Shown here in pieces: positions 1 to 64,000 of a stretch of 64,000 bases of DNA (position 1 is the stretch's first letter; every line of letters starts with the position of its first letter). The DNA is from Runella sp. MFBS21 (GTDB lineage Bacteria > Bacteroidota > Bacteroidia > Cytophagales > Spirosomataceae). The notes beneath the pieces are model-generated. The model was not told the origin of the DNA. It ran no database searches and worked only from the letters and a program-made list of their open reading frames with translations. The position numbers were made by a program, and so were the translations under genes. The stretch is taken from positions 1 to 64,000 of the forward strand of contig NZ_JARNTW010000025.1 in NCBI RefSeq assembly GCF_029433105.1, read 5' to 3'.

Positions 1-86
1 TCCAATCGATACAGTTCAATGACATGCCATCGAAAGGCACCTGTTTTGTACTTTTTCTTTAAATTAATAAAGCTGCTCACTTTCAT
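1..86 (-). CDS. Partial ORF running off the window edge, unidentified (possibly a mobile-element gene)
   Basis: On the minus strand an ATG at 84-86 opens a frame that stays open to base 1 (28 codons, N-terminal MKVSSFINLKKKYKTGAFRW). It begins 28 bases after the premature stop of the truncated cyclase at 115. The basic, Lys/Arg-rich start and its position at the breakpoint fit a transposase or other mobile-element gene, but this is inference: no catalytic motif lies inside the window. It could also be an unrelated gene or a chance frame. A small palindrome (ACACAA-T-TTGTGT, 93-105) lies just upstream of its start. Confidence 0.35.
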   Translation of the reverse strand, partial: MKVSSFINLKKKYKTGAFRWHVIELYRL

Positions 87-114
87 AACTTTACACAATT
101 TGTGTCAAGCTATT

Positions 115-723
115 TCAGGGATATACAACTCCATAATTTGATATTATTATGTTAAAAAGTATAGTGCGGAGATTATTAATAAAATCTGAAAAATAAACTG
201 CATTTTTGGCCTTCAACATCAGTTCAGTAGAACGTCGAATGTCTATAGATACCACCGTAGTTTCATAACTAGATAAATTATCAAATAATTCTTGAAATTT
301 TGAATTTACCATTAATCTTTCGTTAGCTTCGGTGGAGATTCTCGAAGCAATATGCTGTATTTGAATTTTAGCGTTAAGTTTTTTATTAGCATCTTCTAAA
401 CTCTTTATCGCCGCTTCACGTTCAATCGCATCAGCTTTAAACTTATTTACCTCAGCACTTTTACTTGATACCTCGCTTTTCAATGCAGCAATTTCGCTTG
501 ATAGTTTCGAATCGCTTTGTATTTTCTTTAGAAAATCCTCTGTAAATATAGAGTTTCTAGTTCCTAAACTGGAAGATTCTGAGGAATAATGAGGGGATGA
601 ATAATTATAACCCTCTCTCATATAAGTATAAGCACTTAAGGATGAAGCTTTATCTTGTAAATTCCATTTAAAAGCTGAACTGTTATAGATAGGATTTTTT
701 GGCAATTTATTAGATTCTTCCAT
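115..723 (-). pseudogene. Truncated class III nucleotide cyclase with coiled-coil N-terminus (Pycsar PycC-like)
   Basis: This 202-residue frame starts at the ATG at 721-723. Residues about 60-120 look like a charged coiled coil. Residues about 155-200 look like the opening of an adenylate/guanylate cyclase homology domain: a beta strand with VVSIDIRRSTELMLKA, which carries the first metal-binding Asp, followed by the helix and NYGV. In intact class III cyclases this leads into a (D)KFTGDG segment with the second metal-binding Asp. Here the frame instead ends VYP-stop, so most of the catalytic domain is missing. The DIRRST-type motif is typical of cyclases seen in Pycsar antiphage systems. That assignment is from recalled family motifs, not a search. 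The abrupt loss of homology followed by an unrelated ORF suggests an insertion or deletion breakpoint near 115-125. No effector gene is visible on the other side. The product is almost certainly inactive as a cyclase. Confidence 0.6.
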
Positions 724-1049
724 TTAATTATAATTGTCATTGAATTTAATCAAATATATAAATAAAATCTTAAATAATATAAAATTGAAATGTTTAAAGC
801 TACGAACATCTTAATTTAAGCATACTATACTGGATTTTTAGTCTTATTTGCCAAATATTATTTTGTTTTCTCCTTGACTGTGAAATATTGATAATCATTA
901 ATGTCAGGAGCAAGAAACCCCAGACAATCACAATTTACGGACAATTAAAAACAAGCTGTATAACCGATAACTGATTGCCCCTTTTGGGTACGCCCAACGC
1001 TTGAATAATCACATAGATTACAAAATGAGTAATTAAGCAAAATTAGTTT

Positions 1050-1112
1050 AGACTTTCCAAATTTATAAATCCACTGATTATCAAGCTTATAAGTATAAAA
1101 CTTGGAAAGTCT
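1050..1112. repeat. Inverted repeat, 11-bp perfect arms extendable to about 18 bp
   Basis: AGACTTTCCAA at 1050-1060 is the exact reverse complement of TTGGAAAGTCT at 1102-1112. Allowing one mismatch and a one-base gap, the arms extend inwards to about 18 bases. The interior of about 25 bases is AT-rich. It could be a hairpin at an old transcript end or the remnant of a short mobile element; no gene is contained in it. Confidence 0.5.
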
Positions 1113-1302
1113 ATTTTCCCATTAGTACTCAGGGTATATTCTTTTTATCTATCCTATCTTGTAATAGATTGATATACAGTACTATATCTAACTAAGAGTA
1201 ACTGTAAAAGAAGAAATTTAAGTCTAAATATTGGGTATTAAGTGTTTTAAATTGTTGATAATCAATGCGATATGGTGATTTTTTTAGTCCCCTAAGTCCT
1301 AC

Positions 1303-1338
1303 AAAAAGCCCCAAATTCCGTTGATTTGGGGCTTTTTT
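1303..1338 (+). terminator. Strong intrinsic terminator
   Basis: AAAAAGCCCCAAAT (1303-1316) pairs with ATTTGGGGCTTTTT (1324-1337) over 14 bases with a 7-base loop, and the stem runs into T residues. It works best on the plus strand, and the A-run also permits minus-strand use. No plus-strand gene precedes it in the window. Confidence 0.8.
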
Positions 1339-1381
1339 ATTGGGAAAGCGCCTGGAAATACACTTCTTTAAGCTCTATCCT

Positions 1382-1428
1382 GCGGAGTTTTATATTTTAA
1401 AAAAATGTAAAAACTCCGCGTATTTTTG
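1382..1428 (+). promoter_or_regulatory. Inverted repeat abutting a Bacteroidota -7 box upstream of the hexosaminidase
   Basis: GCGGAGTTTT (1382-1391) and AAAACTCCGC (1410-1419) form a perfect 10-bp inverted repeat. TATTTTTG at 1421-1428 matches the Bacteroidota -7 consensus TANNTTTG, 35 bases before the hexosaminidase ATG. No good TTTG -33 box is present; the inverted repeat occupies its place. The arrangement suggests an operator next to a promoter, but this is inferred from position only. Confidence 0.4.
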
Positions 1429-1462
1429 TGGCTATTCATCACTTTGACTTAAAATCCTTTTT

Positions 1463-3361
1463 ATGAAGTACACCCTGGCTTTTTGTATTTTGTGGTGTTG
1501 CCTTACCACTTACGCCCAAAAAAAGGCGATTCATCTTATTCCCCAACCCGTAGAATTGAACCAACTCAACGGCGAATATCTGCTTACTGCTGCCTCGACG
1601 ATTGTGTATGGACAACAGGACGCCAAAGATATAGCTCATCAATTGGCGCAAAAACTAGCGGTGGCTACTGGTTTTTCGCTAAAAGTTGTTAACTCTAAAT
1701 CAGCTTTGCCCAATGCCATCACTTTGTACCTAAATGCCACTCCCAAAGCCACTTTAGGTAGTGAAGGCTATGAGTTGGAGGTGTTAGGCAAAAGTGTAAA
1801 AATAGCGGCTAATCAGCCGGCAGGTTTGTATTATGGTGTGCAATCTTTGTTGCAACTGCTACCGACCGACATCGAAAGTCAGAACGTGGTGCAGCGTCGT
1901 TGGCCGATTCCGAGCGTTCGCGTGCTTGACTATCCGCGTTTTGCGTGGCGTGGATTGATGTTTGATGTAAGTCGTCATTTTTTTAAGAAAGAAGACCTGA
2001 AACGCCATATCGACTACATGGCTCGCATGAAATTTAATGTATTGCATTGGCACTTGACCGACGATGAAGGCTGGCGTATCGAAATCAAATCTTTGCCCAA
2101 ACTTACCTCTGTGGGCGCATGGCGTGTACCTCGTATCGGAGATTTTGGCGAATTGGCTCCCCCCAAAGACGGAGAAGCTGCTACGGAGGGTGGTTTTTAT
2201 ACCCAAGACGATATTAGGGAGCTCGTGCGCTATGCACAAGAAAGAAACGTAACAATCGTGCCCGAAATAGACGTGCCCGGCCATAGCATGGCGGCTTTGG
2301 CGGCTTATCCGGAGCTTTCTTGTACCAAAGACCCCAACACCAAAGTAAACCCCGGTAGTAAGTTTTCGGAATGGTACAGCGACGGTACGTTTAAGATGCT
2401 GGTCGATAATACCCTCAATCCTTCGGATGAAAAAGTGTATGAGTTTTTGGACAAAGTATTTGCCGAAGTAGCGCCTTTATTTCCGAGTCCTTACATTCAT
2501 GTGGGGGGCGACGAATGCTATAAAGGCTACTGGGAAAAAGACGCGGGTTGCCAAGCGTTGATGAAACAAATGAATATGAAGCACGTGGAAGAGCTACAGG
2601 CGTATTTTATGAAACGAGTTGACAAAATCTTGAAATCGAAAGGTAAGAAGCTCTTGGGTTGGGATGAGATTTTGGAAGGTGGGATTGCCCCCGATGCTAC
2701 CGTGATGAGTTGGCGGAGTCTGAAAGGGGGTATCGAAGCGGCTCATATGGGGCACAATGTCATCATGACACCCGTACAATATTGCTATCTCGACTATATG
2801 CAAAGCGACGCTACCCTTGAGCCTTATGTATATAGCACCTTACGCCTCAAAACCTGCTATGATTTTGAACCCGTGCCCGATGGCGTAGATACTAAGTTTA
2901 TTTTGGGCGGCCAAGGCAACCTCTGGACCGAAGGTGTCAATACCCTGAGTCATGCGGAGTATATGCTGTACCCACGGAGTTGGGCGTTGTCGGAGGTGTA
3001 TTGGTCGCCCAAAGGCAGCAAAAATTGGGAAAATTTTGTCCGCCGGATGGAAACCCAAATGGAACGTGCCGATTTGGCAGGGATAAATTATGCCCGTGGC
3101 GCTTATGATGCTGTCATCAAACCACAGCTGAAAGACGGTAAACTGACGGTAGCTCTCGAAACGGAGGTTCCTTATTTGGATATTTTTTATTCGATAGATG
3201 ACTCCGTACCGGGGCGTTATTCGCCAACCTATGCCAATCCTATCGAAATCCCCGAAGGCCCTGTCACTTTGCGCGTGATTACATACCGTGAAGGCAAGCC
3301 TATTGGCAAGATGATTATCCTCAAAAGAGATGAGTTGCTCAAAAGAGCAGGGAAGAAGTAG
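1463..3361 (+). CDS. Secreted beta-N-acetylhexosaminidase, GH20
   Basis: The 632-residue protein begins with a signal peptide (MKYTLAFCILWCCLTTYAQ, cleavage near residue 19), so it acts in the periplasm or at the cell surface. Residues about 25-150 form the GH20 N-terminal domain. The TIM barrel follows from about 155, with HWHLTDDEGWR (196-205), the VPEIDVPGH segment (266-274) and the catalytic pair in HVGGDE (Asp350-Glu351). The end (about 560-625) resembles the beta-sandwich C-terminal domain of bacterial hexosaminidases. GH20 enzymes remove terminal GlcNAc or GalNAc from chitin fragments, glycans or wall material by substrate-assisted catalysis. It stands alone, with its own promoter-like region and terminator. 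Substrate cannot be told from sequence. Confidence 0.93.
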   Translation: MKYTLAFCILWCCLTTYAQKKAIHLIPQPVELNQLNGEYLLTAASTIVYGQQDAKDIAHQLAQKLAVATGFSLKVVNSKSALPNAITLYLNATPKATLGSEGYELEVLGKSVKIAANQPAGLYYGVQSLLQLLPTDIESQNVVQRRWPIPSVRVLDYPRFAWRGLMFDVSRHFFKKEDLKRHIDYMARMKFNVLHWHLTDDEGWRIEIKSLPKLTSVGAWRVPRIGDFGELAPPKDGEAATEGGFYTQDDIRELVRYAQERNVTIVPEIDVPGHSMAALAAYPELSCTKDPNTKVNPGSKFSEWYSDGTFKMLVDNTLNPSDEKVYEFLDKVFAEVAPLFPSPYIHVGGDECYKGYWEKDAGCQALMKQMNMKHVEELQAYFMKRVDKILKSKGKKLLGWDEILEGGIAPDATVMSWRSLKGGIEAAHMGHNVIMTPVQYCYLDYMQSDATLEPYVYSTLRLKTCYDFEPVPDGVDTKFILGGQGNLWTEGVNTLSHAEYMLYPRSWALSEVYWSPKGSKNWENFVRRMETQMERADLAGINYARGAYDAVIKPQLKDGKLTVALETEVPYLDIFYSIDDSVPGRYSPTYANPIEIPEGPVTLRVITYREGKPIGKMIILKRDELLKRAGKK

Positions 3362-3390
3362 GAGGATTTTCGTGATATTATGAACCAATC

Positions 3391-3419
3391 ATGGCACTAA
3401 CTTAGGTGCCATTTTTTTT
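3391..3419 (+). terminator. Intrinsic terminator of the hexosaminidase gene
   Basis: ATGGCAC (3391-3397) pairs with GTGCCAT (3406-3412) and is followed directly by a run of eight T, 30 bases after the hexosaminidase stop codon. Confidence 0.8.
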
Positions 3420-3541
3420 GCCTTATACGTGTTAAAAGAAGAAGATTTTGGTAAAGATATGCCACTTGATAACTTTTTTTAAAAAAAGAATTAGTTGAAA
3501 GAGTAATTTTTCTTTAAAGTCAAACTAAACTCTTTACGACT

Positions 3542-6500
3542 ATGGCTTCTGAATATTCGTATGCGTACAAGGCATTTATTAAGAATATATACCTTTTTCT
3601 CCCAAAATACACCTTTGATCACCATCCAATTGAAGGTAATGATGGTGAAATATTTTTAGGGAGAAATAAAATAACCGAGCGATTGTTAAACATGCTTAAA
3701 AATGGAGATGAGCGAGGGGCTTATCTAGTTACGGGTTATCGGGGTATGGGGAAAACAAGTTTTGTAAGGAAAGTCATCAAAGATTATAAGAAATTTAAAG
3801 ATGAGAATAATGTTAAGGTTAAGGAAAGCCACATAAGTTTTGCCCAAAATGATCTCAAAGAAATAGATGTTTTAAGGCAAATTACTAAGTTTATCAAGGA
3901 TGAACTTCAAGGTAATGATAGATTGAAAATTATCAATTACCTTGAACGACGTAGTTTGATTTTTTTCTTCGGCTGCTTGAGCTTCTTCTTATTGCTATTG
4001 TTTGGGAAGTATTTTCAGATTAATATTGAGATTGCAGAAGAACACAGTATCATCAATGCTTTAGTAGTAAGCTTGATAGGGGGGTTGGGGATGTTTCAGA
4101 TTTTGCAATTATTGCTATATATAGCTCGAAATTACTCCTCTGTTTACAAATTAGTGACTATATACCGGCAAGTGGAGTTGCTATACGATCGCTGCCAAGG
4201 CGAAGTAAATGATGAAAAAGGGATTCAGAGTACCAATGAGCAACTACCTATAGGATTTATAAATAAAAAATCAAAAAAATTTCAACCACTTACATCTAAA
4301 GAAGCTGAATATGAATTGATTGAAATTTTAAGTAAATATAAAAAATTGTTTTTTTATGATAGAAGTAGAATGTTAGGGAAAATTTTTGTGCTAGTTTTTT
4401 TTATAGTTATTAATTTTAGTATTTTATTTTTTTTGTATGTGCTGTATTGTGTTGCGAGAGATGAGGCTGTTTTTTGCGTATTTTTTGTTTTAATTTTCAT
4501 GTTTTTTATTGCTTTTAATAGAGAAGTGTTTGTTGATTTGGTAAATATTTTGAGGGAATTTAGGTATACTAAAGAGTTTATATTTGTTTTTGATGAGTTG
4601 GATAAGCTAGATCCACAAACAGGAAAAGGGTATTTTTATGAGAAAAATATTGCAGCTTCTACTAACCTACATTATAGTACTTATACAAATGAATTGAGAG
4701 AACGTAAGTATGCAGTTTTGAATTTATTATCTTCAATGAAATATTTTGTTACTGAAGCAAAAGCACGTTTTATTTTTATTGCAGGAAGAGAAATGTTTGA
4801 TGCTTCTTTAGCAGATATTGCAGATAGACAATCGTCTATTAGTAGTGTCTTTCATCAGATTATATACGTAGATAGTTTTTATAGAGATAAACCTTCTAGG
4901 AGCAGAGCTTCTGGAATTGGAGAAATGGTAGAAGAATACCTTGAAAAAATTCTTATTGATGAAAAATACAAAAAAGATAAAAAAGATGAATTTTACAAAA
5001 ATCATTTTTTGGCGAACTACTATGAGTTTTTAAATGAAAAATATGGTAAAAAAATAAATGAAAGTGTATCTCATGAGCCTAGTGGATGTGATTCTGGAAT
5101 GATAAAAGAAGATGAAGTAGGGGGGGAAGAAAATTGTCTTTCTAAGGAGGAGATTTTGAAAATAATTTTTACTCTTCAAAATCTTATTATATATATTGCT
5201 TACCGCAGTAATGGATCTCCTAAAAAAATGGTTCACTTGTTAGAAGAATCTATTGTTAGGGTTCCTAAAAACGAAATAATAGATAGGAGATTGAATATTT
5301 ATGCGGGAAGTCCTATGTATGACAAAGATAATACTATGGGAGAGTTGTATTTAAGAATTTCATATAAAAAACAATATAAATTAGGTTTTACTTCATATTT
5401 ATTTCGACCTTTTCTTTTGATGTATGGTAGTTTTCTAAAACGCTATGGGGATAGTCTATTGGTTTCATCGCCATACCTAATTGATAATCTTATTAAATTT
5501 CACCCATTTGCTTTTTCAATTAAGAACTTAGAATTGTTGCCTGAAATCATATCGTCTAATAAAACCCCTGAACTAAGACTATTTATTGAAGAGCTTATTT
5601 ATTTTCTAAGTCAAAATCATATACGTGAAACTGAATCAGGTTTTTTTGAATATAAATTCTACGATAAAACGCATAATGAAATAGCATATATTTCAAAGAT
5701 TGCTGAGGAAGAATCAGCAGCTTTTAATTTTACATTGGATGAGAATTACCCTATCAAAAAACATTTAGCCGCTCGTATAAAAGAACTTCGTGAAACCCAC
5801 AAAGATTTTAAAGATAGCAATGATGAATTTTCAATGTCATTGACCTTTCTTAATAATTTACTTGGAGATGCAGAGCTGTACGATGATGAATTCGAAGATG
5901 CTATAATATCATACTCTGATGCTTTGCAGGGTTTGCCGAAAAAAGAAGTTAAATATTTTACTCATGAACAATTGATACTGTCTGTAAGATTTAGACTAAA
6001 ATTGGGGCTTACTTATGAGAAAATGAAGTCATATGATGTAGCATTGGGGCATTATACAGATGCATTACTTCAAATGAAATCTTTTTTTGAGGCTAATGGA
6101 GAAGAACGTCTACTGCTAGTTTCACCTTCTTTTAGAGAGTTATTACTATTAAGCTCTAATGCACTTGCTTCTGTTGTATATGTGCAGGAGAAGTTAGACG
6201 AAGGGCTTACTTTTCAAAAAATGGCTAATTTTAGTAAGATATTTCATGATATGCTTAATAATGTTGGTAAGACTTCATACAATGGTAGAGATATCATTGA
6301 ATCAAACCATTATGCACAAATGGCTACAATTGCCTTTTATAAAAACATGCCTCTTCCATATAATGAAATGGAGGTGAATGTTGAATTTTTGAATATGATT
6401 TTTTTTGAACAACCTCTTAAGGAGCATTCTTTTATTCAAAAGTCTTTTGAAGAAATTAATAAAAACAATAAATATAATAAAATGATTTTTAATATAGGTA

Positions 6501-8185
6501 GCTTAACTAGGGATGGCTCTAGGGATTTTAGGTTTTCTTTTATTTCATATGTGTACTATAAAAAATGCCTTGCGTCATATTTGCCCAATAATAAACAATT
6601 AGGTTGTTTGCATGGTATTGTAAAAAATTCATTTGATATGATTTATGACTTCAATAATTCTCATGATAAAAATATGCTGAGAGGAGTTGCTGATGCTCTT
6701 ACTAGATTAGGTGATTTACTTCTTACTTTGTTTGATTTAAAAATTGTGGAAGATGAAAAAAAGAAAATTTTATCTAATGAGTTTCTAAAATCTATTATAG
6801 AGATAAAAAATGATGATAAGGAATCAGTAATTGGAAATTTAGATAAAGGATTTAAATCGTATATTGATAATAATAAATCATTCTTGTTTGGTGAAACAAA
6901 TGAAAATGAAGGAGTTTTGTTAGAAGGAATAGTGTTAATGTATTATTTATCAGGAAGATTTTACTTGAAATCTGGGCGCAGTAATAGTACTAGCTTTCAG
7001 TTTAGGAAAATACTCTTGCTTATGAGGAATTTTCTGTATTTTGATGATAGCTCAGAAAAACTTATATTTTGGCTTGAAAATAGTTTTCTAAAAAAAATAT
7101 TGGAAATTAGTAGCTGGAATAATAACTCATCTGATAGGCCACAAATACTTAAGTTTAAAGACTATTTTGATATCAACTCAGTGTTAACTCCTAAAGAATA
7201 TTCGAAGTATATTTATATGAATCTCTCTAATAATCCTGAAACTAAAGAAGCTTTGCTATTAATTGCAGATATGAAAATAAAGGCAAGTGATTATTCTGTA
7301 TACACAACACTTGAAGACTTTATAACTAGATGCCCTGAACAAAGCCTCGTGACTCCTTTTAATGGTATTTCACACCAATTTGTTCGAATAGTAGAGTTGA
7401 ACTTACAAGTTAGTATGAATTATAAATATTTGAAAGAAAAACTGAATAAAGAATACATAGATATAAATAAAAGAACTACCCCTAACTTAATTTCTTGGGA
7501 AAAAGAGTATTCATCACTTTTTCTCATCAATGACAATAATATTGATAAGCTTGAAATTAGAGAATATGAATTTACTAAAAGATTTTCCGATAAATATCTT
7601 AGTAAAAAATTAGGAATAGTGGACGAAAATGACATTTGTTTGGGTCAAATGAAAGTTTTACTAAAAGAGTATTTTCAAGTAGTAGTAAATTCTATTTACT
7701 GTAATTACCATATTATTGCATCTCTAAAAATATATGGTGTCAACCATTTCTTAAATAATGCTTATATGGCTTCTTTTCACGAAAAATTGGCCTTCTGGTT
7801 AAAGCACCTTCGTTTATGTAAAATACTGGATGCTGAACTTGAATTAGATTTCGAAATTGATAGCATTTTTAATCAACTATTAGGTTTTCGAGTGATTCAT
7901 ACTCTTGAGGTAGTTCCTCAATATCAATTAGCACTTCAATATTATTATCAGTCGCTTCAAGTACATAGTGAAGGGTCTGCATATAAATATCAGATAAGTA
8001 ATTTTATTTATCTCGAAGATGATTATAATGATAATCTATATCATTTTGGGGCGGCTCTTGAACGGCAGAGAATTAACTCAGGCTATATTAGAAAGCGAAT
8101 AAAAGAAATAGAAAATGAAACAAAAGATGCGGGTATTTTAAAATACGATATGTTTGTCAATAGTGAGAAGATAAATAACAGATAG
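3542..8185 (+). CDS. Large membrane P-loop NTPase (KAP-like layout) with long helical/TPR-like C-terminus
   Basis: This 1547-residue protein is not a family I can name. The N-terminus has FLGRNKITERL then a Walker A motif GYRGMGKTS (65-73), as in AAA_16/STAND-type NTPases. A Walker B-like FIFVFDELDKLD lies at 346-357 and a sensor-like strand FIFIAGRE follows. Between the two Walker motifs lie four hydrophobic segments (about 138-158, 171-194, 279-303, 307-326). Membrane helices inserted inside the nucleotide-binding domain are the hallmark of KAP NTPases, though the Walker A is not KAP-like. From about residue 760 on, helical repeats resemble TPRs (for example residues 775-860). The gene is strikingly AT-rich and rich in Lys, Asn and Ile compared with the hexosaminidase before it, suggesting lateral acquisition. 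It sits three bases before a small membrane-protein gene, so the two probably act together. A role in phage defence or another conflict is possible but unproven. Confidence 0.75.
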   Translation: MASEYSYAYKAFIKNIYLFLPKYTFDHHPIEGNDGEIFLGRNKITERLLNMLKNGDERGAYLVTGYRGMGKTSFVRKVIKDYKKFKDENNVKVKESHISFAQNDLKEIDVLRQITKFIKDELQGNDRLKIINYLERRSLIFFFGCLSFFLLLLFGKYFQINIEIAEEHSIINALVVSLIGGLGMFQILQLLLYIARNYSSVYKLVTIYRQVELLYDRCQGEVNDEKGIQSTNEQLPIGFINKKSKKFQPLTSKEAEYELIEILSKYKKLFFYDRSRMLGKIFVLVFFIVINFSILFFLYVLYCVARDEAVFCVFFVLIFMFFIAFNREVFVDLVNILREFRYTKEFIFVFDELDKLDPQTGKGYFYEKNIAASTNLHYSTYTNELRERKYAVLNLLSSMKYFVTEAKARFIFIAGREMFDASLADIADRQSSISSVFHQIIYVDSFYRDKPSRSRASGIGEMVEEYLEKILIDEKYKKDKKDEFYKNHFLANYYEFLNEKYGKKINESVSHEPSGCDSGMIKEDEVGGEENCLSKEEILKIIFTLQNLIIYIAYRSNGSPKKMVHLLEESIVRVPKNEIIDRRLNIYAGSPMYDKDNTMGELYLRISYKKQYKLGFTSYLFRPFLLMYGSFLKRYGDSLLVSSPYLIDNLIKFHPFAFSIKNLELLPEIISSNKTPELRLFIEELIYFLSQNHIRETESGFFEYKFYDKTHNEIAYISKIAEEESAAFNFTLDENYPIKKHLAARIKELRETHKDFKDSNDEFSMSLTFLNNLLGDAELYDDEFEDAIISYSDALQGLPKKEVKYFTHEQLILSVRFRLKLGLTYEKMKSYDVALGHYTDALLQMKSFFEANGEERLLLVSPSFRELLLLSSNALASVVYVQEKLDEGLTFQKMANFSKIFHDMLNNVGKTSYNGRDIIESNHYAQMATIAFYKNMPLPYNEMEVNVEFLNMIFFEQPLKEHSFIQKSFEEINKNNKYNKMIFNIGSLTRDGSRDFRFSFISYVYYKKCLASYLPNNKQLGCLHGIVKNSFDMIYDFNNSHDKNMLRGVADALTRLGDLLLTLFDLKIVEDEKKKILSNEFLKSIIEIKNDDKESVIGNLDKGFKSYIDNNKSFLFGETNENEGVLLEGIVLMYYLSGRFYLKSGRSNSTSFQFRKILLLMRNFLYFDDSSEKLIFWLENSFLKKILEISSWNNNSSDRPQILKFKDYFDINSVLTPKEYSKYIYMNLSNNPETKEALLLIADMKIKASDYSVYTTLEDFITRCPEQSLVTPFNGISHQFVRIVELNLQVSMNYKYLKEKLNKEYIDINKRTTPNLISWEKEYSSLFLINDNNIDKLEIREYEFTKRFSDKYLSKKLGIVDENDICLGQMKVLLKEYFQVVVNSIYCNYHIIASLKIYGVNHFLNNAYMASFHEKLAFWLKHLRLCKILDAELELDFEIDSIFNQLLGFRVIHTLEVVPQYQLALQYYYQSLQVHSEGSAYKYQISNFIYLEDDYNDNLYHFGAALERQRINSGYIRKRIKEIENETKDAGILKYDMFVNSEKINNR

Positions 8186-8188
8186 GAT

Positions 8189-8563
8189 ATGAATAAAAAA
8201 CAACATGATTTTTACATAAAGGAAGCTATTAAGTATTTAGAAGGAGGCAATTCTGTAACAGCTGTGAGAAGTTATTTGCAAGATAGAGGACTAGAAGAAA
8301 GATGGTGTTCAAAAGTAGCTAGAAACGCTTTTGCAGTTTATACTATCAATAATGCAAATACCAGGATAAAAAGAGGATTTATCTGGACATTACTTAGTGT
8401 AATAGCTATTTTAATTACTTTATATGGTTTTATTTTTTTAGAGAAGGGAGGATTGTGGGTAGTTGGAGGTCCGCTTATATATGGCGTTTTTCAGTTACTG
8501 AGCGGTTATCAAAATAAATGTATTGCACTAAAACAATATGATGAGTCTTTTTTGTATGATTAA
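8189..8563 (+). CDS. Small two-helix membrane protein, partner of the large NTPase
   Basis: The 124-residue protein has a soluble helical N-terminus (about 1-60: KEAIKYLEGGNSVTAVRSYL, then RGLEERWCSKVARNAF) followed by two membrane segments (about 65-84 and 88-107) and a short charged tail. I do not recognise the family. The start lies three bases after the stop of the NTPase gene, with the same AT-rich composition, so the two are almost certainly co-transcribed and co-acquired. The soluble part may contact the NTPase or a ligand. The gene ends only nine bases before the convergent end of the SGNH-protein gene, and no terminator is visible between them. Confidence 0.65.
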   Translation: MNKKQHDFYIKEAIKYLEGGNSVTAVRSYLQDRGLEERWCSKVARNAFAVYTINNANTRIKRGFIWTLLSVIAILITLYGFIFLEKGGLWVVGGPLIYGVFQLLSGYQNKCIALKQYDESFLYD

Positions 8564-8572
8564 AAATACTTT

Positions 8573-9568
8573 CTACCTCAGCACATCATTTACTTTCTTG
8601 ACCCAAATGGATTGACCAAAGCAAGTCCAGTGTGTATCGCTTAGGGAATACACTTGTTGGGAGTTTTGAGTAAAAGCCGGCCAAATATCAAGCACGGGGG
8701 CTTGTAGAGAAGGGTATTGCTGTACGCGCTCTACCAAGTGATTGTAAGGGCCCATTGAGGGGGCTACAATGCTGGTTTTATTGGGAATAATGGATAAATA
8801 CACTTCGTCAAAGCCTAACGAAAGATAGTGCTGGCGCGTTTGGTTAACACCCTTGATGAGGCTGTCTAGTTCGCTATCGGGGAGATATTTGAAAGAAGAT
8901 GTAATACGAGTCGAATCGGTATCCCAGCAAAAAAGAATATTCTTCCCGTCGGGGGAGAGGGCAACTTGGTCGTTGTGGCGGTCAAACCACGCGAGATTAA
9001 GGCTTGCTTTCCATTCTTTTAAGGTCAGAAATACGTCACCCGAAAATAGGAAACTCGTCAGGGCTTCTTCGCTTTCGCCCAATACTTTGTCCCAATAGTC
9101 AAGCGAAAAAATACTTGCTTCACCTTGGGGCACGACTTTCTGAGATTTACCTATTTTAAGAACCCTTACAGAGTCTACGAAGTGCTCTCTAAAATGCCGC
9201 TCTACGGTTTGTAGCACAAGTATATTACGTTTTGTGGTATCTAGTTGTATGGTTAGTGGCTCGTTCCAGTGCGTTCGTAAGTAATTCTTAGCCACAAAAT
9301 CAAGACTATCTACGCGGGCTTTTTCGGTAAAGCTATCGCCAATGATGTATAAGCTCGTATTGGTTTTAGGAAGATTCGATTGTTTAGGGCAGGCTTGGGT
9401 AAGTTGTTTGAAATCTGGAAGGTTAGACAAGCGGTACAAATCTCCGTATCGATAAGAATCTTTGGTCAATCCTAGGTCAAAGGCTTTTTGGCGGAGCATA
9501 GGATTGCAGCCTATCATCCACAAAAGTGAGAAAACGAATAGAATAATATATTTGAGAATATGTGTCAC
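8573..9568 (-). CDS. SGNH/AlgX-AlgJ-like esterase or acetyltransferase, membrane-anchored or lipoprotein
   Basis: About 331 residues. An N-terminal hydrophobic segment ends LLWMIGC, a possible lipobox. Two blocks match the SGNH hydrolase-like family that includes AlgX and AlgJ: LYIIGDSFTE early on (the Ser nucleophile block) and LSDTHWT close to the end (Asp-x-x-His-like). Such proteins move acetyl groups onto or off exported polysaccharide in the periplasm. It is the last gene of the minus-strand glycan operon, which also carries a membrane acyltransferase. I chose the GTG at 9566-9568, two bases past the preceding stop. A TTG at 9592 that would overlap the preceding gene is possible; no ATG lies before residue 17. 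Confidence 0.65.
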   Translation of the reverse strand: MTHILKYIILFVFSLLWMIGCNPMLRQKAFDLGLTKDSYRYGDLYRLSNLPDFKQLTQACPKQSNLPKTNTSLYIIGDSFTEKARVDSLDFVAKNYLRTHWNEPLTIQLDTTKRNILVLQTVERHFREHFVDSVRVLKIGKSQKVVPQGEASIFSLDYWDKVLGESEEALTSFLFSGDVFLTLKEWKASLNLAWFDRHNDQVALSPDGKNILFCWDTDSTRITSSFKYLPDSELDSLIKGVNQTRQHYLSLGFDEVYLSIIPNKTSIVAPSMGPYNHLVERVQQYPSLQAPVLDIWPAFTQNSQQVYSLSDTHWTCFGQSIWVKKVNDVLR

Positions 9569-9570
9569 AA

Positions 9571-12297
9571 TTACCTGATTTTGAGGGACCAAGTTTGGAG
9601 TTTTTTGTTGGCGTAGCTATGGATGAGCAATTTGTTGTAGCCTTCTACGAGCGTAATCCGTATGGGGATTTCGCTGGGAATCGGCTTGTCACCGAGCTGG
9701 GTACCTTTGAGGGTATAAAGGGTGGTAAAATTACCCGATTTTACGCTTAAAAACTTAATGTCTGAGCCCAAAAAATGATACTGTACATTGTTGCGGTAGG
9801 GAATCAGTCCCTTAGCCGAAAACAATTCACGTCCTTGTTTGTCTAGTACGGCAAATTGGGTCTCTGATTCACGGAACAATATCCAATCGCGGTTGTTGAT
9901 GGAGGAGCGTGCACGGAAAAATGCCGTTGGGTCGGAGCGGAAAAGCTGCGTTTTACTCAAGATTTTACCCGTCAATGTCATATCGTGTAGTTCGCCGTAC
10001 TTGCTGACACCTATCAGGTGAGTGGTGCCTGTTTCGGGCGTAAATACCCCAAAAAATGGCCCAGTAAATTTGGTTTTAAGGTCAATTTTGAAGGGTGGAG
10101 GAATCACCCCCGTTTCGCTGATGAGCCCCACTTGTCCCGAAGCTTGGGTAAATAAGAAATGACGTTTGCCCAGGTATTCTACTTCATGAATTGGCAATAG
10201 CAATTCTGCAAAAGGCCTGGAACGATTGAGTACGATAGGGTCTTGACTGGGACTGTTCCAAAGGTACAAATATCCCTCATTGTCGATAACCAAGAAGCGA
10301 AAGCTGCCCTCAATTCCACTTTCTAGTTGTTGGAAACTACGTACGCTACGCCCAGCGGGTAGCTTGATAGGGGGCAAGGACATGTATCTTTGACGATCAT
10401 CTTCGTCTATGACATATAAACTTTTTTCGGTCGCGAATACATATTGCAAGCGCCCGATGCTCAAAAAATCTACTGAATAAATATCGCCCACAATCGGAGC
10501 GTCGAGTTGAGCAATTTTACGTTTTTTCTCTTCTACAAATGGATTCTGCAATTCTCCTGACGAAGTGACGACAATCATTTTGTCGAGCGCACTGGGGTAA
10601 TTTCTGACCGTATAAATTCCGCCAGCTGGTGCTGGTTCAAAAGCCTGTTCTTGTTGTAGAAAAACTTTATTAAGGGTTTTGGCATTGGCGGCTTTGGTAA
10701 GGCGCCCAAACGTCAGCGATGAATAGGCTCGCCCACTTTTATAGGCCGATTGAAACACCATCTGATCAAAGGGAAGTTGCTCTGTAATGTCGTAATTGAG
10801 GTTTGTGAAGAGATAATTCATGAAACCTGCGGCTAAATAATCCTTACTTTTACGAGGGCTAACAATAAAAGTAAAGTTGGAGGCACCAAGGGTTTTATTC
10901 AAAAAAGTATGATGAATCGCCGAATTGGCCCAGGTACGTTGATACTCTACATCAATGAGATAGTCTTTGAGTACTTGTGAATCATTGCTATAGACAATGA
11001 AGTTTTGGTGAAAAGCTACGTACGATTTCTGAAACCCTTTGAACAAACCACCAAAAAGTACTGCTGGTAGCTCTGGCCAATTGATGGTATAGACATACCC
11101 TCCTTGGAAGGGTTCGTAGGGGAGACCAGTGTTTTTATTGAAAAGAATCGCTAGACGTTTAAAAAAAGGCTCTAATCCATGCTTGGGGGTTACCTGTTGA
11201 AGGATAATTTGCCCTTTTGTAAGAACATTGTTAGGTTCTAACTGGCACAAAATCAGTTCTTTATTAAAGTGTCTATAAAAAGAGTCAACGCGGGCGTTAC
11301 CGATTTGAGTGAGTAAGTTACGGCGTAGCTGATTGACAGAGTCATTAGAAACATTATCCAACTGAGCACGTAGCTTACGCGAAAAAGTGCTGGCATTATC
11401 AAATCCCAATCGGTACATAATAGCTGTATTGTTGGGAATGAAATAGGTACTTTTGAGAGGACTGGCTTTTTGATCATTGAGGGCCTCCAAATAACCGCCG
11501 AGTTTTACTTTTTTACCTTTCGAAATAAGCGTTGGATTTTTGGAAGAAAAAAACTTATCTAGGTGAAGTCCCTCGGTACTTGGCAAAAAAGACAAAAAGT
11601 ACAGCAAACCTGCGTCGCTACTGGCAGCTGCATCACGACGTAGGGCTTCTGATAAAACCACATTATCAAGATAAATACTTAGGTCACTGTTTTCTTGTTT
11701 GATGCTCTCAAAACGGCTGGTATTGGTGGTTCGCAATGGACTTTGGGCAAATCGTACCCAATCTTCCAAGACATCTCCTGAGACACAGGCCACCAAAAAA
11801 TTGTTGAAAAAAGTATAAGCAAAAAGAGGGGCCGAAGTGGGGCTAGTCACGTCGTAGATTTTTTGTCCACTATGGATATGAGAGGTTACTCTGGCCTTAG
11901 AAGATACTGGCCCTTCTAGCCACCCATAGCTTTGAAATGCTTCCAAGGGTACAAAAATCAAGTAAGTAAAGCGACCACTTGATGTTTTTTGTAATACATA
12001 ACTAATCGGACGCCCTTGGAGGAGTTTTTCGGCACGGGTGCTGTCGTCGGTGAGAAGCCGAAAAAGGTCGATTTGGCGGGCTGCTAAGTTTAGCAAAGGA
12101 ATGTCCCGGATTTCGATACCCCCTTTTTGGACTTTATACGTAGTATCTTGCAGTTTCTGACTTTGAATCAGAAAAAAAGAGTTTTCAGGTAGTAGTTTCC
12201 ACACCGTGGCCGAGTACCTCTGCCAACGTTGAAAACCCCACCACCCCGCAAATAATAATACTAAGGATAGACCGACTATTAGTCCTCTTTTTTTCAT
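9571..12297 (-). CDS. Membrane-anchored large protein: DUF3352-like N-half and propeller-like C-half
   Basis: The 908-residue protein starts with a short basic stretch and one membrane segment (GLIVGLSLVLLFAGWWGF), so the bulk is probably periplasmic. The first half (KLLPENSFFLIQSQ onwards, to about 560) is laid out like Bacteroidota DUF3352-type proteins. The second half (about 590-900) shows repeated beta-strand units such as LQYVFATEKSLYVIDEDD and FRFLVIDNEGYLYLWNS, which resemble propeller blades. No catalytic motif was found. Its place between glycosyltransferase genes and the SGNH protein gene suggests a role in handling or assembling the exported glycan. Family assignment is tentative. 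Confidence 0.55.
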   Translation of the reverse strand: MKKRGLIVGLSLVLLFAGWWGFQRWQRYSATVWKLLPENSFFLIQSQKLQDTTYKVQKGGIEIRDIPLLNLAARQIDLFRLLTDDSTRAEKLLQGRPISYVLQKTSSGRFTYLIFVPLEAFQSYGWLEGPVSSKARVTSHIHSGQKIYDVTSPTSAPLFAYTFFNNFLVACVSGDVLEDWVRFAQSPLRTTNTSRFESIKQENSDLSIYLDNVVLSEALRRDAAASSDAGLLYFLSFLPSTEGLHLDKFFSSKNPTLISKGKKVKLGGYLEALNDQKASPLKSTYFIPNNTAIMYRLGFDNASTFSRKLRAQLDNVSNDSVNQLRRNLLTQIGNARVDSFYRHFNKELILCQLEPNNVLTKGQIILQQVTPKHGLEPFFKRLAILFNKNTGLPYEPFQGGYVYTINWPELPAVLFGGLFKGFQKSYVAFHQNFIVYSNDSQVLKDYLIDVEYQRTWANSAIHHTFLNKTLGASNFTFIVSPRKSKDYLAAGFMNYLFTNLNYDITEQLPFDQMVFQSAYKSGRAYSSLTFGRLTKAANAKTLNKVFLQQEQAFEPAPAGGIYTVRNYPSALDKMIVVTSSGELQNPFVEEKKRKIAQLDAPIVGDIYSVDFLSIGRLQYVFATEKSLYVIDEDDRQRYMSLPPIKLPAGRSVRSFQQLESGIEGSFRFLVIDNEGYLYLWNSPSQDPIVLNRSRPFAELLLPIHEVEYLGKRHFLFTQASGQVGLISETGVIPPPFKIDLKTKFTGPFFGVFTPETGTTHLIGVSKYGELHDMTLTGKILSKTQLFRSDPTAFFRARSSINNRDWILFRESETQFAVLDKQGRELFSAKGLIPYRNNVQYHFLGSDIKFLSVKSGNFTTLYTLKGTQLGDKPIPSEIPIRITLVEGYNKLLIHSYANKKLQTWSLKIR

Positions 12298-12371
12298 AGG
12301 TTAAAACGAGTAAGCAATCAATTATACACCATTATGCTGCAAACAGTGTACCATTTATGCTACTTACTCTT

Positions 12372-13118
12372 TTAGGCCGCTTTTATTGCTTTCACCTTGC
12401 TATTTAGTTCTAAGCGGAATCGTAGCAGCTCCTTAAAACTTTGAATACATACTTTGATAAGTTTCCAGCGCAAGATAGAAACGGTGCCTGTCAAACGCTC
12501 TTTGTGCGTAATGGGTATATCAAAGGTTTTTTCGCCAGCTTTTTTTGCCATAACTGCCAAGAAGATGTTGGGAGCAAAAGGCTCTGGATTGGGTAGCTGC
12601 GCCAACAATTTTTTCAAATAACTTCCTTTGATAAGGCGGAAGGGGATATTGGCGTCGTTGATGAAAGTACCGTATGCAAAAAAGATAGTGTACTTAAGAA
12701 TTCGCGTAATTACCAAACGAGCAGGTGCGTCGTAGCGCACTTGGCGATACCCCATGATAAAGTTTGATTCATTACGTTTTGCCCATAGCTTTATGACGTC
12801 TTCGGTCACAAATTGATCATCGCTATCGGTCTGAAATACCCATTCCGAGTCCAATTCTACGGCTTTTTTATAACCATTGACGGCGGCGTTGCCGTGTCCG
12901 CCATTGGGCTGATGTACTACAAGTAGATTGTCGATACCAGGGGCGATGCGGTCAAGGATAGTTTTGGTACCATCTTTAGAACCGTCATTAATTACGATGA
13001 GTTTGGTTTCTTTGCCAGGGAAGGTATTCTTAAGGAAGGATGTCCACATGGTTACGACCTGCTCTATACATTCTTCTTCATTATATGCAGGCATCACAAT
13101 CGAGAAATAAAGGCTCAT
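12372..13118 (-). CDS. Glycosyltransferase family 2 (polyprenyl-phosphate sugar synthase-like)
   Basis: The 248-residue GT-A enzyme opens SIVMPAYNEEECIEQV and carries the nucleotide-binding DGSKDGT block and the metal-binding FQTDSDDQF near residue 95, all typical of GT2 enzymes related to dolichol-phosphate mannose synthase. The C-terminus (LRWKLIKVCIQSFKELLRFR) is amphipathic rather than a pair of membrane helices, so it is probably peripheral at the inner face of the membrane. It likely transfers a sugar from a nucleotide donor to a polyprenyl phosphate or to a growing glycan. It follows the acyltransferase gene after a gap of about 155 bases, so it may have its own promoter. Confidence 0.85.
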   Translation of the reverse strand: MSLYFSIVMPAYNEEECIEQVVTMWTSFLKNTFPGKETKLIVINDGSKDGTKTILDRIAPGIDNLLVVHQPNGGHGNAAVNGYKKAVELDSEWVFQTDSDDQFVTEDVIKLWAKRNESNFIMGYRQVRYDAPARLVITRILKYTIFFAYGTFINDANIPFRLIKGSYLKKLLAQLPNPEPFAPNIFLAVMAKKAGEKTFDIPITHKERLTGTVSILRWKLIKVCIQSFKELLRFRLELNSKVKAIKAA

Positions 13119-13186
13119 TAAGTGAGGTAATTTAAGTTAAATGTTATTTGTTATCCGTTTTTGAATCAAAGCACAGTAAAATTTCG

Positions 13187-13194
13187 CAAAACTA
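13187..13194 (-). promoter_or_regulatory. Possible -7 element for the GT2 gene
   Basis: Read on the minus strand this is TAGTTTTG, matching TANNTTTG, about 70 bases before the GT2 start in the largest gap of the minus-strand cluster. No matching TTTG -33 box was found at normal spacing, so the call is weak. Confidence 0.3.
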
Positions 13195-13273
13195 CTCAAA
13201 AAAAGCCGTGTACCCTAGGTTTACAAGAGAAGGATTTATTTTGTGGTACTTCTGAACTAGCTTTCTTAAAATT

Positions 13274-14392
13274 TTAAGGGGCATATTTGTCTTTGAGGTC
13301 ATTGATGGGTTTTTCTATCAAATGCCATGAAATGGATGCCACAATGGTAGTAAGCAAGAATAATATCAAAAACTGAGCAACGTGCATTTGTTGGAAGCCT
13401 TCTATGCTTCGATTTAGTTTTCCCAATAACCTTACCACGGGGTGGTTGGCGGGAGAATGGTAGTGATTATACACAAAATTGTGATATACGTATAGACCAT
13501 AACTAATTTTGCCTAAATAGTTGCTGACGGGGTTTTCCAGAACCCATTTAAACCAGCCTTTATACCCAACAATGGCACCTCCTAAAAGGAACATAAAGAA
13601 TACAGAGGCAAAGAATCGTTCCCAAATATTAATAGATAGATTATGATCTTGGTCAACACCTGATTGGGTGATTTGGGCTGACCAATAAAACACCACGGCC
13701 AATGCCGCCAAACTTACCCATAAGTACAGACGATTGTCGAAAATAGACTGAAAAGTAACTCGATGATAAAGCTGTATGTAGGCCATGATTGCTCCTAGCC
13801 CGAAAGCGTCCAATGCAGTGGGCATACTGACATATGAAATAAACCACGGCTGACCTGTGATGAAAAAATAAGTGCGCAATAAGAGGCTTACTCCAATCAG
13901 CACCCCAAAAAAAGGTACCAGAAAGCGTCTTGGAATAAAAAAGATAAGAATCGGGAAAAAAATGTAAAACTGCTCTTCGACCGCCAAAGACCAAAAATGG
14001 TCGGTCACTCCTAGCCATGTTTTTTTGAGAGCAATGTAAATATTAGAAGCATACAGAATTTGCCAAAGCTCTTTGCCTCGTACGGAAGGGTCGTTGAAAA
14101 GCCAGAGTACGGCCAAAGAAAGGTAGTAAATAGGAAAAATCCGAAGGGTACGGCGGATATAAAACTTTTTCATGTATTGTCCTAACCCATTGGATTGCCC
14201 AAAGAGCTTGTCGCGGCTACTCATCAAAATCCTAGCAATCAGAAAACCGCTCAATACAAAAAATAGATTAACGCCTAATTTGCCAAAAGGTAGAAAATGA
14301 GGCTCGGGAGTCCAGTGGTCCCAGAGTACCAATCCAACGGCCAAAAAACGTAATCCGTCAAGTTGAATTAAATAGTTGTTGTGCTGTTTCAC
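13274..14392 (-). CDS. Integral membrane acyltransferase family 3 (OafA-like)
   Basis: About 372 residues with roughly ten membrane segments. The family signature QLDGLRFLAVGLVLWDHW is at the N-terminus, GVNLFFVLSGFLIARIL follows, and RTLRIFPIYYLSL lies near residue 90. Such enzymes acetylate or otherwise acylate polysaccharide or lipid-linked sugars using a cytoplasmic acyl donor. The likely start is GTG at 14390-14392, which overlaps the TGA of the preceding gene as GTGA and indicates translational coupling; a TTG three bases earlier is an alternative. Together with the SGNH protein at the operon end it could make an acetyl-transfer pathway. Confidence 0.88.
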   Translation of the reverse strand: MKQHNNYLIQLDGLRFLAVGLVLWDHWTPEPHFLPFGKLGVNLFFVLSGFLIARILMSSRDKLFGQSNGLGQYMKKFYIRRTLRIFPIYYLSLAVLWLFNDPSVRGKELWQILYASNIYIALKKTWLGVTDHFWSLAVEEQFYIFFPILIFFIPRRFLVPFFGVLIGVSLLLRTYFFITGQPWFISYVSMPTALDAFGLGAIMAYIQLYHRVTFQSIFDNRLYLWVSLAALAVVFYWSAQITQSGVDQDHNLSINIWERFFASVFFMFLLGGAIVGYKGWFKWVLENPVSNYLGKISYGLYVYHNFVYNHYHSPANHPVVRLLGKLNRSIEGFQQMHVAQFLILFLLTTIVASISWHLIEKPINDLKDKYAP

Positions 14393-16011
14393 CAATTTGT
14401 CTTGATACTTTGTTGCGCTACTTTTTCAAAGGTTACTACATCGCAGGGGGCATTTTCAAAATATAACTTTCCCTTACGGTCATAGTGTAGCCAACGCACC
14501 CGATATGTACCTGCGGTGACCTCAGAGGCAGGTATTTGAACGGACGAACCTTTGGCAAAAAAGCGATTGTAATTGATAATATTACGGAATGAATGCTTAC
14601 GTTCGGGAGTCGTTGGAAAAATATACTGATTTTTCTGGTTTGATAACAATACATACAACCCACCATCACGCAAGTCATATACTTGATATTCGGGCTGTGC
14701 CAAGCTTAGTTTTTGGTCAACAAGCGAGCAGGTTTTTCCTACCATGAGACTATCAGAGGGGATTTGTATTTTTTCAAACAACAGCCTAGGAGGATGATAT
14801 ATAGCGCTAGGCTTATTAGTAGGGTCGTTGCGCCAGTTGAAGCAGCTGGTTACATTGAATTTTCGTAGCTGAATCGTATCGTAGAGGTGATAGTGCTGAT
14901 TGCTAGCATACAAGAAAGCGGCACCTACCACAAAAGTCAATGTAAGTACTTCTCTAAATCTGGGACTGACCAAGCGGGTCAAATAGGCGATATTAAAACT
15001 TAGTAAAAGAGCAGAATACAACTTATAACGGCTCGTAAGCATATTTTCGGGACCTAGTCCGATGCGCGAATAAGTTACAATCACCGCCGTAGCCAAAGCA
15101 AAAAGTACCCCTCCTAAGTAAAAATAATCAAACTCATTCAACTCGAATTGACGTTTCCAATAACTCCGCAGGATGTAAAGTAAAATACTTAAACTGACAA
15201 ATAAAGTGAGTCCACCCATCAAAAAGGGCATTTGGATAGGGGTATTCCCAAAAGGTAAACTTTCAAATAATGACCCGCAAAATAGCAGAAACCCTTTGAT
15301 GAGTGTCAGCAAGTTGCTACTGCCTTTGACTCCTAAGTCGGTGGGTGGAGCTTTGTATTGCCAAAAATAAAGCCCAATACTGATCGCACTAAAGACTACC
15401 CAAAAAGAGGAGACTTTCCACCGTTTTTGGAGGAGAAGGACGCCCAGCGCTAAAGGAAAAATCAGGATACCATTACCACTCGTAAAAAGTCCCATAAAGG
15501 CCATCGGGACGGCCCATGCCCAATGCTTGTCGCGGCGGCTGAGTCGCCAAAAAGTAAGCACAGCCCAGGCTACTACCCAAAAGTTTTGGATAGCGGCCAT
15601 GCCCCAAAAGGTATTTTCCCAGAATGCAAGCGAAAACCAAAAAGTAGCAATCGGCAACGCATACCATACGGCTCCCGGAAGCGGTTTGAAAAATCGAGTA
15701 AGTAGCCACCAAATCACTAGCAAAGCTAGGTTTCCGACAAACATCAAATGCTCGTAATTGATGTGGCCAAAAATCTTATAATCTACAATCGCCACAATCC
15801 GTGTAAGTGCAACACGGTGCTCATTGTGTTGGACAAAAATGGCGTGTAGTTTATCACCTAGCCCGCTAGCTTTTTCGTACTGTTCGATAGTTGCTTTGAA
15901 GGCATGGTCGTCCCATTTCGGTATGTTGATAGCATAGCGATTCCAAAGCTGATAATATACAAAAATCAGGGCAAAAGTAACGATAAGTGACGCTAAGGCT
16001 CGTTTGTTCAT
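14389..16011 (-). CDS. Polytopic membrane protein with C-terminal soluble domain, probable GT-C-type; paralogue of 17055-18764
   Basis: The 540-residue protein has about ten to eleven membrane segments in the first 400 residues and a soluble C-terminal domain of about 140 residues. Near the N-terminus, after the first helix, come an acidic pair (KWDDHAF) and NEHRVALTRI. The equivalent positions in the protein at 17055-18764 are QGDDFEL and VEHRLFYTRF, so the two are paralogues. An acidic motif after the first membrane segment followed by many helices is the plan of GT-C lipid-sugar-dependent glycosyltransferases, but I cannot assign a named family. It overlaps the acyltransferase start by four bases. 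Confidence 0.6.
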   Translation of the reverse strand: MNKRALASLIVTFALIFVYYQLWNRYAINIPKWDDHAFKATIEQYEKASGLGDKLHAIFVQHNEHRVALTRIVAIVDYKIFGHINYEHLMFVGNLALLVIWWLLTRFFKPLPGAVWYALPIATFWFSLAFWENTFWGMAAIQNFWVVAWAVLTFWRLSRRDKHWAWAVPMAFMGLFTSGNGILIFPLALGVLLLQKRWKVSSFWVVFSAISIGLYFWQYKAPPTDLGVKGSSNLLTLIKGFLLFCGSLFESLPFGNTPIQMPFLMGGLTLFVSLSILLYILRSYWKRQFELNEFDYFYLGGVLFALATAVIVTYSRIGLGPENMLTSRYKLYSALLLSFNIAYLTRLVSPRFREVLTLTFVVGAAFLYASNQHYHLYDTIQLRKFNVTSCFNWRNDPTNKPSAIYHPPRLLFEKIQIPSDSLMVGKTCSLVDQKLSLAQPEYQVYDLRDGGLYVLLSNQKNQYIFPTTPERKHSFRNIINYNRFFAKGSSVQIPASEVTAGTYRVRWLHYDRKGKLYFENAPCDVVTFEKVAQQSIKTNW

Positions 16012-16019
16012 CGACCCAA

Positions 16020-16943
16020 TCAGTGAATGAGAGAATGAGAAAAGGACTGAATAATACTCGCAATATGAGAAGCATCTAATCCTGATTGGGTCTGATGGTA
16101 ATTTTGACTGCCATAAAGCCCATTAGGGTAGCCTTGGGCAGTGAGCGATTTGAAATTTTTAGGATGAATCCCCGCTTCAAGCATTTTGACAGACAGCTGC
16201 TGTGCCAATCCGCCAATGCTTACGTGCTCTTCTACTACCAATATATTTTCTACTTTGCGGAGCGCCTCGATTATCGTAGGGGTAAGTTGAAGGGGCAAAG
16301 TAAGGGCGGTATATACATCACAATCGTTTTGCAAACCTAGCTGAGATAGCGCTTTCTGGACATTGGCGACAATAGGACCTAATGCAATGATAGCCGTAGA
16401 AGCATCAGGAGCGTAATTGATTTTTTTCAATGAACCCGACAACTCGGCTCCTTCGGGAGTGGCTCCACCTACACCTAGACGAAGATATGCAGGACTCTTG
16501 TCTTGAAGTATTTGGGTTAAAACAGGCTCTACCTCATCGCTAAAAGCAGGTATCCACGTTTTGACGTTTTGAAGGCTGCTCAAACACGCCAAATCCTCAA
16601 TTGCATGGTGAGTGCTACCCATGATGCCATAACCATAACCGCCGCCATTGCCCACCAAAAAAACGGGGAGATTGTGCAGACAGGCGTCATTACGGAATTG
16701 CTCAAGACAGCGATACACCACAAAAGGAGCAATGCTATAGCAAAATACTTTATATCCTTTGTAAGCCATTCCGGCGGCTACTCCCACCATGTTTTGCTCG
16801 GCTACTCCTGCATTGATAAAACGATTACCTAGCTTCTCTTGGAGGTTTTCTAAGGCATTGTAGCCCAAATCGCCCGTGATAAATACTACTGATTCATCGG
16901 CGAGGGCTAGTTTTTCGATGGCGGCTGAAAATTCTTTACGCAT
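16020..16943 (-). CDS. Transketolase-like protein, C-terminal half (pyrimidine-binding and C-terminal domains)
   Basis: The 307-residue protein corresponds to the second half of transketolase/DXS-type enzymes. It has INAGVAEQNMVGVAAGMAYKG (the conserved catalytic Glu region that activates thiamine diphosphate), GGGYGYGIMGSTHHAIEDLA, and a C-terminal domain with LVVEEHVSIGGL. It needs an N-terminal half carrying the diphosphate-binding domain, and that is encoded at 20863-21678 in the same orientation. Split transketolases are common in secondary and surface-sugar pathways, but the two halves are normally neighbours; here two other genes lie between. The likely role is a two-carbon or related ketol transfer in making a special sugar. 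It ends nine bases before the next gene. Confidence 0.88.
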   Translation of the reverse strand: MRKEFSAAIEKLALADESVVFITGDLGYNALENLQEKLGNRFINAGVAEQNMVGVAAGMAYKGYKVFCYSIAPFVVYRCLEQFRNDACLHNLPVFLVGNGGGYGYGIMGSTHHAIEDLACLSSLQNVKTWIPAFSDEVEPVLTQILQDKSPAYLRLGVGGATPEGAELSGSLKKINYAPDASTAIIALGPIVANVQKALSQLGLQNDCDVYTALTLPLQLTPTIIEALRKVENILVVEEHVSIGGLAQQLSVKMLEAGIHPKNFKSLTAQGYPNGLYGSQNYHQTQSGLDASHIASIIQSFSHSLIH

Positions 16944-17054
16944 GGTTTTTACATCCTTTTGAGTGTATCAACGACTCAGGAATACTCATATAATTGATGA
17001 ATACAAATACAAATTAAACAAAATTCAAAGGGTTACCCAAATTCTAATAAATGC

Positions 17055-18764
17055 TTAATGGGTGAAGTTACTTTCCTGCACGGCGTCAAAATAGGCGGGC
17101 TGCCATTGGATTTCTAAGGAATTGTTTACAACATGAGCTACGCCTACTTGATATTTTCCCGTTGGGAAATGACGATAGGTGAGCTCTAAATTGAAGTGTG
17201 GGTAATAATAATCATTCCCCATCATCACCAACCGAATACTACGGCGATTGTACACTGCGGGTACTAAGTAAGTTTGGGATTGTGATAAATTTCGAAAAGC
17301 AATGTAATAGTCTTCTTTGAGCGATAAGCGAGGTACGTCTGATGATATTTTTAAAATCTTATCAGTAGGAGACTGTTCCATTTTGAAATGGGGGAACACT
17401 GTTGCTTTTTCAGCGACTATGTCAAAAGGAGACTTTGTAATACGATATTGAAGAGCTTTTTCTGCTTTGTCCATAGCCAGCTTGGAAGCTTCTTCCCAGT
17501 AGGAAGTATCACGATAAATAAACCACTGATGCGTACTGACCCAATTGTGCTGTGCAGAAGTATACGAACGGCTGTATTCGGCAAAAATCTTATAAAAATG
17601 AAAAAAAGAAATAAGCCAAAAAATGCCTAATGCTCCCACAAATCCTCTAAAAAACAATTTCTGTTTTGCCAAAAAAGGGAGCAAACAAAAATACCCTAAC
17701 ACCAAGCCTGCCACCGAATGAATACGATAACGATTGATGTGCATCAGGATTTCGTCTTTGTCAACTCTCGAAAGACACAATAAAAAACCTGTCAATACAA
17801 AGAAACCCAAACTTCCAATTTGAAAATCGAAAAAGCGGTTGGGATGAGACGGCTTTTCGTTTATAGGCGTTTTGAAATACGATTTTAAAAGTCGAACCAC
17901 GAGATACCCAAAGCAGATTAAAATAAATCCTCCCGCCAAAATAGAAGCTACATCGCTCGCTGTAAGTTTCTTGGGCCATTCTTCACTCCAGTTGAGTGCT
18001 GAGCCTAGAAATACAAGCAGATTGGTAACTACATACCGGAAATGTTGGGTGATGTTGTTGAAAGGATTGTTACGATTTTCAAATTTGGTATAATTTGTAA
18101 AATAAACTATCGCGATTACCAAAGCACCTAAGGCCCAAATCGAAAGGTCTTTCCAGCGTTTTTGGGCGATTAAAAGTCCTGCTCCTACACCTAAAATGAC
18201 GATTCCATTACCGAATGTATAAGTGCACATCAATGCGCTGCCGAGGGCCCACCAAAGGTGTTTTTGTTGCCTACTTGATAGCCAATGTATGGTAAGAATG
18301 GCAAAGAAAGAAACCGAATTGTAGGCAAGTGTAGCGGCAGGCCACAAAACACCATCGTACGAATAGCAAGGCTGAAAGAGAATAATCGAAACAGGCAACA
18401 AATAAATAGTAGAATAATGGGCAAGCTTGAGTTGCCGCCAGCAAATCACCAAAATTCCCAACAACGAAAGATTCCCTAAAATAATAATCCAATAAAAGGA
18501 AACTTTCCCACTCACTAAGTACTGAAGTAAGACCACAAAACGGGTATAAAACAACCGGTGCTCTACAAATTGCGCCGTTAGGAGTGAGAGTTTTTCTCCC
18601 AAACTTTGAGTAGATACATAGTTGGTTAGAAAATGTAAAATCAACTCAAAATCATCTCCTTGGGGTACATCGGCAGCGAAATACCCCAAAAAGAGACAAA
18701 AGATGAGCAGTGGAAAAACAAAACTTATATTGGCTAGTCGAGCTATAGTAGTAGAGAATTTCAT
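17055..18764 (-). CDS. Polytopic membrane protein, probable GT-C-type; paralogue of 14389-16011
   Basis: About 569 residues from the ATG at 18762-18764 (an upstream TTG at 18812 would overlap the preceding gene by 23 bases and is less likely). It has about ten to eleven membrane segments, an early acidic QGDDFEL, a VEHRLFYTRF segment matching VQHNEHRVALTRI in the paralogue, and a soluble C-terminus of about 150 residues. The shared plan supports a common origin by duplication inside the locus, with the transketolase C-half now between the copies. Its probable job is a membrane-embedded sugar transfer or a related glycan step; no named family is assigned. Confidence 0.6.
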   Translation of the reverse strand: MKFSTTIARLANISFVFPLLIFCLFLGYFAADVPQGDDFELILHFLTNYVSTQSLGEKLSLLTAQFVEHRLFYTRFVVLLQYLVSGKVSFYWIIILGNLSLLGILVICWRQLKLAHYSTIYLLPVSIILFQPCYSYDGVLWPAATLAYNSVSFFAILTIHWLSSRQQKHLWWALGSALMCTYTFGNGIVILGVGAGLLIAQKRWKDLSIWALGALVIAIVYFTNYTKFENRNNPFNNITQHFRYVVTNLLVFLGSALNWSEEWPKKLTASDVASILAGGFILICFGYLVVRLLKSYFKTPINEKPSHPNRFFDFQIGSLGFFVLTGFLLCLSRVDKDEILMHINRYRIHSVAGLVLGYFCLLPFLAKQKLFFRGFVGALGIFWLISFFHFYKIFAEYSRSYTSAQHNWVSTHQWFIYRDTSYWEEASKLAMDKAEKALQYRITKSPFDIVAEKATVFPHFKMEQSPTDKILKISSDVPRLSLKEDYYIAFRNLSQSQTYLVPAVYNRRSIRLVMMGNDYYYPHFNLELTYRHFPTGKYQVGVAHVVNNSLEIQWQPAYFDAVQESNFTH

Positions 18765-18789
18765 TATTGATTGAGTAAGATGAAAAGAG

Positions 18790-20769
18790 CTATTTTTTCC
18801 TTTGTTTGACAAGGGTCATAATCTCGTCAGAAGTACGAAATACCTTTTCACCTTTTTGAATTTTTGTTCTGATAAACTTGGGTCGTTTTTTAGTCTCTTC
18901 AAATATTTTACTGATATATTCACCCAAGAATGAAATTCCTAACAGTGTTAAACCTCCGAACAAGGTAATCAGGATGATTACTGTCGTGAATCCTTGCGGT
19001 GTATCAGGCGCAATGATGTATTTGGCTAGTATCTGATAAAAAATTCCTAATACTGAGCAAGCTGTCAGAATAAAACCGGCATAACTCATCAACTCCAAAG
19101 GGGCAAAACTGAAAGAGAAAATGGCTTTTTTAGCCCACCAGATATTTTTGCGCCAGTTGTTGGTAGATACGCCAAACATACGTTCGGGTCGTACATAATC
19201 AACCCCCGTTTGTTTGAAACCAACCCAGGCCCGTAGCCCCCGCAAAAACTGCTCAGTCTCAGGAAGTGCCACCAATTCTTTGACGACCTTACGGTCAATC
19301 ATCGAAAAGTCACCGGCATCACGTGGGATAGGGATGTAGCTAAGATTTTGGAATACTTTGTAGAAAGATTTATAAAAGAAGTGAATGTGGGGTTTCATTT
19401 CACGCTGCACACGCACACCATATACTACATCGAAGCCATTCGACCATTTTTCATAAAATTGAGGAATCACTTCTGGCGGGTCTTGCAAGTCACCGTCCAT
19501 CAACACCACAGCATCGCCCGTCGAAATTTCCATACCGCTCAAAAATGCCGATTGCGACCCGAAGTTACGCGAGTGTGTAATACCAATAACATTGGGGTCT
19601 TTTTGGCAAATTTGATTGATAACTTCTTCCTGATTGTCGGGTGAGGCATCATTGACAAAAATAATCTCATACCTGACCTTCATTTCATTGAAAGTCTTTA
19701 CCAAACGCTCGTACATAAACGGAATGGCTTGCGCATCTTTATAACAGGCAATAATCGCCGTAATGACAGGATTGAGCTTAGGATTGGCAAAAGCAGGTAG
19801 CAAACGCTCTTCGTATTGATGAGCTTCTTGCCATTCTTTGGTAAGTCTTAGTCCATCACTTAGAGAAGTACGTGCTTGCCACGCCAAATCTTGTTGGGCT
19901 TGGGTAGGGTCGCCGTACCATTCGGCTAAGTCCCAGCCTCGATTGGGCATACTTCCCCAGAGAGGCGCATCAGCTATCTTGAATGTTTGACGCGATACAT
20001 CCACGAGTTCACGCATGGTGGTTTTGGTACCAGTAGCGATGTTGTAGGAATTGCCAGCAATTGACGAATTGACTCCTAACGCCGCATCTACAAAGGCTTC
20101 TACGCAATCGTCGATGTACACAAAATCACGACTAATATCTGGCGATACTAGAGGAGGATATTTGCCTTTTCGGGCTTCTTCGACTAGGCGCGGAATGAGT
20201 CGGTCGGGTTCTTCCCAGCCGCCATAGATGGAGTAAAGTCTTAGATTAAGGGCTTTACGCTGGTGAACTTTGGCATAAAACTCAATCAAATACGCCGCCG
20301 AAACTTTTGAGACGGCATAATGACTATTGGGTTTGACAGGGTCAGTTTCTTTAGGTGCCGTGCAGTTGAATCCATACTCGGAGCTACTACCTGCATGAAT
20401 ATATACGGTTTGGTCGGTACAGTTTTCAAGAATATTGACTGTCCCGATGACATTGGTCTCGTAAGTAAGATTGATATTTTTTTGTTTACTATAAGCACCG
20501 TAAGCGGCCAAATTGAAAATGGTACGAGGCTTGTATTTTTCAAAAATTTGCTCGACCGAATTATTTGAAAGTATATCGCAGTGGACGATGTTTTCAAAGG
20601 GGACATCCATGAGCTTGAGTCGCCATGCTTTGGTGGCGTCGTGGGTAAGCGCGTATACATCCTTGCGAATGCTGAAGATATCTTTGAAAAGGTTGGCTCC
20701 AATGAAGCCACTAGCCCCGAACACAAAAATAGGACCTTTGAGCTGCTGTATTTTGTCGGCGTAAATCAA
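18790..20769 (-). CDS. Fusion of NAD-dependent sugar epimerase/dehydratase and GT2 glycosyltransferase
   Basis: The 659-residue protein joins two enzymes. Residues 1-315 are a short-chain dehydrogenase of the NDP-sugar epimerase/dehydratase type, with GASGFIG (18-24), the SSSEYG block (128-133) and the catalytic Tyr151-x-x-x-Lys155. Residues 335-650 are a GT2 of the GtrB/dolichyl-phosphate glucose type, with TAIIACYKD, FVNDASPD (371-378), MDGDLQDPP (424-432) and two C-terminal membrane helices (about 560-620). The fusion would make an NDP-sugar and pass it to a polyprenyl phosphate in one protein. The only plausible start is TTG at 20767-20769; no upstream ATG was found nearby and the frame is open further upstream. 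It lies between the two transketolase halves in the operon. Confidence 0.9.
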   Translation of the reverse strand: MIYADKIQQLKGPIFVFGASGFIGANLFKDIFSIRKDVYALTHDATKAWRLKLMDVPFENIVHCDILSNNSVEQIFEKYKPRTIFNLAAYGAYSKQKNINLTYETNVIGTVNILENCTDQTVYIHAGSSSEYGFNCTAPKETDPVKPNSHYAVSKVSAAYLIEFYAKVHQRKALNLRLYSIYGGWEEPDRLIPRLVEEARKGKYPPLVSPDISRDFVYIDDCVEAFVDAALGVNSSIAGNSYNIATGTKTTMRELVDVSRQTFKIADAPLWGSMPNRGWDLAEWYGDPTQAQQDLAWQARTSLSDGLRLTKEWQEAHQYEERLLPAFANPKLNPVITAIIACYKDAQAIPFMYERLVKTFNEMKVRYEIIFVNDASPDNQEEVINQICQKDPNVIGITHSRNFGSQSAFLSGMEISTGDAVVLMDGDLQDPPEVIPQFYEKWSNGFDVVYGVRVQREMKPHIHFFYKSFYKVFQNLSYIPIPRDAGDFSMIDRKVVKELVALPETEQFLRGLRAWVGFKQTGVDYVRPERMFGVSTNNWRKNIWWAKKAIFSFSFAPLELMSYAGFILTACSVLGIFYQILAKYIIAPDTPQGFTTVIILITLFGGLTLLGISFLGEYISKIFEETKKRPKFIRTKIQKGEKVFRTSDEIMTLVKQRKK

Positions 20770-20862
20770 AATATAATTGTACTTAAGTAAAAAATCGTTA
20801 TTAGTATTTTGAAGAGATAATTTTACTTTCTAAAACTACCTACCAAGTAAAGCTAGACGGGG

Positions 20863-21678
20863 TCAAGAAAAATAGAATTGGTTGACGTCGGCTTTGGCTT
20901 TCTCATATAGTTCATCGCTCATAGGCAAGTAGTGCCATTCCATGCGATCTTCCATGTACGATACGCCTTTTCCTTTGGTAGTATGCGCAATGATTGCCTT
21001 CGGAATCCCATTGTTTCTACTTTTGACTTCCTCGATAAGCTCAATCATGGCAGCTGGGTCGTGGCCATTTACTTCAAATACATCAAAGCCAATGGCTTTC
21101 CATTTAGCAGGAGAGGCGGTTTCTCCCAATACATCAGTGGTATTCCCAAAGCCTTGAAGGCCGTTTTTGTCGATGATAAGAATCAAATTGTCTAGTTGAT
21201 TTTGAATCGCATAGTGGGCTGCCTCCCAAGTAGTTCCTTCATTGGTTTCACCGTCCGACATTAGAATAAATGAAAGCGAATCTGTTCCAGCAAGTTTTGA
21301 CGCATGAGCCATCCCTGAAGCAATCGGCAGTCCGTGCCCTAATGATCCCGTTGCAAAGGGAATACCCGCGTGTTTGTTAGGGGCAGGGTGAGCAGGGAGG
21401 GTAGTTCCGTCTTTATAGAATGTATCAAGTTCGTCGTCAGATATTTCACCTAAGTGATTGAGTGCCACATAAAGTGCCGCTGCCGCGTGCCCTTTCGATA
21501 AGATAAAAGTGTCTTGCGCTCTTTTTTGTTGAATCAAGGCCGCGATTAGTATATCTACACAGCTCAAAGAGCAGCCGATATGCCCTGCATTGGCTTTTTT
21601 ATAAAGACTGAGGACCTTCAGACGTAAGTCCCCGCTGAGTTTTTTATAGTCGATTGAAGTTGTTTGTGTTGCTACCAT
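20863..21678 (-). CDS. Transketolase-like protein, N-terminal half (thiamine diphosphate-binding)
   Basis: The 271-residue protein matches the first half of transketolases, with AGHIGCSLSCVDIL, FILSKGHAAAALY, ATGSLGHGLPIASGMAHA and the thiamine diphosphate motif SDGETNEGTTWEAAHY, followed by IDKNGLQ. It must pair with the C-terminal half at 16020-16943 to give a complete active site. The ATG at 21676-21678 overlaps the TAA of the preceding gene by one base (TAATG), so it is translationally coupled to the GT39-like gene. The pathway is unknown, but the surroundings are all glycan genes. Confidence 0.9.
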   Translation of the reverse strand: MVATQTTSIDYKKLSGDLRLKVLSLYKKANAGHIGCSLSCVDILIAALIQQKRAQDTFILSKGHAAAALYVALNHLGEISDDELDTFYKDGTTLPAHPAPNKHAGIPFATGSLGHGLPIASGMAHASKLAGTDSLSFILMSDGETNEGTTWEAAHYAIQNQLDNLILIIDKNGLQGFGNTTDVLGETASPAKWKAIGFDVFEVNGHDPAAMIELIEEVKSRNNGIPKAIIAHTTKGKGVSYMEDRMEWHYLPMSDELYEKAKADVNQFYFS

Positions 21679-23438
21679 TAGTATCTTTTTCCTTTCAAGT
21701 CTGTTAATTCAATCAGTTGGCCTGTAGCCTTTTTAAGAATGATTTGATTCACATTTACGGTATCTAATCGCTGCACAAAGATACCGTCTTTTGGCAAATA
21801 CAAGTTAAAATATTGTGCATCAACCACCGAATAAGGCAGATAAGTCTTATCCATGGGGTTGTCAAACTTCGCTAAAGGGGCAGGCAACACAATCGTATCG
21901 CCAGGTTGATATTGTTTTAATGCTTTTTGCGCAGCAGCATAGTGAGGATTGGGAAGGCGAGGAGTAGCACGGTAACTATACTTGGGGGAAGTATCAGCGT
22001 AGATACTTCCTAAGGTAGTCGTAATCAGGCCTAATTGGGCGACGAGAATCGCAATAATCAAGAACTTGAACACCCCCTTACTTTCTAATAGTTGCCAAAG
22101 AGCCATACCTGCCAAAATGACAACATAGGGAAACGAGAAGCCTGAGTATCTTTGCGTAAGACCATAAGTATGGCCACTTCTTACGGCATTCAAGATCAAA
22201 AAAGCGGAGGGCACAATGGCAATAATAATGAAAAAACCTAAAAGTTTTTTATCCAGTAGCTTGACTTTGTAGAAAGCCAAGTAGAGCATCAAAACTGCAA
22301 CCGACGCAATCACAAAGCCTAGACGCTGAGTCGTATACACAATAGCACTTGCCCCAAGTATTCCAGCCGATACCAAAGTAATAATGGTGGCTTTTTCGGG
22401 TTTGCGCTGACTGAAACGAAACGCAAAAATCAGCCCTATTCCCATAAGAAGCGATAAAACAATGTTCTTTTTGCCTTCAAGTGTACCCACAAGTCCGTTT
22501 GAATAAATCCACAAGTCGGTAAAGATAGGCAGGCTCTTGTCAAAAACATTTTTGAATGTAGCCGGCAAAATAATACCGTAAGGGTTGTTGTAGGGGCGAT
22601 TAAGGGCACACTCAAGATAAACTTTTGATTGATGATTGAGACTAAAAAGGGTGTATTGACCGCCGCCATACACAAACCACCAAGCCAAACCACCCATGGC
22701 AAAAGCCCCCGCTAACGAGAAAGAAATCCAACTTTTAAGTTTTCTGACAAAAAATAAGACATAAGCACCGTGGGCCAACATAACCGACGCCACTAGAAAA
22801 TGTGCATAAAGCCCCAACAATATCGTAATACCATAGCCTACGTACCACTTCCAAGAGCTTTGTTTTTGGGTGTCGGCTTCAAGTGCTCGTAGAAAAAAAT
22901 ACGTAGCCAACAAAGTCAAGAAAAAAGTAAGAGAGTAATTGCGTGCTTGCTGACTATAAGCCACAAAAAATGGTTCAATAGCGGCCAAAAACGCTGCCGT
23001 TAGTGCAAGCGTGCTAGATTTGGTAAAGTGATTTGTAAAAACAAATATCAAGTAAACAGTCAATACACTGAAAATAACCGACAGTAAACGAGCCGAAAAA
23101 TCAGAAATACCAAATAGATTAAGCCAATGATGTAATATAAAATAATAAAAGGAACTGTTGCCGATGTCGCTGCGAGTCATGGCTTCGTAATAATCGGGGA
23201 GTTTTTTCTCCCGCCAAAATTCTTGATTAGTAAATACTAGTTTTCCTTTGTCAAACACATCGTGTTGATTGCCGCCATCTTGTACGATTCCCTGACTTAC
23301 CACCATCGTGGCTTTTTCGTCATAAAATATACCGTGAGCATCCAAGCGGAAAAGTCTTAGGCCAGCGGCTAGTGCCAAAATAGCCACAAGCCCATAAAGT
23401 AGGTATTTGTTTGCGTGGGTAGAAAGTGTCTGAAACAA
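21678..23438 (-). CDS. GT39/ArnT-like membrane glycosyltransferase
   Basis: The 586-residue protein has about eleven to twelve membrane helices and a C-terminal soluble domain. After the first helix comes GIFYDEKATMVV, the acidic motif of GT-C enzymes of the protein O-mannosyltransferase/ArnT superfamily, followed by SNSSFYYFILHHWLNLFG-like sequence typical of the first periplasmic loop. These enzymes take a sugar from a polyprenyl-phosphate donor, which fits the GT2 fusion nearby. It is the first gene of the minus-strand cluster. The start is probably the TTG at 23436-23438; the frame is open further upstream without an ATG close by, so the start is uncertain. Confidence 0.82.
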   Translation of the reverse strand: MFQTLSTHANKYLLYGLVAILALAAGLRLFRLDAHGIFYDEKATMVVSQGIVQDGGNQHDVFDKGKLVFTNQEFWREKKLPDYYEAMTRSDIGNSSFYYFILHHWLNLFGISDFSARLLSVIFSVLTVYLIFVFTNHFTKSSTLALTAAFLAAIEPFFVAYSQQARNYSLTFFLTLLATYFFLRALEADTQKQSSWKWYVGYGITILLGLYAHFLVASVMLAHGAYVLFFVRKLKSWISFSLAGAFAMGGLAWWFVYGGGQYTLFSLNHQSKVYLECALNRPYNNPYGIILPATFKNVFDKSLPIFTDLWIYSNGLVGTLEGKKNIVLSLLMGIGLIFAFRFSQRKPEKATIITLVSAGILGASAIVYTTQRLGFVIASVAVLMLYLAFYKVKLLDKKLLGFFIIIAIVPSAFLILNAVRSGHTYGLTQRYSGFSFPYVVILAGMALWQLLESKGVFKFLIIAILVAQLGLITTTLGSIYADTSPKYSYRATPRLPNPHYAAAQKALKQYQPGDTIVLPAPLAKFDNPMDKTYLPYSVVDAQYFNLYLPKDGIFVQRLDTVNVNQIILKKATGQLIELTDLKGKRY

Positions 23439-23480
23439 TGCGATTATCAGTTTTGTTGACGCAAATTTATTGAAAAAAGA

Positions 23481-23513
23481 TTTGGAAGTGATGTTTTTGA
23501 TTTATTTACTTTG
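23481..23513 (+). promoter_or_regulatory. Possible promoter of the DUF4173-type gene
   Basis: TTTG at 23481-23484 and TTACTTTG at 23506-23513 (seven of eight to TANNTTTG) are 21 bases apart, with the gene's ATG 36 bases further on. It fits Bacteroidota promoter spacing but with one mismatch. Confidence 0.35.
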
Positions 23514-23549
23514 TAATACAAAGTACTTTTAATTTAAAAATAACACAAA

Positions 23550-24968
23550 ATGGACAAAAAACTATTGTTTTGGGGGTTGGCGGTAGGGATATACACCTAC
23601 CTATTTTATGATCAACTGCATGGCTATAATGTAGTAGTATTTTCAGTGGTTATCATTGGTCTTATTATGGCAAGTCAGTCACATGTTAGGCAGAGCAAAG
23701 AATGGTGGCTAGGGTGTGCTACATACTTCGCTGCTTCTTTGGGCTTGGCTTGGCATACAAGTCCTTGGTTGCCAATGATGTATTGGATGAGTTTGCTGGT
23801 ATTGGCTGGTCTCACGTATGCTCCTAAAAGTAGCCTATTAGTAGCATTTTGCAATGGCTTTCTTAATCTGATAGGAGTTAGTTTTTTTTGGAAAAGGAAG
23901 TATCTATTCCAAGGTTTTAAGCACTTTGTAGGCAATGGGAAACGGGTTTTAGGGCAAGCCAAGTACTCGTTGTATGTGATACCTTTTTCGGTGACCGCTT
24001 TTTTTTATTTACTTTATTGTTGGGCCAATCCTGAGTTTGGAATTGAATTACCAACCTTTGAGCTGGAGGTAGATTTTTTATTAATCGGCTATATTTTATG
24101 TATCATGATAAGCTTATGTGGTCTGTTTTATCCGGTTGGAGAGTCGATACTTACGCAACGGGATATTGCTCATTCAGATAGTGTGGAGCGCATCAGAGAA
24201 AATCGGCCAAACATTAAAATGCTAGCTCTTGCGTATCAAAACAAGGAAGGTGTTATCTCATTTGTCATGCTTAATTTTCTGATTAGTATATTTTTGGTAT
24301 TTAATTTGCTTCAAATTTTGGTTCCGGGGTTTTATCCTTCCTCCAAAGATTTTTCGGGACAATTGCACGAAGGCTTTAATGCATTGATTATAAGTATCCT
24401 ATTTGCTATCGGACTAATCATGTACTATTTTAAGGGGAATCTAAATTTTTACTCAAAAAATAAACTTTTAATCCGACTGGCAGTAATTTGGATTGTCTTG
24501 AACGCATGTTTGGGAATACTTACTTTTTATAAAAATACAGTGTATATTCAGTCTTTTGGTTTAACTTTTAAAAAAGTAGGGGTGCATTTAGGATTATTAC
24601 TGACGCTTGGGGGGCTGATTCTAACGTATGTTAAAATTAAATACCGACGTTCTAACATGTTTTTGTGGCGTCGAAACTTATGGATGGTGTACATCGTGAC
24701 AGTCACAATGGGGCTCGTCGATTGGAGTCGTTTTATGACTTGGTACAATATAAATTATGCCAAACATTTAGATTTGATGTATATTTCAACCCTCGAACCT
24801 AGCAGGCTGCCGTATTTGAAGATGCTTATAGAGCAAAAAGATAGCAGAGTAGCAGGTAGGGAGAAACACCTTTTGGAAGAGATTAAATATTGGAAATCTA
24901 CACATAAGCTACAGCCCGATTGGCGTTCTCGCTGCTGGGATGTAGAGTGGCTCCGAAAAACTTTATGA
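23550..24968 (+). CDS. Polytopic membrane protein, DUF4173/DUF4153-type
   Basis: The 472-residue protein has about twelve hydrophobic segments. Its overall pattern, with a short region ERIRENRPN before a central helix bundle and a C-terminal VDWSRFMTWYNINYAKHLDL, matches the DUF4153/DUF4173 families, in which a D-W/R-x-x-x-x-YN block near the end is conserved. Function of the family is unknown. The gene is divergent from the glycan operon and followed by a GMC oxidoreductase gene 100 bases downstream. It may be monocistronic. Confidence 0.7.
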   Translation: MDKKLLFWGLAVGIYTYLFYDQLHGYNVVVFSVVIIGLIMASQSHVRQSKEWWLGCATYFAASLGLAWHTSPWLPMMYWMSLLVLAGLTYAPKSSLLVAFCNGFLNLIGVSFFWKRKYLFQGFKHFVGNGKRVLGQAKYSLYVIPFSVTAFFYLLYCWANPEFGIELPTFELEVDFLLIGYILCIMISLCGLFYPVGESILTQRDIAHSDSVERIRENRPNIKMLALAYQNKEGVISFVMLNFLISIFLVFNLLQILVPGFYPSSKDFSGQLHEGFNALIISILFAIGLIMYYFKGNLNFYSKNKLLIRLAVIWIVLNACLGILTFYKNTVYIQSFGLTFKKVGVHLGLLLTLGGLILTYVKIKYRRSNMFLWRRNLWMVYIVTVTMGLVDWSRFMTWYNINYAKHLDLMYISTLEPSRLPYLKMLIEQKDSRVAGREKHLLEEIKYWKSTHKLQPDWRSRCWDVEWLRKTL

Positions 24969-25068
24969 TTACGAATAGCCTTGATAAAAAATTATACAGT
25001 ATTTGTAAAAGGCGAAATCCTTTATAGAATTAAACAAAAATTTTAAAAACCCTTTTGTTTCTACGTAT

Positions 25069-26808
25069 ATGAGTTTCCAAATCAAAGAACAACCCACCGT
25101 CTATGATGTTTGTATTGTAGGGTCAGGTGCTGGTGGTGGTATGGCGGCCAAAGTATTGGCTGAATCGGGTGCGAAAGTTGCCTTGATTGAAGCAGGGCCT
25201 TGGTACGATCCCGCCGACCCAAAGTATATTACTCAACTCAAAAACCCTTGGGAGTCGCCTCGTCGTGGTGCAAGTACGCATCGTCCTTTTGGGGATTTTG
25301 ATGCTGCTTGGGGGGGCTGGGATATTGAAGGAGAGCCATATACGCGCAAAAGCGGCACTCAATTTGACTGGTTTCGTTCGCGGATGCTAGGTGGACGTAC
25401 CAATCACTGGGGACGGATTTCGCTGCGTTTTGGTCCTTTAGATTTTAAGCGTAAAGATGTAGATGGGCTTGGTGACAACTGGCCTATCAGCTATGATGAT
25501 GTAAAACCTTACTATGATAAAGTAGACAGACTTGTGGGTGTTTTTGGAAGTGTAGAAAACATTCCAAACGAACCCGACGGTATATTTTTGCCGCCCCCCA
25601 AGCCTCGTTTGCATGAGTTGATGCTAAAGCAGGCAGGTAAAAAAGTCAACATTCCTATTATCCCGTCGCGCTTATCGATTTTGACCAAGCCTATCAACAA
25701 TGAGCGTGGTTCATGTTTCTATTGCTCTCAGTGTAGTCGTGGATGCCAAGCTTATGCCGACTTTTCTTCTTCGTCAGTATTGGTAAAACCTGCCGTAAAG
25801 ACTGGTAACGTAAAAGTCTTTACTAATGCAATGGCTCGTGAGGTCATTACCAACGAAAACGGCGAAGCTACGGGAGTATCTTACGTAGACAAAAACAATC
25901 TTCAAGAGTATACTGTTCGCGCTAAAGTAGTTGTGCTTGCCGCAAGTGCTTGCGAGTCAGCGCGTTTGTTGATGAATTCAAAGTCGTCAAGACATACCAA
26001 AGGGCTAGGTAATTCAAGCGGTGTACTTGGTAAATACCTCCACGATTCGACAGGTGCAGGACGTAGTGCTTTTTTGCCTCATTTGGTAGATCGTAAGCGC
26101 TATAATGAAGACGGAGTAGGAGGGATGCACGTTTATACGCCTTGGTGGCTCAACGACAAAAAACTTGACTTCCCACGCGGGTACCACATCGAGTATGGCG
26201 GAGGCATGGGAATGCCAGGCTATGGTTTTGGATTTGGTATGGAAAATATGAACGGAAAGTATCCTGGCAAAGACGGCAAAATGAAACAGGCAGGAGGATA
26301 CGGACTTTCATTGAAAGAAGATTACCGTTATTTCTACGGGGCCAATTTTGGGATGGCAGGCCGTGGAGAGGCAATTGCCCGTGAAGACAACTTCTGCGAA
26401 ATAGACCCTAATGTGGTAGACAAATACGGTATTCCTGTATTACGCTTCCAATACACATGGTCGGAGCACGAAATCAAGCAGGCCAAGCACATGCAAGATA
26501 CCTTTGAGGAAATCATCACTGCTATGGGGGGGATTCCTAATGGCTCAAAACCTGGCCCCGAAACCAACTACGGATTAGCGGCGCCAGGTCGTATTATCCA
26601 CGAAGTAGGAACTACTCGTATGGGAGATGACCCAAGCAAATCTGTTACTAATCGATACAGTCAGTTGCATGATGCACGCAATGTATTTGTGGTAGATGCA
26701 GGTACATTCGTGTCACAGGCCGATAAAAACCCTACATGGACGATTTTGGCACTTTCAATGCGTGCTTCAGAATACATTATTGACCAAAGAAAGAAAGGGA
26801 ATTTATAA
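25069..26808 (+). CDS. GMC-family FAD-dependent oxidoreductase
   Basis: The 579-residue protein has the N-terminal FAD-binding VCIVGSGAGGGMAAKVL (about 14-30), the ADP-contact IEAGP, a GMC block around LGGRTNHWGRI (about 106-116), and the C-terminal EVGTTRMGDD followed by VVDAGTFVSQADKNPTWTI, which carries the active-site His/Asn-type region. A Cys cluster (CFYCSQCSRGC, about residue 217) is typical of the gluconate/sugar dehydrogenase subgroup. No signal peptide is seen. It is followed by a Tat-signal partner of the gluconate 2-dehydrogenase subunit 3 type, which could carry this subunit to the periplasm. It probably oxidises a sugar or sugar alcohol; the substrate is unknown. Confidence 0.92.
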   Translation: MSFQIKEQPTVYDVCIVGSGAGGGMAAKVLAESGAKVALIEAGPWYDPADPKYITQLKNPWESPRRGASTHRPFGDFDAAWGGWDIEGEPYTRKSGTQFDWFRSRMLGGRTNHWGRISLRFGPLDFKRKDVDGLGDNWPISYDDVKPYYDKVDRLVGVFGSVENIPNEPDGIFLPPPKPRLHELMLKQAGKKVNIPIIPSRLSILTKPINNERGSCFYCSQCSRGCQAYADFSSSSVLVKPAVKTGNVKVFTNAMAREVITNENGEATGVSYVDKNNLQEYTVRAKVVVLAASACESARLLMNSKSSRHTKGLGNSSGVLGKYLHDSTGAGRSAFLPHLVDRKRYNEDGVGGMHVYTPWWLNDKKLDFPRGYHIEYGGGMGMPGYGFGFGMENMNGKYPGKDGKMKQAGGYGLSLKEDYRYFYGANFGMAGRGEAIAREDNFCEIDPNVVDKYGIPVLRFQYTWSEHEIKQAKHMQDTFEEIITAMGGIPNGSKPGPETNYGLAAPGRIIHEVGTTRMGDDPSKSVTNRYSQLHDARNVFVVDAGTFVSQADKNPTWTILALSMRASEYIIDQRKKGNL

Positions 26809-26868
26809 TTGGAGTGTGGTGGTAAGTATTTATGGATGTTTGCTACCCACCATTTAATCGCTACAAAA

Positions 26869-27498
26869 ATGAAACGCAGAGATACCTTAAAAGCATTGTC
26901 ACTCGGTACCCTTACGGCTACCATCGCTGGTACAGAAGCGCAGGCAGATGTACCCAAAAAAGCAGTAGCACCCCCTTCACTTTCTGACTTTAAAAACGGC
27001 AAAAGTGCAGCAGAACTTGCTAGAGATGCTAAACTTGCAGCTACGGTCTTTTTTACTCCGCACGAGATGCAGACGATTCGGGTACTGGCCGATTTCATCA
27101 TTCCGGCCGATGGCCAATTTGGTGGAGCAACGGAAGCTAAAGTTGCCGAATTTATCGAATTTATCGTTAAAGATATGCCGCAGCATCAAACTCCCATGCG
27201 TGGTGGGTTGAGCTGGTTGGATAACCAATGCCTCAAACAGTTTGGAAAGAAATTTGTAGCTTGTCCTAAAGCCCAACAAATACAAATGCTCGACCAAATT
27301 GCTTATCCAGCTCAAGCCAAACCAGAAATGAGCCAGGGAGTATCGTTTTTTAACCTAATGCGAAACTTAACCGCAACGGGATATTTTACTACTGAAGTGG
27401 GATTTAAATATTTGGGATATGTAGGAAACCGCCCTAATGCTTGGGATGGCGTACCTGAGGACGTTTTGAAAAAATATGGATTAAGTTACGATTCTTAG
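26869..27498 (+). CDS. Gluconate 2-dehydrogenase subunit 3-like protein, Tat-exported
   Basis: About 209 residues from the ATG at 26869, which gives MKRRDTLKALSLGTL, a twin-arginine signal with a hydrophobic stretch. A start at 26809 would put 20 residues before the signal and is less likely. The mature part has FFTPHEMQTIRVLADFIIPAD, the signature of the subunit-3 family. These small proteins pair with a GMC flavoprotein and carry it through the Tat pathway. The gene lies 60 bases behind the oxidoreductase stop, so the two form an operon. Confidence 0.9.
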   Translation: MKRRDTLKALSLGTLTATIAGTEAQADVPKKAVAPPSLSDFKNGKSAAELARDAKLAATVFFTPHEMQTIRVLADFIIPADGQFGGATEAKVAEFIEFIVKDMPQHQTPMRGGLSWLDNQCLKQFGKKFVACPKAQQIQMLDQIAYPAQAKPEMSQGVSFFNLMRNLTATGYFTTEVGFKYLGYVGNRPNAWDGVPEDVLKKYGLSYDS

Positions 27499-27527
27499 AT
27501 TTTTTGAAGAAATACTAGTAATTTTCG

Positions 27528-27568
27528 ATAGCGGGTGCAATTTTTGTCCCGCTATTTTGTTATTTTTA
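27528..27568 (+). terminator. Intrinsic terminator after the oxidoreductase operon
   Basis: ATAGCGGG (27528-27535) pairs with CCCGCTAT (27548-27555) across a 12-base loop and is followed by a T-rich tract. It lies 30 bases after the subunit-3 stop codon. Confidence 0.75.
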
Positions 27569-27587
27569 CGAATAAAGGATAAAGTGA

Positions 27588-29054
27588 ATGCGATTTTTGA
27601 GGAAGATTTATCGTAAAAAAACTCTATTGTTCGTACCACCTTTTTTGTTTTGTTCAGAAAAGTGGCTGTTGTTGTTTTTTGTGTTTAATGGTGTAAGTTT
27701 GTTCACTTCTGCCCAAACACCCGCTGATAATCAATGTGTTGGGAATGGTATTTTACCGGGTGTTATCAAAGTTTTGAACCCGGTGGGATGTGCTCCGCAT
27801 CAAATAATAGATACCCAATCGCCAACAGGGTTGACCAACGTTCGGTATATTTTTGATTACAAAGGCGGTGATCCTTCTGGTTATACTTCTACTACTGATG
27901 CTTCTTTTAATTATACGAAGGCTGGTAGTTATGTTGTAATGAAACTATCAGAAAATGCTCAAGGACAACCCCAAAGAGCTTGTACGACGATTACGGTGCA
28001 AGACCCCACTCCTCCCGAATTTACGGTAGTACCTTGCCCAGACGGCAACGTCACGCTCACAATCACCAACCATGATATTCCACAATATGAAGAATATGTG
28101 ATTGAATGGGGCGACGGCAATGCGTCTATTATCAATAGATTAAATTTGTCGGCACCGCATCAGTATGCCAATTTTGAAACAAAATCGGTTACCGTCCAGG
28201 GGAAACATAAAACTAGCAACTGTGGAGGGAAAACTACTCGTACCATTTCTTTAAATGTAGCAACTGTTCCGGCAAAAATTACGAAGCTTGAAATACTAGA
28301 TGCTACTACTGGAGAGTTAACAATCTCTAATCCTAATCAATTTGAGCTTACGCTCTACCGCCAAAATGGCCTTACAACTTTTCAGAATACAGGGATTGTT
28401 GTCAGAAGTGAAGAAGAAAAAGTGAAAATAACGGTTGATACCAATCGAATATTTTGCTACAAATTTCGCCCTACCGAAAACTGTATTGCTTCACTTGAGT
28501 CAAATATTTTGTGTACCACTTTTCTGAAAGTAGTTCCAAGCTCTACTTACAATACTATCAATATTGCTCCTTATATTTATCCCGCAGAAATAACAAAAAG
28601 AACAGTTACTAAAAACAATGCCTTGTGGTGGGCACCTACTCAGACGGTGTGGTCTAAAGATGACCCCGAGGCACAATGTGGAGAACAAGCTTGTTATCGA
28701 TTACAACTCAGTACAAAAGACGGGGAAATCTTATCGAATGAAATATGTGTCAATCCGCCTGCTGCTTTATGTGCTTCTTTAGCAGGAGTCTTTGTTCCCG
28801 ACGCCTTTACCCCCAATGGAGACGGAATCAATGATGTTTTTGAAATCAAAACTGAGGCAGAAGGCGAGTCTGAAATTTTTATTTATGATCGCTGGGGGAA
28901 TATTATCTTTGAAACTACACCTAACGTCCGCTATTGGAACGGTAAACTCAATGGCCAACCAGCTCCGAATGGACCTTATTTTTATAAGGTGATTGTGAGT
29001 GATAAAGTGGGTAGAAGTTTTATTAAACGTGGAACTGTCGCGCTGCTTCGTTAA
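27588..29054 (+). CDS. Secreted protein with T9SS type B (gliding motility-associated) C-terminal domain
   Basis: The 488-residue protein has a long N-terminal export signal (hydrophobic region about 13-43, ending SAQ), PKD-like beta-sandwich sequence (SYTKAGSYVV-type strands near residues 100-125 and IEWGDGNA near 175) and a C-terminal CHU_C/type B sorting domain. The last part contains FVPDAFTPNGDGINDVFEIK, FIYDRWGNIIFE, YWNGKLNGQPAPNGPYFYKV and the RGTVALLR end. This domain directs export through the type IX secretion system and anchoring to the outer surface in Bacteroidota. The specific job of the protein is unknown. Its last 32 bases overlap the convergent lpxK end. Confidence 0.9.
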   Translation: MRFLRKIYRKKTLLFVPPFLFCSEKWLLLFFVFNGVSLFTSAQTPADNQCVGNGILPGVIKVLNPVGCAPHQIIDTQSPTGLTNVRYIFDYKGGDPSGYTSTTDASFNYTKAGSYVVMKLSENAQGQPQRACTTITVQDPTPPEFTVVPCPDGNVTLTITNHDIPQYEEYVIEWGDGNASIINRLNLSAPHQYANFETKSVTVQGKHKTSNCGGKTTRTISLNVATVPAKITKLEILDATTGELTISNPNQFELTLYRQNGLTTFQNTGIVVRSEEEKVKITVDTNRIFCYKFRPTENCIASLESNILCTTFLKVVPSSTYNTINIAPYIYPAEITKRTVTKNNALWWAPTQTVWSKDDPEAQCGEQACYRLQLSTKDGEILSNEICVNPPAALCASLAGVFVPDAFTPNGDGINDVFEIKTEAEGESEIFIYDRWGNIIFETTPNVRYWNGKLNGQPAPNGPYFYKVIVSDKVGRSFIKRGTVALLR

Positions 29055-30069
29055 GAATAAAGTTGTCAAAATCGGACGTGTCAAATTTTACTTTAATGGG
29101 CCAGTAAAAGAACTTGCCAGCTTCTGTTTTTATGTTTTCTACCAAAGGCTGTAGCTTCACCCAGTCTTTTTCGGTTGTTAGAATCGGATAACCCTGCTTA
29201 ATGATTTTTTGGAGGTCATCGTTGGAGAAAGAATGATGGTCACCAAAAGCCGTGTGTCCCATTATTTGGAAATGCTCTTTGGCTGCTTCTTCAAAAATAT
29301 GAGGTTGTGCAATTCCCGACACAAGCCAAAATTGGTTAGGGAAAGCATAAGCTGTATTAGGAATATAAGCAGTAGGAAGACCGTATTCGAAAGTAGAAAA
29401 AAATACAGGCGTATCGCTGCCTGCGTAGTGCTTTACCGAAGTTGTGATGAGCGTTTTTTGGGTAGCTTCCAAGGTAGCAGGGCATTTTGTGATGACGACT
29501 GCATCGGCTCTTTTAGCACCAGCGCGTGATTCTCTCAATAAACCACTTGGAAGGAGAAAATCTTGGTAGAATAATCGTCCGTAGTCGCTCAATAACAAAT
29601 TGAGGTGAGGAGTGATAGCGCGGTGCTGAAAGGCATCGTCTAGCAATATGATTTGAGGAGAAGGTTTTTCTTGTTGAATAAGTTGTAGACCCACAGCTCG
29701 TTTTTCGCATACATATACAGGTATCTGTTGCCCAAATCGTCGATAAATTTGGAGGGGCTCATCGCCAATTTCGGCAGCACTTGATTGGGGAGAGGCTTTG
29801 AGATAGCCTTTAGAATCTCTTCCATAGCCCCTGCTGAGGATTGCCAAAGTATAAAGAGGTTTTAAAAGAGTCGTAATGTATTCGATGTGGGGTGTTTTGC
29901 CAGTTCCACCAACCGTCAAATTACCCACATTGATGCTAAAGGTGACTGATTGGTATGTTTTTTTTAATCCAGAGTCGTATCCATAATTTCGTAATGATGT
30001 GATTGAACAATACAACAAGCTGAAAGGGCTTAACAATAGCCTAATACCTTTTGATAAATTTCTTAACAT
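29023..30069 (-). CDS. lpxK: Tetraacyldisaccharide 4'-kinase LpxK (lipid A biosynthesis)
   Basis: About 348 residues from the ATG at 30067-30069 (MLRNLSKGIRLLLSP), with an N-terminal membrane-associated helix. The P-loop SINVGNLTVGGTGKTPH is the signature of LpxK, which phosphorylates the 4' position of the lipid A disaccharide at the inner membrane. Other conserved blocks are ILSRGYGR, GDEPLQIYRR, ILLDDAFQHR and a C-terminal FGDHHSFSNDD and TTEKDWVKL. An upstream GTG at 30123 would add 18 residues and reach into the menC promoter region; I prefer the internal ATG. It is divergent from menC and overlaps the end of the T9SS cargo gene. Confidence 0.93.
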   Translation of the reverse strand: MLRNLSKGIRLLLSPFSLLYCSITSLRNYGYDSGLKKTYQSVTFSINVGNLTVGGTGKTPHIEYITTLLKPLYTLAILSRGYGRDSKGYLKASPQSSAAEIGDEPLQIYRRFGQQIPVYVCEKRAVGLQLIQQEKPSPQIILLDDAFQHRAITPHLNLLLSDYGRLFYQDFLLPSGLLRESRAGAKRADAVVITKCPATLEATQKTLITTSVKHYAGSDTPVFFSTFEYGLPTAYIPNTAYAFPNQFWLVSGIAQPHIFEEAAKEHFQIMGHTAFGDHHSFSNDDLQKIIKQGYPILTTEKDWVKLQPLVENIKTEAGKFFYWPIKVKFDTSDFDNFILNEAARQFHV

Positions 30070-30147
30070 TTTCTTAAAGTGACTTAAGCAAAGTAAGGTA
30101 ATTTTCTCTAAATTGTGCACCATATTACCCCAAACAGTATATTTCTA

Positions 30148-31257
30148 ATGTCATTACAGGTTCATTATCAACCGTATAAGCTAAATTTTCGCTTTGAAGC
30201 AGGAACTTCTCGCGGTGTCTTGAGCGAAAAAGTATCTTGGTTGATTAAAATCTATGACGATAGTGAGCCTTCATTGGTGGGATTGGGTGAATGCGGTCCT
30301 TTGGCAGGACTGAGCATCGATGATCGTCCAGATTTTGAAGAAACTTTACAGTCTATATGTCAAAGTTTCAATCAATTGGATTTAGAGTTATACAGTTGGA
30401 ATATTCCTATTATTTTAGAACAACTTATTGGTAATCAGTGGCCCTCTATTCGATTTGGATTTGAGTCAGCCATGTTAGATTACCTCAATGGTTGCAAAAG
30501 TGTGCTTTTCTCAAATGATTTTGTAGCTAGTCGCCGTCGCATTCCTATCAATGGACTGATATGGATGGGGACTAATGAGTTTATGCTACAGCAGATTGAA
30601 GAAAAAATTACGGCCGGATTTGATACGCTTAAACTGAAAATTGGAGCGCTTGATTTTGAACAAGAACGGTCAATTTTGAAACATATACGCAGCCATTTTG
30701 GAGCCCATGAAATCAGCATTAGAGTAGACGCAAACGGTGCATTTCAACCCTTCGAAGCGAAGGAGAAACTCCAAAAGTTGGCAGAATTTGAAATACATTC
30801 TATCGAACAGCCCATAAAATCTAAACAATTGGCCTTTATGGCGGAGCTTTGCGAAACATCTCCTATCCCAATAGCTTTAGACGAAGAATTGATCGGAACT
30901 TTTGATTATGCAGAAAAGCGCCGCCTCTTAAAAAGTCTCAAACCTCAATATATTATTCTTAAACCTACGCTTTTAGGTGGGTTTGAGCTTACCCGCGAAT
31001 GGATCGAGACCGCTCAACGTCTTGATATCGGATGGTGGATTACTTCTGCCTTGGAATCGAATGTGGGGCTCAATGCCATTGCTCAGTTTACGGCTGAGTT
31101 TGACAATCAACTGCCACAAGGCTTAGGAACTGGACAACTTTATCATAATAATATCCCGAGCCCATTGGTGATTGAAAAAGGACAGTTATACCATGATGCT
31201 TTTTCTTCGTGGGATTTCAGTGTGTTGAATGCTACTCGTATCTCTACTACCGCCTGA
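30148..31257 (+). CDS. menC: o-Succinylbenzoate synthase MenC (menaquinone biosynthesis), enolase superfamily
   Basis: About 369 residues from the ATG at 30148. The catalytic set of the MenC branch is in place: KLK at 162-164, metal ligands Asp194 (RVDANGAF), Glu220 (SIEQPIK) and Asp245 (ALDEELIG), and Lys272 (LKPTLLGG). MenC dehydrates SHCHC to o-succinylbenzoate in menaquinone synthesis. Dipeptide epimerases share this fold and the same lysine pair, but the N-terminal FEAGTSRGVLSEK and the overall length fit Bacteroidota MenC. No other men gene is in the window. It is divergent from lpxK. Confidence 0.82.
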   Translation: MSLQVHYQPYKLNFRFEAGTSRGVLSEKVSWLIKIYDDSEPSLVGLGECGPLAGLSIDDRPDFEETLQSICQSFNQLDLELYSWNIPIILEQLIGNQWPSIRFGFESAMLDYLNGCKSVLFSNDFVASRRRIPINGLIWMGTNEFMLQQIEEKITAGFDTLKLKIGALDFEQERSILKHIRSHFGAHEISIRVDANGAFQPFEAKEKLQKLAEFEIHSIEQPIKSKQLAFMAELCETSPIPIALDEELIGTFDYAEKRRLLKSLKPQYIILKPTLLGGFELTREWIETAQRLDIGWWITSALESNVGLNAIAQFTAEFDNQLPQGLGTGQLYHNNIPSPLVIEKGQLYHDAFSSWDFSVLNATRISTTA

Positions 31258-31304
31258 ATCCTAATAAGTTGCTAATGAGCTAGATACTTGTATTGGTTTT
31301 TTAC

Positions 31305-31336
31305 AATAAAAAAAGGTCACTTGTAAAAGTGACCTT
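31305..31336 (-). terminator. Intrinsic terminator between menC and the small secreted protein gene
   Basis: AAGGTCACTT (31313-31322) and AAGTGACCTT (31327-31336) form a perfect 10-bp stem with a GTAA loop. On the minus strand the stem runs into a T tract (31305-31314), which fits the end of the gene at 31357-31683. Confidence 0.8.
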
Positions 31337-31356
31337 GGGGAATTGATTTTATCAGA

Positions 31357-31683
31357 TTATTTGTCAGCGCGACGAACCTCACCAGCGGGCTTTACTTCAG
31401 CTTTGGGGGCATCTACACCATTGTTTTTTACAAAAACTTCTTTCTCATTGATCAATTGAGGAATTTCTACGTTTTGATCAACTGTAGGGAGAGAAGCGAT
31501 AAGACGCAGGTCGTTGATTGAAAACAAAGGAGCTGGTTCTGTATTAGTATCTTGGGTTGGGAGTGCTTCCAACATTTCTTTTACAATCTGAGATTGAGTG
31601 CGGATGCTCTTTCCATCTTGAGCTACTGCAATATGTCCAAGTGATAAAACACTTAAGGCGGCTGTGATTACTAACGTTTTCAT
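31357..31683 (-). CDS. Small secreted protein of unknown function
   Basis: The 108-residue protein has a clean signal peptide (MKTLVITAALSVLSLGHIAVAQ). The mature part is about 86 residues, hydrophilic, with SQIVKEMLEAL and FSINDLRLIASLP as its only ordered-looking segments, and a charged C-terminus. I do not recognise the family. It is convergent with menC, separated by a perfect hairpin, and followed upstream by a long AT-rich gap. Confidence 0.65.
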   Translation of the reverse strand: MKTLVITAALSVLSLGHIAVAQDGKSIRTQSQIVKEMLEALPTQDTNTEPAPLFSINDLRLIASLPTVDQNVEIPQLINEKEVFVKNNGVDAPKAEVKPAGEVRRADK

Positions 31684-32105
31684 AATGGTTACTTTGATTT
31701 AATTGTCTTTTGTTGTGGCTGTTATTTGTTTTTAACAATGCAAATTTCGGACTTAGTTGTTTATTAGAGAAGTGAAAATGGATGAACGGGCGTTTTTTGA
31801 TATAAGTGGCGGCAAATATTATATTGATTCGGAATATTATTTTGATATTTATCCTTTTGTTTGATATTAAATCAATTTTATTATATAATTAATCGGTTTT
31901 GTTATATAATTAACAAAATTTTATTTTGTGTAAAAATATTTATTTTTTTGTGGTAGACCTTCAAATAAAACAATTTTTGGCAATCGCTTTCCAGCGTTTT
32001 TTTTTAGAAATAAAAACTTCTTAAAGCCTAATGAGAGACTTATTTGAAATTTTAACGTCATAAATACCAATAACTTCTTTTTGTTTACTCAATTATAAAC
32101 TCCTT
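31684..32105. repeat. Very AT-rich intergenic region with a short tandem repeat
   Basis: No gene is seen here. A 21-base unit is repeated imperfectly: TTATATAATTAA occurs at 31881-31892 and again at 31902-31913, each preceded by TTTT(A/G). The region separates the divergent small secreted protein and OmpA genes, so it should hold both promoters, and the repeat could be a binding or bending site. That role is inference. Confidence 0.45.
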
Positions 32106-32999
32106 ATGCTATCTGGAATCAAAACATTAGCTTGGATTGCGCTTATTGGTTGGATAGGCGGCTCTACTTACTGGCACGTTTGTAAGATTAAGCAACTCTG
32201 TGAAGGACCGACAGCAGCGGTATCTTCTTCCCCCGTAGAGTATACCGTGCCAGCTCTTAACATCGTCGACGGGACAAACTTAAATTTGACATCTGCGTTG
32301 AATTTTGGGTTTAAAAAATCATTGGTAGAGCCCAACTACTTGAATGTTAAGAAAGAACTCGACTCGTTGGCGGCCTATCTTAAACAAAACCCTCAACGTA
32401 AACTTTCTATTGTGGGGTTGTACTCTTCGATAGAGCAAAATCCTTCCTCTTTTGCGGACTTGGGACTGGCGCGTGCCGATGCTCTCAAACAATATTTGCT
32501 AGCGGCGGGGGTACCTTCGGGGCAATTGACTACTGAGAGTAAACAAGTGGATTTAACGTTTAGCCTTGAGGATTCGACGCATGGTATGGAGTTCAAATTT
32601 GATAGTTTGATAATGCCTAAAACCGAAGAAGAGCTAGCGGCATCCGAAAAATATGAAGGCGTTTTCAAGCCTCTTGATTTGTATTTTAAAACGGGAAGTG
32701 CTTCTTATATTAAGACAGAAGCCAATCAGCAGTTTGTGAACGAAGCTAAACAATACTTAGCAAGTCACAAGGACAAAAAATTGATATTGACTGGTCATAC
32801 TGATGACGTTGGACCAGATGATGTCAACATGAAACTTTCGAAAAATCGCGCAGAGGAAGTAAAAGCTGTTTTTGTGAAAAACGGTATTACAGCTGATCAA
32901 CTTGTAACTGATGCCAAAGGTGAAACCCAGCCTAAATCATCCAATAGCACTCCTGAAGGCCGTAAAGCAAACCGTCGGGTGTCAATTGTAGTACAATAG
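32106..32999 (+). CDS. OmpA-family protein with two OmpA-like domains, N-terminally anchored
   Basis: The 297-residue protein has one N-terminal membrane helix (about 4-22). Residues about 50-165 resemble a degenerate OmpA-like domain (NVKKELDSLAAYLKQNPQRK, then LGLARADALKQYLLAAGVP). Residues about 190-297 are a proper OmpA C-terminal domain: LYFKTGSASY, LILTGHTDDVGPDDVNMKLS, KNRAEEVKAVFVKNGI, KANRRVSI. The second binds peptidoglycan in known relatives. It probably tethers the inner membrane or a complex to the wall. Two related HhH membrane-protein genes follow on the same strand and may form an operon. Confidence 0.85.
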   Translation: MLSGIKTLAWIALIGWIGGSTYWHVCKIKQLCEGPTAAVSSSPVEYTVPALNIVDGTNLNLTSALNFGFKKSLVEPNYLNVKKELDSLAAYLKQNPQRKLSIVGLYSSIEQNPSSFADLGLARADALKQYLLAAGVPSGQLTTESKQVDLTFSLEDSTHGMEFKFDSLIMPKTEEELAASEKYEGVFKPLDLYFKTGSASYIKTEANQQFVNEAKQYLASHKDKKLILTGHTDDVGPDDVNMKLSKNRAEEVKAVFVKNGITADQLVTDAKGETQPKSSNSTPEGRKANRRVSIVVQ

Positions 33000-33065
33000 T
33001 TGCGCGTAGCTATTGACAAGTGTTTTTTTTAATATGTTAAAAACTCTTCAACTCCCTTAATTCAT

Positions 33066-33599
33066 ATGTATGAACATTTCAATCCCTTTGGACTAGCTGA
33101 TGCTTGGTGGCAGCAAATTCTTATGCTGGTGATTGCCAGTATATTAGGTTTTATTATTGGTTATATTAGTAAAGTGAGAGAAATCGATGATTTAGAAAAT
33201 GAGCTGGCAGAATTGGATGCCGCCGTTGACGATTGTCATAGTCGAACTCGTAAAATTCTGGAAACACCCGTCATTTCTGAAGAAAAGTCTCTTGCGGTTC
33301 CTTTAGCGGTAGCAGTACCAGTCACTGTAGCGGACTTAAAAATAGATGATTTGAAAATTGTGGAAGGGATTGGACCTAAAATCGAAAAGTTGCTTAATGA
33401 GGCTGGTATCAACACATTTGATGATTTAGCCAATACTTCTCCTGATCGTATCAAAGATATTTTGACCACGGCAGGGAGCAGATTCCAGATGCATGAGCCC
33501 TCTACTTGGCCGGAGCAAGCTGCTTATGCGCGTGACGAAAAATGGGAAGAGTTGAAAGTATGGCAAGAACAACTCAAAGGTGGTAGGACAAATCAATAA
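33066..33599 (+). CDS. Membrane-anchored helix-hairpin-helix protein, copy 1
   Basis: The 177-residue protein has one N-terminal membrane helix (about 15-35), a short coiled stretch with a DDCH motif (55-58), a linker, and a C-terminal helix-hairpin-helix domain beginning LKIVEGIGPKIEKLL (97-110). It ends with a conserved block FQMHEPSTWPEQAA (140-153) and KWEELKVWQ. HhH domains of this sort are found fused to many envelope and DNA-related proteins; here the anchor makes DNA binding uncertain. The next gene (33628) is a clear paralogue. Confidence 0.75.
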   Translation: MYEHFNPFGLADAWWQQILMLVIASILGFIIGYISKVREIDDLENELAELDAAVDDCHSRTRKILETPVISEEKSLAVPLAVAVPVTVADLKIDDLKIVEGIGPKIEKLLNEAGINTFDDLANTSPDRIKDILTTAGSRFQMHEPSTWPEQAAYARDEKWEELKVWQEQLKGGRTNQ

Positions 33600-33627
33600 G
33601 ATAAAGTAAAAAATCCGTCAAGACAAC

Positions 33628-34164
33628 ATGATTATTTTAGATATAACTCCGCTTAGTCAAAATTTTTGGGTAGCCTTGCTAGAAGCGTTGGCCTTGCTAT
33701 CATTTTTTGCGTATTTAGGATGGTGGATTGCTCGCCGTATTTTTTCGGCTCAGCTTGCGCAACTTCACGTTGATATCCATAATCGTAGAGTGGATTTGGA
33801 CAATTGCCACAAAAAAAGCACCTTGTCAGAAGATTCAAAACTAGTCCAAGTACATGCTACTTCTCAAAGGGCAGCTATAGTGGATATGCCAGTGCTGATT
33901 GAAGAAGTCGCGGATGATTTAAAAATCATAGAAGGGATAGGACCCAAAATAGAAGAAATACTTAATGCAGAAGGGGTGAAGACTTTTGCTAGGCTAGCCG
34001 CTACTTCTGCCGTGAATCTAAAGGAATGGTTAGAGGCAAAAGGCCCTAGATTTCAAATGCATGATCCAACCACATGGCCTGAGCAGGCCGCTCTAGCCCG
34101 AGATGGTAAATGGGAGGAGCTCAAAAAATGGCAAGATGAATTAAATAAAGGCCGACTTCAGTAA
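33628..34164 (+). CDS. Membrane-anchored helix-hairpin-helix protein, copy 2
   Basis: The 178-residue paralogue of the preceding gene has the same plan: a membrane helix (about 15-33), DNCH (58-61), then LKIIEGIGPKIEEIL (98-112), FQMHDPTTWPEQAA and KWEELKKWQ. The linker regions differ, so the duplication is not recent. It starts 28 bases after copy 1 and ends in a bidirectional hairpin. The function is unknown; the link to the OmpA gene just upstream suggests an envelope complex. Confidence 0.75.
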   Translation: MIILDITPLSQNFWVALLEALALLSFFAYLGWWIARRIFSAQLAQLHVDIHNRRVDLDNCHKKSTLSEDSKLVQVHATSQRAAIVDMPVLIEEVADDLKIIEGIGPKIEEILNAEGVKTFARLAATSAVNLKEWLEAKGPRFQMHDPTTWPEQAALARDGKWEELKKWQDELNKGRLQ

Positions 34165-34183
34165 GCCGAAGCCACAAACTTAA

Positions 34184-34218
34184 AAACGCCCCTCTATACG
34201 AATCGTGGAGGGGCGTTT
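34184..34218. terminator. Bidirectional terminator between convergent genes
   Basis: AAACGCCCCTC (34184-34194) pairs with GAGGGGCGTTT (34208-34218), with A residues before and T residues after. It lies between the converging HhH gene and the enolase-superfamily gene and can serve both. Confidence 0.85.
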
Positions 34219-34233
34219 GTTTTGGTAGATTTG

Positions 34234-35508
34234 TTATTCAAAAAAAGGTACTCCGGGAGGAGCGTATTTTTTCATACCTTCCTCGTTGATTTCGACCCCA
34301 ATTCCTGGTTTTTCAGATAGCTTGATAAAGCCATTTTCAACCATAGGCCCCTCAAAAGTCACGATTTCTTTAAACATGGGATCTTTTTGAAAATAAATTT
34401 GCCATTCAAGTATCATAAAATTAGGAACGGAGGCACACACATGGCAAGCAGCCATGGCCCCTAAATAAGACGCCACCATGTGTGGCGCAAAAGGTACATA
34501 ATATAGGTTGGCCAAATTGGCGATTCGCTGCCCTTCTCCCAATCCCCCCGCTTTTTGTAAGTCTGGCATGATGATATCTACCGCTCCAATTTCGAGCAAT
34601 CTTCTAAAACCGTGCGCTAAATAATGATTTTCACCCGCACAAATGGGGGTAGTAGTGGAGTCGGCAATGATTTTATAAGCTTCGGGGTTTTCGGCAGGAA
34701 TAGGCTCCTCTAACCACATAAGTTTCAGAGGCTCCATCATCTTGGCTACTTGTTGCCCCGTCACCATGTCGTATCGGCCATGCATGTCGGCACAGATGTC
34801 AATATTAGGGCCTACTGCTTGACGCGCAGCGGCCATTTGGTCGTACATCCGTTGAAGTTCGGCGGGGCTTGCTGTCCAGTTGTAGGCATCATACTTATTG
34901 GGATCTTTGGCTTGATCCAAATCAAATTTCACCGCCGAAAAGCCCAGTTTTTTAGCTTCAAGCGCTGCGTCAGCAAAATCTTGCGGTTTGGGGAGATTAT
35001 TTTGATAAAGTGCCGTATCACAATAAACCCTGATTTTGTCCCTAAATTTACCTCCTAGAAGTTGATAAACAGGAAGCCCTAAAGCTTTGCCCGTGAGATC
35101 CCAAAGGGCTGATTCTACGGCTGTAAGGACGGCAATGTACATTCCTGATTGAGCGCCTTCAAAAAAACCAGAACGGCGAATATCTTCAAAAAGGCGATTG
35201 ACATTCAAGGGGCTTTTGCCTTTGATACGCTGTCCAAACATTTTTACTAAATGATAAGTGCCGGGCGTTGCATCTACGCCTTCGCCGTGGCCGATGATGC
35301 CTTGGTTGGTGTAGATTTTGACAAACAAGCTATGACCACCACGGATATAGCCGCATTTGATGTCGGTAATTTTGAGGTCAGAGGGGGCTGAAGATAAAGG
35401 TGCGCGTTCAACGGCGGTCTCAAGACCTTGGCCGAAACTATGAATAGTAGAAAGCCCAAAAGCACTCGCTAAAGCGCTTTTGGTAAGAAATTTACGGCGG
35501 GAGTTCAT
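34234..35508 (-). CDS. Exported mandelate racemase/muconate lactonizing (enolase superfamily) enzyme
   Basis: The 424-residue protein starts MNSRRKFLTKSALASAFGL, a Tat-type signal, so it is probably periplasmic. Active-site residues of the enolase superfamily are visible: KFD (194-196), DMH (241-243), LEEP (Glu267), GEN (Glu293), MPDLQKAGG (Asp316) and APHM (His343). The pattern fits sugar-acid dehydratases of the mandelate racemase group, such as galactonate dehydratase relatives. The substrate cannot be assigned. It is followed by an RraA-like protein gene and a PD40 protein gene on the same strand, all three exported, which suggests a linked periplasmic or lipid-associated function. Confidence 0.85.
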   Translation of the reverse strand: MNSRRKFLTKSALASAFGLSTIHSFGQGLETAVERAPLSSAPSDLKITDIKCGYIRGGHSLFVKIYTNQGIIGHGEGVDATPGTYHLVKMFGQRIKGKSPLNVNRLFEDIRRSGFFEGAQSGMYIAVLTAVESALWDLTGKALGLPVYQLLGGKFRDKIRVYCDTALYQNNLPKPQDFADAALEAKKLGFSAVKFDLDQAKDPNKYDAYNWTASPAELQRMYDQMAAARQAVGPNIDICADMHGRYDMVTGQQVAKMMEPLKLMWLEEPIPAENPEAYKIIADSTTTPICAGENHYLAHGFRRLLEIGAVDIIMPDLQKAGGLGEGQRIANLANLYYVPFAPHMVASYLGAMAACHVCASVPNFMILEWQIYFQKDPMFKEIVTFEGPMVENGFIKLSEKPGIGVEINEEGMKKYAPPGVPFFE

Positions 35509-35567
35509 TCAATCAAAGGTTAAAAAAGTGAAACGAAGTTGAGTTAGAAATTTGGCAAAACTTAAAA

Positions 35568-36518
35568 TTACCAAGTCCTTTTCTTTAAGTATTCTTGGAT
35601 TTGTTCTTTCGGAACGGGGAGTTCATTGATATGGGCATTGAGCCATTGCGAAAAATCTTTTTCGATTTCGGGAGTCCAGCGGTTGTCAATCTGCCCGGCG
35701 GTATATTTTTGCTGTCGGAGGCGCTCGTGCCCAAACATGTCTCGTAAGCGTACGATTTCGGAAGTAGTGACTACTTTTTCGGTCAAATGAGGCGGAATAA
35801 ACGTCACAGCGCCATCGCGGCCAAGTACCACATCTCCTGGCATGACCATCACTTTGCCTATTCGGGTAGGATGATTGATCGCTACTAAAGTAGTGTTGAG
35901 TTCACCGTCGGGATTGTTGAGATGGTGTGAAGGGTGGTAGCTACGAAAAAAGGAAGTAAATCCCCCGATTTCTTTCAAACCTGCTATATCTCTAATAGCA
36001 CCTTCATACACGATACCATTGCCAGATTTGGCATAGATAGAATTGCCAAGGTTGTCGCCAATAGTAGGACCATTTTCGTGAGCCCCAAACTGATCTACCA
36101 CATATACATCTCCTCTGACGAGCATGTCGATGGGCCAAGCGTTTTGGGACTTAATACGCCCGTCCTTTTCATGGCCTTTTTTGTCAATGACGCGGTGGAC
36201 ATCGGGTCGCCCTGGCATAAAGGTAGCGGTCAAGGCTCTGCCTACCAGCACACTGTCGGGGTTGATACATTGCCATCCTTCGGCATATTGAAATTTGTAG
36301 TTTTCTCCTTTCATTACCGCCCAAGCTTCTTCATGAGTAACAAGTCTCATGCGTTTTAGGAGTGCATCTGATACCTTGGGGCGTCCGTCGGGAAACCTTT
36401 CTCCCTTCCATTCAGGAGTCAAAAACAATAATTCTTCTTTCGAAATTTGTTGGGAAAAAACAGGGGAGTAGAACTGAAGCAAAGCCCCAAAGAGGCTCAT
36501 CACAATGAGACGTTTCAT
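35568..36518 (-). CDS. RraA-like family protein, exported
   Basis: About 316 residues from the ATG at 36516-36518, which gives a signal peptide (MKRLIVMSLFGALLQFYSPVFSQ). The family core is recognisable: VGRALTATFMPG, DMLVRGDVYVVDQFG, GDNLGNSIYAKSGNGIVYEGAIRD and MVMPGDVVLGRDGAVTFIPP. RraA-fold proteins include aldolases that cleave HMG-type or oxaloacetate-type keto acids, and the E. coli RNase regulator. Having a signal peptide is unusual for this mostly cytoplasmic family. Substrate and role are unknown. It is in line with the enolase-superfamily gene. Confidence 0.85.
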   Translation of the reverse strand: MKRLIVMSLFGALLQFYSPVFSQQISKEELLFLTPEWKGERFPDGRPKVSDALLKRMRLVTHEEAWAVMKGENYKFQYAEGWQCINPDSVLVGRALTATFMPGRPDVHRVIDKKGHEKDGRIKSQNAWPIDMLVRGDVYVVDQFGAHENGPTIGDNLGNSIYAKSGNGIVYEGAIRDIAGLKEIGGFTSFFRSYHPSHHLNNPDGELNTTLVAINHPTRIGKVMVMPGDVVLGRDGAVTFIPPHLTEKVVTTSEIVRLRDMFGHERLRQQKYTAGQIDNRWTPEIEKDFSQWLNAHINELPVPKEQIQEYLKKRTW

Positions 36519-36610
36519 GATTAAAGATAGGTTAATTCGATAAGTTAGTTTGTCATTCAAAGTCACTTATCAAACTTATATACTTAATCATAGAAAGTGT
36601 ATGATTATAT

Positions 36611-36650
36611 GTCGATGCCCATTAAGTTTTTGACTTTAATAAGCATCGAC
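36611..36650. repeat. Imperfect long stem-loop in intergenic region
   Basis: GTCGATGC (36611-36618) and GCATCGAC (36643-36650) are perfect arms. Inside, ATTAAGT and ACTTTAAT pair with one bulge across a short loop. It lies after the PD40 gene on the minus strand without a strong T run in that direction, so it may be a terminator variant or an RNA-stabilising hairpin. Confidence 0.5.
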
Positions 36651-36714
36651 GTTTTGGTTTTATACCACTCCTCAGAGGAACAAGCGATTGCTTGAGTAGG
36701 GGCAAGTAGTGTTG

Positions 36715-37767
36715 TTAATCTACCCAATCAGCAATGAATAAATTGGTATCGCGCGAGCCAGGTGCGTTTCCTCGGTTTGAACTAAAAATCAGTTTTTTGC
36801 CATCATATGAAAACATAGGAAAAGCATTAAAGATACTATTGTTGGTAATGCGTTCGACACCTGTACCGTCGAGGTTGATGGTATAAAGCTGAAAATCATA
36901 GCCTCGCTGCGAATGGTGGTTGGAAGAAAAAATGATCTTGTCGCCTTTGGGTGTGAAATAAGGCGCCCAATTGGCCTTACCGAGTTTGGTAATTTGCTTC
37001 AAATCCGAACCATCTACGTTGCATACATAAATCTCCATGTCGGTAGGAGCCACAAGGCCCATTGAAAGTAGTTTTTTATACTCGGCAATTTCTTCGGGAG
37101 ATTTGGGGCGAGAAGCTCTAAAAACAAGTTTTTTGCCATCCGGTGAGAAAAAAGCACCTCCGTCGTAGCCCAATTCATTCGTAATTCGCTTTACGTTTTT
37201 GCCGTCTATATCCATTATATACAAGTCAAGGTCGCCATCACGAGTAGAAGTAAACACGATTTTGTCTCCCTTAGGTGAAATAGTAGCTTCGGCATCGTAG
37301 CCTTTTTCGGTGGTGAGTTGTTTAACTACTTTTCCTTTCATATCCGACACAAAAATGTCGTACGTGTCATAAATAGCCCATAGATATTTGTTCAAATAGG
37401 GCTTGGCAGGAGGGGGGCAAGAGTCGCTTCCAAGGTGGGTACTTGCAAAGAGGATGTGTTTGTTGTCGGGCATGAAATAAGAGCAAGTAGTGCGACCTTT
37501 GCCCGTGCTGATAAAGGGAGGTCGTTCGTCAGGATTTTTGAGTCCTTTGTTGACATCCAAATAAAAAATTTGATCGCACTGTAATCCCCATTTAGGATTG
37601 TTGGACTGAAAGCTTACGTATTGGTTGTTGAAGCTGAAATATGCTTCGGCATTGTCGCCGCCAAAAGTAAGTTGTTTGATATTTTTGAGATGTTTCTCAT
37701 CGGGCGTTTGAGCGGTTGTATATCCTACTGAAAGCAGCAGAATAGCAACTAAAATATTGATTTTCAT
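36715..37767 (-). CDS. Secreted TolB-like PD40 beta-propeller protein
   Basis: The 350-residue protein has a signal peptide (MKINILVAILLLSVGYTTAQ). It contains repeated PD40/WD40-like blades, for example EATISPKGDKIVFTSTRDG, GAFFSPDGKKLVFRASR, APYFTPKGDKIIFSSNHH and FPMFSYDGKKLIFSSNRG. Such proteins bind partners or sugars on the propeller face and are mostly not enzymes. It is one of three exported proteins in the minus-strand run 34234-37767. Confidence 0.85.
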   Translation of the reverse strand: MKINILVAILLLSVGYTTAQTPDEKHLKNIKQLTFGGDNAEAYFSFNNQYVSFQSNNPKWGLQCDQIFYLDVNKGLKNPDERPPFISTGKGRTTCSYFMPDNKHILFASTHLGSDSCPPPAKPYLNKYLWAIYDTYDIFVSDMKGKVVKQLTTEKGYDAEATISPKGDKIVFTSTRDGDLDLYIMDIDGKNVKRITNELGYDGGAFFSPDGKKLVFRASRPKSPEEIAEYKKLLSMGLVAPTDMEIYVCNVDGSDLKQITKLGKANWAPYFTPKGDKIIFSSNHHSQRGYDFQLYTINLDGTGVERITNNSIFNAFPMFSYDGKKLIFSSNRGNAPGSRDTNLFIADWVD

Positions 37768-37898
37768 AGGAATTAAAAAAGTTTTTTATGGTGCGCAAAT
37801 AAAAGTCAGAAAGGGCTAATTTTAAAGGATTTTGGTCTTTTTTATATGCAATTTGACATACTTGATAAGAGCAGCAAAAAAATAATGGATATTTTTTG

Positions 37899-37928
37899 TT
37901 TGTATTTAATCTAAATAAGGTAATTTTG
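37899..37928 (+). promoter_or_regulatory. Bacteroidota-type promoter for the small Cys-rich gene
   Basis: TTTG at 37899-37902 and TAATTTTG at 37921-37928 are separated by 18 bases, an exact match to TTTG-N(17-22)-TANNTTTG. The ATG of the Cys-rich ORF lies 29 bases past the -7 box. Confidence 0.65.
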
Positions 37929-37956
37929 CGTTTATAAAAGAAACACTAACATAGTA

Positions 37957-38124
37957 ATGACCCCCATCGAAGTACCTGCTTGTTCTTTTGTTGAAACCGA
38001 AGAGAAGTTTTTTACTCCTAATGCTTTTCTTGGTTGTGCCTTTGCGTGTGAGCTCAAAAAATGTTGCAAAGCGTACAAAAAGAAAGGTAAACACTGCAAA
38101 AAATGTCCTAAAAGAGAAGATTAG
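37957..38124 (+). CDS. Small cysteine-rich protein of unknown function (55 aa)
   Basis: This short frame runs from ATG at 37957 to TAG at 38122-38124. It holds seven cysteines: one in EVPACSFVE, two in GCAFACELKK followed by CC, and two in HCKKCPKRED. The C-terminal half is very basic. The spacing could bind a metal ion or form a small cluster. The exact promoter match just upstream supports that it is real. I do not recognise a named family. Its own terminator is not obvious. Confidence 0.6.
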   Translation: MTPIEVPACSFVETEEKFFTPNAFLGCAFACELKKCCKAYKKKGKHCKKCPKRED

Positions 38125-38292
38125 TGTTTTTTAGGTACCTTCGAGTAGTTTAATTAAATCTTCCCTATTGTTTGGCTAAAGAAAAGTGGCTTTTATAAAG
38201 CTATGTAATAAACTCTTTTTGGAAAGCAGATATTAATTCTGTTTTCATTTGCTTATACATAAATAGCAAAAACCCCACAAATTCGCCCTTAA

Positions 38293-40020
<1,728 letters not shown>

Positions 40021-40037
40021 TCTTAGTTATAATGAAT

Positions 40038-40082
40038 AAATATCTAAGTGACTTAAAGCTTTTTCTAGTCACTTAGATATTT
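40038..40082 (+). terminator. Long perfect hairpin after pgi
   Basis: AAATATCTAAGTGACT (40038-40053) and AGTCACTTAGATATTT (40067-40082) form a perfect 16-bp stem with a 13-base loop, 17 bases after the pgi stop. The T run is short, so it may be a terminator or a boundary hairpin of the AT-rich module that follows. Confidence 0.6.
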
Positions 40083-40128
40083 CCCAAACTAACCTCTATC
40101 ATAAGGGGTTGCTTTTTAGATAATTATC

Positions 40129-41394
40129 ATGGTCTCTTCTTCTGCTATTATTCTAGAACAAGTTTCAAAAACAACCATTCAATTGATTTTAAGGGAACCA
40201 TTCTATGGCCACTTTTTTACAGGTATTATCAGAGAGGTATCTTCCTACGTACCCACTATGGCGATAGGAACTACGTCTAACAGAATGCTACAACTTTACA
40301 TTAATCCACAATTTTGGGAATATGAACTAGATACGCCAGAGCTTAGATATGGATTGTTGAAGCATGAGATTCTTCACATAGTGTTAAAACATATTTTTCA
40401 AATTGGAAAGTACTCCAATAAGAAGATATTTAATATCGCTGCCGATATAGTAGTAAATCAATATATAGAAAAAAAACAATTACCAGAGGGCGCCGTGTTG
40501 ATAAGTGATTTTTCGAGTTTATCATTGGAGTTGAATAAAGACGTAGGGTACTATTATGAAAAATTGATAAAGGAATGGAATGATATTGGGAGTTTTTTAG
40601 GTGTAGAAAGCAATGCTTACGAAAAACTACCAAGCCAACAGAAGAAATTTGTTGATTTAATGAATAAAGGTGGATGGCAGTTTGAAATGCACGACTCATG
40701 GATAACAGATTTACAAAAGCTGCCGGAATCAGACAAGAAAATAATTGAAAGGTTACTGATAAAAATCATTGACACTTCTGTTAAAAGAGTAGGTCCAAAA
40801 TATATAGGAACTCTTCCTGCTGGAGTACAATATCAAATAGAACAAATTATGGAATCTATGGCTCCTTCTTTTGATTGGAAGAGAGCTTTAAGGATATTTG
40901 CTGGAAATAGTACTCGTACCTATATCAAAAATACAATTAGTAAGCCCTCTAAGAGATATGGTAGTGTACCAGGGATTAAAATCAAAAATAGAAAGAAAAT
41001 TTTAGTAGCCATTGATACTTCAAGGAGTATTGATTTAGAAGAGTTAATGGAATTTTTTAGTGAACTTTATTATATTTGGAGGCAAAAAACGGAAATATGT
41101 GTGGTTGAGTGTGATACAAAAATACATAATACTTATATGTATAAAGGCCAACTACCTAATACAGTTCATGGAAGAGGAGGTACTAACTTTAATGAGCCTA
41201 TTGCTTATGCAAATGAGAAATATATAGCTGACGCAATTATATATTTTACTGATGGATTTGGGAATACTCCAGTTGTTAAAAATAGAAAACCTATTATGTG
41301 GGTAATAAGCTCTAAAGGGATAAATAACACAAATGTACTTTGGGACTCATTAAGTGGACAAAAAATAAAAATTCACAAAAAAATATCAATTTAG
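40129..41394 (+). CDS. HExxH metallopeptidase-like and VWA domain protein (DUF2201-type), partner of MoxR ATPase
   Basis: The 421-residue protein has an N-terminal domain with HEILH (79-83), a zinc-protease motif, followed by FNIAADIVVNQYI. The C-terminal VWA domain has a complete MIDAS: DTSRS (296-300), GGTNF (351-354, Thr352) and FTDG (373-376, Asp375). This two-domain plan is the putative metallopeptidase/VWA-like family that normally sits next to a MoxR-type AAA+ ATPase. The ATPase gene follows after a single base here. The module is AT-rich compared with pgi before it. A shared biological role is likely; whether the HExxH site is catalytic is unknown. Confidence 0.85.
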   Translation: MVSSSAIILEQVSKTTIQLILREPFYGHFFTGIIREVSSYVPTMAIGTTSNRMLQLYINPQFWEYELDTPELRYGLLKHEILHIVLKHIFQIGKYSNKKIFNIAADIVVNQYIEKKQLPEGAVLISDFSSLSLELNKDVGYYYEKLIKEWNDIGSFLGVESNAYEKLPSQQKKFVDLMNKGGWQFEMHDSWITDLQKLPESDKKIIERLLIKIIDTSVKRVGPKYIGTLPAGVQYQIEQIMESMAPSFDWKRALRIFAGNSTRTYIKNTISKPSKRYGSVPGIKIKNRKKILVAIDTSRSIDLEELMEFFSELYYIWRQKTEICVVECDTKIHNTYMYKGQLPNTVHGRGGTNFNEPIAYANEKYIADAIIYFTDGFGNTPVVKNRKPIMWVISSKGINNTNVLWDSLSGQKIKIHKKISI

Positions 41395-41395
41395 T

Positions 41396-42496
41396 ATGCA
41401 TAGCTATACATTTTATGGAACAAAAACAAAAGCTGATGAAGTAATCCAGTTTGTGAACCATGTTTTAACAGTAAATTTAGAACTTGAAAAACAAAATAGG
41501 AAAAAAACACCAGTTTGTATATGGGGGCGTCATGGTATTGGCAAAACTGAAATTGTAGAAGCTATTGCCAAAGAACGAAATTTTGATTTTGCTTATATTG
41601 CCCCTGCTCAATTTGAAGAAATGGGAGATTTGTTAGGGATGCCAAGTGTTGAGAATGGCCGTACGGTGTTTCGTTCGCCAGAATGGGTTCCAACAGAGGC
41701 GGGGCCAGGCATCCTTCTTATTGATGACGTGAATAGGGCTGATGAACGTATATTGAGAGGAATTATGCAATTGCTTCAAAATTTTGAGTTGGTAAGTTGG
41801 AAGCTCCCTCCTTTGTGGCAAATAATTCTTACTGCCAATCCAGACGGCGGAGACTATTCGGTAACTCCAATGGATGATGCAATGCTGACTCGAATGCTTC
41901 ATATCTCTTTGGAGTTTGATGTGAAAGAATGGGCTAAATGGGCTGAAAAATCAAAAATTGATCCCAGAGGGATAAACTTTGTACTGTTGTATCCCGAAAT
42001 TGTAACAGGGAATCGCACAACTCCACGTACATTAGTCCAATTTTTTGACACTATAAAAGACATAGATGATTTATATGAAAACCTTCCATTAGTTCAGCTT
42101 CTTGCCGATTCTTGCCTTGATACTAACACAGTTACATCTTTTATCAATTTTGTAAATAATAACCTAGGTGAACTAATTAGCCCCGAAGAAATATTGAATG
42201 CTAAAAACTTTGAACGTGTAGTTTTATCACCTCTTAAAGAAATAATATTTAAAGAAACTATTCGTGTTGATATTATTGCTACAATATGCACTAGATTGAT
42301 TAACTATTTGACTATAAATAATCTAAAACTCACCAAAGAACAATTAGAGAATGTAAAATCTTTTATCAAAATGGAGTTTATTCCAAATGATATTCGATTG
42401 ACAATGGCACAAGACTTAGTCGCTTTTGGTAATCCCTCATTGAAAATGATATTAACTGACCCAGAAATATCAAAATTTATTTTAAGAAAAATGTAA
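41396..42496 (+). CDS. MoxR-type AAA+ ATPase
   Basis: The 366-residue protein has Walker A GRHGIGKTE (44-52), Walker B ILLIDDVNRAD (106-116), sensor-1 ILTANPDG (144-151) and an arginine finger region DDAMLTRMLHI (160-170). These are the marks of MoxR/RavA-type AAA+ chaperones that remodel partners with VWA domains. The gene starts one base after the VWA gene stop, so the two are tightly coupled. C-terminal helices (about 230-366) are the lid and a family-specific extension. Confidence 0.9.
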   Translation: MHSYTFYGTKTKADEVIQFVNHVLTVNLELEKQNRKKTPVCIWGRHGIGKTEIVEAIAKERNFDFAYIAPAQFEEMGDLLGMPSVENGRTVFRSPEWVPTEAGPGILLIDDVNRADERILRGIMQLLQNFELVSWKLPPLWQIILTANPDGGDYSVTPMDDAMLTRMLHISLEFDVKEWAKWAEKSKIDPRGINFVLLYPEIVTGNRTTPRTLVQFFDTIKDIDDLYENLPLVQLLADSCLDTNTVTSFINFVNNNLGELISPEEILNAKNFERVVLSPLKEIIFKETIRVDIIATICTRLINYLTINNLKLTKEQLENVKSFIKMEFIPNDIRLTMAQDLVAFGNPSLKMILTDPEISKFILRKM

Positions 42497-42535
42497 TTTT
42501 TGAAGACAAAATTTAATGCTAAACCTGCAATAATT

Positions 42536-44899
42536 ATGGAATACATAGATACACGTATGGTGATTGAAAATGTTAATGAATATGATTTAGAAAAGTTGAA
42601 AGCAGCTACTGAGTTATCAATAACGGATGTTCGGTGCAATATGGACGATATTGAAAGTTTATTGATAGAATGTGAAAGTGAAAACTTGAAAGAACTCACT
42701 ATTTCTAACCATAACTTAGAGAATTTACCAAGGAATTTATCTAAATTGAAATCAATTCAAACTCTTTCACTAGGATTAACAAAATTAACATCATTGGGAG
42801 TTAGAATTCTTCCTAGTAATATTAGGTATCTTAACGTGTTTTCTTCCTTATTGGAGTATATTTCTGAAGAAAATATAGATCATTTAGAAAACTTGTATTC
42901 GCTTAACATAAATGCTCCAATTAAAGAAGTTGGAGGTATAAGTAAGCTGTGCAAATTGTCGTTTATTTCATTAAAAAATACAGAAATTGAAAGCATTTCT
43001 TCTGCATGCCTTTCGAGAGATATTTCTACATTAGAGCTTTTCGAAAATAGTAAATTAAAATTTGTTGATGTAGAATATTTTAAAAAAATGAACTTTTTTA
43101 ATCTTGAAAATAACTTTAATGAACTTAGAGTGCTTGGTTTGAAAGAATGTAAATCTTTAAGATATTTGGATATGTCAAATATAAAATATTTTCCTGAAAA
43201 CTTAGAATATTGCCTGAAGCTTAGAGTATTTAGATTGAAAAATAGCATTATTGAAGAATGGCCAAATTTGAAAGATGTACTTTGGCGAGTTTCTGATTTG
43301 AGCATAAATGGGACAAATTTAAAAAAACTTTCAGATGACTGGTCATTGTTTTCGAATCTTGAATTCCTGAACTTAGAAAATAATCAGATTGAAGATTTTA
43401 CGTTTCTTCAATTTGTTCCTCCGCTGAAATCATCTTTCAATATAAAAGGTAATCCAATGAAAGATGAACTTTTTATGCTTGAAATAAAAAAAACATTGTT
43501 ATGTTGGGGATTATTTGCTTTTAAAGCATTGGATAGTCATGAAATTTCATTGTTTATGAGTGCCCTAGCTAAGAGTGGTTTGAGTAGAGAAGACAAAGAA
43601 TGGTTTTTTTATACTATTAAGGATAATTTGCCCAATGATATAATTAAGGAGTGGCCTTTGTTTCGCTTGTTACAAGGTTTGAATGTACCATTTAAAGTGA
43701 TTGCTGATACGACCCTTTCTCGTTTACAGGAATTGGAATTAAATAAAAAAAGTTATGAGTCTTTTACCAAAGGAAGTGTTTGCTTTTTAGATGGAAATTT
43801 TGTTGAAAATAAAAATGAAATAAAGGATAAGTTGAATGTACTAGGAATTTCTCTTTCTCGTGTACTCAATGAAAAGGTTACTCACGTTGTTTTAGGGAAA
43901 AAGCCGAAGCAGGCTCTAGAGTATTATAATAAATCTGAGTTTAATTTTATTTTAGAACATCAATTATATCAAGTTATTAAGAAAGTTGGGGAAGAGGATA
44001 TGTTTTTAATTCAAGAAGCTTCAGAAGGAGAGACCGTGATGCAAGAAGGAGTTAAGCAACTTTTAAGGAGTACGGACCCAACTTCTGTGAATTTAGGTAT
44101 AGAAATGCTTAAATCTGGTGGTTTTACAGATGAAATATTGGAAGAGTTTTTAGTGTTAAGTAAAACTTTTGATGATTCAAAGGTGAGAGCAGATATAAGA
44201 AAACTGCTAGAGAAACAAGGTGTAAATCAATGGTTTGGGATACTAAAAGACAAACACACCTTTGCTGGTATTCAGAATATTGAAGAAAGTGATATAAGGT
44301 GGAAATTAGAAAAAATGCTCAAATTTGTAAGTGAAGAAGAAGTTTATCAATTTGCGAAGCTATTGATGAAATATTGTTATAAAGGTTTTGCATTTGTTTT
44401 AGGAAATTATCCGCTGAATAGTGAACATAGAAAGCATGCACTTTTAAGCCTTACCAAAGGCAATCATCTGGACTTTCATAGTGGCGTTGGGTATCCCCCG
44501 AATCGAGACCATTTGGGGAGTGGACAGCCACGAATAAACATTGAATTTCCTTCAGACCATCCCAATCTTAAACAAATTACTAAAATAGATATGCATGATT
44601 GTAAATTTTCGTCTTTGTCAGAGAATATTGTTTTGTTTGAGAATATAGAAGAATTAGACCTTTCTTATAACTATCTAAAGTCATTGCCTTTGGAAATTAG
44701 TAACTTATCTAAGTTAAGAATTTTAAATTTATCGTTTAATTCAATTACTAAATTCCCAACCGCATTGGAAAAGCTAGATAGCTTAGAAGTATTGGATTTA
44801 AGGTGTAGTGATTATTTTAGTTTTAATCCAAGAAAAAAAGATATTAAAATACCAAGTAGTTTTACTGAAAAATTGCCGAATTGTAAGGTGCTGTTATAA
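42536..44899 (+). CDS. Leucine-rich-repeat protein with internal BRCT-like domain, third gene of the MoxR-VWA module
   Basis: About 787 residues from the ATG at 42536. A TTG at 42500, four bases after the ATPase stop, would add 12 residues. The first 310 residues are divergent leucine-rich repeats (LKELTISNHNLENLPRNLSK, then NLEFLNLENNQIEDF). Residues about 410-485 look like a BRCT domain (KGSVCFLDGNFV, LNVLGISLSRVLNEKVTHVV, EFNFILEHQLYQVI). A helical region follows with repeat-like blocks around 495-600. The last 110 residues return to LRRs of the canonical type (NIEELDLSYNYLKSLPLEI, KLRILNLSFNSITKFP). BRCT domains are rare in bacteria outside NAD-dependent DNA ligase. It is AT-rich like its two neighbours. 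It may be the recognition component of the three-gene module. Confidence 0.75.
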   Translation: MEYIDTRMVIENVNEYDLEKLKAATELSITDVRCNMDDIESLLIECESENLKELTISNHNLENLPRNLSKLKSIQTLSLGLTKLTSLGVRILPSNIRYLNVFSSLLEYISEENIDHLENLYSLNINAPIKEVGGISKLCKLSFISLKNTEIESISSACLSRDISTLELFENSKLKFVDVEYFKKMNFFNLENNFNELRVLGLKECKSLRYLDMSNIKYFPENLEYCLKLRVFRLKNSIIEEWPNLKDVLWRVSDLSINGTNLKKLSDDWSLFSNLEFLNLENNQIEDFTFLQFVPPLKSSFNIKGNPMKDELFMLEIKKTLLCWGLFAFKALDSHEISLFMSALAKSGLSREDKEWFFYTIKDNLPNDIIKEWPLFRLLQGLNVPFKVIADTTLSRLQELELNKKSYESFTKGSVCFLDGNFVENKNEIKDKLNVLGISLSRVLNEKVTHVVLGKKPKQALEYYNKSEFNFILEHQLYQVIKKVGEEDMFLIQEASEGETVMQEGVKQLLRSTDPTSVNLGIEMLKSGGFTDEILEEFLVLSKTFDDSKVRADIRKLLEKQGVNQWFGILKDKHTFAGIQNIEESDIRWKLEKMLKFVSEEEVYQFAKLLMKYCYKGFAFVLGNYPLNSEHRKHALLSLTKGNHLDFHSGVGYPPNRDHLGSGQPRINIEFPSDHPNLKQITKIDMHDCKFSSLSENIVLFENIEELDLSYNYLKSLPLEISNLSKLRILNLSFNSITKFPTALEKLDSLEVLDLRCSDYFSFNPRKKDIKIPSSFTEKLPNCKVLL

Positions 44900-44951
44900 G
44901 TGCCTAGTGATAAGATATTAACTATTTCTGCCTTGGTGTACCCTTCCCTTT

Positions 44952-46106
44952 ATGCCTCCACGCATTGATATTTTTGCGATTGTGATTTTGTTGGGTGTCG
45001 TACAAGGCATCTTATTGGGAGGGCTTTTTCTCACCGGTACTAGAGCCACTTCTGTGGCCAATCGTACTTTGGGGTGGATTATGTGGGCTTATTCAGCGGC
45101 TATTTTTGAGATATTTTTGTGCTATACCAACTATCAATTTCAGACGCTGTGGGCCGATAACTTTGCCGAACCCACCAACTTCCTATTGGCGGTATTGCCT
45201 TATTTTTTTGTACATGCCCGCTTACATGGGCGATTGCCCAAGCACTGGCAATGGCATCTACTTCCGTTTGGGTTTTGGTGTCTCTACTCGATTTTTTGGC
45301 AATACCAGTCTTACGATTATAAATACAACTCTTACATTACGGCTTGGCATCCAGAGCTATCCTACCGCCCATTTACTTATTGGATTCCAGAAGACCCTTT
45401 GTACCTGCGCGACCACGTCAATGACCTAACTCTCTTTAGTATCTTGATTTATATTGGGTTGAGTTTGAAAGAAGTATATTTATCGTTCAAAAAAAATCAA
45501 CTACCTTTTTTTACCAGGCAAACAGCGGTTCCTCTTACGCAAGTACGCAATTATGTTTTTCTTTTTTGCCTTTTTCCAATGGTCTTTGTAGGAGTCAAAC
45601 TTAGTTTTCAGAAAGATTTGGGAGACTATTTACTGGGAAGCTTAGTGACTTTTTACATCTATGCTACAAGCTATCTTACATTGAGTCATTCGGTGTTGTT
45701 TCAGGTGGAGAATACGGTAGAAAACCGAAAAAAATATGAAAAGTCTTCGTTGTCAGAGGATAATGGTGAAGTGATTTTGCAAAAACTACAGACCTATCTC
45801 CAAACCCAAAAACCTTATCTCGAAAACGACCTAACGTTGCCGAAATTGGCTCAGCGATTATCGGTATCTCAGCATCATTTATCGCAGGTACTCAACGACC
45901 GCCTTGGACAAAGTTTTTTTGATTTGATGGCAAAGTGCCGAGTAGAAGAAGCCCAAAAGCTGCTAACAGATGGGGCACATATGCATCTTAAAATTGACGA
46001 AATTGCGGAGCAAGTAGGGTATAATTCTACTTCGGCATTTCATACGGCTTTTAAGCGAATTACGGGACAAACGCCCGCCCAATACCGTGCCAAATTCCTG
46101 AATTGA
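44952..46106 (+). CDS. AraC-family regulator with seven-helix membrane N-terminus
   Basis: The 384-residue protein has about seven hydrophobic segments in residues 5-255 and a C-terminal AraC DNA-binding domain (about 275-382): LTLPKLAQRLSVSQHHLSQVL for the first helix-turn-helix and KIDEIAEQVGYNSTSAFHTAF, then FKRITGQTPAQYR for the second. Regulators with this plan are frequent in Bacteroidota and sense an extracellular or membrane signal. It follows the LRR gene after 52 bases without a terminator but has a different composition, so it is probably not part of that unit. Targets are unknown. Confidence 0.9.
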   Translation: MPPRIDIFAIVILLGVVQGILLGGLFLTGTRATSVANRTLGWIMWAYSAAIFEIFLCYTNYQFQTLWADNFAEPTNFLLAVLPYFFVHARLHGRLPKHWQWHLLPFGFWCLYSIFWQYQSYDYKYNSYITAWHPELSYRPFTYWIPEDPLYLRDHVNDLTLFSILIYIGLSLKEVYLSFKKNQLPFFTRQTAVPLTQVRNYVFLFCLFPMVFVGVKLSFQKDLGDYLLGSLVTFYIYATSYLTLSHSVLFQVENTVENRKKYEKSSLSEDNGEVILQKLQTYLQTQKPYLENDLTLPKLAQRLSVSQHHLSQVLNDRLGQSFFDLMAKCRVEEAQKLLTDGAHMHLKIDEIAEQVGYNSTSAFHTAFKRITGQTPAQYRAKFLN

Positions 46107-46130
46107 GAACTCTAATCTTTCCTATCGTCT

Positions 46131-46583
46131 ATGCAAGTACGTTTGTTTGATTCACAAATATACCCAGGATTTCCTGAGCACTATCAGGAGATTATGGAAG
46201 TGTGGGAAGCTTCTGTGAGAGCTACGCATCATTTTTTGTTAGAAGCAGATATTCAATATTTTAAGCCTTTGATTCTCAATGAGTTTTTGAAAGCGGTTGA
46301 TTTGTTTTGTGTCAAAGATAATAGCGGAGCGATAGTAGGGTTTATGGGACTGCACGAAGATAACCTAGAAATGCTCTTTATACATCCAAATATGCGCGGA
46401 AAAGGTATTGGTAAACTACTGACGCAGCGTGCTATTAAGCTTGGAATTTGTAAAGTAGATGTAAATGAGCAAAACCCTGACGCACTGGGTTTTTACCAAC
46501 GTCAGGGTTTTGAAGTAGTCTCGCGCTCCGAACTCGACGGCTTAGGAAAACCCTACCCGATTTTACATTTGCGGTTAGCTTGA
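46131..46583 (+). CDS. GNAT-family N-acetyltransferase
   Basis: The 150-residue protein has the acetyl-CoA-binding block LEMLFIHPNMRGKGIGKLL (about 83-101) and CKVDVNEQNPDALGFYQRQGF in the C-terminal third, both standard for GNAT enzymes. The substrate is unknown. It follows the AraC gene after 24 bases and its end overlaps the convergent DinB-like gene by nine bases. Confidence 0.9.
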   Translation: MQVRLFDSQIYPGFPEHYQEIMEVWEASVRATHHFLLEADIQYFKPLILNEFLKAVDLFCVKDNSGAIVGFMGLHEDNLEMLFIHPNMRGKGIGKLLTQRAIKLGICKVDVNEQNPDALGFYQRQGFEVVSRSELDGLGKPYPILHLRLA

Positions 46584-47096
46584 TTGTGTTTTAACAATTG
46601 CTACCGTAACTAACAGCTGCCCCAGGTGGCGTTGGGTATGCTCAGCTGCATGAAAGAGCAGCCCTATTACTGTAGAGGGGATTTGGGCACGCCCTACACC
46701 CCGTATTTCGGTCAGTTGGGCTATATCAGTATGCCCAAGCTGAAGAAGTGCTTTCTCAATTTGATTACTAAATTTTTGGAATAAACGCTCAAAACTATCA
46801 GCTTCTGTTTGGGGTGAACCTTCGGCAGCAAGCCACTCAAGTTGGATAGGAGAGAGAGCTTCGCCACGCGCGTAGGTAAACAACCTATCCAAAACCCCCG
46901 TAAGGTGCTGTAAATGGAAACCCACGGAGGCCATCCCTGCTGGACATTGCCAGAGTAGTTGGTTATCAAAACCATGCCCAAGAGCAGCGACTTCTTCGCG
47001 TGCTTGTAGCAAAGCATGGGCTACTGGCTGGAGTAGGGTGGGGATGCTTGGTAGAGGGCCTCTAAGCCATACTTCAAGTTTTTGGGAAGTACTCAT
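46575..47096 (-). CDS. DinB-like (DinB/YfiT fold) protein
   Basis: The 173-residue, mostly helical protein has metal-ligand-type histidines in VGFHLQHLTGVLDRL and FHAAEHTQRHLGQLL, the pattern of DinB/YfiT four-helix-bundle proteins. These include metal-dependent thiol transferases and damage-inducible proteins of unknown action. It is convergent with the GNAT gene. The specific function cannot be told. Confidence 0.8.
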   Translation of the reverse strand: MSTSQKLEVWLRGPLPSIPTLLQPVAHALLQAREEVAALGHGFDNQLLWQCPAGMASVGFHLQHLTGVLDRLFTYARGEALSPIQLEWLAAEGSPQTEADSFERLFQKFSNQIEKALLQLGHTDIAQLTEIRGVGRAQIPSTVIGLLFHAAEHTQRHLGQLLVTVAIVKTQSS

Positions 47097-47357
47097 TAAA
47101 AAAATAAAATTGGTATTTATAGATGAAAGAACAGTAAAAATTGAAGTTTTTGGGATTTGTTGGTAAAAATTAAAAATATACCAAAATTATGAATTTGTCA
47201 GATAAGAAACTAGGTTAATCATTAAGTATGAGTGCTTTGTACTTCTTTATAAGTTAGTTATATTTGGGTCAGAGCAATCACCTCCATTTTTATGATATTC
47301 AAATTGGTTCATTTTTTGCAATAGCACTTCCATATTTTAATAACTACTTTGGAATAT

Positions 47358-50300
47358 ATGAAAATTTCTTCGACCAACTGGCTTTATTTAGGTTCTATTA
47401 TGATTATTATGCTAGGGGGTGTTGTAGGGTATACTTTTTATGATACCATCCAGATGCAGGTGGCCGAAGCAGCATGGAATAAAAAAAAACACGAGGCGAT
47501 TAATCAAATCGTGACGCTTGAAAAACTTCTTGTAGATATGGAAACGGGGCAACGAGCCTATCGTAGCACCAACGAAAAAAAATACCTGCTCCCATTCACC
47601 CTGGCTCAGTCTCATCTTAATCCTACCATCGAAAAACTCTCAGAGCTAGTCAGTGACAATGCCAAACAACTAAATCGCCTTTCTCAGATTGAAATAGTGA
47701 TTTTGGCAATGCGAAATCTATGGAGTACGCAGCCACCTAATTTTGAACAGTATGATAGAAAGGTGGTTACGGAATTTGTGGAGAATGAAAAAAAACAAAT
47801 GGATAACGTGCGGCGTTTGCTCAAACAAATGTATGATAATGAGCAACGGATGATTGTGACAAGAGACCAATACATGGTCACTCACGTAAATGAGCTTACT
47901 AGGGATAGTATTTGGGGGACCGTTTTTTTGGGAGTATTAGCGATAATCTTGACGTATTTTTATTATTTAGAGTTTAAAAATAAAGGGATTACGGAGCAAC
48001 AACTTCAGGAGAATCTACGCGAGTTGGCCGAACTGAACCAAAGCAGTCGTGAAAAAAATTGGTATCTGAAAGGCCTTACTGTGGTGAATGATGCGATTCA
48101 AAACGTGAATGAAGTTGAAGAATTAGCCCAAAAAGTACTCAAAGCCCTTACTTTCTATTTAGAACTGCCCGCTGCTGCGTTTTACTGCTACCATCCCGAA
48201 ACCAAACAACTTGTCTTGAGCGGTTCGAGTGCTCTTTCACCACAAGCTCCTTACTTTTGTGAAATAGGAGAGGGAATTGTGGGGCAAGCCGCAAAAGAAC
48301 GGGAGTTGGTGAGTGTTAGAGCTATTCCAGAATCGTATTGGACTATCAAATCGGCTAGTGGTGAAAAAAAACCTGGTGAAATTCATTGTATACCATTGTG
48401 GGTTGGGAAAGAGCTTAAAGGAGTAATAGAATTAGTTTCTTTTTTTGCTTTAAGTGAGAATCAGCTCAGTTTGCTAAAAAATATCGCAAAAGACATTGCC
48501 GCTGCCTTAAATTCTATTCAATCGCATTTGCAGATTGTTAATTTGTTGGAACAAGTTCAGTACCAAAAAAGTGTTTTGGAAAACCAACAAGACGAGCTAC
48601 GTCAAACCAACGAGGAGCTGTCGCTTCAAGCAGAGCGTCTGCAAGCTTCTGAAGAAGAATTGAGAGTACAAGAAGAAGAACTCCGCCACATCAATACGGA
48701 GCTAGAAGAGAAAAATGAAGCCGTAGAAGTAGCTCGTCAGGCTTTGGCCTTGAAAGCCAAAGAACTCGAAATTACGGGCAAGTATAAGTCTGAGTTTTTG
48801 GCTAATATGTCACATGAGTTGCGAACACCATTGAATAGTGTATTGATTTTGGCCAATTTGTTGAAAGAAAATAAAAACAACAATTTGACTGATAAACAGC
48901 TTGAGTATGCCAAGGTAATTCATAAATCGGGGTCTGATTTGCTCAACCTTATTAATGATATATTAGACTTGTCGAAAATAGAAGCCGGAAAAATTGAGTT
49001 TCAGTACGAACAAGTACCGCTACAGGGTATTGTAGAAGATGTTAAACAGTTGTTTCAGGTGGTAGCAGAAGAAAAATCGGTTCAAATGATTACGAAAGTA
49101 GATGAAACTTTGCCGAAAAGTATTTTTACCGACAAACAGCGTTTACAGCAAATTATCCAAAATCTGCTTTCCAACGCCTTTAAATTTACACCCAAGGGTG
49201 GGCAAGTACATTTGACTTTTGAGCTGACAAATGCTTCCCACCTTTATTTGGAAAGCCCCCTCAACAAGGCTCAAAGACAAATATCCATATCTGTTTCGGA
49301 TACTGGAATAGGTATTCCTGAAGACAAGCAAAAACTAATTTTTGAGGCATTTCAGCAAGCCGATGGTGCTACTAACCGTAAATATGGAGGTACTGGTTTG
49401 GGGCTTTCGATTATCAAAGAATTAGTAAAGCGTATGGGTGGGGAGATTAGACTAGAAAGCGAGATTTCTAAAGGAAGCAAATTTTCGGTGTTTTTGCCGC
49501 TTGATTCGTTTGAGCCACCAGTCACTTCAACGGCACCTGTCCCGCCGATTGAAGAGAAAAAAATCGAAGAAATCGTTCTTTCTAAAGAGATAATTTCACA
49601 GACCACTATTACCGACGATCGGAACAACCTTAAAAATGGGGACCAAATCATGCTTATTATTGAGGATGACCCAGTGTTTGCTAATATAGTGCAGGACTTT
49701 GCTAGAACCAAAAACTATAAAACTATTGTGGCTCTACAAGGAGATGAAGGGCTTATGTACGCTAAAAAATACAATCCTTCTGCCATTATTCTTGATTTAC
49801 ATCTTCCCGTAGTGGATGGATGGAATATTTTGCATTGGCTCAAAAACAATGAAGGTCTCAAAAATATTCCAGTCCATGTGATTTCGGGAGCTGAAGATAC
49901 TCGGGTGTCTATTGGAGGGGCATTGGCTTATATCCAAAAACCAGTCAAAGTACAAGATTTAGAAAAAGTATTTAGTCTTTTGGGTGCTCAGTTAGAGTTA
50001 GACCTCAAAAATATTTTGATTTTGTCGGATGAGCAACGTCAGCAAGGGGATTTGCTGGGCAAAGAAATAGAGGCTCGTTATAGTGATTTGAAAAGCGACT
50101 TTGTAAAAAATAATGGGGAAGCAATCGACAAAATGAACCAGTTGGATTATGATTGCTTGATTGTTGATATGCGCAAAAATCTCCAGAAAGGGATTGAAAA
50201 CTTGAAAGGACTGCAAGCAGTCAAACATCCGAAATCTCTACCTGTAATCGTTTATATAGCCGAAGACCTCAGTCCCGCTACTGACCGTCAATTGCACCGT

Positions 50301-50813
50301 TTAGCCAATGTAGTGATTAGAGAGTCGGCGCAGTCAATGGAACGATTAATGGATGAGTTAGAATTGTTTATTTACAAAGTCAAAGAAGTTGAGGCCAAAA
50401 AACTGCCTGTATCTTTCACTGCTCTTAACAATACAGGACTCAAAGGAAAAAAAGTTTTGCTTGTCGACGACGATATGCGCAATGTCTTTGCGTTGAGTAC
50501 GTTGCTCGAAGAGCAGGAAGTAAACATAGTCACCGCCGATAATGGCCGAGAAGCACTTGAGATGCTCAAACAAAACCTCGATACGGATTTAGTTTTGATG
50601 GATATCATGATGCCCGAAATGGATGGCTATGAGGCCATTCGTCGTATAAGACAGGATTTGAAACTTGGAGCCTTGCCGATTATTGCTCTGACGGCCAAGG
50701 CGATGCCTGACGACAAAGAAAAAGTAATGCAAGCAGGAGCGTCTGACTATATCACTAAGCCCATCGATACGGGGCAATTGTTCTCTTTAATGCGTGTTTG
50801 GTTGTCAAAATAG
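47358..50813 (+). CDS. Hybrid sensor histidine kinase (CHASE3-GAF-HisKA-HATPase-three receivers)
   Basis: About 1151 residues from the ATG at 47358 (a TTG nine bases before is possible). Order: membrane helix (about 8-29), CHASE3 sensor domain (about 38-185, with LLVDMETGQRAYRST), second helix (about 186-205), GAF domain (about 245-390), a long coiled coil (about 395-475), HisKA with SHELRTPLNS (His486), HATPase (about 590-720, with GIGIPEDKQ and GTGLGLSI), a receiver with ILDLHLP, a second receiver-like domain that lacks a clear DxxMP block, and a third receiver with LLVDDDMRN and LMDIMMPEMDG. It heads a run of signalling genes and probably passes phosphate to the small regulators downstream. 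Confidence 0.95.
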   Translation: MKISSTNWLYLGSIMIIMLGGVVGYTFYDTIQMQVAEAAWNKKKHEAINQIVTLEKLLVDMETGQRAYRSTNEKKYLLPFTLAQSHLNPTIEKLSELVSDNAKQLNRLSQIEIVILAMRNLWSTQPPNFEQYDRKVVTEFVENEKKQMDNVRRLLKQMYDNEQRMIVTRDQYMVTHVNELTRDSIWGTVFLGVLAIILTYFYYLEFKNKGITEQQLQENLRELAELNQSSREKNWYLKGLTVVNDAIQNVNEVEELAQKVLKALTFYLELPAAAFYCYHPETKQLVLSGSSALSPQAPYFCEIGEGIVGQAAKERELVSVRAIPESYWTIKSASGEKKPGEIHCIPLWVGKELKGVIELVSFFALSENQLSLLKNIAKDIAAALNSIQSHLQIVNLLEQVQYQKSVLENQQDELRQTNEELSLQAERLQASEEELRVQEEELRHINTELEEKNEAVEVARQALALKAKELEITGKYKSEFLANMSHELRTPLNSVLILANLLKENKNNNLTDKQLEYAKVIHKSGSDLLNLINDILDLSKIEAGKIEFQYEQVPLQGIVEDVKQLFQVVAEEKSVQMITKVDETLPKSIFTDKQRLQQIIQNLLSNAFKFTPKGGQVHLTFELTNASHLYLESPLNKAQRQISISVSDTGIGIPEDKQKLIFEAFQQADGATNRKYGGTGLGLSIIKELVKRMGGEIRLESEISKGSKFSVFLPLDSFEPPVTSTAPVPPIEEKKIEEIVLSKEIISQTTITDDRNNLKNGDQIMLIIEDDPVFANIVQDFARTKNYKTIVALQGDEGLMYAKKYNPSAIILDLHLPVVDGWNILHWLKNNEGLKNIPVHVISGAEDTRVSIGGALAYIQKPVKVQDLEKVFSLLGAQLELDLKNILILSDEQRQQGDLLGKEIEARYSDLKSDFVKNNGEAIDKMNQLDYDCLIVDMRKNLQKGIENLKGLQAVKHPKSLPVIVYIAEDLSPATDRQLHRLANVVIRESAQSMERLMDELELFIYKVKEVEAKKLPVSFTALNNTGLKGKKVLLVDDDMRNVFALSTLLEEQEVNIVTADNGREALEMLKQNLDTDLVLMDIMMPEMDGYEAIRRIRQDLKLGALPIIALTAKAMPDDKEKVMQAGASDYITKPIDTGQLFSLMRVWLSK

Positions 50814-50815
50814 GT

Positions 50816-51643
50816 ATGGATATTGGGTATCGACTTACAGATGTAGAATTAGACGAGATCATTCAGCTCATCTTACAAAAGTATGGCTATGATTTCAGAA
50901 ACTACGCACGTACCTCGCTTACTAGGCGCATTGCAAGATGTATGAACATCGCCAATCTGAAAACCCTTTATGAATTGAAGTATAACTTAATAAATGAGCC
51001 TTCCTTTTTTACTTGGTTTTTGGAAACGTTGACGGTCAACGTCACAGAAATGTTTCGAGATCCTTTGTTTTATAAAGACTTGCGCGAAAAAGTCTTGCCC
51101 GCTTTGGCATCTTATCCTATTATCAAAATTTGGCATGCTGGCTGTGCCACGGGCGAAGAGGTGTTTTCGATGAGTATTTTACTACATGAAGCAGGGCTTC
51201 TTAATCGGACCAAACTCTACGCTACCGATCTCAACCCAGCCAATTTGGAGCGTGCGAGGAAGGGCATTATTTCGATGGAACAAACCAAAGAATACACCAT
51301 CAATTATATCCAATCGGGAGGAAAAAATGATTTTTCTGTCTACTATACTGCTCATTATCAGTCGGCTATCATTCGAAAGGAGTTCCGTTCTAATATTCTT
51401 TTTGCACAACATAATTTGGCCGTAGACCAAGTTTTTAATGAATTTCAATTAATTTGTTGCCGAAACGTCATGATTTACTTTAACCGAGAGTTACAAAACC
51501 ATGTCTTCAAGTTATTTTATAATAGTTTGTCTCCCAAAGGATACTTAGCAGTTGGAATCAAAGAATCTCTATTATTTACCGATGTAAAGGAGCAGTTTGA
51601 ATCAGTAAGTGCGGCCACTCGTATCTATCGACGAAAAAATTAA
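50816..51643 (+). CDS. CheR-type methyltransferase, stand-alone
   Basis: About 275 residues from the ATG at 50816, two bases behind the kinase stop. The N-terminal helical domain has RTSLTRRIARCM. The SAM-binding domain has IWHAGCATGEEVFSMSILL, LYATDLNPANLERAR and LICCRNVMIYF, all typical of CheR. CheR methylates glutamates on chemoreceptors. There is no chemoreceptor gene in the window, but similar CheR/CheB pairs near hybrid kinases are frequent in Bacteroidota and may modify or regulate the kinase. Confidence 0.92.
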   Translation: MDIGYRLTDVELDEIIQLILQKYGYDFRNYARTSLTRRIARCMNIANLKTLYELKYNLINEPSFFTWFLETLTVNVTEMFRDPLFYKDLREKVLPALASYPIIKIWHAGCATGEEVFSMSILLHEAGLLNRTKLYATDLNPANLERARKGIISMEQTKEYTINYIQSGGKNDFSVYYTAHYQSAIIRKEFRSNILFAQHNLAVDQVFNEFQLICCRNVMIYFNRELQNHVFKLFYNSLSPKGYLAVGIKESLLFTDVKEQFESVSAATRIYRRKN

Positions 51644-51653
51644 GTTTTGAAAG

Positions 51654-52235
51654 ATGCAAAAACAAGACATAAAGATGGTAGTCATTGGAGGATCTGCGGG
51701 GAGTTTGCCCGTAGTAATGTCTTTGCTAGAGGCGCTTCCAGAGATTTTCTCTTTTACGGTAGTGATTGTGATTCATCGTTCAAAAAATGTGTTCAGCGAA
51801 ATGGACAAACTTTTATCGCACATACGACATGTCCAAAATGTACATGAACCAGACGACAAAGAGCCTATCTTAGCGCAGAGGGTTTATTTAGCTCCCCAAA
51901 ACTATCACTTGCTTATCGAGCCAAATAAAACCTTTAGTCTTGATTATTCTGAACCTATTTCTTTTAGCAGGCCTTCAATTGATGTTACTTTTGAGAGTGT
52001 AGCGCAGGTATATGCGCAGCAGGCTGTTGGTATTTTGCTAAGTGGTGCCAATACCGACGGCACTAAGGGGGTTTCGGAGGTTATCAGAAAAGGTGGAATA
52101 GGGATTGTCCAAGATCCCGCTACCGCCGAATACCCTATCATGCCTCATGCCGCTTTGCTACAAAATCAATCGGCACTTTGTTTGCCAACCTCCCACATAA
52201 CGACGTTTTTGAAACAACTTAACGATAACATATAA
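51654..52235 (+). CDS. CheB-type methylesterase domain protein lacking the receiver domain
   Basis: The 193-residue protein is the catalytic domain only: VIGGSAGSLP with Ser14, VIVIHRSKN with His41 and LLSGANTDGTKGV with Asp135 form the CheB catalytic triad. The usual N-terminal receiver is absent, so it is not controlled by its own phosphorylation. It follows CheR by ten bases and precedes a REC-kinase gene by six, so all are in one operon. Confidence 0.92.
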   Translation: MQKQDIKMVVIGGSAGSLPVVMSLLEALPEIFSFTVVIVIHRSKNVFSEMDKLLSHIRHVQNVHEPDDKEPILAQRVYLAPQNYHLLIEPNKTFSLDYSEPISFSRPSIDVTFESVAQVYAQQAVGILLSGANTDGTKGVSEVIRKGGIGIVQDPATAEYPIMPHAALLQNQSALCLPTSHITTFLKQLNDNI

Positions 52236-52241
52236 GTACAC

Positions 52242-53345
52242 ATGCCACATACTTTACGGGAATTTAAAATTCTTTTGGTTGATGATAGAGAAGAAAACCT
52301 TCTTGCGTTAGAGGAAATGTTGGCAGATGATAATCGCACTTTCTTAAAAGCCAATTCGGGGAACGAAGCTCTTAAATACACCCTCAAACACAACAATATT
52401 GGTCTTATCATGCTTGATGTACAGATGCCTGGCATGGATGGGTTTGAAGTGGCACGTATTCTAAAAACGAACCCTAAAACCAAAAATATCTCTATTATTT
52501 TCGTGACAGCCATCAACAAAGAAGAACATTACATCCTGAAAGGCTTTGATGAAGGGGCGGTGGATTATCTCCAAAAACCCCTTGATGTCAATGTGACTAA
52601 AGCGAAAGTTAAGGTTTTTCAGCGTCTTTACTACTATCAACAAGAGCTTAAAAGTACCGCAAACGAACTAGAGAGAATTAATAAACAGCTCGAAAAATTT
52701 ACTTCAATTGTAGCACATGATCTGAAATCACCGTTGACGGGTATTATCGGCGCACTATCGCTATTGGAGATGGACGACGACGAAATGCTCTCCGCAGAAG
52801 AGCGGCATGAGTATATCTCTCATACCAAAGAAGCTGCAATGTACCTCTCCAATATGATCAATTCTCTGCTTGATTACTCTCGCAAAAGCATGGAGCAGCA
52901 AGTGATTGAAGAGGTGAACGTACAAGAGCTAGTGGAGCAAGTGGTACATTCGATGTTTTTGCCCGCACATATCAAGATTATATATCCGCAGGAACTACCT
53001 ACTATTTTTACTAAAAAGGTAAAACTCCAACAAATTTTTCAGAACCTGATTAGCAACGCTTTTAAATATAACGATAAACCTGAGGGGTACATCGAAATTG
53101 GCTACTTGGAGAAAGAAGATTACTATGAGTTTTATGTAAAAGACAATGGCATGGGCATTCCGGCTGATGACCAAGAAGCCATTTTTAAATTTTATCGTAC
53201 CTCTGTTAACAATTCCTTTGCAGATAGCAGTACGGGACTAGGGCTATCGATTCTCAAAATACTCGTCGAAGAGCAAGGTGGCAATATCTGGGTAGACTCC
53301 ACGCTGGGTAAAGGAAGTACGTTTTATTTCCAATGGAGGAAGTAA
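52242..53345 (+). CDS. Receiver-histidine kinase hybrid
   Basis: The 367-residue protein starts with a receiver domain (LLVDDREEN, phosphoacceptor Asp59 in IMLDVQMPGMDG, Lys112 in LQKPLD). HisKA follows with IVAHDLKSPLTG (His159), then HATPase with NLISNAFKYND, GMGIPADDQ and STGLGLSI. It has no membrane helix and is cytoplasmic. It probably receives phosphate from the hybrid kinase upstream and passes it on, for instance to the receiver at 53905. Confidence 0.94.
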   Translation: MPHTLREFKILLVDDREENLLALEEMLADDNRTFLKANSGNEALKYTLKHNNIGLIMLDVQMPGMDGFEVARILKTNPKTKNISIIFVTAINKEEHYILKGFDEGAVDYLQKPLDVNVTKAKVKVFQRLYYYQQELKSTANELERINKQLEKFTSIVAHDLKSPLTGIIGALSLLEMDDDEMLSAEERHEYISHTKEAAMYLSNMINSLLDYSRKSMEQQVIEEVNVQELVEQVVHSMFLPAHIKIIYPQELPTIFTKKVKLQQIFQNLISNAFKYNDKPEGYIEIGYLEKEDYYEFYVKDNGMGIPADDQEAIFKFYRTSVNNSFADSSTGLGLSILKILVEEQGGNIWVDSTLGKGSTFYFQWRK

Positions 53346-53904
53346 GCAAGTAAAAGATGGTACTATATAGTGAGAACTCTGTAAAAAGGTATAATTAGTG
53401 TGTTTTGGTATATATTTTTTCTGTGTGCTAGTGCTGATATGAAGCAAAGAGAGTATATTTGTTTGTAAAAGATAGGTATAATTGTTGCTATAATAATAAA
53501 TACAAAGGCTCTATTGAGAGATTTATCTTTCAGAGAAAAAAGTAAGGATGTTTTCAACCATTGTCGATAAATTTAGTTTGTTATGTGACTAAAAAGGATT
53601 AAAGAGAGTCTATACAATAAATATAAAAAGTAATTTAGCTTCTATCCAAGCTGGAATTTATGAATAAAAGTATTGTTTGAGCATTCTATAAACTTGTTTA
53701 ATGAACATATAAAATTACATACTATACCTTTTCAGAACTTACAAACAAATGTCTCTGAAAACTGCATTCATAAGTACCAATTACTAGTTTCAATCCCTAC
53801 TCTTCCATCATTTTTAATCATTTGAGCTCATTTAAAGGTGGGCTTAATGAAGTACGTATGTTAATCATAAAACTGAAAAGACTATATTAAAAATTTACTA
53901 GAAT
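53346..53904. other. Non-coding AT-rich stretch before the polysaccharide cluster
   Basis: Nothing is seen in these 560 bases except a 64-codon minus-strand frame (53363-53557) that lacks any recognisable feature. No hairpin terminator with a T tail was found. The stretch should contain the promoter for the receiver gene and the downstream glycan genes. Confidence 0.4.
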
Positions 53905-54291
53905 ATGGCAAACCGGTATCATGTTTTGATTGTTGAAGATGACGCTTTTATCCGAAAAGTGTTACGCCATTCTTTGAAAGATGACTTTGAAGTAACTACC
54001 CATATCAATGGCATTGAAGCTATGGGATGGCTTGAAGAAGGCAACCCTGTAGATATCATTCTGACAGATTTGCAAATGCCCTACATGAACGGAGAAGATT
54101 TGATTCGAACGATTCGGGCTAGTCCTACCTTTCGTCATTTACCTATCATGATTTTGTCAACATTTGATGATAGTAACACCCGCATCAAATGCTTGGAGCT
54201 AGGGGCTGATGACTATATGACAAAACCCTTTAATCCCTTAGAAGTAAGGGCAAAAGTGATGGCAGTGATGCGCCGTGCCAAACAACTTTAA
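53905..54291 (+). CDS. Single-domain response regulator (CheY-like)
   Basis: The 128-residue receiver has VEDDAFIRKV for the acidic pocket, Asp55 in ILTDLQMPYMNG for phosphorylation, a Ser/Thr in ILSTFDD and Lys in MTKPFNP. There is no output domain. It is the first gene of the plus-strand glycan run, 15 bases before the receiver-like sugar transferase, and may regulate it directly. Confidence 0.93.
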   Translation: MANRYHVLIVEDDAFIRKVLRHSLKDDFEVTTHINGIEAMGWLEEGNPVDIILTDLQMPYMNGEDLIRTIRASPTFRHLPIMILSTFDDSNTRIKCLELGADDYMTKPFNPLEVRAKVMAVMRRAKQL

Positions 54292-54306
54292 TGAGAAGAG
54301 AATCAA

Positions 54307-55479
54307 ATGCAAACCAACACCCACGGCAAGGTTGTTTTTCGAGTTGTATATGTCGAAAATGACCCGCAGCTCATCGCTACTTTTACCAAAGATTTTGCAG
54401 ATATGGTAGAAATAACCCTTCAGCAAAATCAAATAGACGCATTAGAATATCTTGAGAAAGGAAATTTGGCGGATTTGGTGGTAGTCAATGATTCTCTAGG
54501 ATATAACCATATTTTAGAGGGAATCGATTATTATGAATATATGAAGCATTTGGCGGTGATTGTCTTAAGTACTGTCAACGAATCCAAGCTCACCAATCAA
54601 GCCTTAAAAAAACATATTATTGATGTTTTTGGTATTCCCTATCCTACTGAAGCGCTCAAAATAAGGTTTCAGTACCTGATTCAGAAAAAAGAATACAAAG
54701 AGTCAAAAAAAATCCCGTATACGCATTCGTCGATTCGGATGCCCGTCGGTAAGCGGGCTTTTGATATAGTGGTTTCTTTTACGGCTTTGCTGTTTTTGTC
54801 ACCGCTGCTGCTGATAGTAGCGGTATTGGTCAAGCTCGACTCCAAAGGCCCTATCTTTTATGGCTCTAGAAGGGTAGGAATGGGCTATAAAATGTTTAAT
54901 ATGTACAAATTTCGTACGATGCGTACAGGAGCCGATAAGCTTATTTCGAGCATGAGCTCGCTCAATTTGTACAATACCGCCACTCCCGAAACCGACACTG
55001 AGGATTACTTGTGTGAGGCCTGCCAGCTGGCGGGTACGGAGTGCCAACGCCCTTTGTTTTTGGACAACGAACAAGTCTGCGAAGATGTATACCATAAGCG
55101 ACAAAAGGCCAAAGCAACTTTCATGAAATTTAAGGAAGACCCGCGAGTCACTAGGCTAGGGAAGATATTAAGAAATACGAGTATCGACGAATTGCCCCAA
55201 TTGTTCAACATTCTCATTGGCGATATGTCATTTGTTGGTAATCGCCCCTTGCCTCCTTATGAGGCCGAAAAACTAACCGCCACGGGCTATGCACGGCGTT
55301 TTGCAGCTCCTGCGGGCTTGACGGGGCTTTGGCAAGTTACCAAAAGAGGCAAAGCGAAAGTGTCTGATATAGAGCGTATTCAGTTAGATGTTTTGTATGC
55401 AAAAAAATACTCTTTTACTACCGACTTAGTCATTATGTTGAAAACGGTCAAAGCATTGTTTCAAAAAGAAAATGTATGA
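54307..55479 (+). CDS. Pseudo-receiver fused to initiating sugar phosphotransferase, with Cys-containing insert
   Basis: The 390-residue protein joins a receiver-like domain (1-130) to a bacterial sugar transferase (about 145-385). The receiver-like part has YVENDP in the acidic pocket, and NDSLG (61-65) where a normal receiver has the phosphoacceptor, so it may be degenerate. The transferase part has RAFDIVVSFTALLFLSPLLL (membrane hairpin), KFRTM (201-205), DPRVTRLGKILRNTSIDELPQ-type sequence split by the family, FVGNRPLPP and PAGLTGLWQV. It would transfer a sugar-1-phosphate to undecaprenyl phosphate to start a polysaccharide. Between KFRTM and DPRVTR is an insert with four cysteines (236, 239, 246, 258), which could bind a metal. 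It overlaps the next GT2 gene by four bases. Confidence 0.9.
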   Translation: MQTNTHGKVVFRVVYVENDPQLIATFTKDFADMVEITLQQNQIDALEYLEKGNLADLVVVNDSLGYNHILEGIDYYEYMKHLAVIVLSTVNESKLTNQALKKHIIDVFGIPYPTEALKIRFQYLIQKKEYKESKKIPYTHSSIRMPVGKRAFDIVVSFTALLFLSPLLLIVAVLVKLDSKGPIFYGSRRVGMGYKMFNMYKFRTMRTGADKLISSMSSLNLYNTATPETDTEDYLCEACQLAGTECQRPLFLDNEQVCEDVYHKRQKAKATFMKFKEDPRVTRLGKILRNTSIDELPQLFNILIGDMSFVGNRPLPPYEAEKLTATGYARRFAAPAGLTGLWQVTKRGKAKVSDIERIQLDVLYAKKYSFTTDLVIMLKTVKALFQKENV

Positions 55480-56417
55480 GTCGCTTACCTTTTGTATCTT
55501 TTATTACCATCAATTACAACCAAGCGGCAGTCACTTGTCAGATGCTTGATTCGACACGTCTGCTTACGTATCGTAATTTTGAGGTGATTGTAGTAGACAA
55601 CGCTTCCGCAGAAGATCCCACACCTCTGATAGCCCAAGGAAACTATGAAGGAGTACGGGTGATTTTGAGTGACAAAAATCTAGGGTTTTCGGGCGGTAAT
55701 AATGTAGGAATCAAGGCAGCAAAAGGCGATTATTATTTTTTCTTAAACAACGATACCGTAGTGACGCCCGACTTATTGGAGCAGCTTCTTCAACCTTTTC
55801 AGAAAGATCCTACGGTGGGAGTCGTTTGTCCCAAAATTCGTTTTTTTGATCATCCAAACGTGATTCAATACGCTGGATACCACCCTTTGAGCAAATACAC
55901 GGGGCGTACTTGGGCAATTGGTTTAGAAGAACAAGATCATGGGCAGTATGATGTATCTGGCCCTACACATTTTGCGCATGGAGCTGCCATGATGGTAAAA
56001 AAAGAAGTGTTGGCCAAAACAGGCACTTGGGAGGAGAGTTATTTTTTGTATTATGAAGAACTTGACTGGTCGGCACGTATAAGACGTGCGGGCTTTCAAA
56101 TATACTATCAAGCACAGGCTTTGATTTATCATAAAGAATCGATAAGTGTAGGGAAAGCCAATCCCATGAAAGTATATTATCACATACGAAATCGGCTGTG
56201 GTTTATGCGGCGCAATACCCAAGGATGGCCACTTTTTGTGTTTTGTGTATATTATTTTCTATTGGCTGTTCCCAAAGCCTTTATGGTGCATTTACTTAAA
56301 AGGGAATGGCCTTATTTGAAAGCCATCAAGGAGGCCATTAAGTGGAATTGGCAGCATCACATCAAAGCCAATGGCAGCATAGACCCTCCTGTCGAACTTA
56401 TTCCTTACCGAGTTTAA
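55476..56417 (+). CDS. Glycosyltransferase family 2 (rhamnosyltransferase-like)
   Basis: The 313-residue GT2 has SFITINYNQAAVTCQML, VIVVDNASAED, NLGFSGGNNVGIKAAKGD and the DxD-type FLNNDTVVTPD, followed by a domain with ELDWSARIRRAGF and a hydrophobic patch (LFVFCVYYFLLAVPKAF) near the C-terminus. The plan resembles WbbL-type rhamnosyltransferases. The donor sugar cannot be told. Its ATG overlaps the preceding stop as ATGA. Confidence 0.9.
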   Translation: MSRLPFVSFITINYNQAAVTCQMLDSTRLLTYRNFEVIVVDNASAEDPTPLIAQGNYEGVRVILSDKNLGFSGGNNVGIKAAKGDYYFFLNNDTVVTPDLLEQLLQPFQKDPTVGVVCPKIRFFDHPNVIQYAGYHPLSKYTGRTWAIGLEEQDHGQYDVSGPTHFAHGAAMMVKKEVLAKTGTWEESYFLYYEELDWSARIRRAGFQIYYQAQALIYHKESISVGKANPMKVYYHIRNRLWFMRRNTQGWPLFVFCVYYFLLAVPKAFMVHLLKREWPYLKAIKEAIKWNWQHHIKANGSIDPPVELIPYRV

Positions 56418-56434
56418 TCTCTCCTTTTTCGACG

Positions 56435-57643
56435 ATGATAGAATTGTTATTTATTCTTGGATTGGCGCTGGTTGTATATACTTACCTTGGGTATGGAATA
56501 GTGGTGTGGGTGATGATTGCGATAAAAGGGCGCAGGAAGCCTTACTACTCTGAAGACTATCTACCTGAGGTGACATTGGCGGTGCCTGCTTACAACGAAC
56601 TTTCGTGCTTGCCCGACAAAATCCAAAATTCTCTTGCGCAAGAATATCCAAAAGATAAGATTCGCTTTCTTTTTGTAACAGAAGGCTCCAATGACGGTTC
56701 GGAGCAATGGATTGAGGAGCATTATAAAGGAGTGGTAGAAGTACTTGGCGGGAGTGAGCGCCGTGGAAAAGTAGCTGCCATGAACAATGCCATGCAGTAT
56801 GTTCATACGCCTATCGTGATTTTTACGGATGCCAATACCCATCTTAATCGTCTGGCTGTCAGAAATATAGTGAGGCATTTTTCTGACCCTCAAGTAGGTG
56901 CAGTAGCTGGCGAAAAACGTATTCAGACCGCTGATAGTGAATCGGCGGCGGGAGCAGGCGAAGGGCTATATTGGAAATACGAATCCCAACTCAAACGCTG
57001 GGATGCCGAGCTACATACCATAGTGGGAGCGGCAGGGGAGTTGTTTGCGCTTCGTACGGAGCTTTATGAACCCGTCGAAACCGATACTATTCTGGATGAT
57101 TTTATAATTTCATTGCGCATAGCTGGGCGAGGATACCGAGTGGCTTACGAGCCTGAGGCTTATGCTTTAGAAGCTCCTTCCTATTCGATTTTGGACGAAC
57201 AAAAACGAAAAATTCGGATTGCAGCGGGCGGTTTTCAGTCGATTGTACGTCTTAAACATTTGCTGAATCCTTTCCAGTATGGGGTACTTACTTTTGAATA
57301 CGTATCGCATCGAGTGTTTCGGTGGGCGGTGGCGCCTTTGTGTTTGCCCCTCATTTTTTTGACCAATGCTTGGTTGGCTTGGAAATCCTATCCTCCTACG
57401 GATGTGATTTCGTATGGGTGGGCTGTGATGTTTCTATTGCAGTGTTTGTTTTATGGAGCAGCATGGGTAGGGTATCAGCTTGAGCAGCGTCAACTGCGGT
57501 GGAAACTCCTCTTTGTGCCGTTTTACTTTACCTTCATGAATGTATGTGCGCTGGCGGGATTGGTACGATACTTGCGTGGAAAGCAATCAGGGGCTTGGGA
57601 AAAAGTAAGACGAGCAGAGGGCATAACTTTGAAAAAATCGTAA
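56435..57643 (+). CDS. Membrane-bound glycosyltransferase family 2 (cellulose synthase/hyaluronan synthase-like)
   Basis: About 402 residues from the ATG at 56435, 17 bases behind the preceding stop (an earlier frame start at 56342 overlaps the previous gene and is rejected). It has an N-terminal membrane helix (about 4-24), LAVPAYNELSCLP, VTEGSNDGSEQWI, IFTDANTHLNR, AGEKRI and LDDFIISLRIAGRGYRV, then three or four C-terminal membrane helices (about 290-385). This is a processive-type or lipid-linked GT2. It probably adds a sugar to the polymer. Confidence 0.9.
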   Translation: MIELLFILGLALVVYTYLGYGIVVWVMIAIKGRRKPYYSEDYLPEVTLAVPAYNELSCLPDKIQNSLAQEYPKDKIRFLFVTEGSNDGSEQWIEEHYKGVVEVLGGSERRGKVAAMNNAMQYVHTPIVIFTDANTHLNRLAVRNIVRHFSDPQVGAVAGEKRIQTADSESAAGAGEGLYWKYESQLKRWDAELHTIVGAAGELFALRTELYEPVETDTILDDFIISLRIAGRGYRVAYEPEAYALEAPSYSILDEQKRKIRIAAGGFQSIVRLKHLLNPFQYGVLTFEYVSHRVFRWAVAPLCLPLIFLTNAWLAWKSYPPTDVISYGWAVMFLLQCLFYGAAWVGYQLEQRQLRWKLLFVPFYFTFMNVCALAGLVRYLRGKQSGAWEKVRRAEGITLKKS

Positions 57644-57698
57644 TAACACAGGCTGCTGCTTCACAATAGCGGCGCCATTAGCATGTACTTTTATTCTT

Positions 57699-58571
57699 AT
57701 GATTTTTGGACGAATCACCCACGGTCTTGGCAATCAGCTTTTTCAGTACGCACTAGCGCGTAATCTAGCCCTGCGTCTGGGTACTCAGGTATACGTGGAT
57801 TTGAGCTATTATAAATACACCTATACCAATGATACGCCGAGGGTATTTAAGCTTCAAAATTTTAATATTGACTATAAAATCCTCAACGGCTCTCCGCTTG
57901 AATATGTATCTAAAGCTACCAAGTTGTTTCCAAATCGGACGCTAAAGCCTTTGTGTGAATTTGTGAAGGAATCTGGTTTCAACTTTCATCCTGAGGTGTT
58001 GCAAGCGAAGTCTTCGGTTATCATTTTGGAGGGCTTTTGGCAATCTGAAAAATATTTTAAAGAAAACACAGTCACTCTCAAAAAAGAGCTCACCTTCAAA
58101 AAGAGCTTTAGTCCTCAGTTTGATTTTTACAAAAATGAAATCCTAAAAACGCCTAACCCCATTTCTATTCACATTCGTCGGGGAGATTATGTAAACAATG
58201 TAGAGTCAAGTCAAACTTTTGGGTTTATTGGGGACGGGTATTACCAACAAGCCGTTGACGTAGTTCAAAATCAATTTTCCGACTTTCGTTTCTTTGTTTT
58301 TAGTGATGATAAAGAGTGGACTAAAGAAAATTTCAAAGTAGGAAAGGATACTGTATATATCGACAATCCAGGGGATGACGGAGATATTGATGACCTTCAC
58401 TTGATGAGTTTGTGTAAACATCACGTCATTGCCAATAGCTCGTTTAGTTGGTGGGGAGCATGGCTGAGTAGTTTAGATAATAAACTGGTGATTGCTCCTA
58501 AAAACTGGTTTAAGAATAAGCCAGAAATGAATACAAAAGACTTGATACCAGATAGTTGGACGAAAATATAG
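57699..58571 (+). CDS. Alpha-1,2-fucosyltransferase-like enzyme, GT11
   Basis: The 290-residue protein starts MIFGRITHGLGNQLFQYALA, with the GT11 motif GLGNQLFQYA (9-18), has HIRRGDYV (158-165), the donor-binding signature of alpha-1,2- and alpha-1,6-fucosyltransferases, and NSSFSWWGAWLS near residue 246. It would add fucose, or a related deoxyhexose, from the GDP-linked donor. GDP-fucose synthesis genes are not in the window. Confidence 0.93.
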   Translation: MIFGRITHGLGNQLFQYALARNLALRLGTQVYVDLSYYKYTYTNDTPRVFKLQNFNIDYKILNGSPLEYVSKATKLFPNRTLKPLCEFVKESGFNFHPEVLQAKSSVIILEGFWQSEKYFKENTVTLKKELTFKKSFSPQFDFYKNEILKTPNPISIHIRRGDYVNNVESSQTFGFIGDGYYQQAVDVVQNQFSDFRFFVFSDDKEWTKENFKVGKDTVYIDNPGDDGDIDDLHLMSLCKHHVIANSSFSWWGAWLSSLDNKLVIAPKNWFKNKPEMNTKDLIPDSWTKI

Positions 58572-58581
58572 CTTATCGCTC

Positions 58582-60045
58582 ATGCTTGATCTGCTCTCCT
58601 CCATACCCTATTCACCACAAGGCAAGCGCTGGCTTTATGGCCTCATAGGCCTTGGGAGTGCGGCATTTGGAGGTATATTGATTGCCAAATTGGGAATGAC
58701 GGGGGTTGTATTTTCGGCCTTGATTCCGATAGGGCTGATTGTGGTAGGGGCTATTTTTCGCAATCCCAAGCTAGGGCTTCTCACTTACATTCAGTTGAGT
58801 TATTTGGTCAATGCTTTAGCGCGGTTTTTGCCTTTTAGTTTGCCTTACGGGCTTATTATTGACGGAGTGTTGGGGCTTACCTTACTTAGTTTGGTGGTCA
58901 ATGCCAAAAGCTTAAAGTGGGAGCGGATACAACATCCTACTTTTTACTTGGTTTTGATGTGGTTTGTTTACAACGTACTCGAAATTGCCAATCCTGAGTC
59001 GCCCTATAGAGCGGCTTGGTTTTATCACGCACGGCAGTTTTCTATCCACTGGATTATGGTATGTTGTATCATTTTGGTGCTGGATATTACTCGCAAAGAT
59101 ATTGTCAACTTGCTCAAAACTTGGATGATATGGTCGATTTTTGCGGCACTCTGGGCGTTTAAGCAACAGTACATCAGCCTGACCAATGCCGAGATAGAAT
59201 GGCTCAATGCGGGTGGTGCCAAAACCCATATCTTGTTTGGACATTTGAGGAGTTTTTCTTTTTATACCGATGCTTCTCAGTTTGGGGCCGAAATGGCCGG
59301 TTTGACCCTTGTGTGTCTTATTTTTATGTTTGAAGAAAAGACTTGGAAAGCAAAAATTCCCTACCTTATTTTGGCCTTTTTCTATTTTTGGGGGTTTGCG
59401 GTATCAGGTACGAGGAGTGCGCTTTTTATCATGTTGGCGGGTTATCCTTTCTATTTGTTTATCAAGCGCGATTTCAACAAAATCTTGCTCGGGATGTGCG
59501 TAGCTATTCCGATGATGATTATTCTTCTTTTTACAAATATTGGTAATACCAACTACCAAATTTATCGGATTCGTACTGCTTTGAGACCCATGGAAGACCC
59601 TTCTTTTTTGCTTCGTCTCGAAAACCAACAAAAACTCTCTAACTACTTACGGCATCTGCCTTTTGGGGCTGGAATTGGCTCGGCAGGGGATACCGGCGCA
59701 CGTTTTTCGCCGCACCATTTTGCTTCTCAAACTCCGCCTGACAGTTGGTTTGTGCAAGTATGGATTGAGACGGGGGTAGTGGGGCTGTATGTGTATATCG
59801 GGATGCTGTTGGGCATCATCGCGGTAGGGGTACATCGTATATGGAACCTGCAAGACCCCTGGCTTATCAAAATCATGTGTGCATTGTTGGCAGAGTTTGT
59901 AGGAGTAGTGGTGATGGGCTATTCCAATCCTGTGATGGGACAGTTTCCTACTAGCTCATTTATTTTTATTACTTCGATTTTATTTACTTCAAGCGAGCGC
60001 TGGGATCCGGCGTTTGGATTGATGTCAAAAAAGGGCAAAAGATGA
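58582..60045 (+). CDS. O-antigen ligase/polymerase-like membrane protein (Wzy/WaaL-type)
   Basis: The 487-residue protein has about eleven to twelve membrane segments and a large periplasmic loop between residues about 330 and 400, with FLLRLENQQKLSNYL, LPFGAGIGSAGDTG and PPDSWFVQVWIETGVVGLYVYIGM, which fits the Wzy_C/WaaL signature. It probably polymerises repeat units or ligates the polymer. It starts ten bases behind the fucosyltransferase and overlaps the next gene by four bases. Confidence 0.85.
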   Translation: MLDLLSSIPYSPQGKRWLYGLIGLGSAAFGGILIAKLGMTGVVFSALIPIGLIVVGAIFRNPKLGLLTYIQLSYLVNALARFLPFSLPYGLIIDGVLGLTLLSLVVNAKSLKWERIQHPTFYLVLMWFVYNVLEIANPESPYRAAWFYHARQFSIHWIMVCCIILVLDITRKDIVNLLKTWMIWSIFAALWAFKQQYISLTNAEIEWLNAGGAKTHILFGHLRSFSFYTDASQFGAEMAGLTLVCLIFMFEEKTWKAKIPYLILAFFYFWGFAVSGTRSALFIMLAGYPFYLFIKRDFNKILLGMCVAIPMMIILLFTNIGNTNYQIYRIRTALRPMEDPSFLLRLENQQKLSNYLRHLPFGAGIGSAGDTGARFSPHHFASQTPPDSWFVQVWIETGVVGLYVYIGMLLGIIAVGVHRIWNLQDPWLIKIMCALLAEFVGVVVMGYSNPVMGQFPTSSFIFITSILFTSSERWDPAFGLMSKKGKR

Positions 60046-60890
60046 AAGTAGCGCATTTGATATTGGTTCATACCCAGCCTCATCAGCTCAATCGATTGAT
60101 AGGAAGTCTACTTCATCCAGAAGCCGATTTTTATATACACCTCGACAAAAAAGCGGACATAAAAGTGTTTCGGGAGGCAATCACCCACCCCTCTGTCGTA
60201 TTTGTCACCAAAAGAGTAGATGTACGCTGGGGGGCTTATAGCATGGTACAGGCTACCCTCAACGGTTTTGAAGAAATATTGGCCACTAAAATCCCTTATG
60301 GCTATGTCAATTTGCTGAGTGGGCAGGATTACCCTTTACAGTCGCCGGAGACAATCCATCGGTTTTTGGCAAGCAATCCTCTTCAACAATACATGGAGTT
60401 TAGGGAGGTAGAAAATGACTGGCAGGAGGCAATTCCACGGATTAAAAAATACCATTTGGTGAATTTTAATATCCCAGGGAAATTCAAGCTTGAGGCTCTT
60501 ATCAATACCGTCCTTCCGCCGCGTCTGCTGCCCCAAGGAATGGTAGCGGTGGGGCGCTCCCAATGGTTTACGATTACCTTAGAGGCGGTTCGTTTTATCA
60601 TAACCTATCTCAAAGAACATCCCCGTTTGGTACGTTTTTTTAAGCTTACTTGGGGGGTAGATGAAATTATTTTTCAAACTATTTTGTACAATTCTCCTTT
60701 CAACGCCACGCTTGTCAACGACAACCTAAGGTATATTGATTGGTCTGAAGGAAAAAGTAGCCCCAAAACATTGACCCTAAAGGACAAAGAAGTATTGAAA
60801 AGTTCGACGAAGTTTTTTGCCCGTAAATTCAACGAAGCCACGGAGGCTTCTATATTGGATTGGTTGGATGAGGAAATGAAACAAGACTAA
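60042..60890 (+). CDS. Beta-1,6-N-acetylglucosaminyltransferase-like enzyme, GT14 (Branch family)
   Basis: The 282-residue protein has MKVAHLILVHTQPHQLNRLI, ADFYIHLDKKADIK, VRWGAYSMVQATLNGFEEIL and YVNLLSGQDYPLQSPETI, which are signature blocks of the Core-2/I-branching (GT14) family as found in bacterial capsule loci. WGVDEIIFQTILYNSPF occurs near the C-terminus. It probably adds a branch GlcNAc or xylose. The ATG overlaps the preceding stop as ATGA. Confidence 0.9.
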   Translation: MKVAHLILVHTQPHQLNRLIGSLLHPEADFYIHLDKKADIKVFREAITHPSVVFVTKRVDVRWGAYSMVQATLNGFEEILATKIPYGYVNLLSGQDYPLQSPETIHRFLASNPLQQYMEFREVENDWQEAIPRIKKYHLVNFNIPGKFKLEALINTVLPPRLLPQGMVAVGRSQWFTITLEAVRFIITYLKEHPRLVRFFKLTWGVDEIIFQTILYNSPFNATLVNDNLRYIDWSEGKSSPKTLTLKDKEVLKSSTKFFARKFNEATEASILDWLDEEMKQD

Positions 60891-60907
60891 AGGCTTACAA
60901 ATGTTTT

Positions 60908-61534
60908 TTATGAAGGATTGCTTACTTTTTCCCACTTACCATTGGTGGAGTTGTATTGTTTGAGGAGACGGGCGGGATTGCCACCTACTACTGAGTAAGG
61001 AGGGACATTTTTGGTGACAACGCTCCCGCCGGCTACTACCGAATGCTTGCCTATGGTGACACCTGCCGTGATTACGGCATTGGCTCCAATCCAGCATTCA
61101 TCTTCGATGATGATAGGACGAGTAGTAACGGGCTGACGGTGAATAGCCATAGAAGTGTCCTCATAAGAGTGATTAAGACCCGAAAACACCACGTGCTGGG
61201 CAATGATGACATCGTTGCCAATATGTACTGGGCCAATCACTACCGACCCGATGCCTACCGTAGAGTGAGAGCCAATGTGTACATCACCGACGCCATTGTT
61301 GACTACACAAAAAGACTCCACTGTACTATGAGGACCAAGACTAAAGGCATTGAAGGGCAATACATCGAGCCTTACTTTGGATCTGACAACGGAGGAAGAA
61401 TGACGCTTATGAATAAAGGGATTGACAAACCAACTTACCCATAGACGAGGTCGGGCCTGATTAGTTGGAATCAACAACCAATGAATGAGACGTTTGAGGG
61501 CAGGACGCTGGTCGACATAACTTTTGAGACTCAT
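60908..61534 (-). CDS. Left-handed beta-helix (hexapeptide) acyltransferase
   Basis: The 208-residue protein has repeated hexapeptide units, for example IGSHSTVGIGSVVIGPVHIG and IGANAVITAGVTIGKHSVVAGG, with the acceptor loop GLNHSYEDTSM and the C-terminal PPYSVVGGNPARLLKQY, typical of the WcaF/LacA acetyltransferase group. It likely O-acetylates a sugar of the polymer. It is convergent with GT14 and on the same strand as the GT4-like gene upstream. Confidence 0.9.
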   Translation of the reverse strand: MSLKSYVDQRPALKRLIHWLLIPTNQARPRLWVSWFVNPFIHKRHSSSVVRSKVRLDVLPFNAFSLGPHSTVESFCVVNNGVGDVHIGSHSTVGIGSVVIGPVHIGNDVIIAQHVVFSGLNHSYEDTSMAIHRQPVTTRPIIIEDECWIGANAVITAGVTIGKHSVVAGGSVVTKNVPPYSVVGGNPARLLKQYNSTNGKWEKVSNPS

Positions 61535-61558
61535 ACAATCAGGGATTATAAGGGCTAA

Positions 61559-62773
61559 CTAAATGGCTTTGGTAGGAATAGAACGAATGGCTTTGAGGAG
61601 GTCACCTACCGAATTTTCCCAAGTGTGCTGATGGGCAAAGGCAATGCGCTCGTGGCTACTTGAGAGTTCTTGACCAGCAAGTGCAAGGGCGATTTGTTTG
61701 GCAAATTGCTGTGGAGTTTCGGCCAAGTAGACGTGTTCTTTGAAAAGTGACATGGTATCGGTTTTGACGGCAATGACGGGTTTGCCCATGGCCAAATATT
61801 CATCGATTTTACGGGGGTAGTTGCCAATCGTGACCTCATTGAGGAGCTGAGGGTTGATGAGTACATTCATTCCTGCCAAATAAGCAGGGATTTCTTTGGG
61901 GGTTTTGGAACCTAAAAAATGCACATTAGAAAAAGCCTTGAGCTGGTCAGTAGGAAAAGAATCATCAGGAGAACCGATAAGTACAATCTGCCATTTTGGA
62001 TGGTTTTGTGCAATGGTTTGAAGCAGCCCACCATCAAGCCGCAAGCCCGTAAGTGCTCCTGCATAGCCGATGCGAGGCGTAGGAATCGCCGCCAAATCTT
62101 CGGGAATTACCTCGTTTTTTTGGGGGTCAAAAAGTGATAAATCACATCCTTGTCCTACATAAACGGAGTGGGGGTTGTAGCGAGCAGCTTGCTGTGCGAG
62201 ATAGAGGGAGTTGCTTGCTACTAAGTCAACTTTCTTCATCAGCAAAGGTTCTAAGCGAGCTCCGTGGCGACGCCAAAAATCGACGGCCAAGAAATTGTCC
62301 CTCAAATAATATACCGATACGCTAGGCCTGAGAAGTTCTTTCATATAAAATCCTTGAAGCATATCGTTGTCGTTGATTAGTATAAACGACTCCCAACCAA
62401 GGGTCGAAATCGCTTCTTTGATTTCTTTGGCGAAGCGTTTGCTATTGAGGTAATTGAGGCGGTCGTAAATAGGACCATCTGGGAGCCAATTGAGAGAGGC
62501 TAGCACCGATTTTGGACTTAAAACCCACAAATTGGGTTTGTCTTCAATCAGATTTTGGCCGTGGTGTTGGGCTATGAACTCTTTGCGTTGTTGAAATCGG
62601 CCTGATTTTTGAGAGATTACCGTTGACCAGTCAAGTGGGTCATTGATGAAAAGCACGCGATGCGATTCTGACAAAACATGAGCCATGTCTCGGATATTGC
62701 TGCCTAGGTTCTTTTCTTCCCAAGTTTGGCGGGAAGTAATGACAAAGTTGAGTTTTGGGAGGATTGGTTGCAT
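61559..62773 (-). CDS. Glycosyltransferase family 4-like (GT-B fold)
   Basis: About 404 residues from the ATG at 62771-62773. The N-terminal half has NLGSNIRDMAHVLSESHRVLFI, and the C-terminal half has PRIGYAGALTGLRLDGGLL, WQIVLIGSPDDSFP, NVHFLGSKTPKEIPAYLAGM and the donor-binding region LLNEVTIGNYPRKIDEYLAMGKPVIAV, as in GT1/GT4 retaining enzymes. It is located 24 bases upstream of the acyltransferase in the minus-strand direction, so the two are an operon. Confidence 0.87.
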   Translation of the reverse strand: MQPILPKLNFVITSRQTWEEKNLGSNIRDMAHVLSESHRVLFINDPLDWSTVISQKSGRFQQRKEFIAQHHGQNLIEDKPNLWVLSPKSVLASLNWLPDGPIYDRLNYLNSKRFAKEIKEAISTLGWESFILINDNDMLQGFYMKELLRPSVSVYYLRDNFLAVDFWRRHGARLEPLLMKKVDLVASNSLYLAQQAARYNPHSVYVGQGCDLSLFDPQKNEVIPEDLAAIPTPRIGYAGALTGLRLDGGLLQTIAQNHPKWQIVLIGSPDDSFPTDQLKAFSNVHFLGSKTPKEIPAYLAGMNVLINPQLLNEVTIGNYPRKIDEYLAMGKPVIAVKTDTMSLFKEHVYLAETPQQFAKQIALALAGQELSSSHERIAFAHQHTWENSVGDLLKAIRSIPTKAI

Positions 62774-63054
62774 ACTAAACAAAACGTCGATAGATGTGTT
62801 TCATAGTGAAAAGAGGTAGGGCAGCATTTATAGGAATAATTGAATAAAGATATTACCGATTATCTTTATATACAAGAAATATAAAAGGAATATGATTAAC
62901 AACTTTGTTTTTATTTTAACGTATTGAAATATAGTATTTTAGGTGGTTTTTGGGACGGTGATTTTACACCTGTCTATTATTGAAAACTACTTATAATAAA
63001 CATTTTAGTGTTTAAAATATACACTCCATAAATAAGAATAAATAGGATATTTGG

Positions 63055-63855
63055 ATGATAACAACTACGCAAAATTGGCAATATATTCGTGTTCAATATG
63101 TGTCCTTATTGTTTATTATGGTGGTTTGCGGTACACCTAGAGGGCACACACAGCAAAGCTCGGGTGGTTCGATGGCCGGACAACGTCCTGATTCTGTATA
63201 TATTGACTTCAATAAAGACATTGCCCAGCAGTTATTGCCTTTTGAAGAAATATACCAATTAGCCATTGCTAACTCTCCTTCCATAAAATACGAGAAAGAG
63301 ATTTCTACTGCTCAAAGTGCTGTTTATAAACTATCAAAAATGCAGATTTTGCAGTCGGGTGCGGGATTAGCGAGTTATTCTACTGGTAATCAAGCCATAC
63401 TTTCTACCGGGCCAGGTGCTCCGACTGATGCCATCGGACAAATCGCCAACGGTTATCGACTCGGGGCTAATTTTCAGGTGAGTTTGTACGATATTTTTGG
63501 CCGTAAACAGCAGCTTAAACAATCTAAAGCCAATTATCAAGCCTCTCAATATCGTAGAGAAGTGATTGAATTACAGCTTAGAAGGGAGTTGATTGATTTG
63601 TACCAAGACCTTATCACTACCCAACAACTCTTGCGGATTCGGTTTCAGGACGAAAAACTGGCACTTTCGTCTATGCAGTTGGCAGAAATAGAATTTCAGC
63701 AGCGTAAAATTGATTTGACTGCCGTGTCTACAATCAATAACCTCTATTATTCGTCTAAGTCTGCTACTGAACAAGTGAGAGGAACATTTCTGAAGTTTTT
63801 GTACAATCTTGAAGCTATGGTAGGGATGCCTATCTACTCACTCAAACGGAAATAG
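63055..63855 (+). CDS. TolC-like outer membrane efflux-type protein, short form, in polysaccharide export locus
   Basis: The 266-residue protein has an export signal (about 17-35), then one TolC-type repeat: PFEEIYQLAIANSPSIKYEKE, helix regions with QSKANYQASQYRREVIELQLRRELIDLYQDLI and SMQLAEIEFQQRKIDLTAVSTINNLYYSS. TolC proteins have about 400-500 residues with two repeats, so this is about half length and probably forms an oligomer with a different stoichiometry or works with another component. It lies just before a Wzz/Wzc-like gene, which suggests a role in polymer export. Confidence 0.75.
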   Translation: MITTTQNWQYIRVQYVSLLFIMVVCGTPRGHTQQSSGGSMAGQRPDSVYIDFNKDIAQQLLPFEEIYQLAIANSPSIKYEKEISTAQSAVYKLSKMQILQSGAGLASYSTGNQAILSTGPGAPTDAIGQIANGYRLGANFQVSLYDIFGRKQQLKQSKANYQASQYRREVIELQLRRELIDLYQDLITTQQLLRIRFQDEKLALSSMQLAEIEFQQRKIDLTAVSTINNLYYSSKSATEQVRGTFLKFLYNLEAMVGMPIYSLKRK

Positions 63856-63864
63856 CAAGCAGGT

Positions 63865-64000
63865 ATGTCGTATCATTTATTTATAAGATTCCTAAAAGAC
63901 CACATTATTTGGTTTATAGTATTGCCCATTGTGACGGCAGCTACGGTGTATTATTTTACCCGAAAAGAGCGCAAAGAGTATACCGTTCAGGCGACTATTT
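63865..64000 (+). CDS. Wzz/Wzc-like chain-length determinant protein, partial
   Basis: The ATG at 63865-63867 opens a frame that runs off the window end. The 45 visible codons read MSYHLFIRFLKDHIIWFIVL then PIVTAATVYYFTRKERKEYT, which is the typical N-terminal helix of the Wzz/Wzc/BY-kinase family, followed by the start of the periplasmic domain (EYTVQATI). It begins nine bases behind the TolC-like gene, so the two are an operon. Whether a kinase domain follows is not visible. Confidence 0.7.
   Translation, partial: MSYHLFIRFLKDHIIWFIVLPIVTAATVYYFTRKERKEYTVQATI

Follow-up and report, generated by a model that had tools for sequence, protein, structure and literature searches.

MoxR-vWA pairs are widespread, and for most of them we know of no target. 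In most types of the MoxR-vWA ternary systems, which are described as enriched in multicellular bacteria, the pair is joined by a further component whose architecture varies, the excerpted papers naming VMAP, iSTAND, FtsH and beta-propeller types (PMC7159879) as well as iSTAND2 and TERNS3 (PMC8195603). Group 2.2 jumbo phages encode a MoxR protein and a vWA domain fused to an N-terminal metallopeptidase, for which a role in virion assembly has been proposed (PMC7824862, in excerpt). In NorQ/NorD, a MoxR ring and a VWA partner remodel a target, an enzyme that needs iron insertion, and the excerpt of this source names neither a peptidase domain nor an LRR-BRCT partner (PMC9976466).

The locus described here lies in a 64,000-nucleotide stretch of Runella sp. 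MFBS21 (contig NZ_JARNTW010000025.1, positions 1 to 64,000), referred to below as the window. It has the MoxR and vWA core of the ternary systems and, like the jumbo-phage pair, joins a MoxR protein to a metallopeptidase-vWA protein, the two window proteins matching the phage families phrog_1297 and phrog_1314. Unlike the third components of the six ternary types, however, its third protein is of LRR-BRCT-helical build, a distinction drawn from Pfam matches and not from VMAP or TERNS3 profiles. The vWA protein also differs from that of the ternary conflict systems, as far as the excerpts describe them, in having an N-terminal zincin domain and no C-terminal effector, and the genes of the trio can be dispersed. 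An LRR-BRCT component is absent from the types given in the excerpts of PMC7159879 and PMC8195603, and no such protein is described with the jumbo-phage pair, the main text of PMC7824862 containing neither "BRCT" nor "leucine". An earlier note on this DNA had called such a partner unfamiliar, and no description of one was found within the literature searched.

Organization of the Locus

The window ORF check gave three genes on the + strand (Table 1), in the order DUF2201 protein (zincin plus VWA), MoxR AAA+ ATPase and LRR-BRCT-helical-LRR protein, the last of which starts either at TTG 42500 or at ATG 42536. The earlier note had described an AT-rich unit of an HExxH/VWA protein with intact MIDAS, a MoxR ATPase and a protein with leucine-rich repeats at both ends and a BRCT-like domain in the middle, and both the ORFs and the Pfam matches agree with this description. 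The first ORF matches DUF2201_N (52.2 bits) and the DUF2201 VWA-like domain (47.1 bits), the second matches AAA_5 (36.2 bits), and the third has LRR matches at both termini with a BRCT match between them. The GC content of the unit is 31.7%, compared with 43.5% for pgi and 40.5% downstream.

Table 1. Features of the three-gene locus in the window.
Feature	Position	Strand	Evidence and remarks
16-bp perfect hairpin	40038..40082	.	3' of pgi; probably an ordinary inter-gene terminator, outside the system
DUF2201 protein, 421 aa	40129..41394	+	N-terminal zincin-like metallopeptidase and C-terminal VWA-like domain; PF13203, PF09967
HExxH motif, residues 79-83	40363..40377	+	further conserved His at residue 88
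MIDAS DxSxS, residues 296-300	41014..41028	+	completed by Thr352 and Asp375
MoxR-type AAA+ ATPase, 366 aa	41396..42496	+	AAA_5; phrog_1297, 145.5 bits
LRR-BRCT-helical-LRR protein, 799 aa (787 aa from the ATG)	42500..44899	+	Pfam LRR, BRCT
BRCT domain, residues 422-496	43763..43987	+	family profile, model topology, Foldseek
Helical region 3' of BRCT, within conserved core	43997..44509	+	alignment A3; mostly high-pLDDT helices
C-terminal leucine-rich repeats	44567..44896	+	Pfam LRR_8/LRR_4; Foldseek LRR matches

The trio was not found in 12 same-genus genomes, and the most fitting interpretation is that it inserted recently on the 3' side of pgi; no target-site duplication was seen, the insertion junctions sharing no word of at least 8 bases. 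The perfect hairpin that had been taken to border the unit is present and folds with a z score of -7.0. Since the region separating pgi from the following gene differs in same-genus relatives and in several of them contains inverted repeats, as judged by eye and not by folding, it is probably an ordinary terminator, and it was rejected as a border of the unit and given no weight as such. A fixed fourth gene was not seen either: among 120 neighbours from 37 loci, none of the best 25 Pfam families occurred more than 4 times.

The DUF2201 Protein and the MoxR ATPase

The HExxH motif with its catalytic Glu, expected of an active zincin, is intact in the window protein. Among 44 homologues scoring above 180 bits, H79, H83 and H88 are each kept in 43, while E80 is kept in 37 and replaced by Gln in 6 and Val in 1; because the Glu is lost in 7 of the 44, proteolysis cannot be general. 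The MIDAS is conserved throughout this set (D296, S298 and S300 in 44/44, Thr or Ser at position 352 in 42/43, D375 in 43/43). No Pfam domain was detected C-terminal to the VWA match, which spans residues 292-395 of 421, and the protein had no match among solved structures; its match to phrog_1314 scored 175.4 bits.

Both ATPase motifs of the MoxR protein, GKT in Walker A (with Lys50 in the window protein) and DD in Walker B, are intact in all 75 homologues, and Midasin was its only match among solved structures. Matches to MoxR occurred in 46 plasmid records and 95 phages, every one of them below 60% identity.

Architecture of the Third Protein

The Pfam BRCT match (residues 426-475) reached 20.5 bits with the whole protein, slightly below the cut-off of 21.3, and 22.4 bits when residues 400-799 were searched alone; RepB_C and PTCB-BRCT were sub-threshold. 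Searching with a family profile (A1) identified the DNA ligase BRCT domain 1l7b as the closest solved BRCT by sequence (E = 5.8e-9), followed by LigA chains (about 2e-5) and RFC1 and microcephalin (about 5e-4), with PARP1 and TopBP1 weaker than 0.01. Models of the domain (pLDDT 87.6 and 91.3) showed the topology β1-α1-β2-β3-α2-β4-α3, and the top 50 Foldseek matches were mostly BRCT-containing chains, the best having an E value of 3.4e-3 and none falling below 0.001. Judged by the family profile and the predicted structure, the BRCT domain is real, in support of the earlier assignment. Unlike its ligase relative, it sits within a scaffold of LRRs and helices.

BRCT domains that bind phosphopeptides have a Ser or Thr preceding the invariant Gly at the end of β1. 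In the window protein the corresponding residue is Asp, and among 31 members it is Ser in 3 and Thr in none. Phosphopeptide binding, one of the usual activities of BRCT domains named in the earlier note, is weakened by the absence of the phosphate-pocket residue in 28 of 31 sequences. The same absence speaks against a repair or replication accessory whose BRCT domain binds DNA ends or repair proteins. Although the domain is closest to the BRCT domains of NAD-dependent DNA ligase and RFC1 and one relative carries a WGR domain, we regard such a role as very unlikely, repair genes not being prominent nearby (HhH-GPD in 2 of 120 neighbours among the best 25 Pfam families).

Across the family, the third protein consists of the BRCT-helical core, LRRs and varied N-terminal parts, while the ATPase motifs and the MIDAS of its partners are kept. 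In relatives, the modules preceding the same core are WGR and TPR, TPR, or SUKH. Identity by domain was uneven: the core evolves more slowly than the N-terminal region in the gammaproteobacterial set, and conservation in the 771-aa clade is highest in the C-terminal LRR.

Co-occurrence of the Three Proteins

Relatives of the LRR-BRCT protein were found inside 28 of 80 MoxR loci. For the remaining 52 loci, 32 genomes were tested, and 26 of these encode a BRCT-spanning relative elsewhere; the exceptions comprise three genomes without a match to A3, two with a match that lacks the BRCT part and one with a match beginning inside it. A3, the BRCT-helical core without LRRs, was used since the LRR-containing profile A2 matched 64 of 395 genomes of the phylum and was swamped by LRR matches. 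In the same 395 genomes A3 gave 16 matches, 13 of which cover the BRCT part only, lie in ORFs of 669-767 aa and were taken as DNA ligase by size and extent. Beyond these short ligase-like matches the core is rare (3/395), and MoxR was likewise found in 3 of the 395 genomes.

Within one family, MoxR is present in 42 of 130 genomes, often with dispersed genes. A3 matched 35 of the 42 MoxR-positive and 4 of the 88 MoxR-negative genomes (33 and 3, respectively, when only BRCT-including matches are counted), with a Fisher p of 2.7e-20 that ignores kinship, these genomes not being independent. DUF2201 was present in all 22 MoxR-positive genomes examined and distant from MoxR in 16, and in Saprospiraceae the trio genes are dispersed. 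All three proteins tend to occur together, whether adjacent or dispersed, and conservation of the third gene follows that of the pair, a point on which the module described in the earlier note depended. That an LRR protein sits by chance beside a MoxR-VWA pair to which it is unrelated is contradicted by the two frequencies in this family and was rejected; LRR proteins are indeed common, as the A2 matches show, yet the LRR-free core is rare in the phylum and matches most of the family's MoxR genomes, which makes this reading hardly credible.

In the MoxR tree, well-supported branches force at least five label changes for linked trios, which occur in Bacteroidota, Pseudomonadota and Myxococcota; six of the 80 loci (L020, L035, L038, L043, L058 and L066), in which the MoxR ORF was uncalled, were left out of the alignment and tree. 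Mean pairwise identity over 18 loci was 64.8% for MoxR, 46.7% for DUF2201 and 25.5% for the LRR-BRCT protein, the last value pooling sub-types. In three close pairs the LRR-BRCT protein changes no faster than DUF2201.

The association has exceptions. One of the seven MoxR-positive genomes without an A3 match (G697) has a MoxR that is 67% identical. Two genomes with A3 (G691 and G757) have neither MoxR nor DUF2201. Among 47 loci with DUF2201, 21 show no BRCT gene within the stretch examined, as do four of five viral-collection contigs with the pair for a BRCT protein. A weak A3 match without a MoxR match was seen in G498, which was counted as an exception. On the supporting side, a protein of different build with a BRCT-like domain and LRRs again precedes MoxR-DUF2201 at locus L229.

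Possible Functions of the System

We tentatively propose, as the likeliest reading though one with somewhat less than an even chance, that the locus encodes a three-component MoxR-vWA machine in which the LRR-BRCT protein serves for recognition or as an adaptor. Judging from NorQ/NorD (PMC9976466, in excerpt), the DUF2201 protein would combine with the MoxR ring into an ATP-driven engine, its VWA domain closing the ring as a plug and holding an acidic residue through the MIDAS metal. The BRCT-helical core is predicted to dock onto this engine, whereas the LRRs and other N-terminal modules would bind a ligand or target. ATP hydrolysis would then drive remodelling, either of the target or of the LRR-BRCT protein, and where the HExxH Glu is retained the zincin domain may additionally cut what is remodelled. 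With a recurrent, recognisable third protein, one MoxR-vWA subfamily gains a partner that can be tested, and a physical complex is predicted. If this protein is a recognition subunit, the system would be a new ternary type, and no other type in the excerpts of PMC7159879 and PMC8195603 has a BRCT core.

The relation could also be reversed, with the LRR-BRCT protein as a client that MoxR-DUF2201 matures or assembles and that performs its function once matured, an explanation we consider possible, if on the unlikely side. The action of NorQ/NorD on nitric oxide reductase offers a precedent (PMC9976466, in excerpt), gene dispersal suggests a housekeeping-like relation, and some genomes have a single engine and many LRR-BRCT genes. 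However, no enzyme domain exceeded its Pfam cut-off in 10 proteins (9 of LRR-BRCT type), a further scan of 46 relatives covering the best 25 of 38 families, and the differing N-terminal modules would be left unexplained.

MoxR/VWA pairs with a variable third component had been brought forward in the earlier note as conflict systems. Here this would mean that the LRR-BRCT protein senses an invader and that remodelling or proteolysis by MoxR-DUF2201 stops the cell or the invader. The idea draws on the recent insertion, the patchy occurrence of MoxR in the phylum, the varied architectures and the likeness to the ternary systems as excerpted. It is also consistent with the relative whose MoxR is closest (73%; L011), in which the trio comes immediately after restriction genes of DndD-like (PADLOC E = 5.3e-60) and DptH/DndH-like (DptH E = 1.3e-11) type that have its orientation. 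However, this is one of 37 scanned loci, and the other PADLOC families among the best 25 of 88, counted over the pooled loci, hit 1-3 of the 120 neighbours and look generic or weak. PADLOC returned weak ATPase matches alone for the three proteins (best E = 8.7e-4, 16.1 bits) and no defence family for eight other window genes. Further points against are the frequent, often dispersed MoxR genes of the one family and the lack of a Pfam match C-terminal to the VWA. We give a conflict role nearly the same modest probability as the client reading.

Returning to the proposed recognition subunit, one MoxR and zincin-vWA engine might serve a whole repertoire of LRR-BRCT receptors, an extension that we regard as rather doubtful. 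If true, bacteria would have a recognition system of the kind "one engine, many LRR receptors", similar in its logic to NLR-type sensing but with a MoxR ring as its basis. It is suggested because two genomes carry 12 (G762) and 18 (G715) A3 matches, of which 9 and 13, respectively, include the BRCT part, but a single MoxR and a single DUF2201 each.

Genomic site of the unit

The genome that holds the window measures 7.88 Mb, and three open reading frames (ORFs) run in one direction between pgi and an araC-type gene, with a low GC content of 31.7% that bears out the AT-richness remarked on in an earlier note. Pfam assigned DUF2201_N and DUF2201 (zincin and VWA-like) to the first ORF, AAA_5 to the second, and LRR and BRCT to the third. 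The DUF2201 protein and the MoxR ATPase matched the phage families phrog_1314 and phrog_1297 of PHROGs, respectively, while PADLOC returned nothing beyond weak ATPase matches for the three proteins. No DUF2201 match was found in any of 12 same-genus genomes, and nine of the 11 pgi stretches from the genus show about 80 to 190 bp between pgi and a following araC-type gene; the L224 contig ends before this gene, and L227 has no araC-type match in the 2.1 kb past pgi. In the sister genome G172, whose pgi is 98.6% identical, the site is empty. The simplest reading is that a single insertion delivered all three genes. When the linked trio is mapped as a label onto a tree of 75 MoxR sequences, it needs eight changes, at least five of them forced by well-supported branches, and its rows fall in Bacteroidota, Pseudomonadota and Myxococcota (one row, from an alphaproteobacterial MAG, could be mis-binned).

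Features of the window and of related loci (L-numbers)
Sequence	Coordinates	Strand	Feature	Remark
Window	3542-8185		1547-aa ORF, ~29% GC inside a 40% GC region	Weak AAA_16, iSTAND and nSTAND1 matches, all below curated cut-offs; PADLOC search without match; possibly another acquired gene
Window	33066-33599, 33628-34164		Adjoining proteins	Similar C-terminal region, EGIGPKIE in both
Window	38347-40020		pgi	Neighbor before the trio
Window	40129-41394	+	DUF2201 protein	
Window	41396-42496	+	MoxR ATPase	
Window	42500-44899	+	LRR-BRCT protein	
Window	44952-46106		araC-type gene	Neighbor after the trio
L011	735-4339		DndD-like and DptH-like genes	Immediately ahead of the trio
L070	4715-5798		DUF2201 over two open frames (MAG)	Broken gene or assembly error
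L085	625-3030		LRR-BRCT relative with N-terminal SUKH (SMI1/KNR4)	Kofleriaceae (Myxococcota) MAG
L144	1320-4787		WGR-TPR-LRR-BRCT-LRR protein	Close to MoxR-DUF2201
L229	1814-5911		1366-aa protein preceding MoxR-DUF2201	Viral-collection contig; BRCT-like match of 18.3 bits, below cut-off; long LRR arrays

Domains of the three proteins

The MIDAS described earlier as intact is conserved (D, S, S) in all 44 DUF2201 homologues. Since His79, His83 and His88 are each retained in 43 of these and Glu80 in 37, being absent from seven, proteolysis appears possible in most members, but not in all. The 75 MoxR homologues all share Walker A GKT and Walker B DD.

Taken alone, the third protein of the window gave a marginal Pfam BRCT match (20.5 bits against a cut-off of 21.3). 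When a profile of 31 aligned homologous segments from related loci (A1) was compared with the sequences of solved structures, the top match was the DNA-ligase BRCT 1l7b (E 5.8e-9), followed by LigA chains (~2e-5), RFC1 and microcephalin (~5e-4) and Rad4 (1e-3), with PARP1 and TopBP1 weaker than 0.01. Predicted models of residues 400-799 (pLDDT 87.6) and of the BRCT plus the region after it (pLDDT 91.3) both arrange strands and helices in the order of a BRCT fold. The top 50 Foldseek matches of the latter were mostly BRCT-containing chains (best E 3.4e-3, none below 0.001), and those listed for residues 400-799 were LRR proteins. Profile and models together support the BRCT domain that had been proposed. 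A Ser/Thr before the invariant Gly forms part of the BRCT phosphate pocket; because only three of the 31 A1 members have it, phosphopeptide binding, mentioned earlier as usual for BRCT domains, is unlikely as a rule.

The core of the third protein consists of the BRCT, a helical region and a C-terminal LRR. Relatives in L043 and L035 start at the BRCT and comprise the core alone, and others carry N-terminal additions, namely WGR and TPR (L144), TPR (L078) or SUKH (L085); the combination of WGR and BRCT is otherwise known from PARPs. All 46 full-length relatives match an LRR Pfam family, and only 21 match BRCT at E 0.01 because the single-protein match is weak. Among 18 loci in which all three ORFs are present, MoxR sequences share on average 64.8% pairwise identity and DUF2201 sequences 46.7%, and the third protein reaches 25.5%, a value that pools sub-types; in the three closest Vibrio/Ferrimonas pairs the third protein is no faster than DUF2201.

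Co-occurrence of the three proteins

A MoxR query of one genome per species yielded 198 relatives. Among the best 80 of these 198 loci, 42 of which were covered by a stretch of at least 13 kb, DUF2201 was found in 47, a BRCT protein of the family in 28, both in 26 and neither in 31. We used A3, a profile built from the BRCT-helical core and leaving out the LRRs, to search the genomes of 32 of the 52 loci lacking the BRCT gene, and 29 matched at E 1e-6, 26 of them from within the first 20 columns and thus including the BRCT. The match begins at column 38 in G628 and covers the helical part only in G632 and G636; at this threshold, no match was found in G618, G620 and G647 among the 32 genomes. 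In 395 control genomes of the phylum, A3 matched 16 at E 1e-6, 13 of these matches being short and ligase-like and the remainder lying in G000, G242 and, weakly, G498; MoxR was found in G000, G242 and G258 (40% identity). The G242 place is probably that of L080 (Flavobacterium limi).

In a second control of 130 genomes from the family of Saprospira grandis (MoxR at E 1e-30, A3 at E 1e-8), 42 had MoxR and 39 A3, with 35 having both, seven MoxR only and four A3 only (Fisher p 2.7e-20, which overstates the evidence because these genomes are related). Counting BRCT-including matches alone, A3 occurs in 33 of the 42 MoxR-positive versus three of the 88 MoxR-negative genomes. With MoxR of at least 45% identity (n = 32, excluding fragments in G747, without A3, and G761, with A3), A3 was present in 31, the exception being G697. 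A DUF2201 search of 25 genomes was positive in all 22 with MoxR and in G649, which has A3 and no MoxR match, whereas G691 and G757 have A3 with neither partner. DUF2201 does not adjoin MoxR in 16 of the 22. Since genomes with MoxR mostly also have A3 and DUF2201, with the genes often apart, MoxR, DUF2201 and the LRR-BRCT protein constitute a set that is mostly retained even with scattered genes. As to the question raised earlier of whether the third gene always accompanies the pair, it is linked in 28 of 80 loci, and A3 matches 35 of the 42 MoxR-positive genomes of this family.

Possible role and relation to described systems

Single genomes can contain many A3 matches: Aureispira sp. CCB-QB1 (G640, from L027) combines 12 of them with a single DUF2201, and G762 and G715 have 12 and 18, each with one MoxR and one DUF2201. 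In G762, the BRCT was detected by profile at nine of the 12 places, one weakly. MoxR and DUF2201 would form an engine part modelled on the MoxR-VWA of NorQ/NorD (excerpts of PMC9976466), and the third protein would be a recognition or adaptor subunit. Judged from the sequences, such a role would best fit the conserved core, the varied N-terminal parts and the many-to-one gene ratio; next in rank, the third protein would be a client of the pair.

Excerpts on MoxR-vWA systems describe the types VMAP, iSTAND, FtsH and beta-propeller (PMC7159879), iSTAND2 and TERNS3 (PMC8195603), and MoxR with metallopeptidase-vWA in jumbo phages (PMC7824862), and name no LRR-BRCT component. The trio was likewise not described among the matches listed from titles and abstract starts of the openly licensed literature, so that LRR-BRCT stays as unfamiliar a third partner as first thought. 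The trio appears to work like the ternary systems in these excerpts, but lacks two of their defining features, a third component of one of the six described types and an effector C-terminal to the vWA.

Neighboring genes

We sampled 120 neighboring proteins from 37 loci, taking up to three ORFs of at least 180 aa per side. Among the PADLOC families listed (25 of 88), the strongest match was a DndD-like protein in L011 (E 5.3e-60); the gene after it matches DptH (E 1.3e-11), a phosphorothioation-dependent restriction protein, and the trio, whose MoxR is the closest to that of the window (73%), begins 130 bp further on the same strand. A phosphorothioation-type restriction neighbor is therefore possible at this locus. 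The other families listed were ZorB (3), caspase, mad2 and REase_II (2 each), and DndH and mad8 (1 each), counts pooled over loci, and the 25 of 138 Pfam families listed were mainly metabolic or general, with a caspase domain in three of the 120 proteins. Because the strong matches lie in L011 and the others are pooled from the listed families, linkage to defense genes, for which a check of enrichment was proposed earlier, is real at one of the 37 loci scanned and putative as a general feature. A role of the third protein as a defense sensor ranks close behind that of a client, with the recognition or adaptor role ahead of both.

In viral contigs, DUF2201 adjoins MoxR in five of 10 MoxR relatives. 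The 1366-aa protein ahead of one of these five pairs, in L229, is a different build from the same two domain types as LRR-BRCT, and its contig may be a host fragment.
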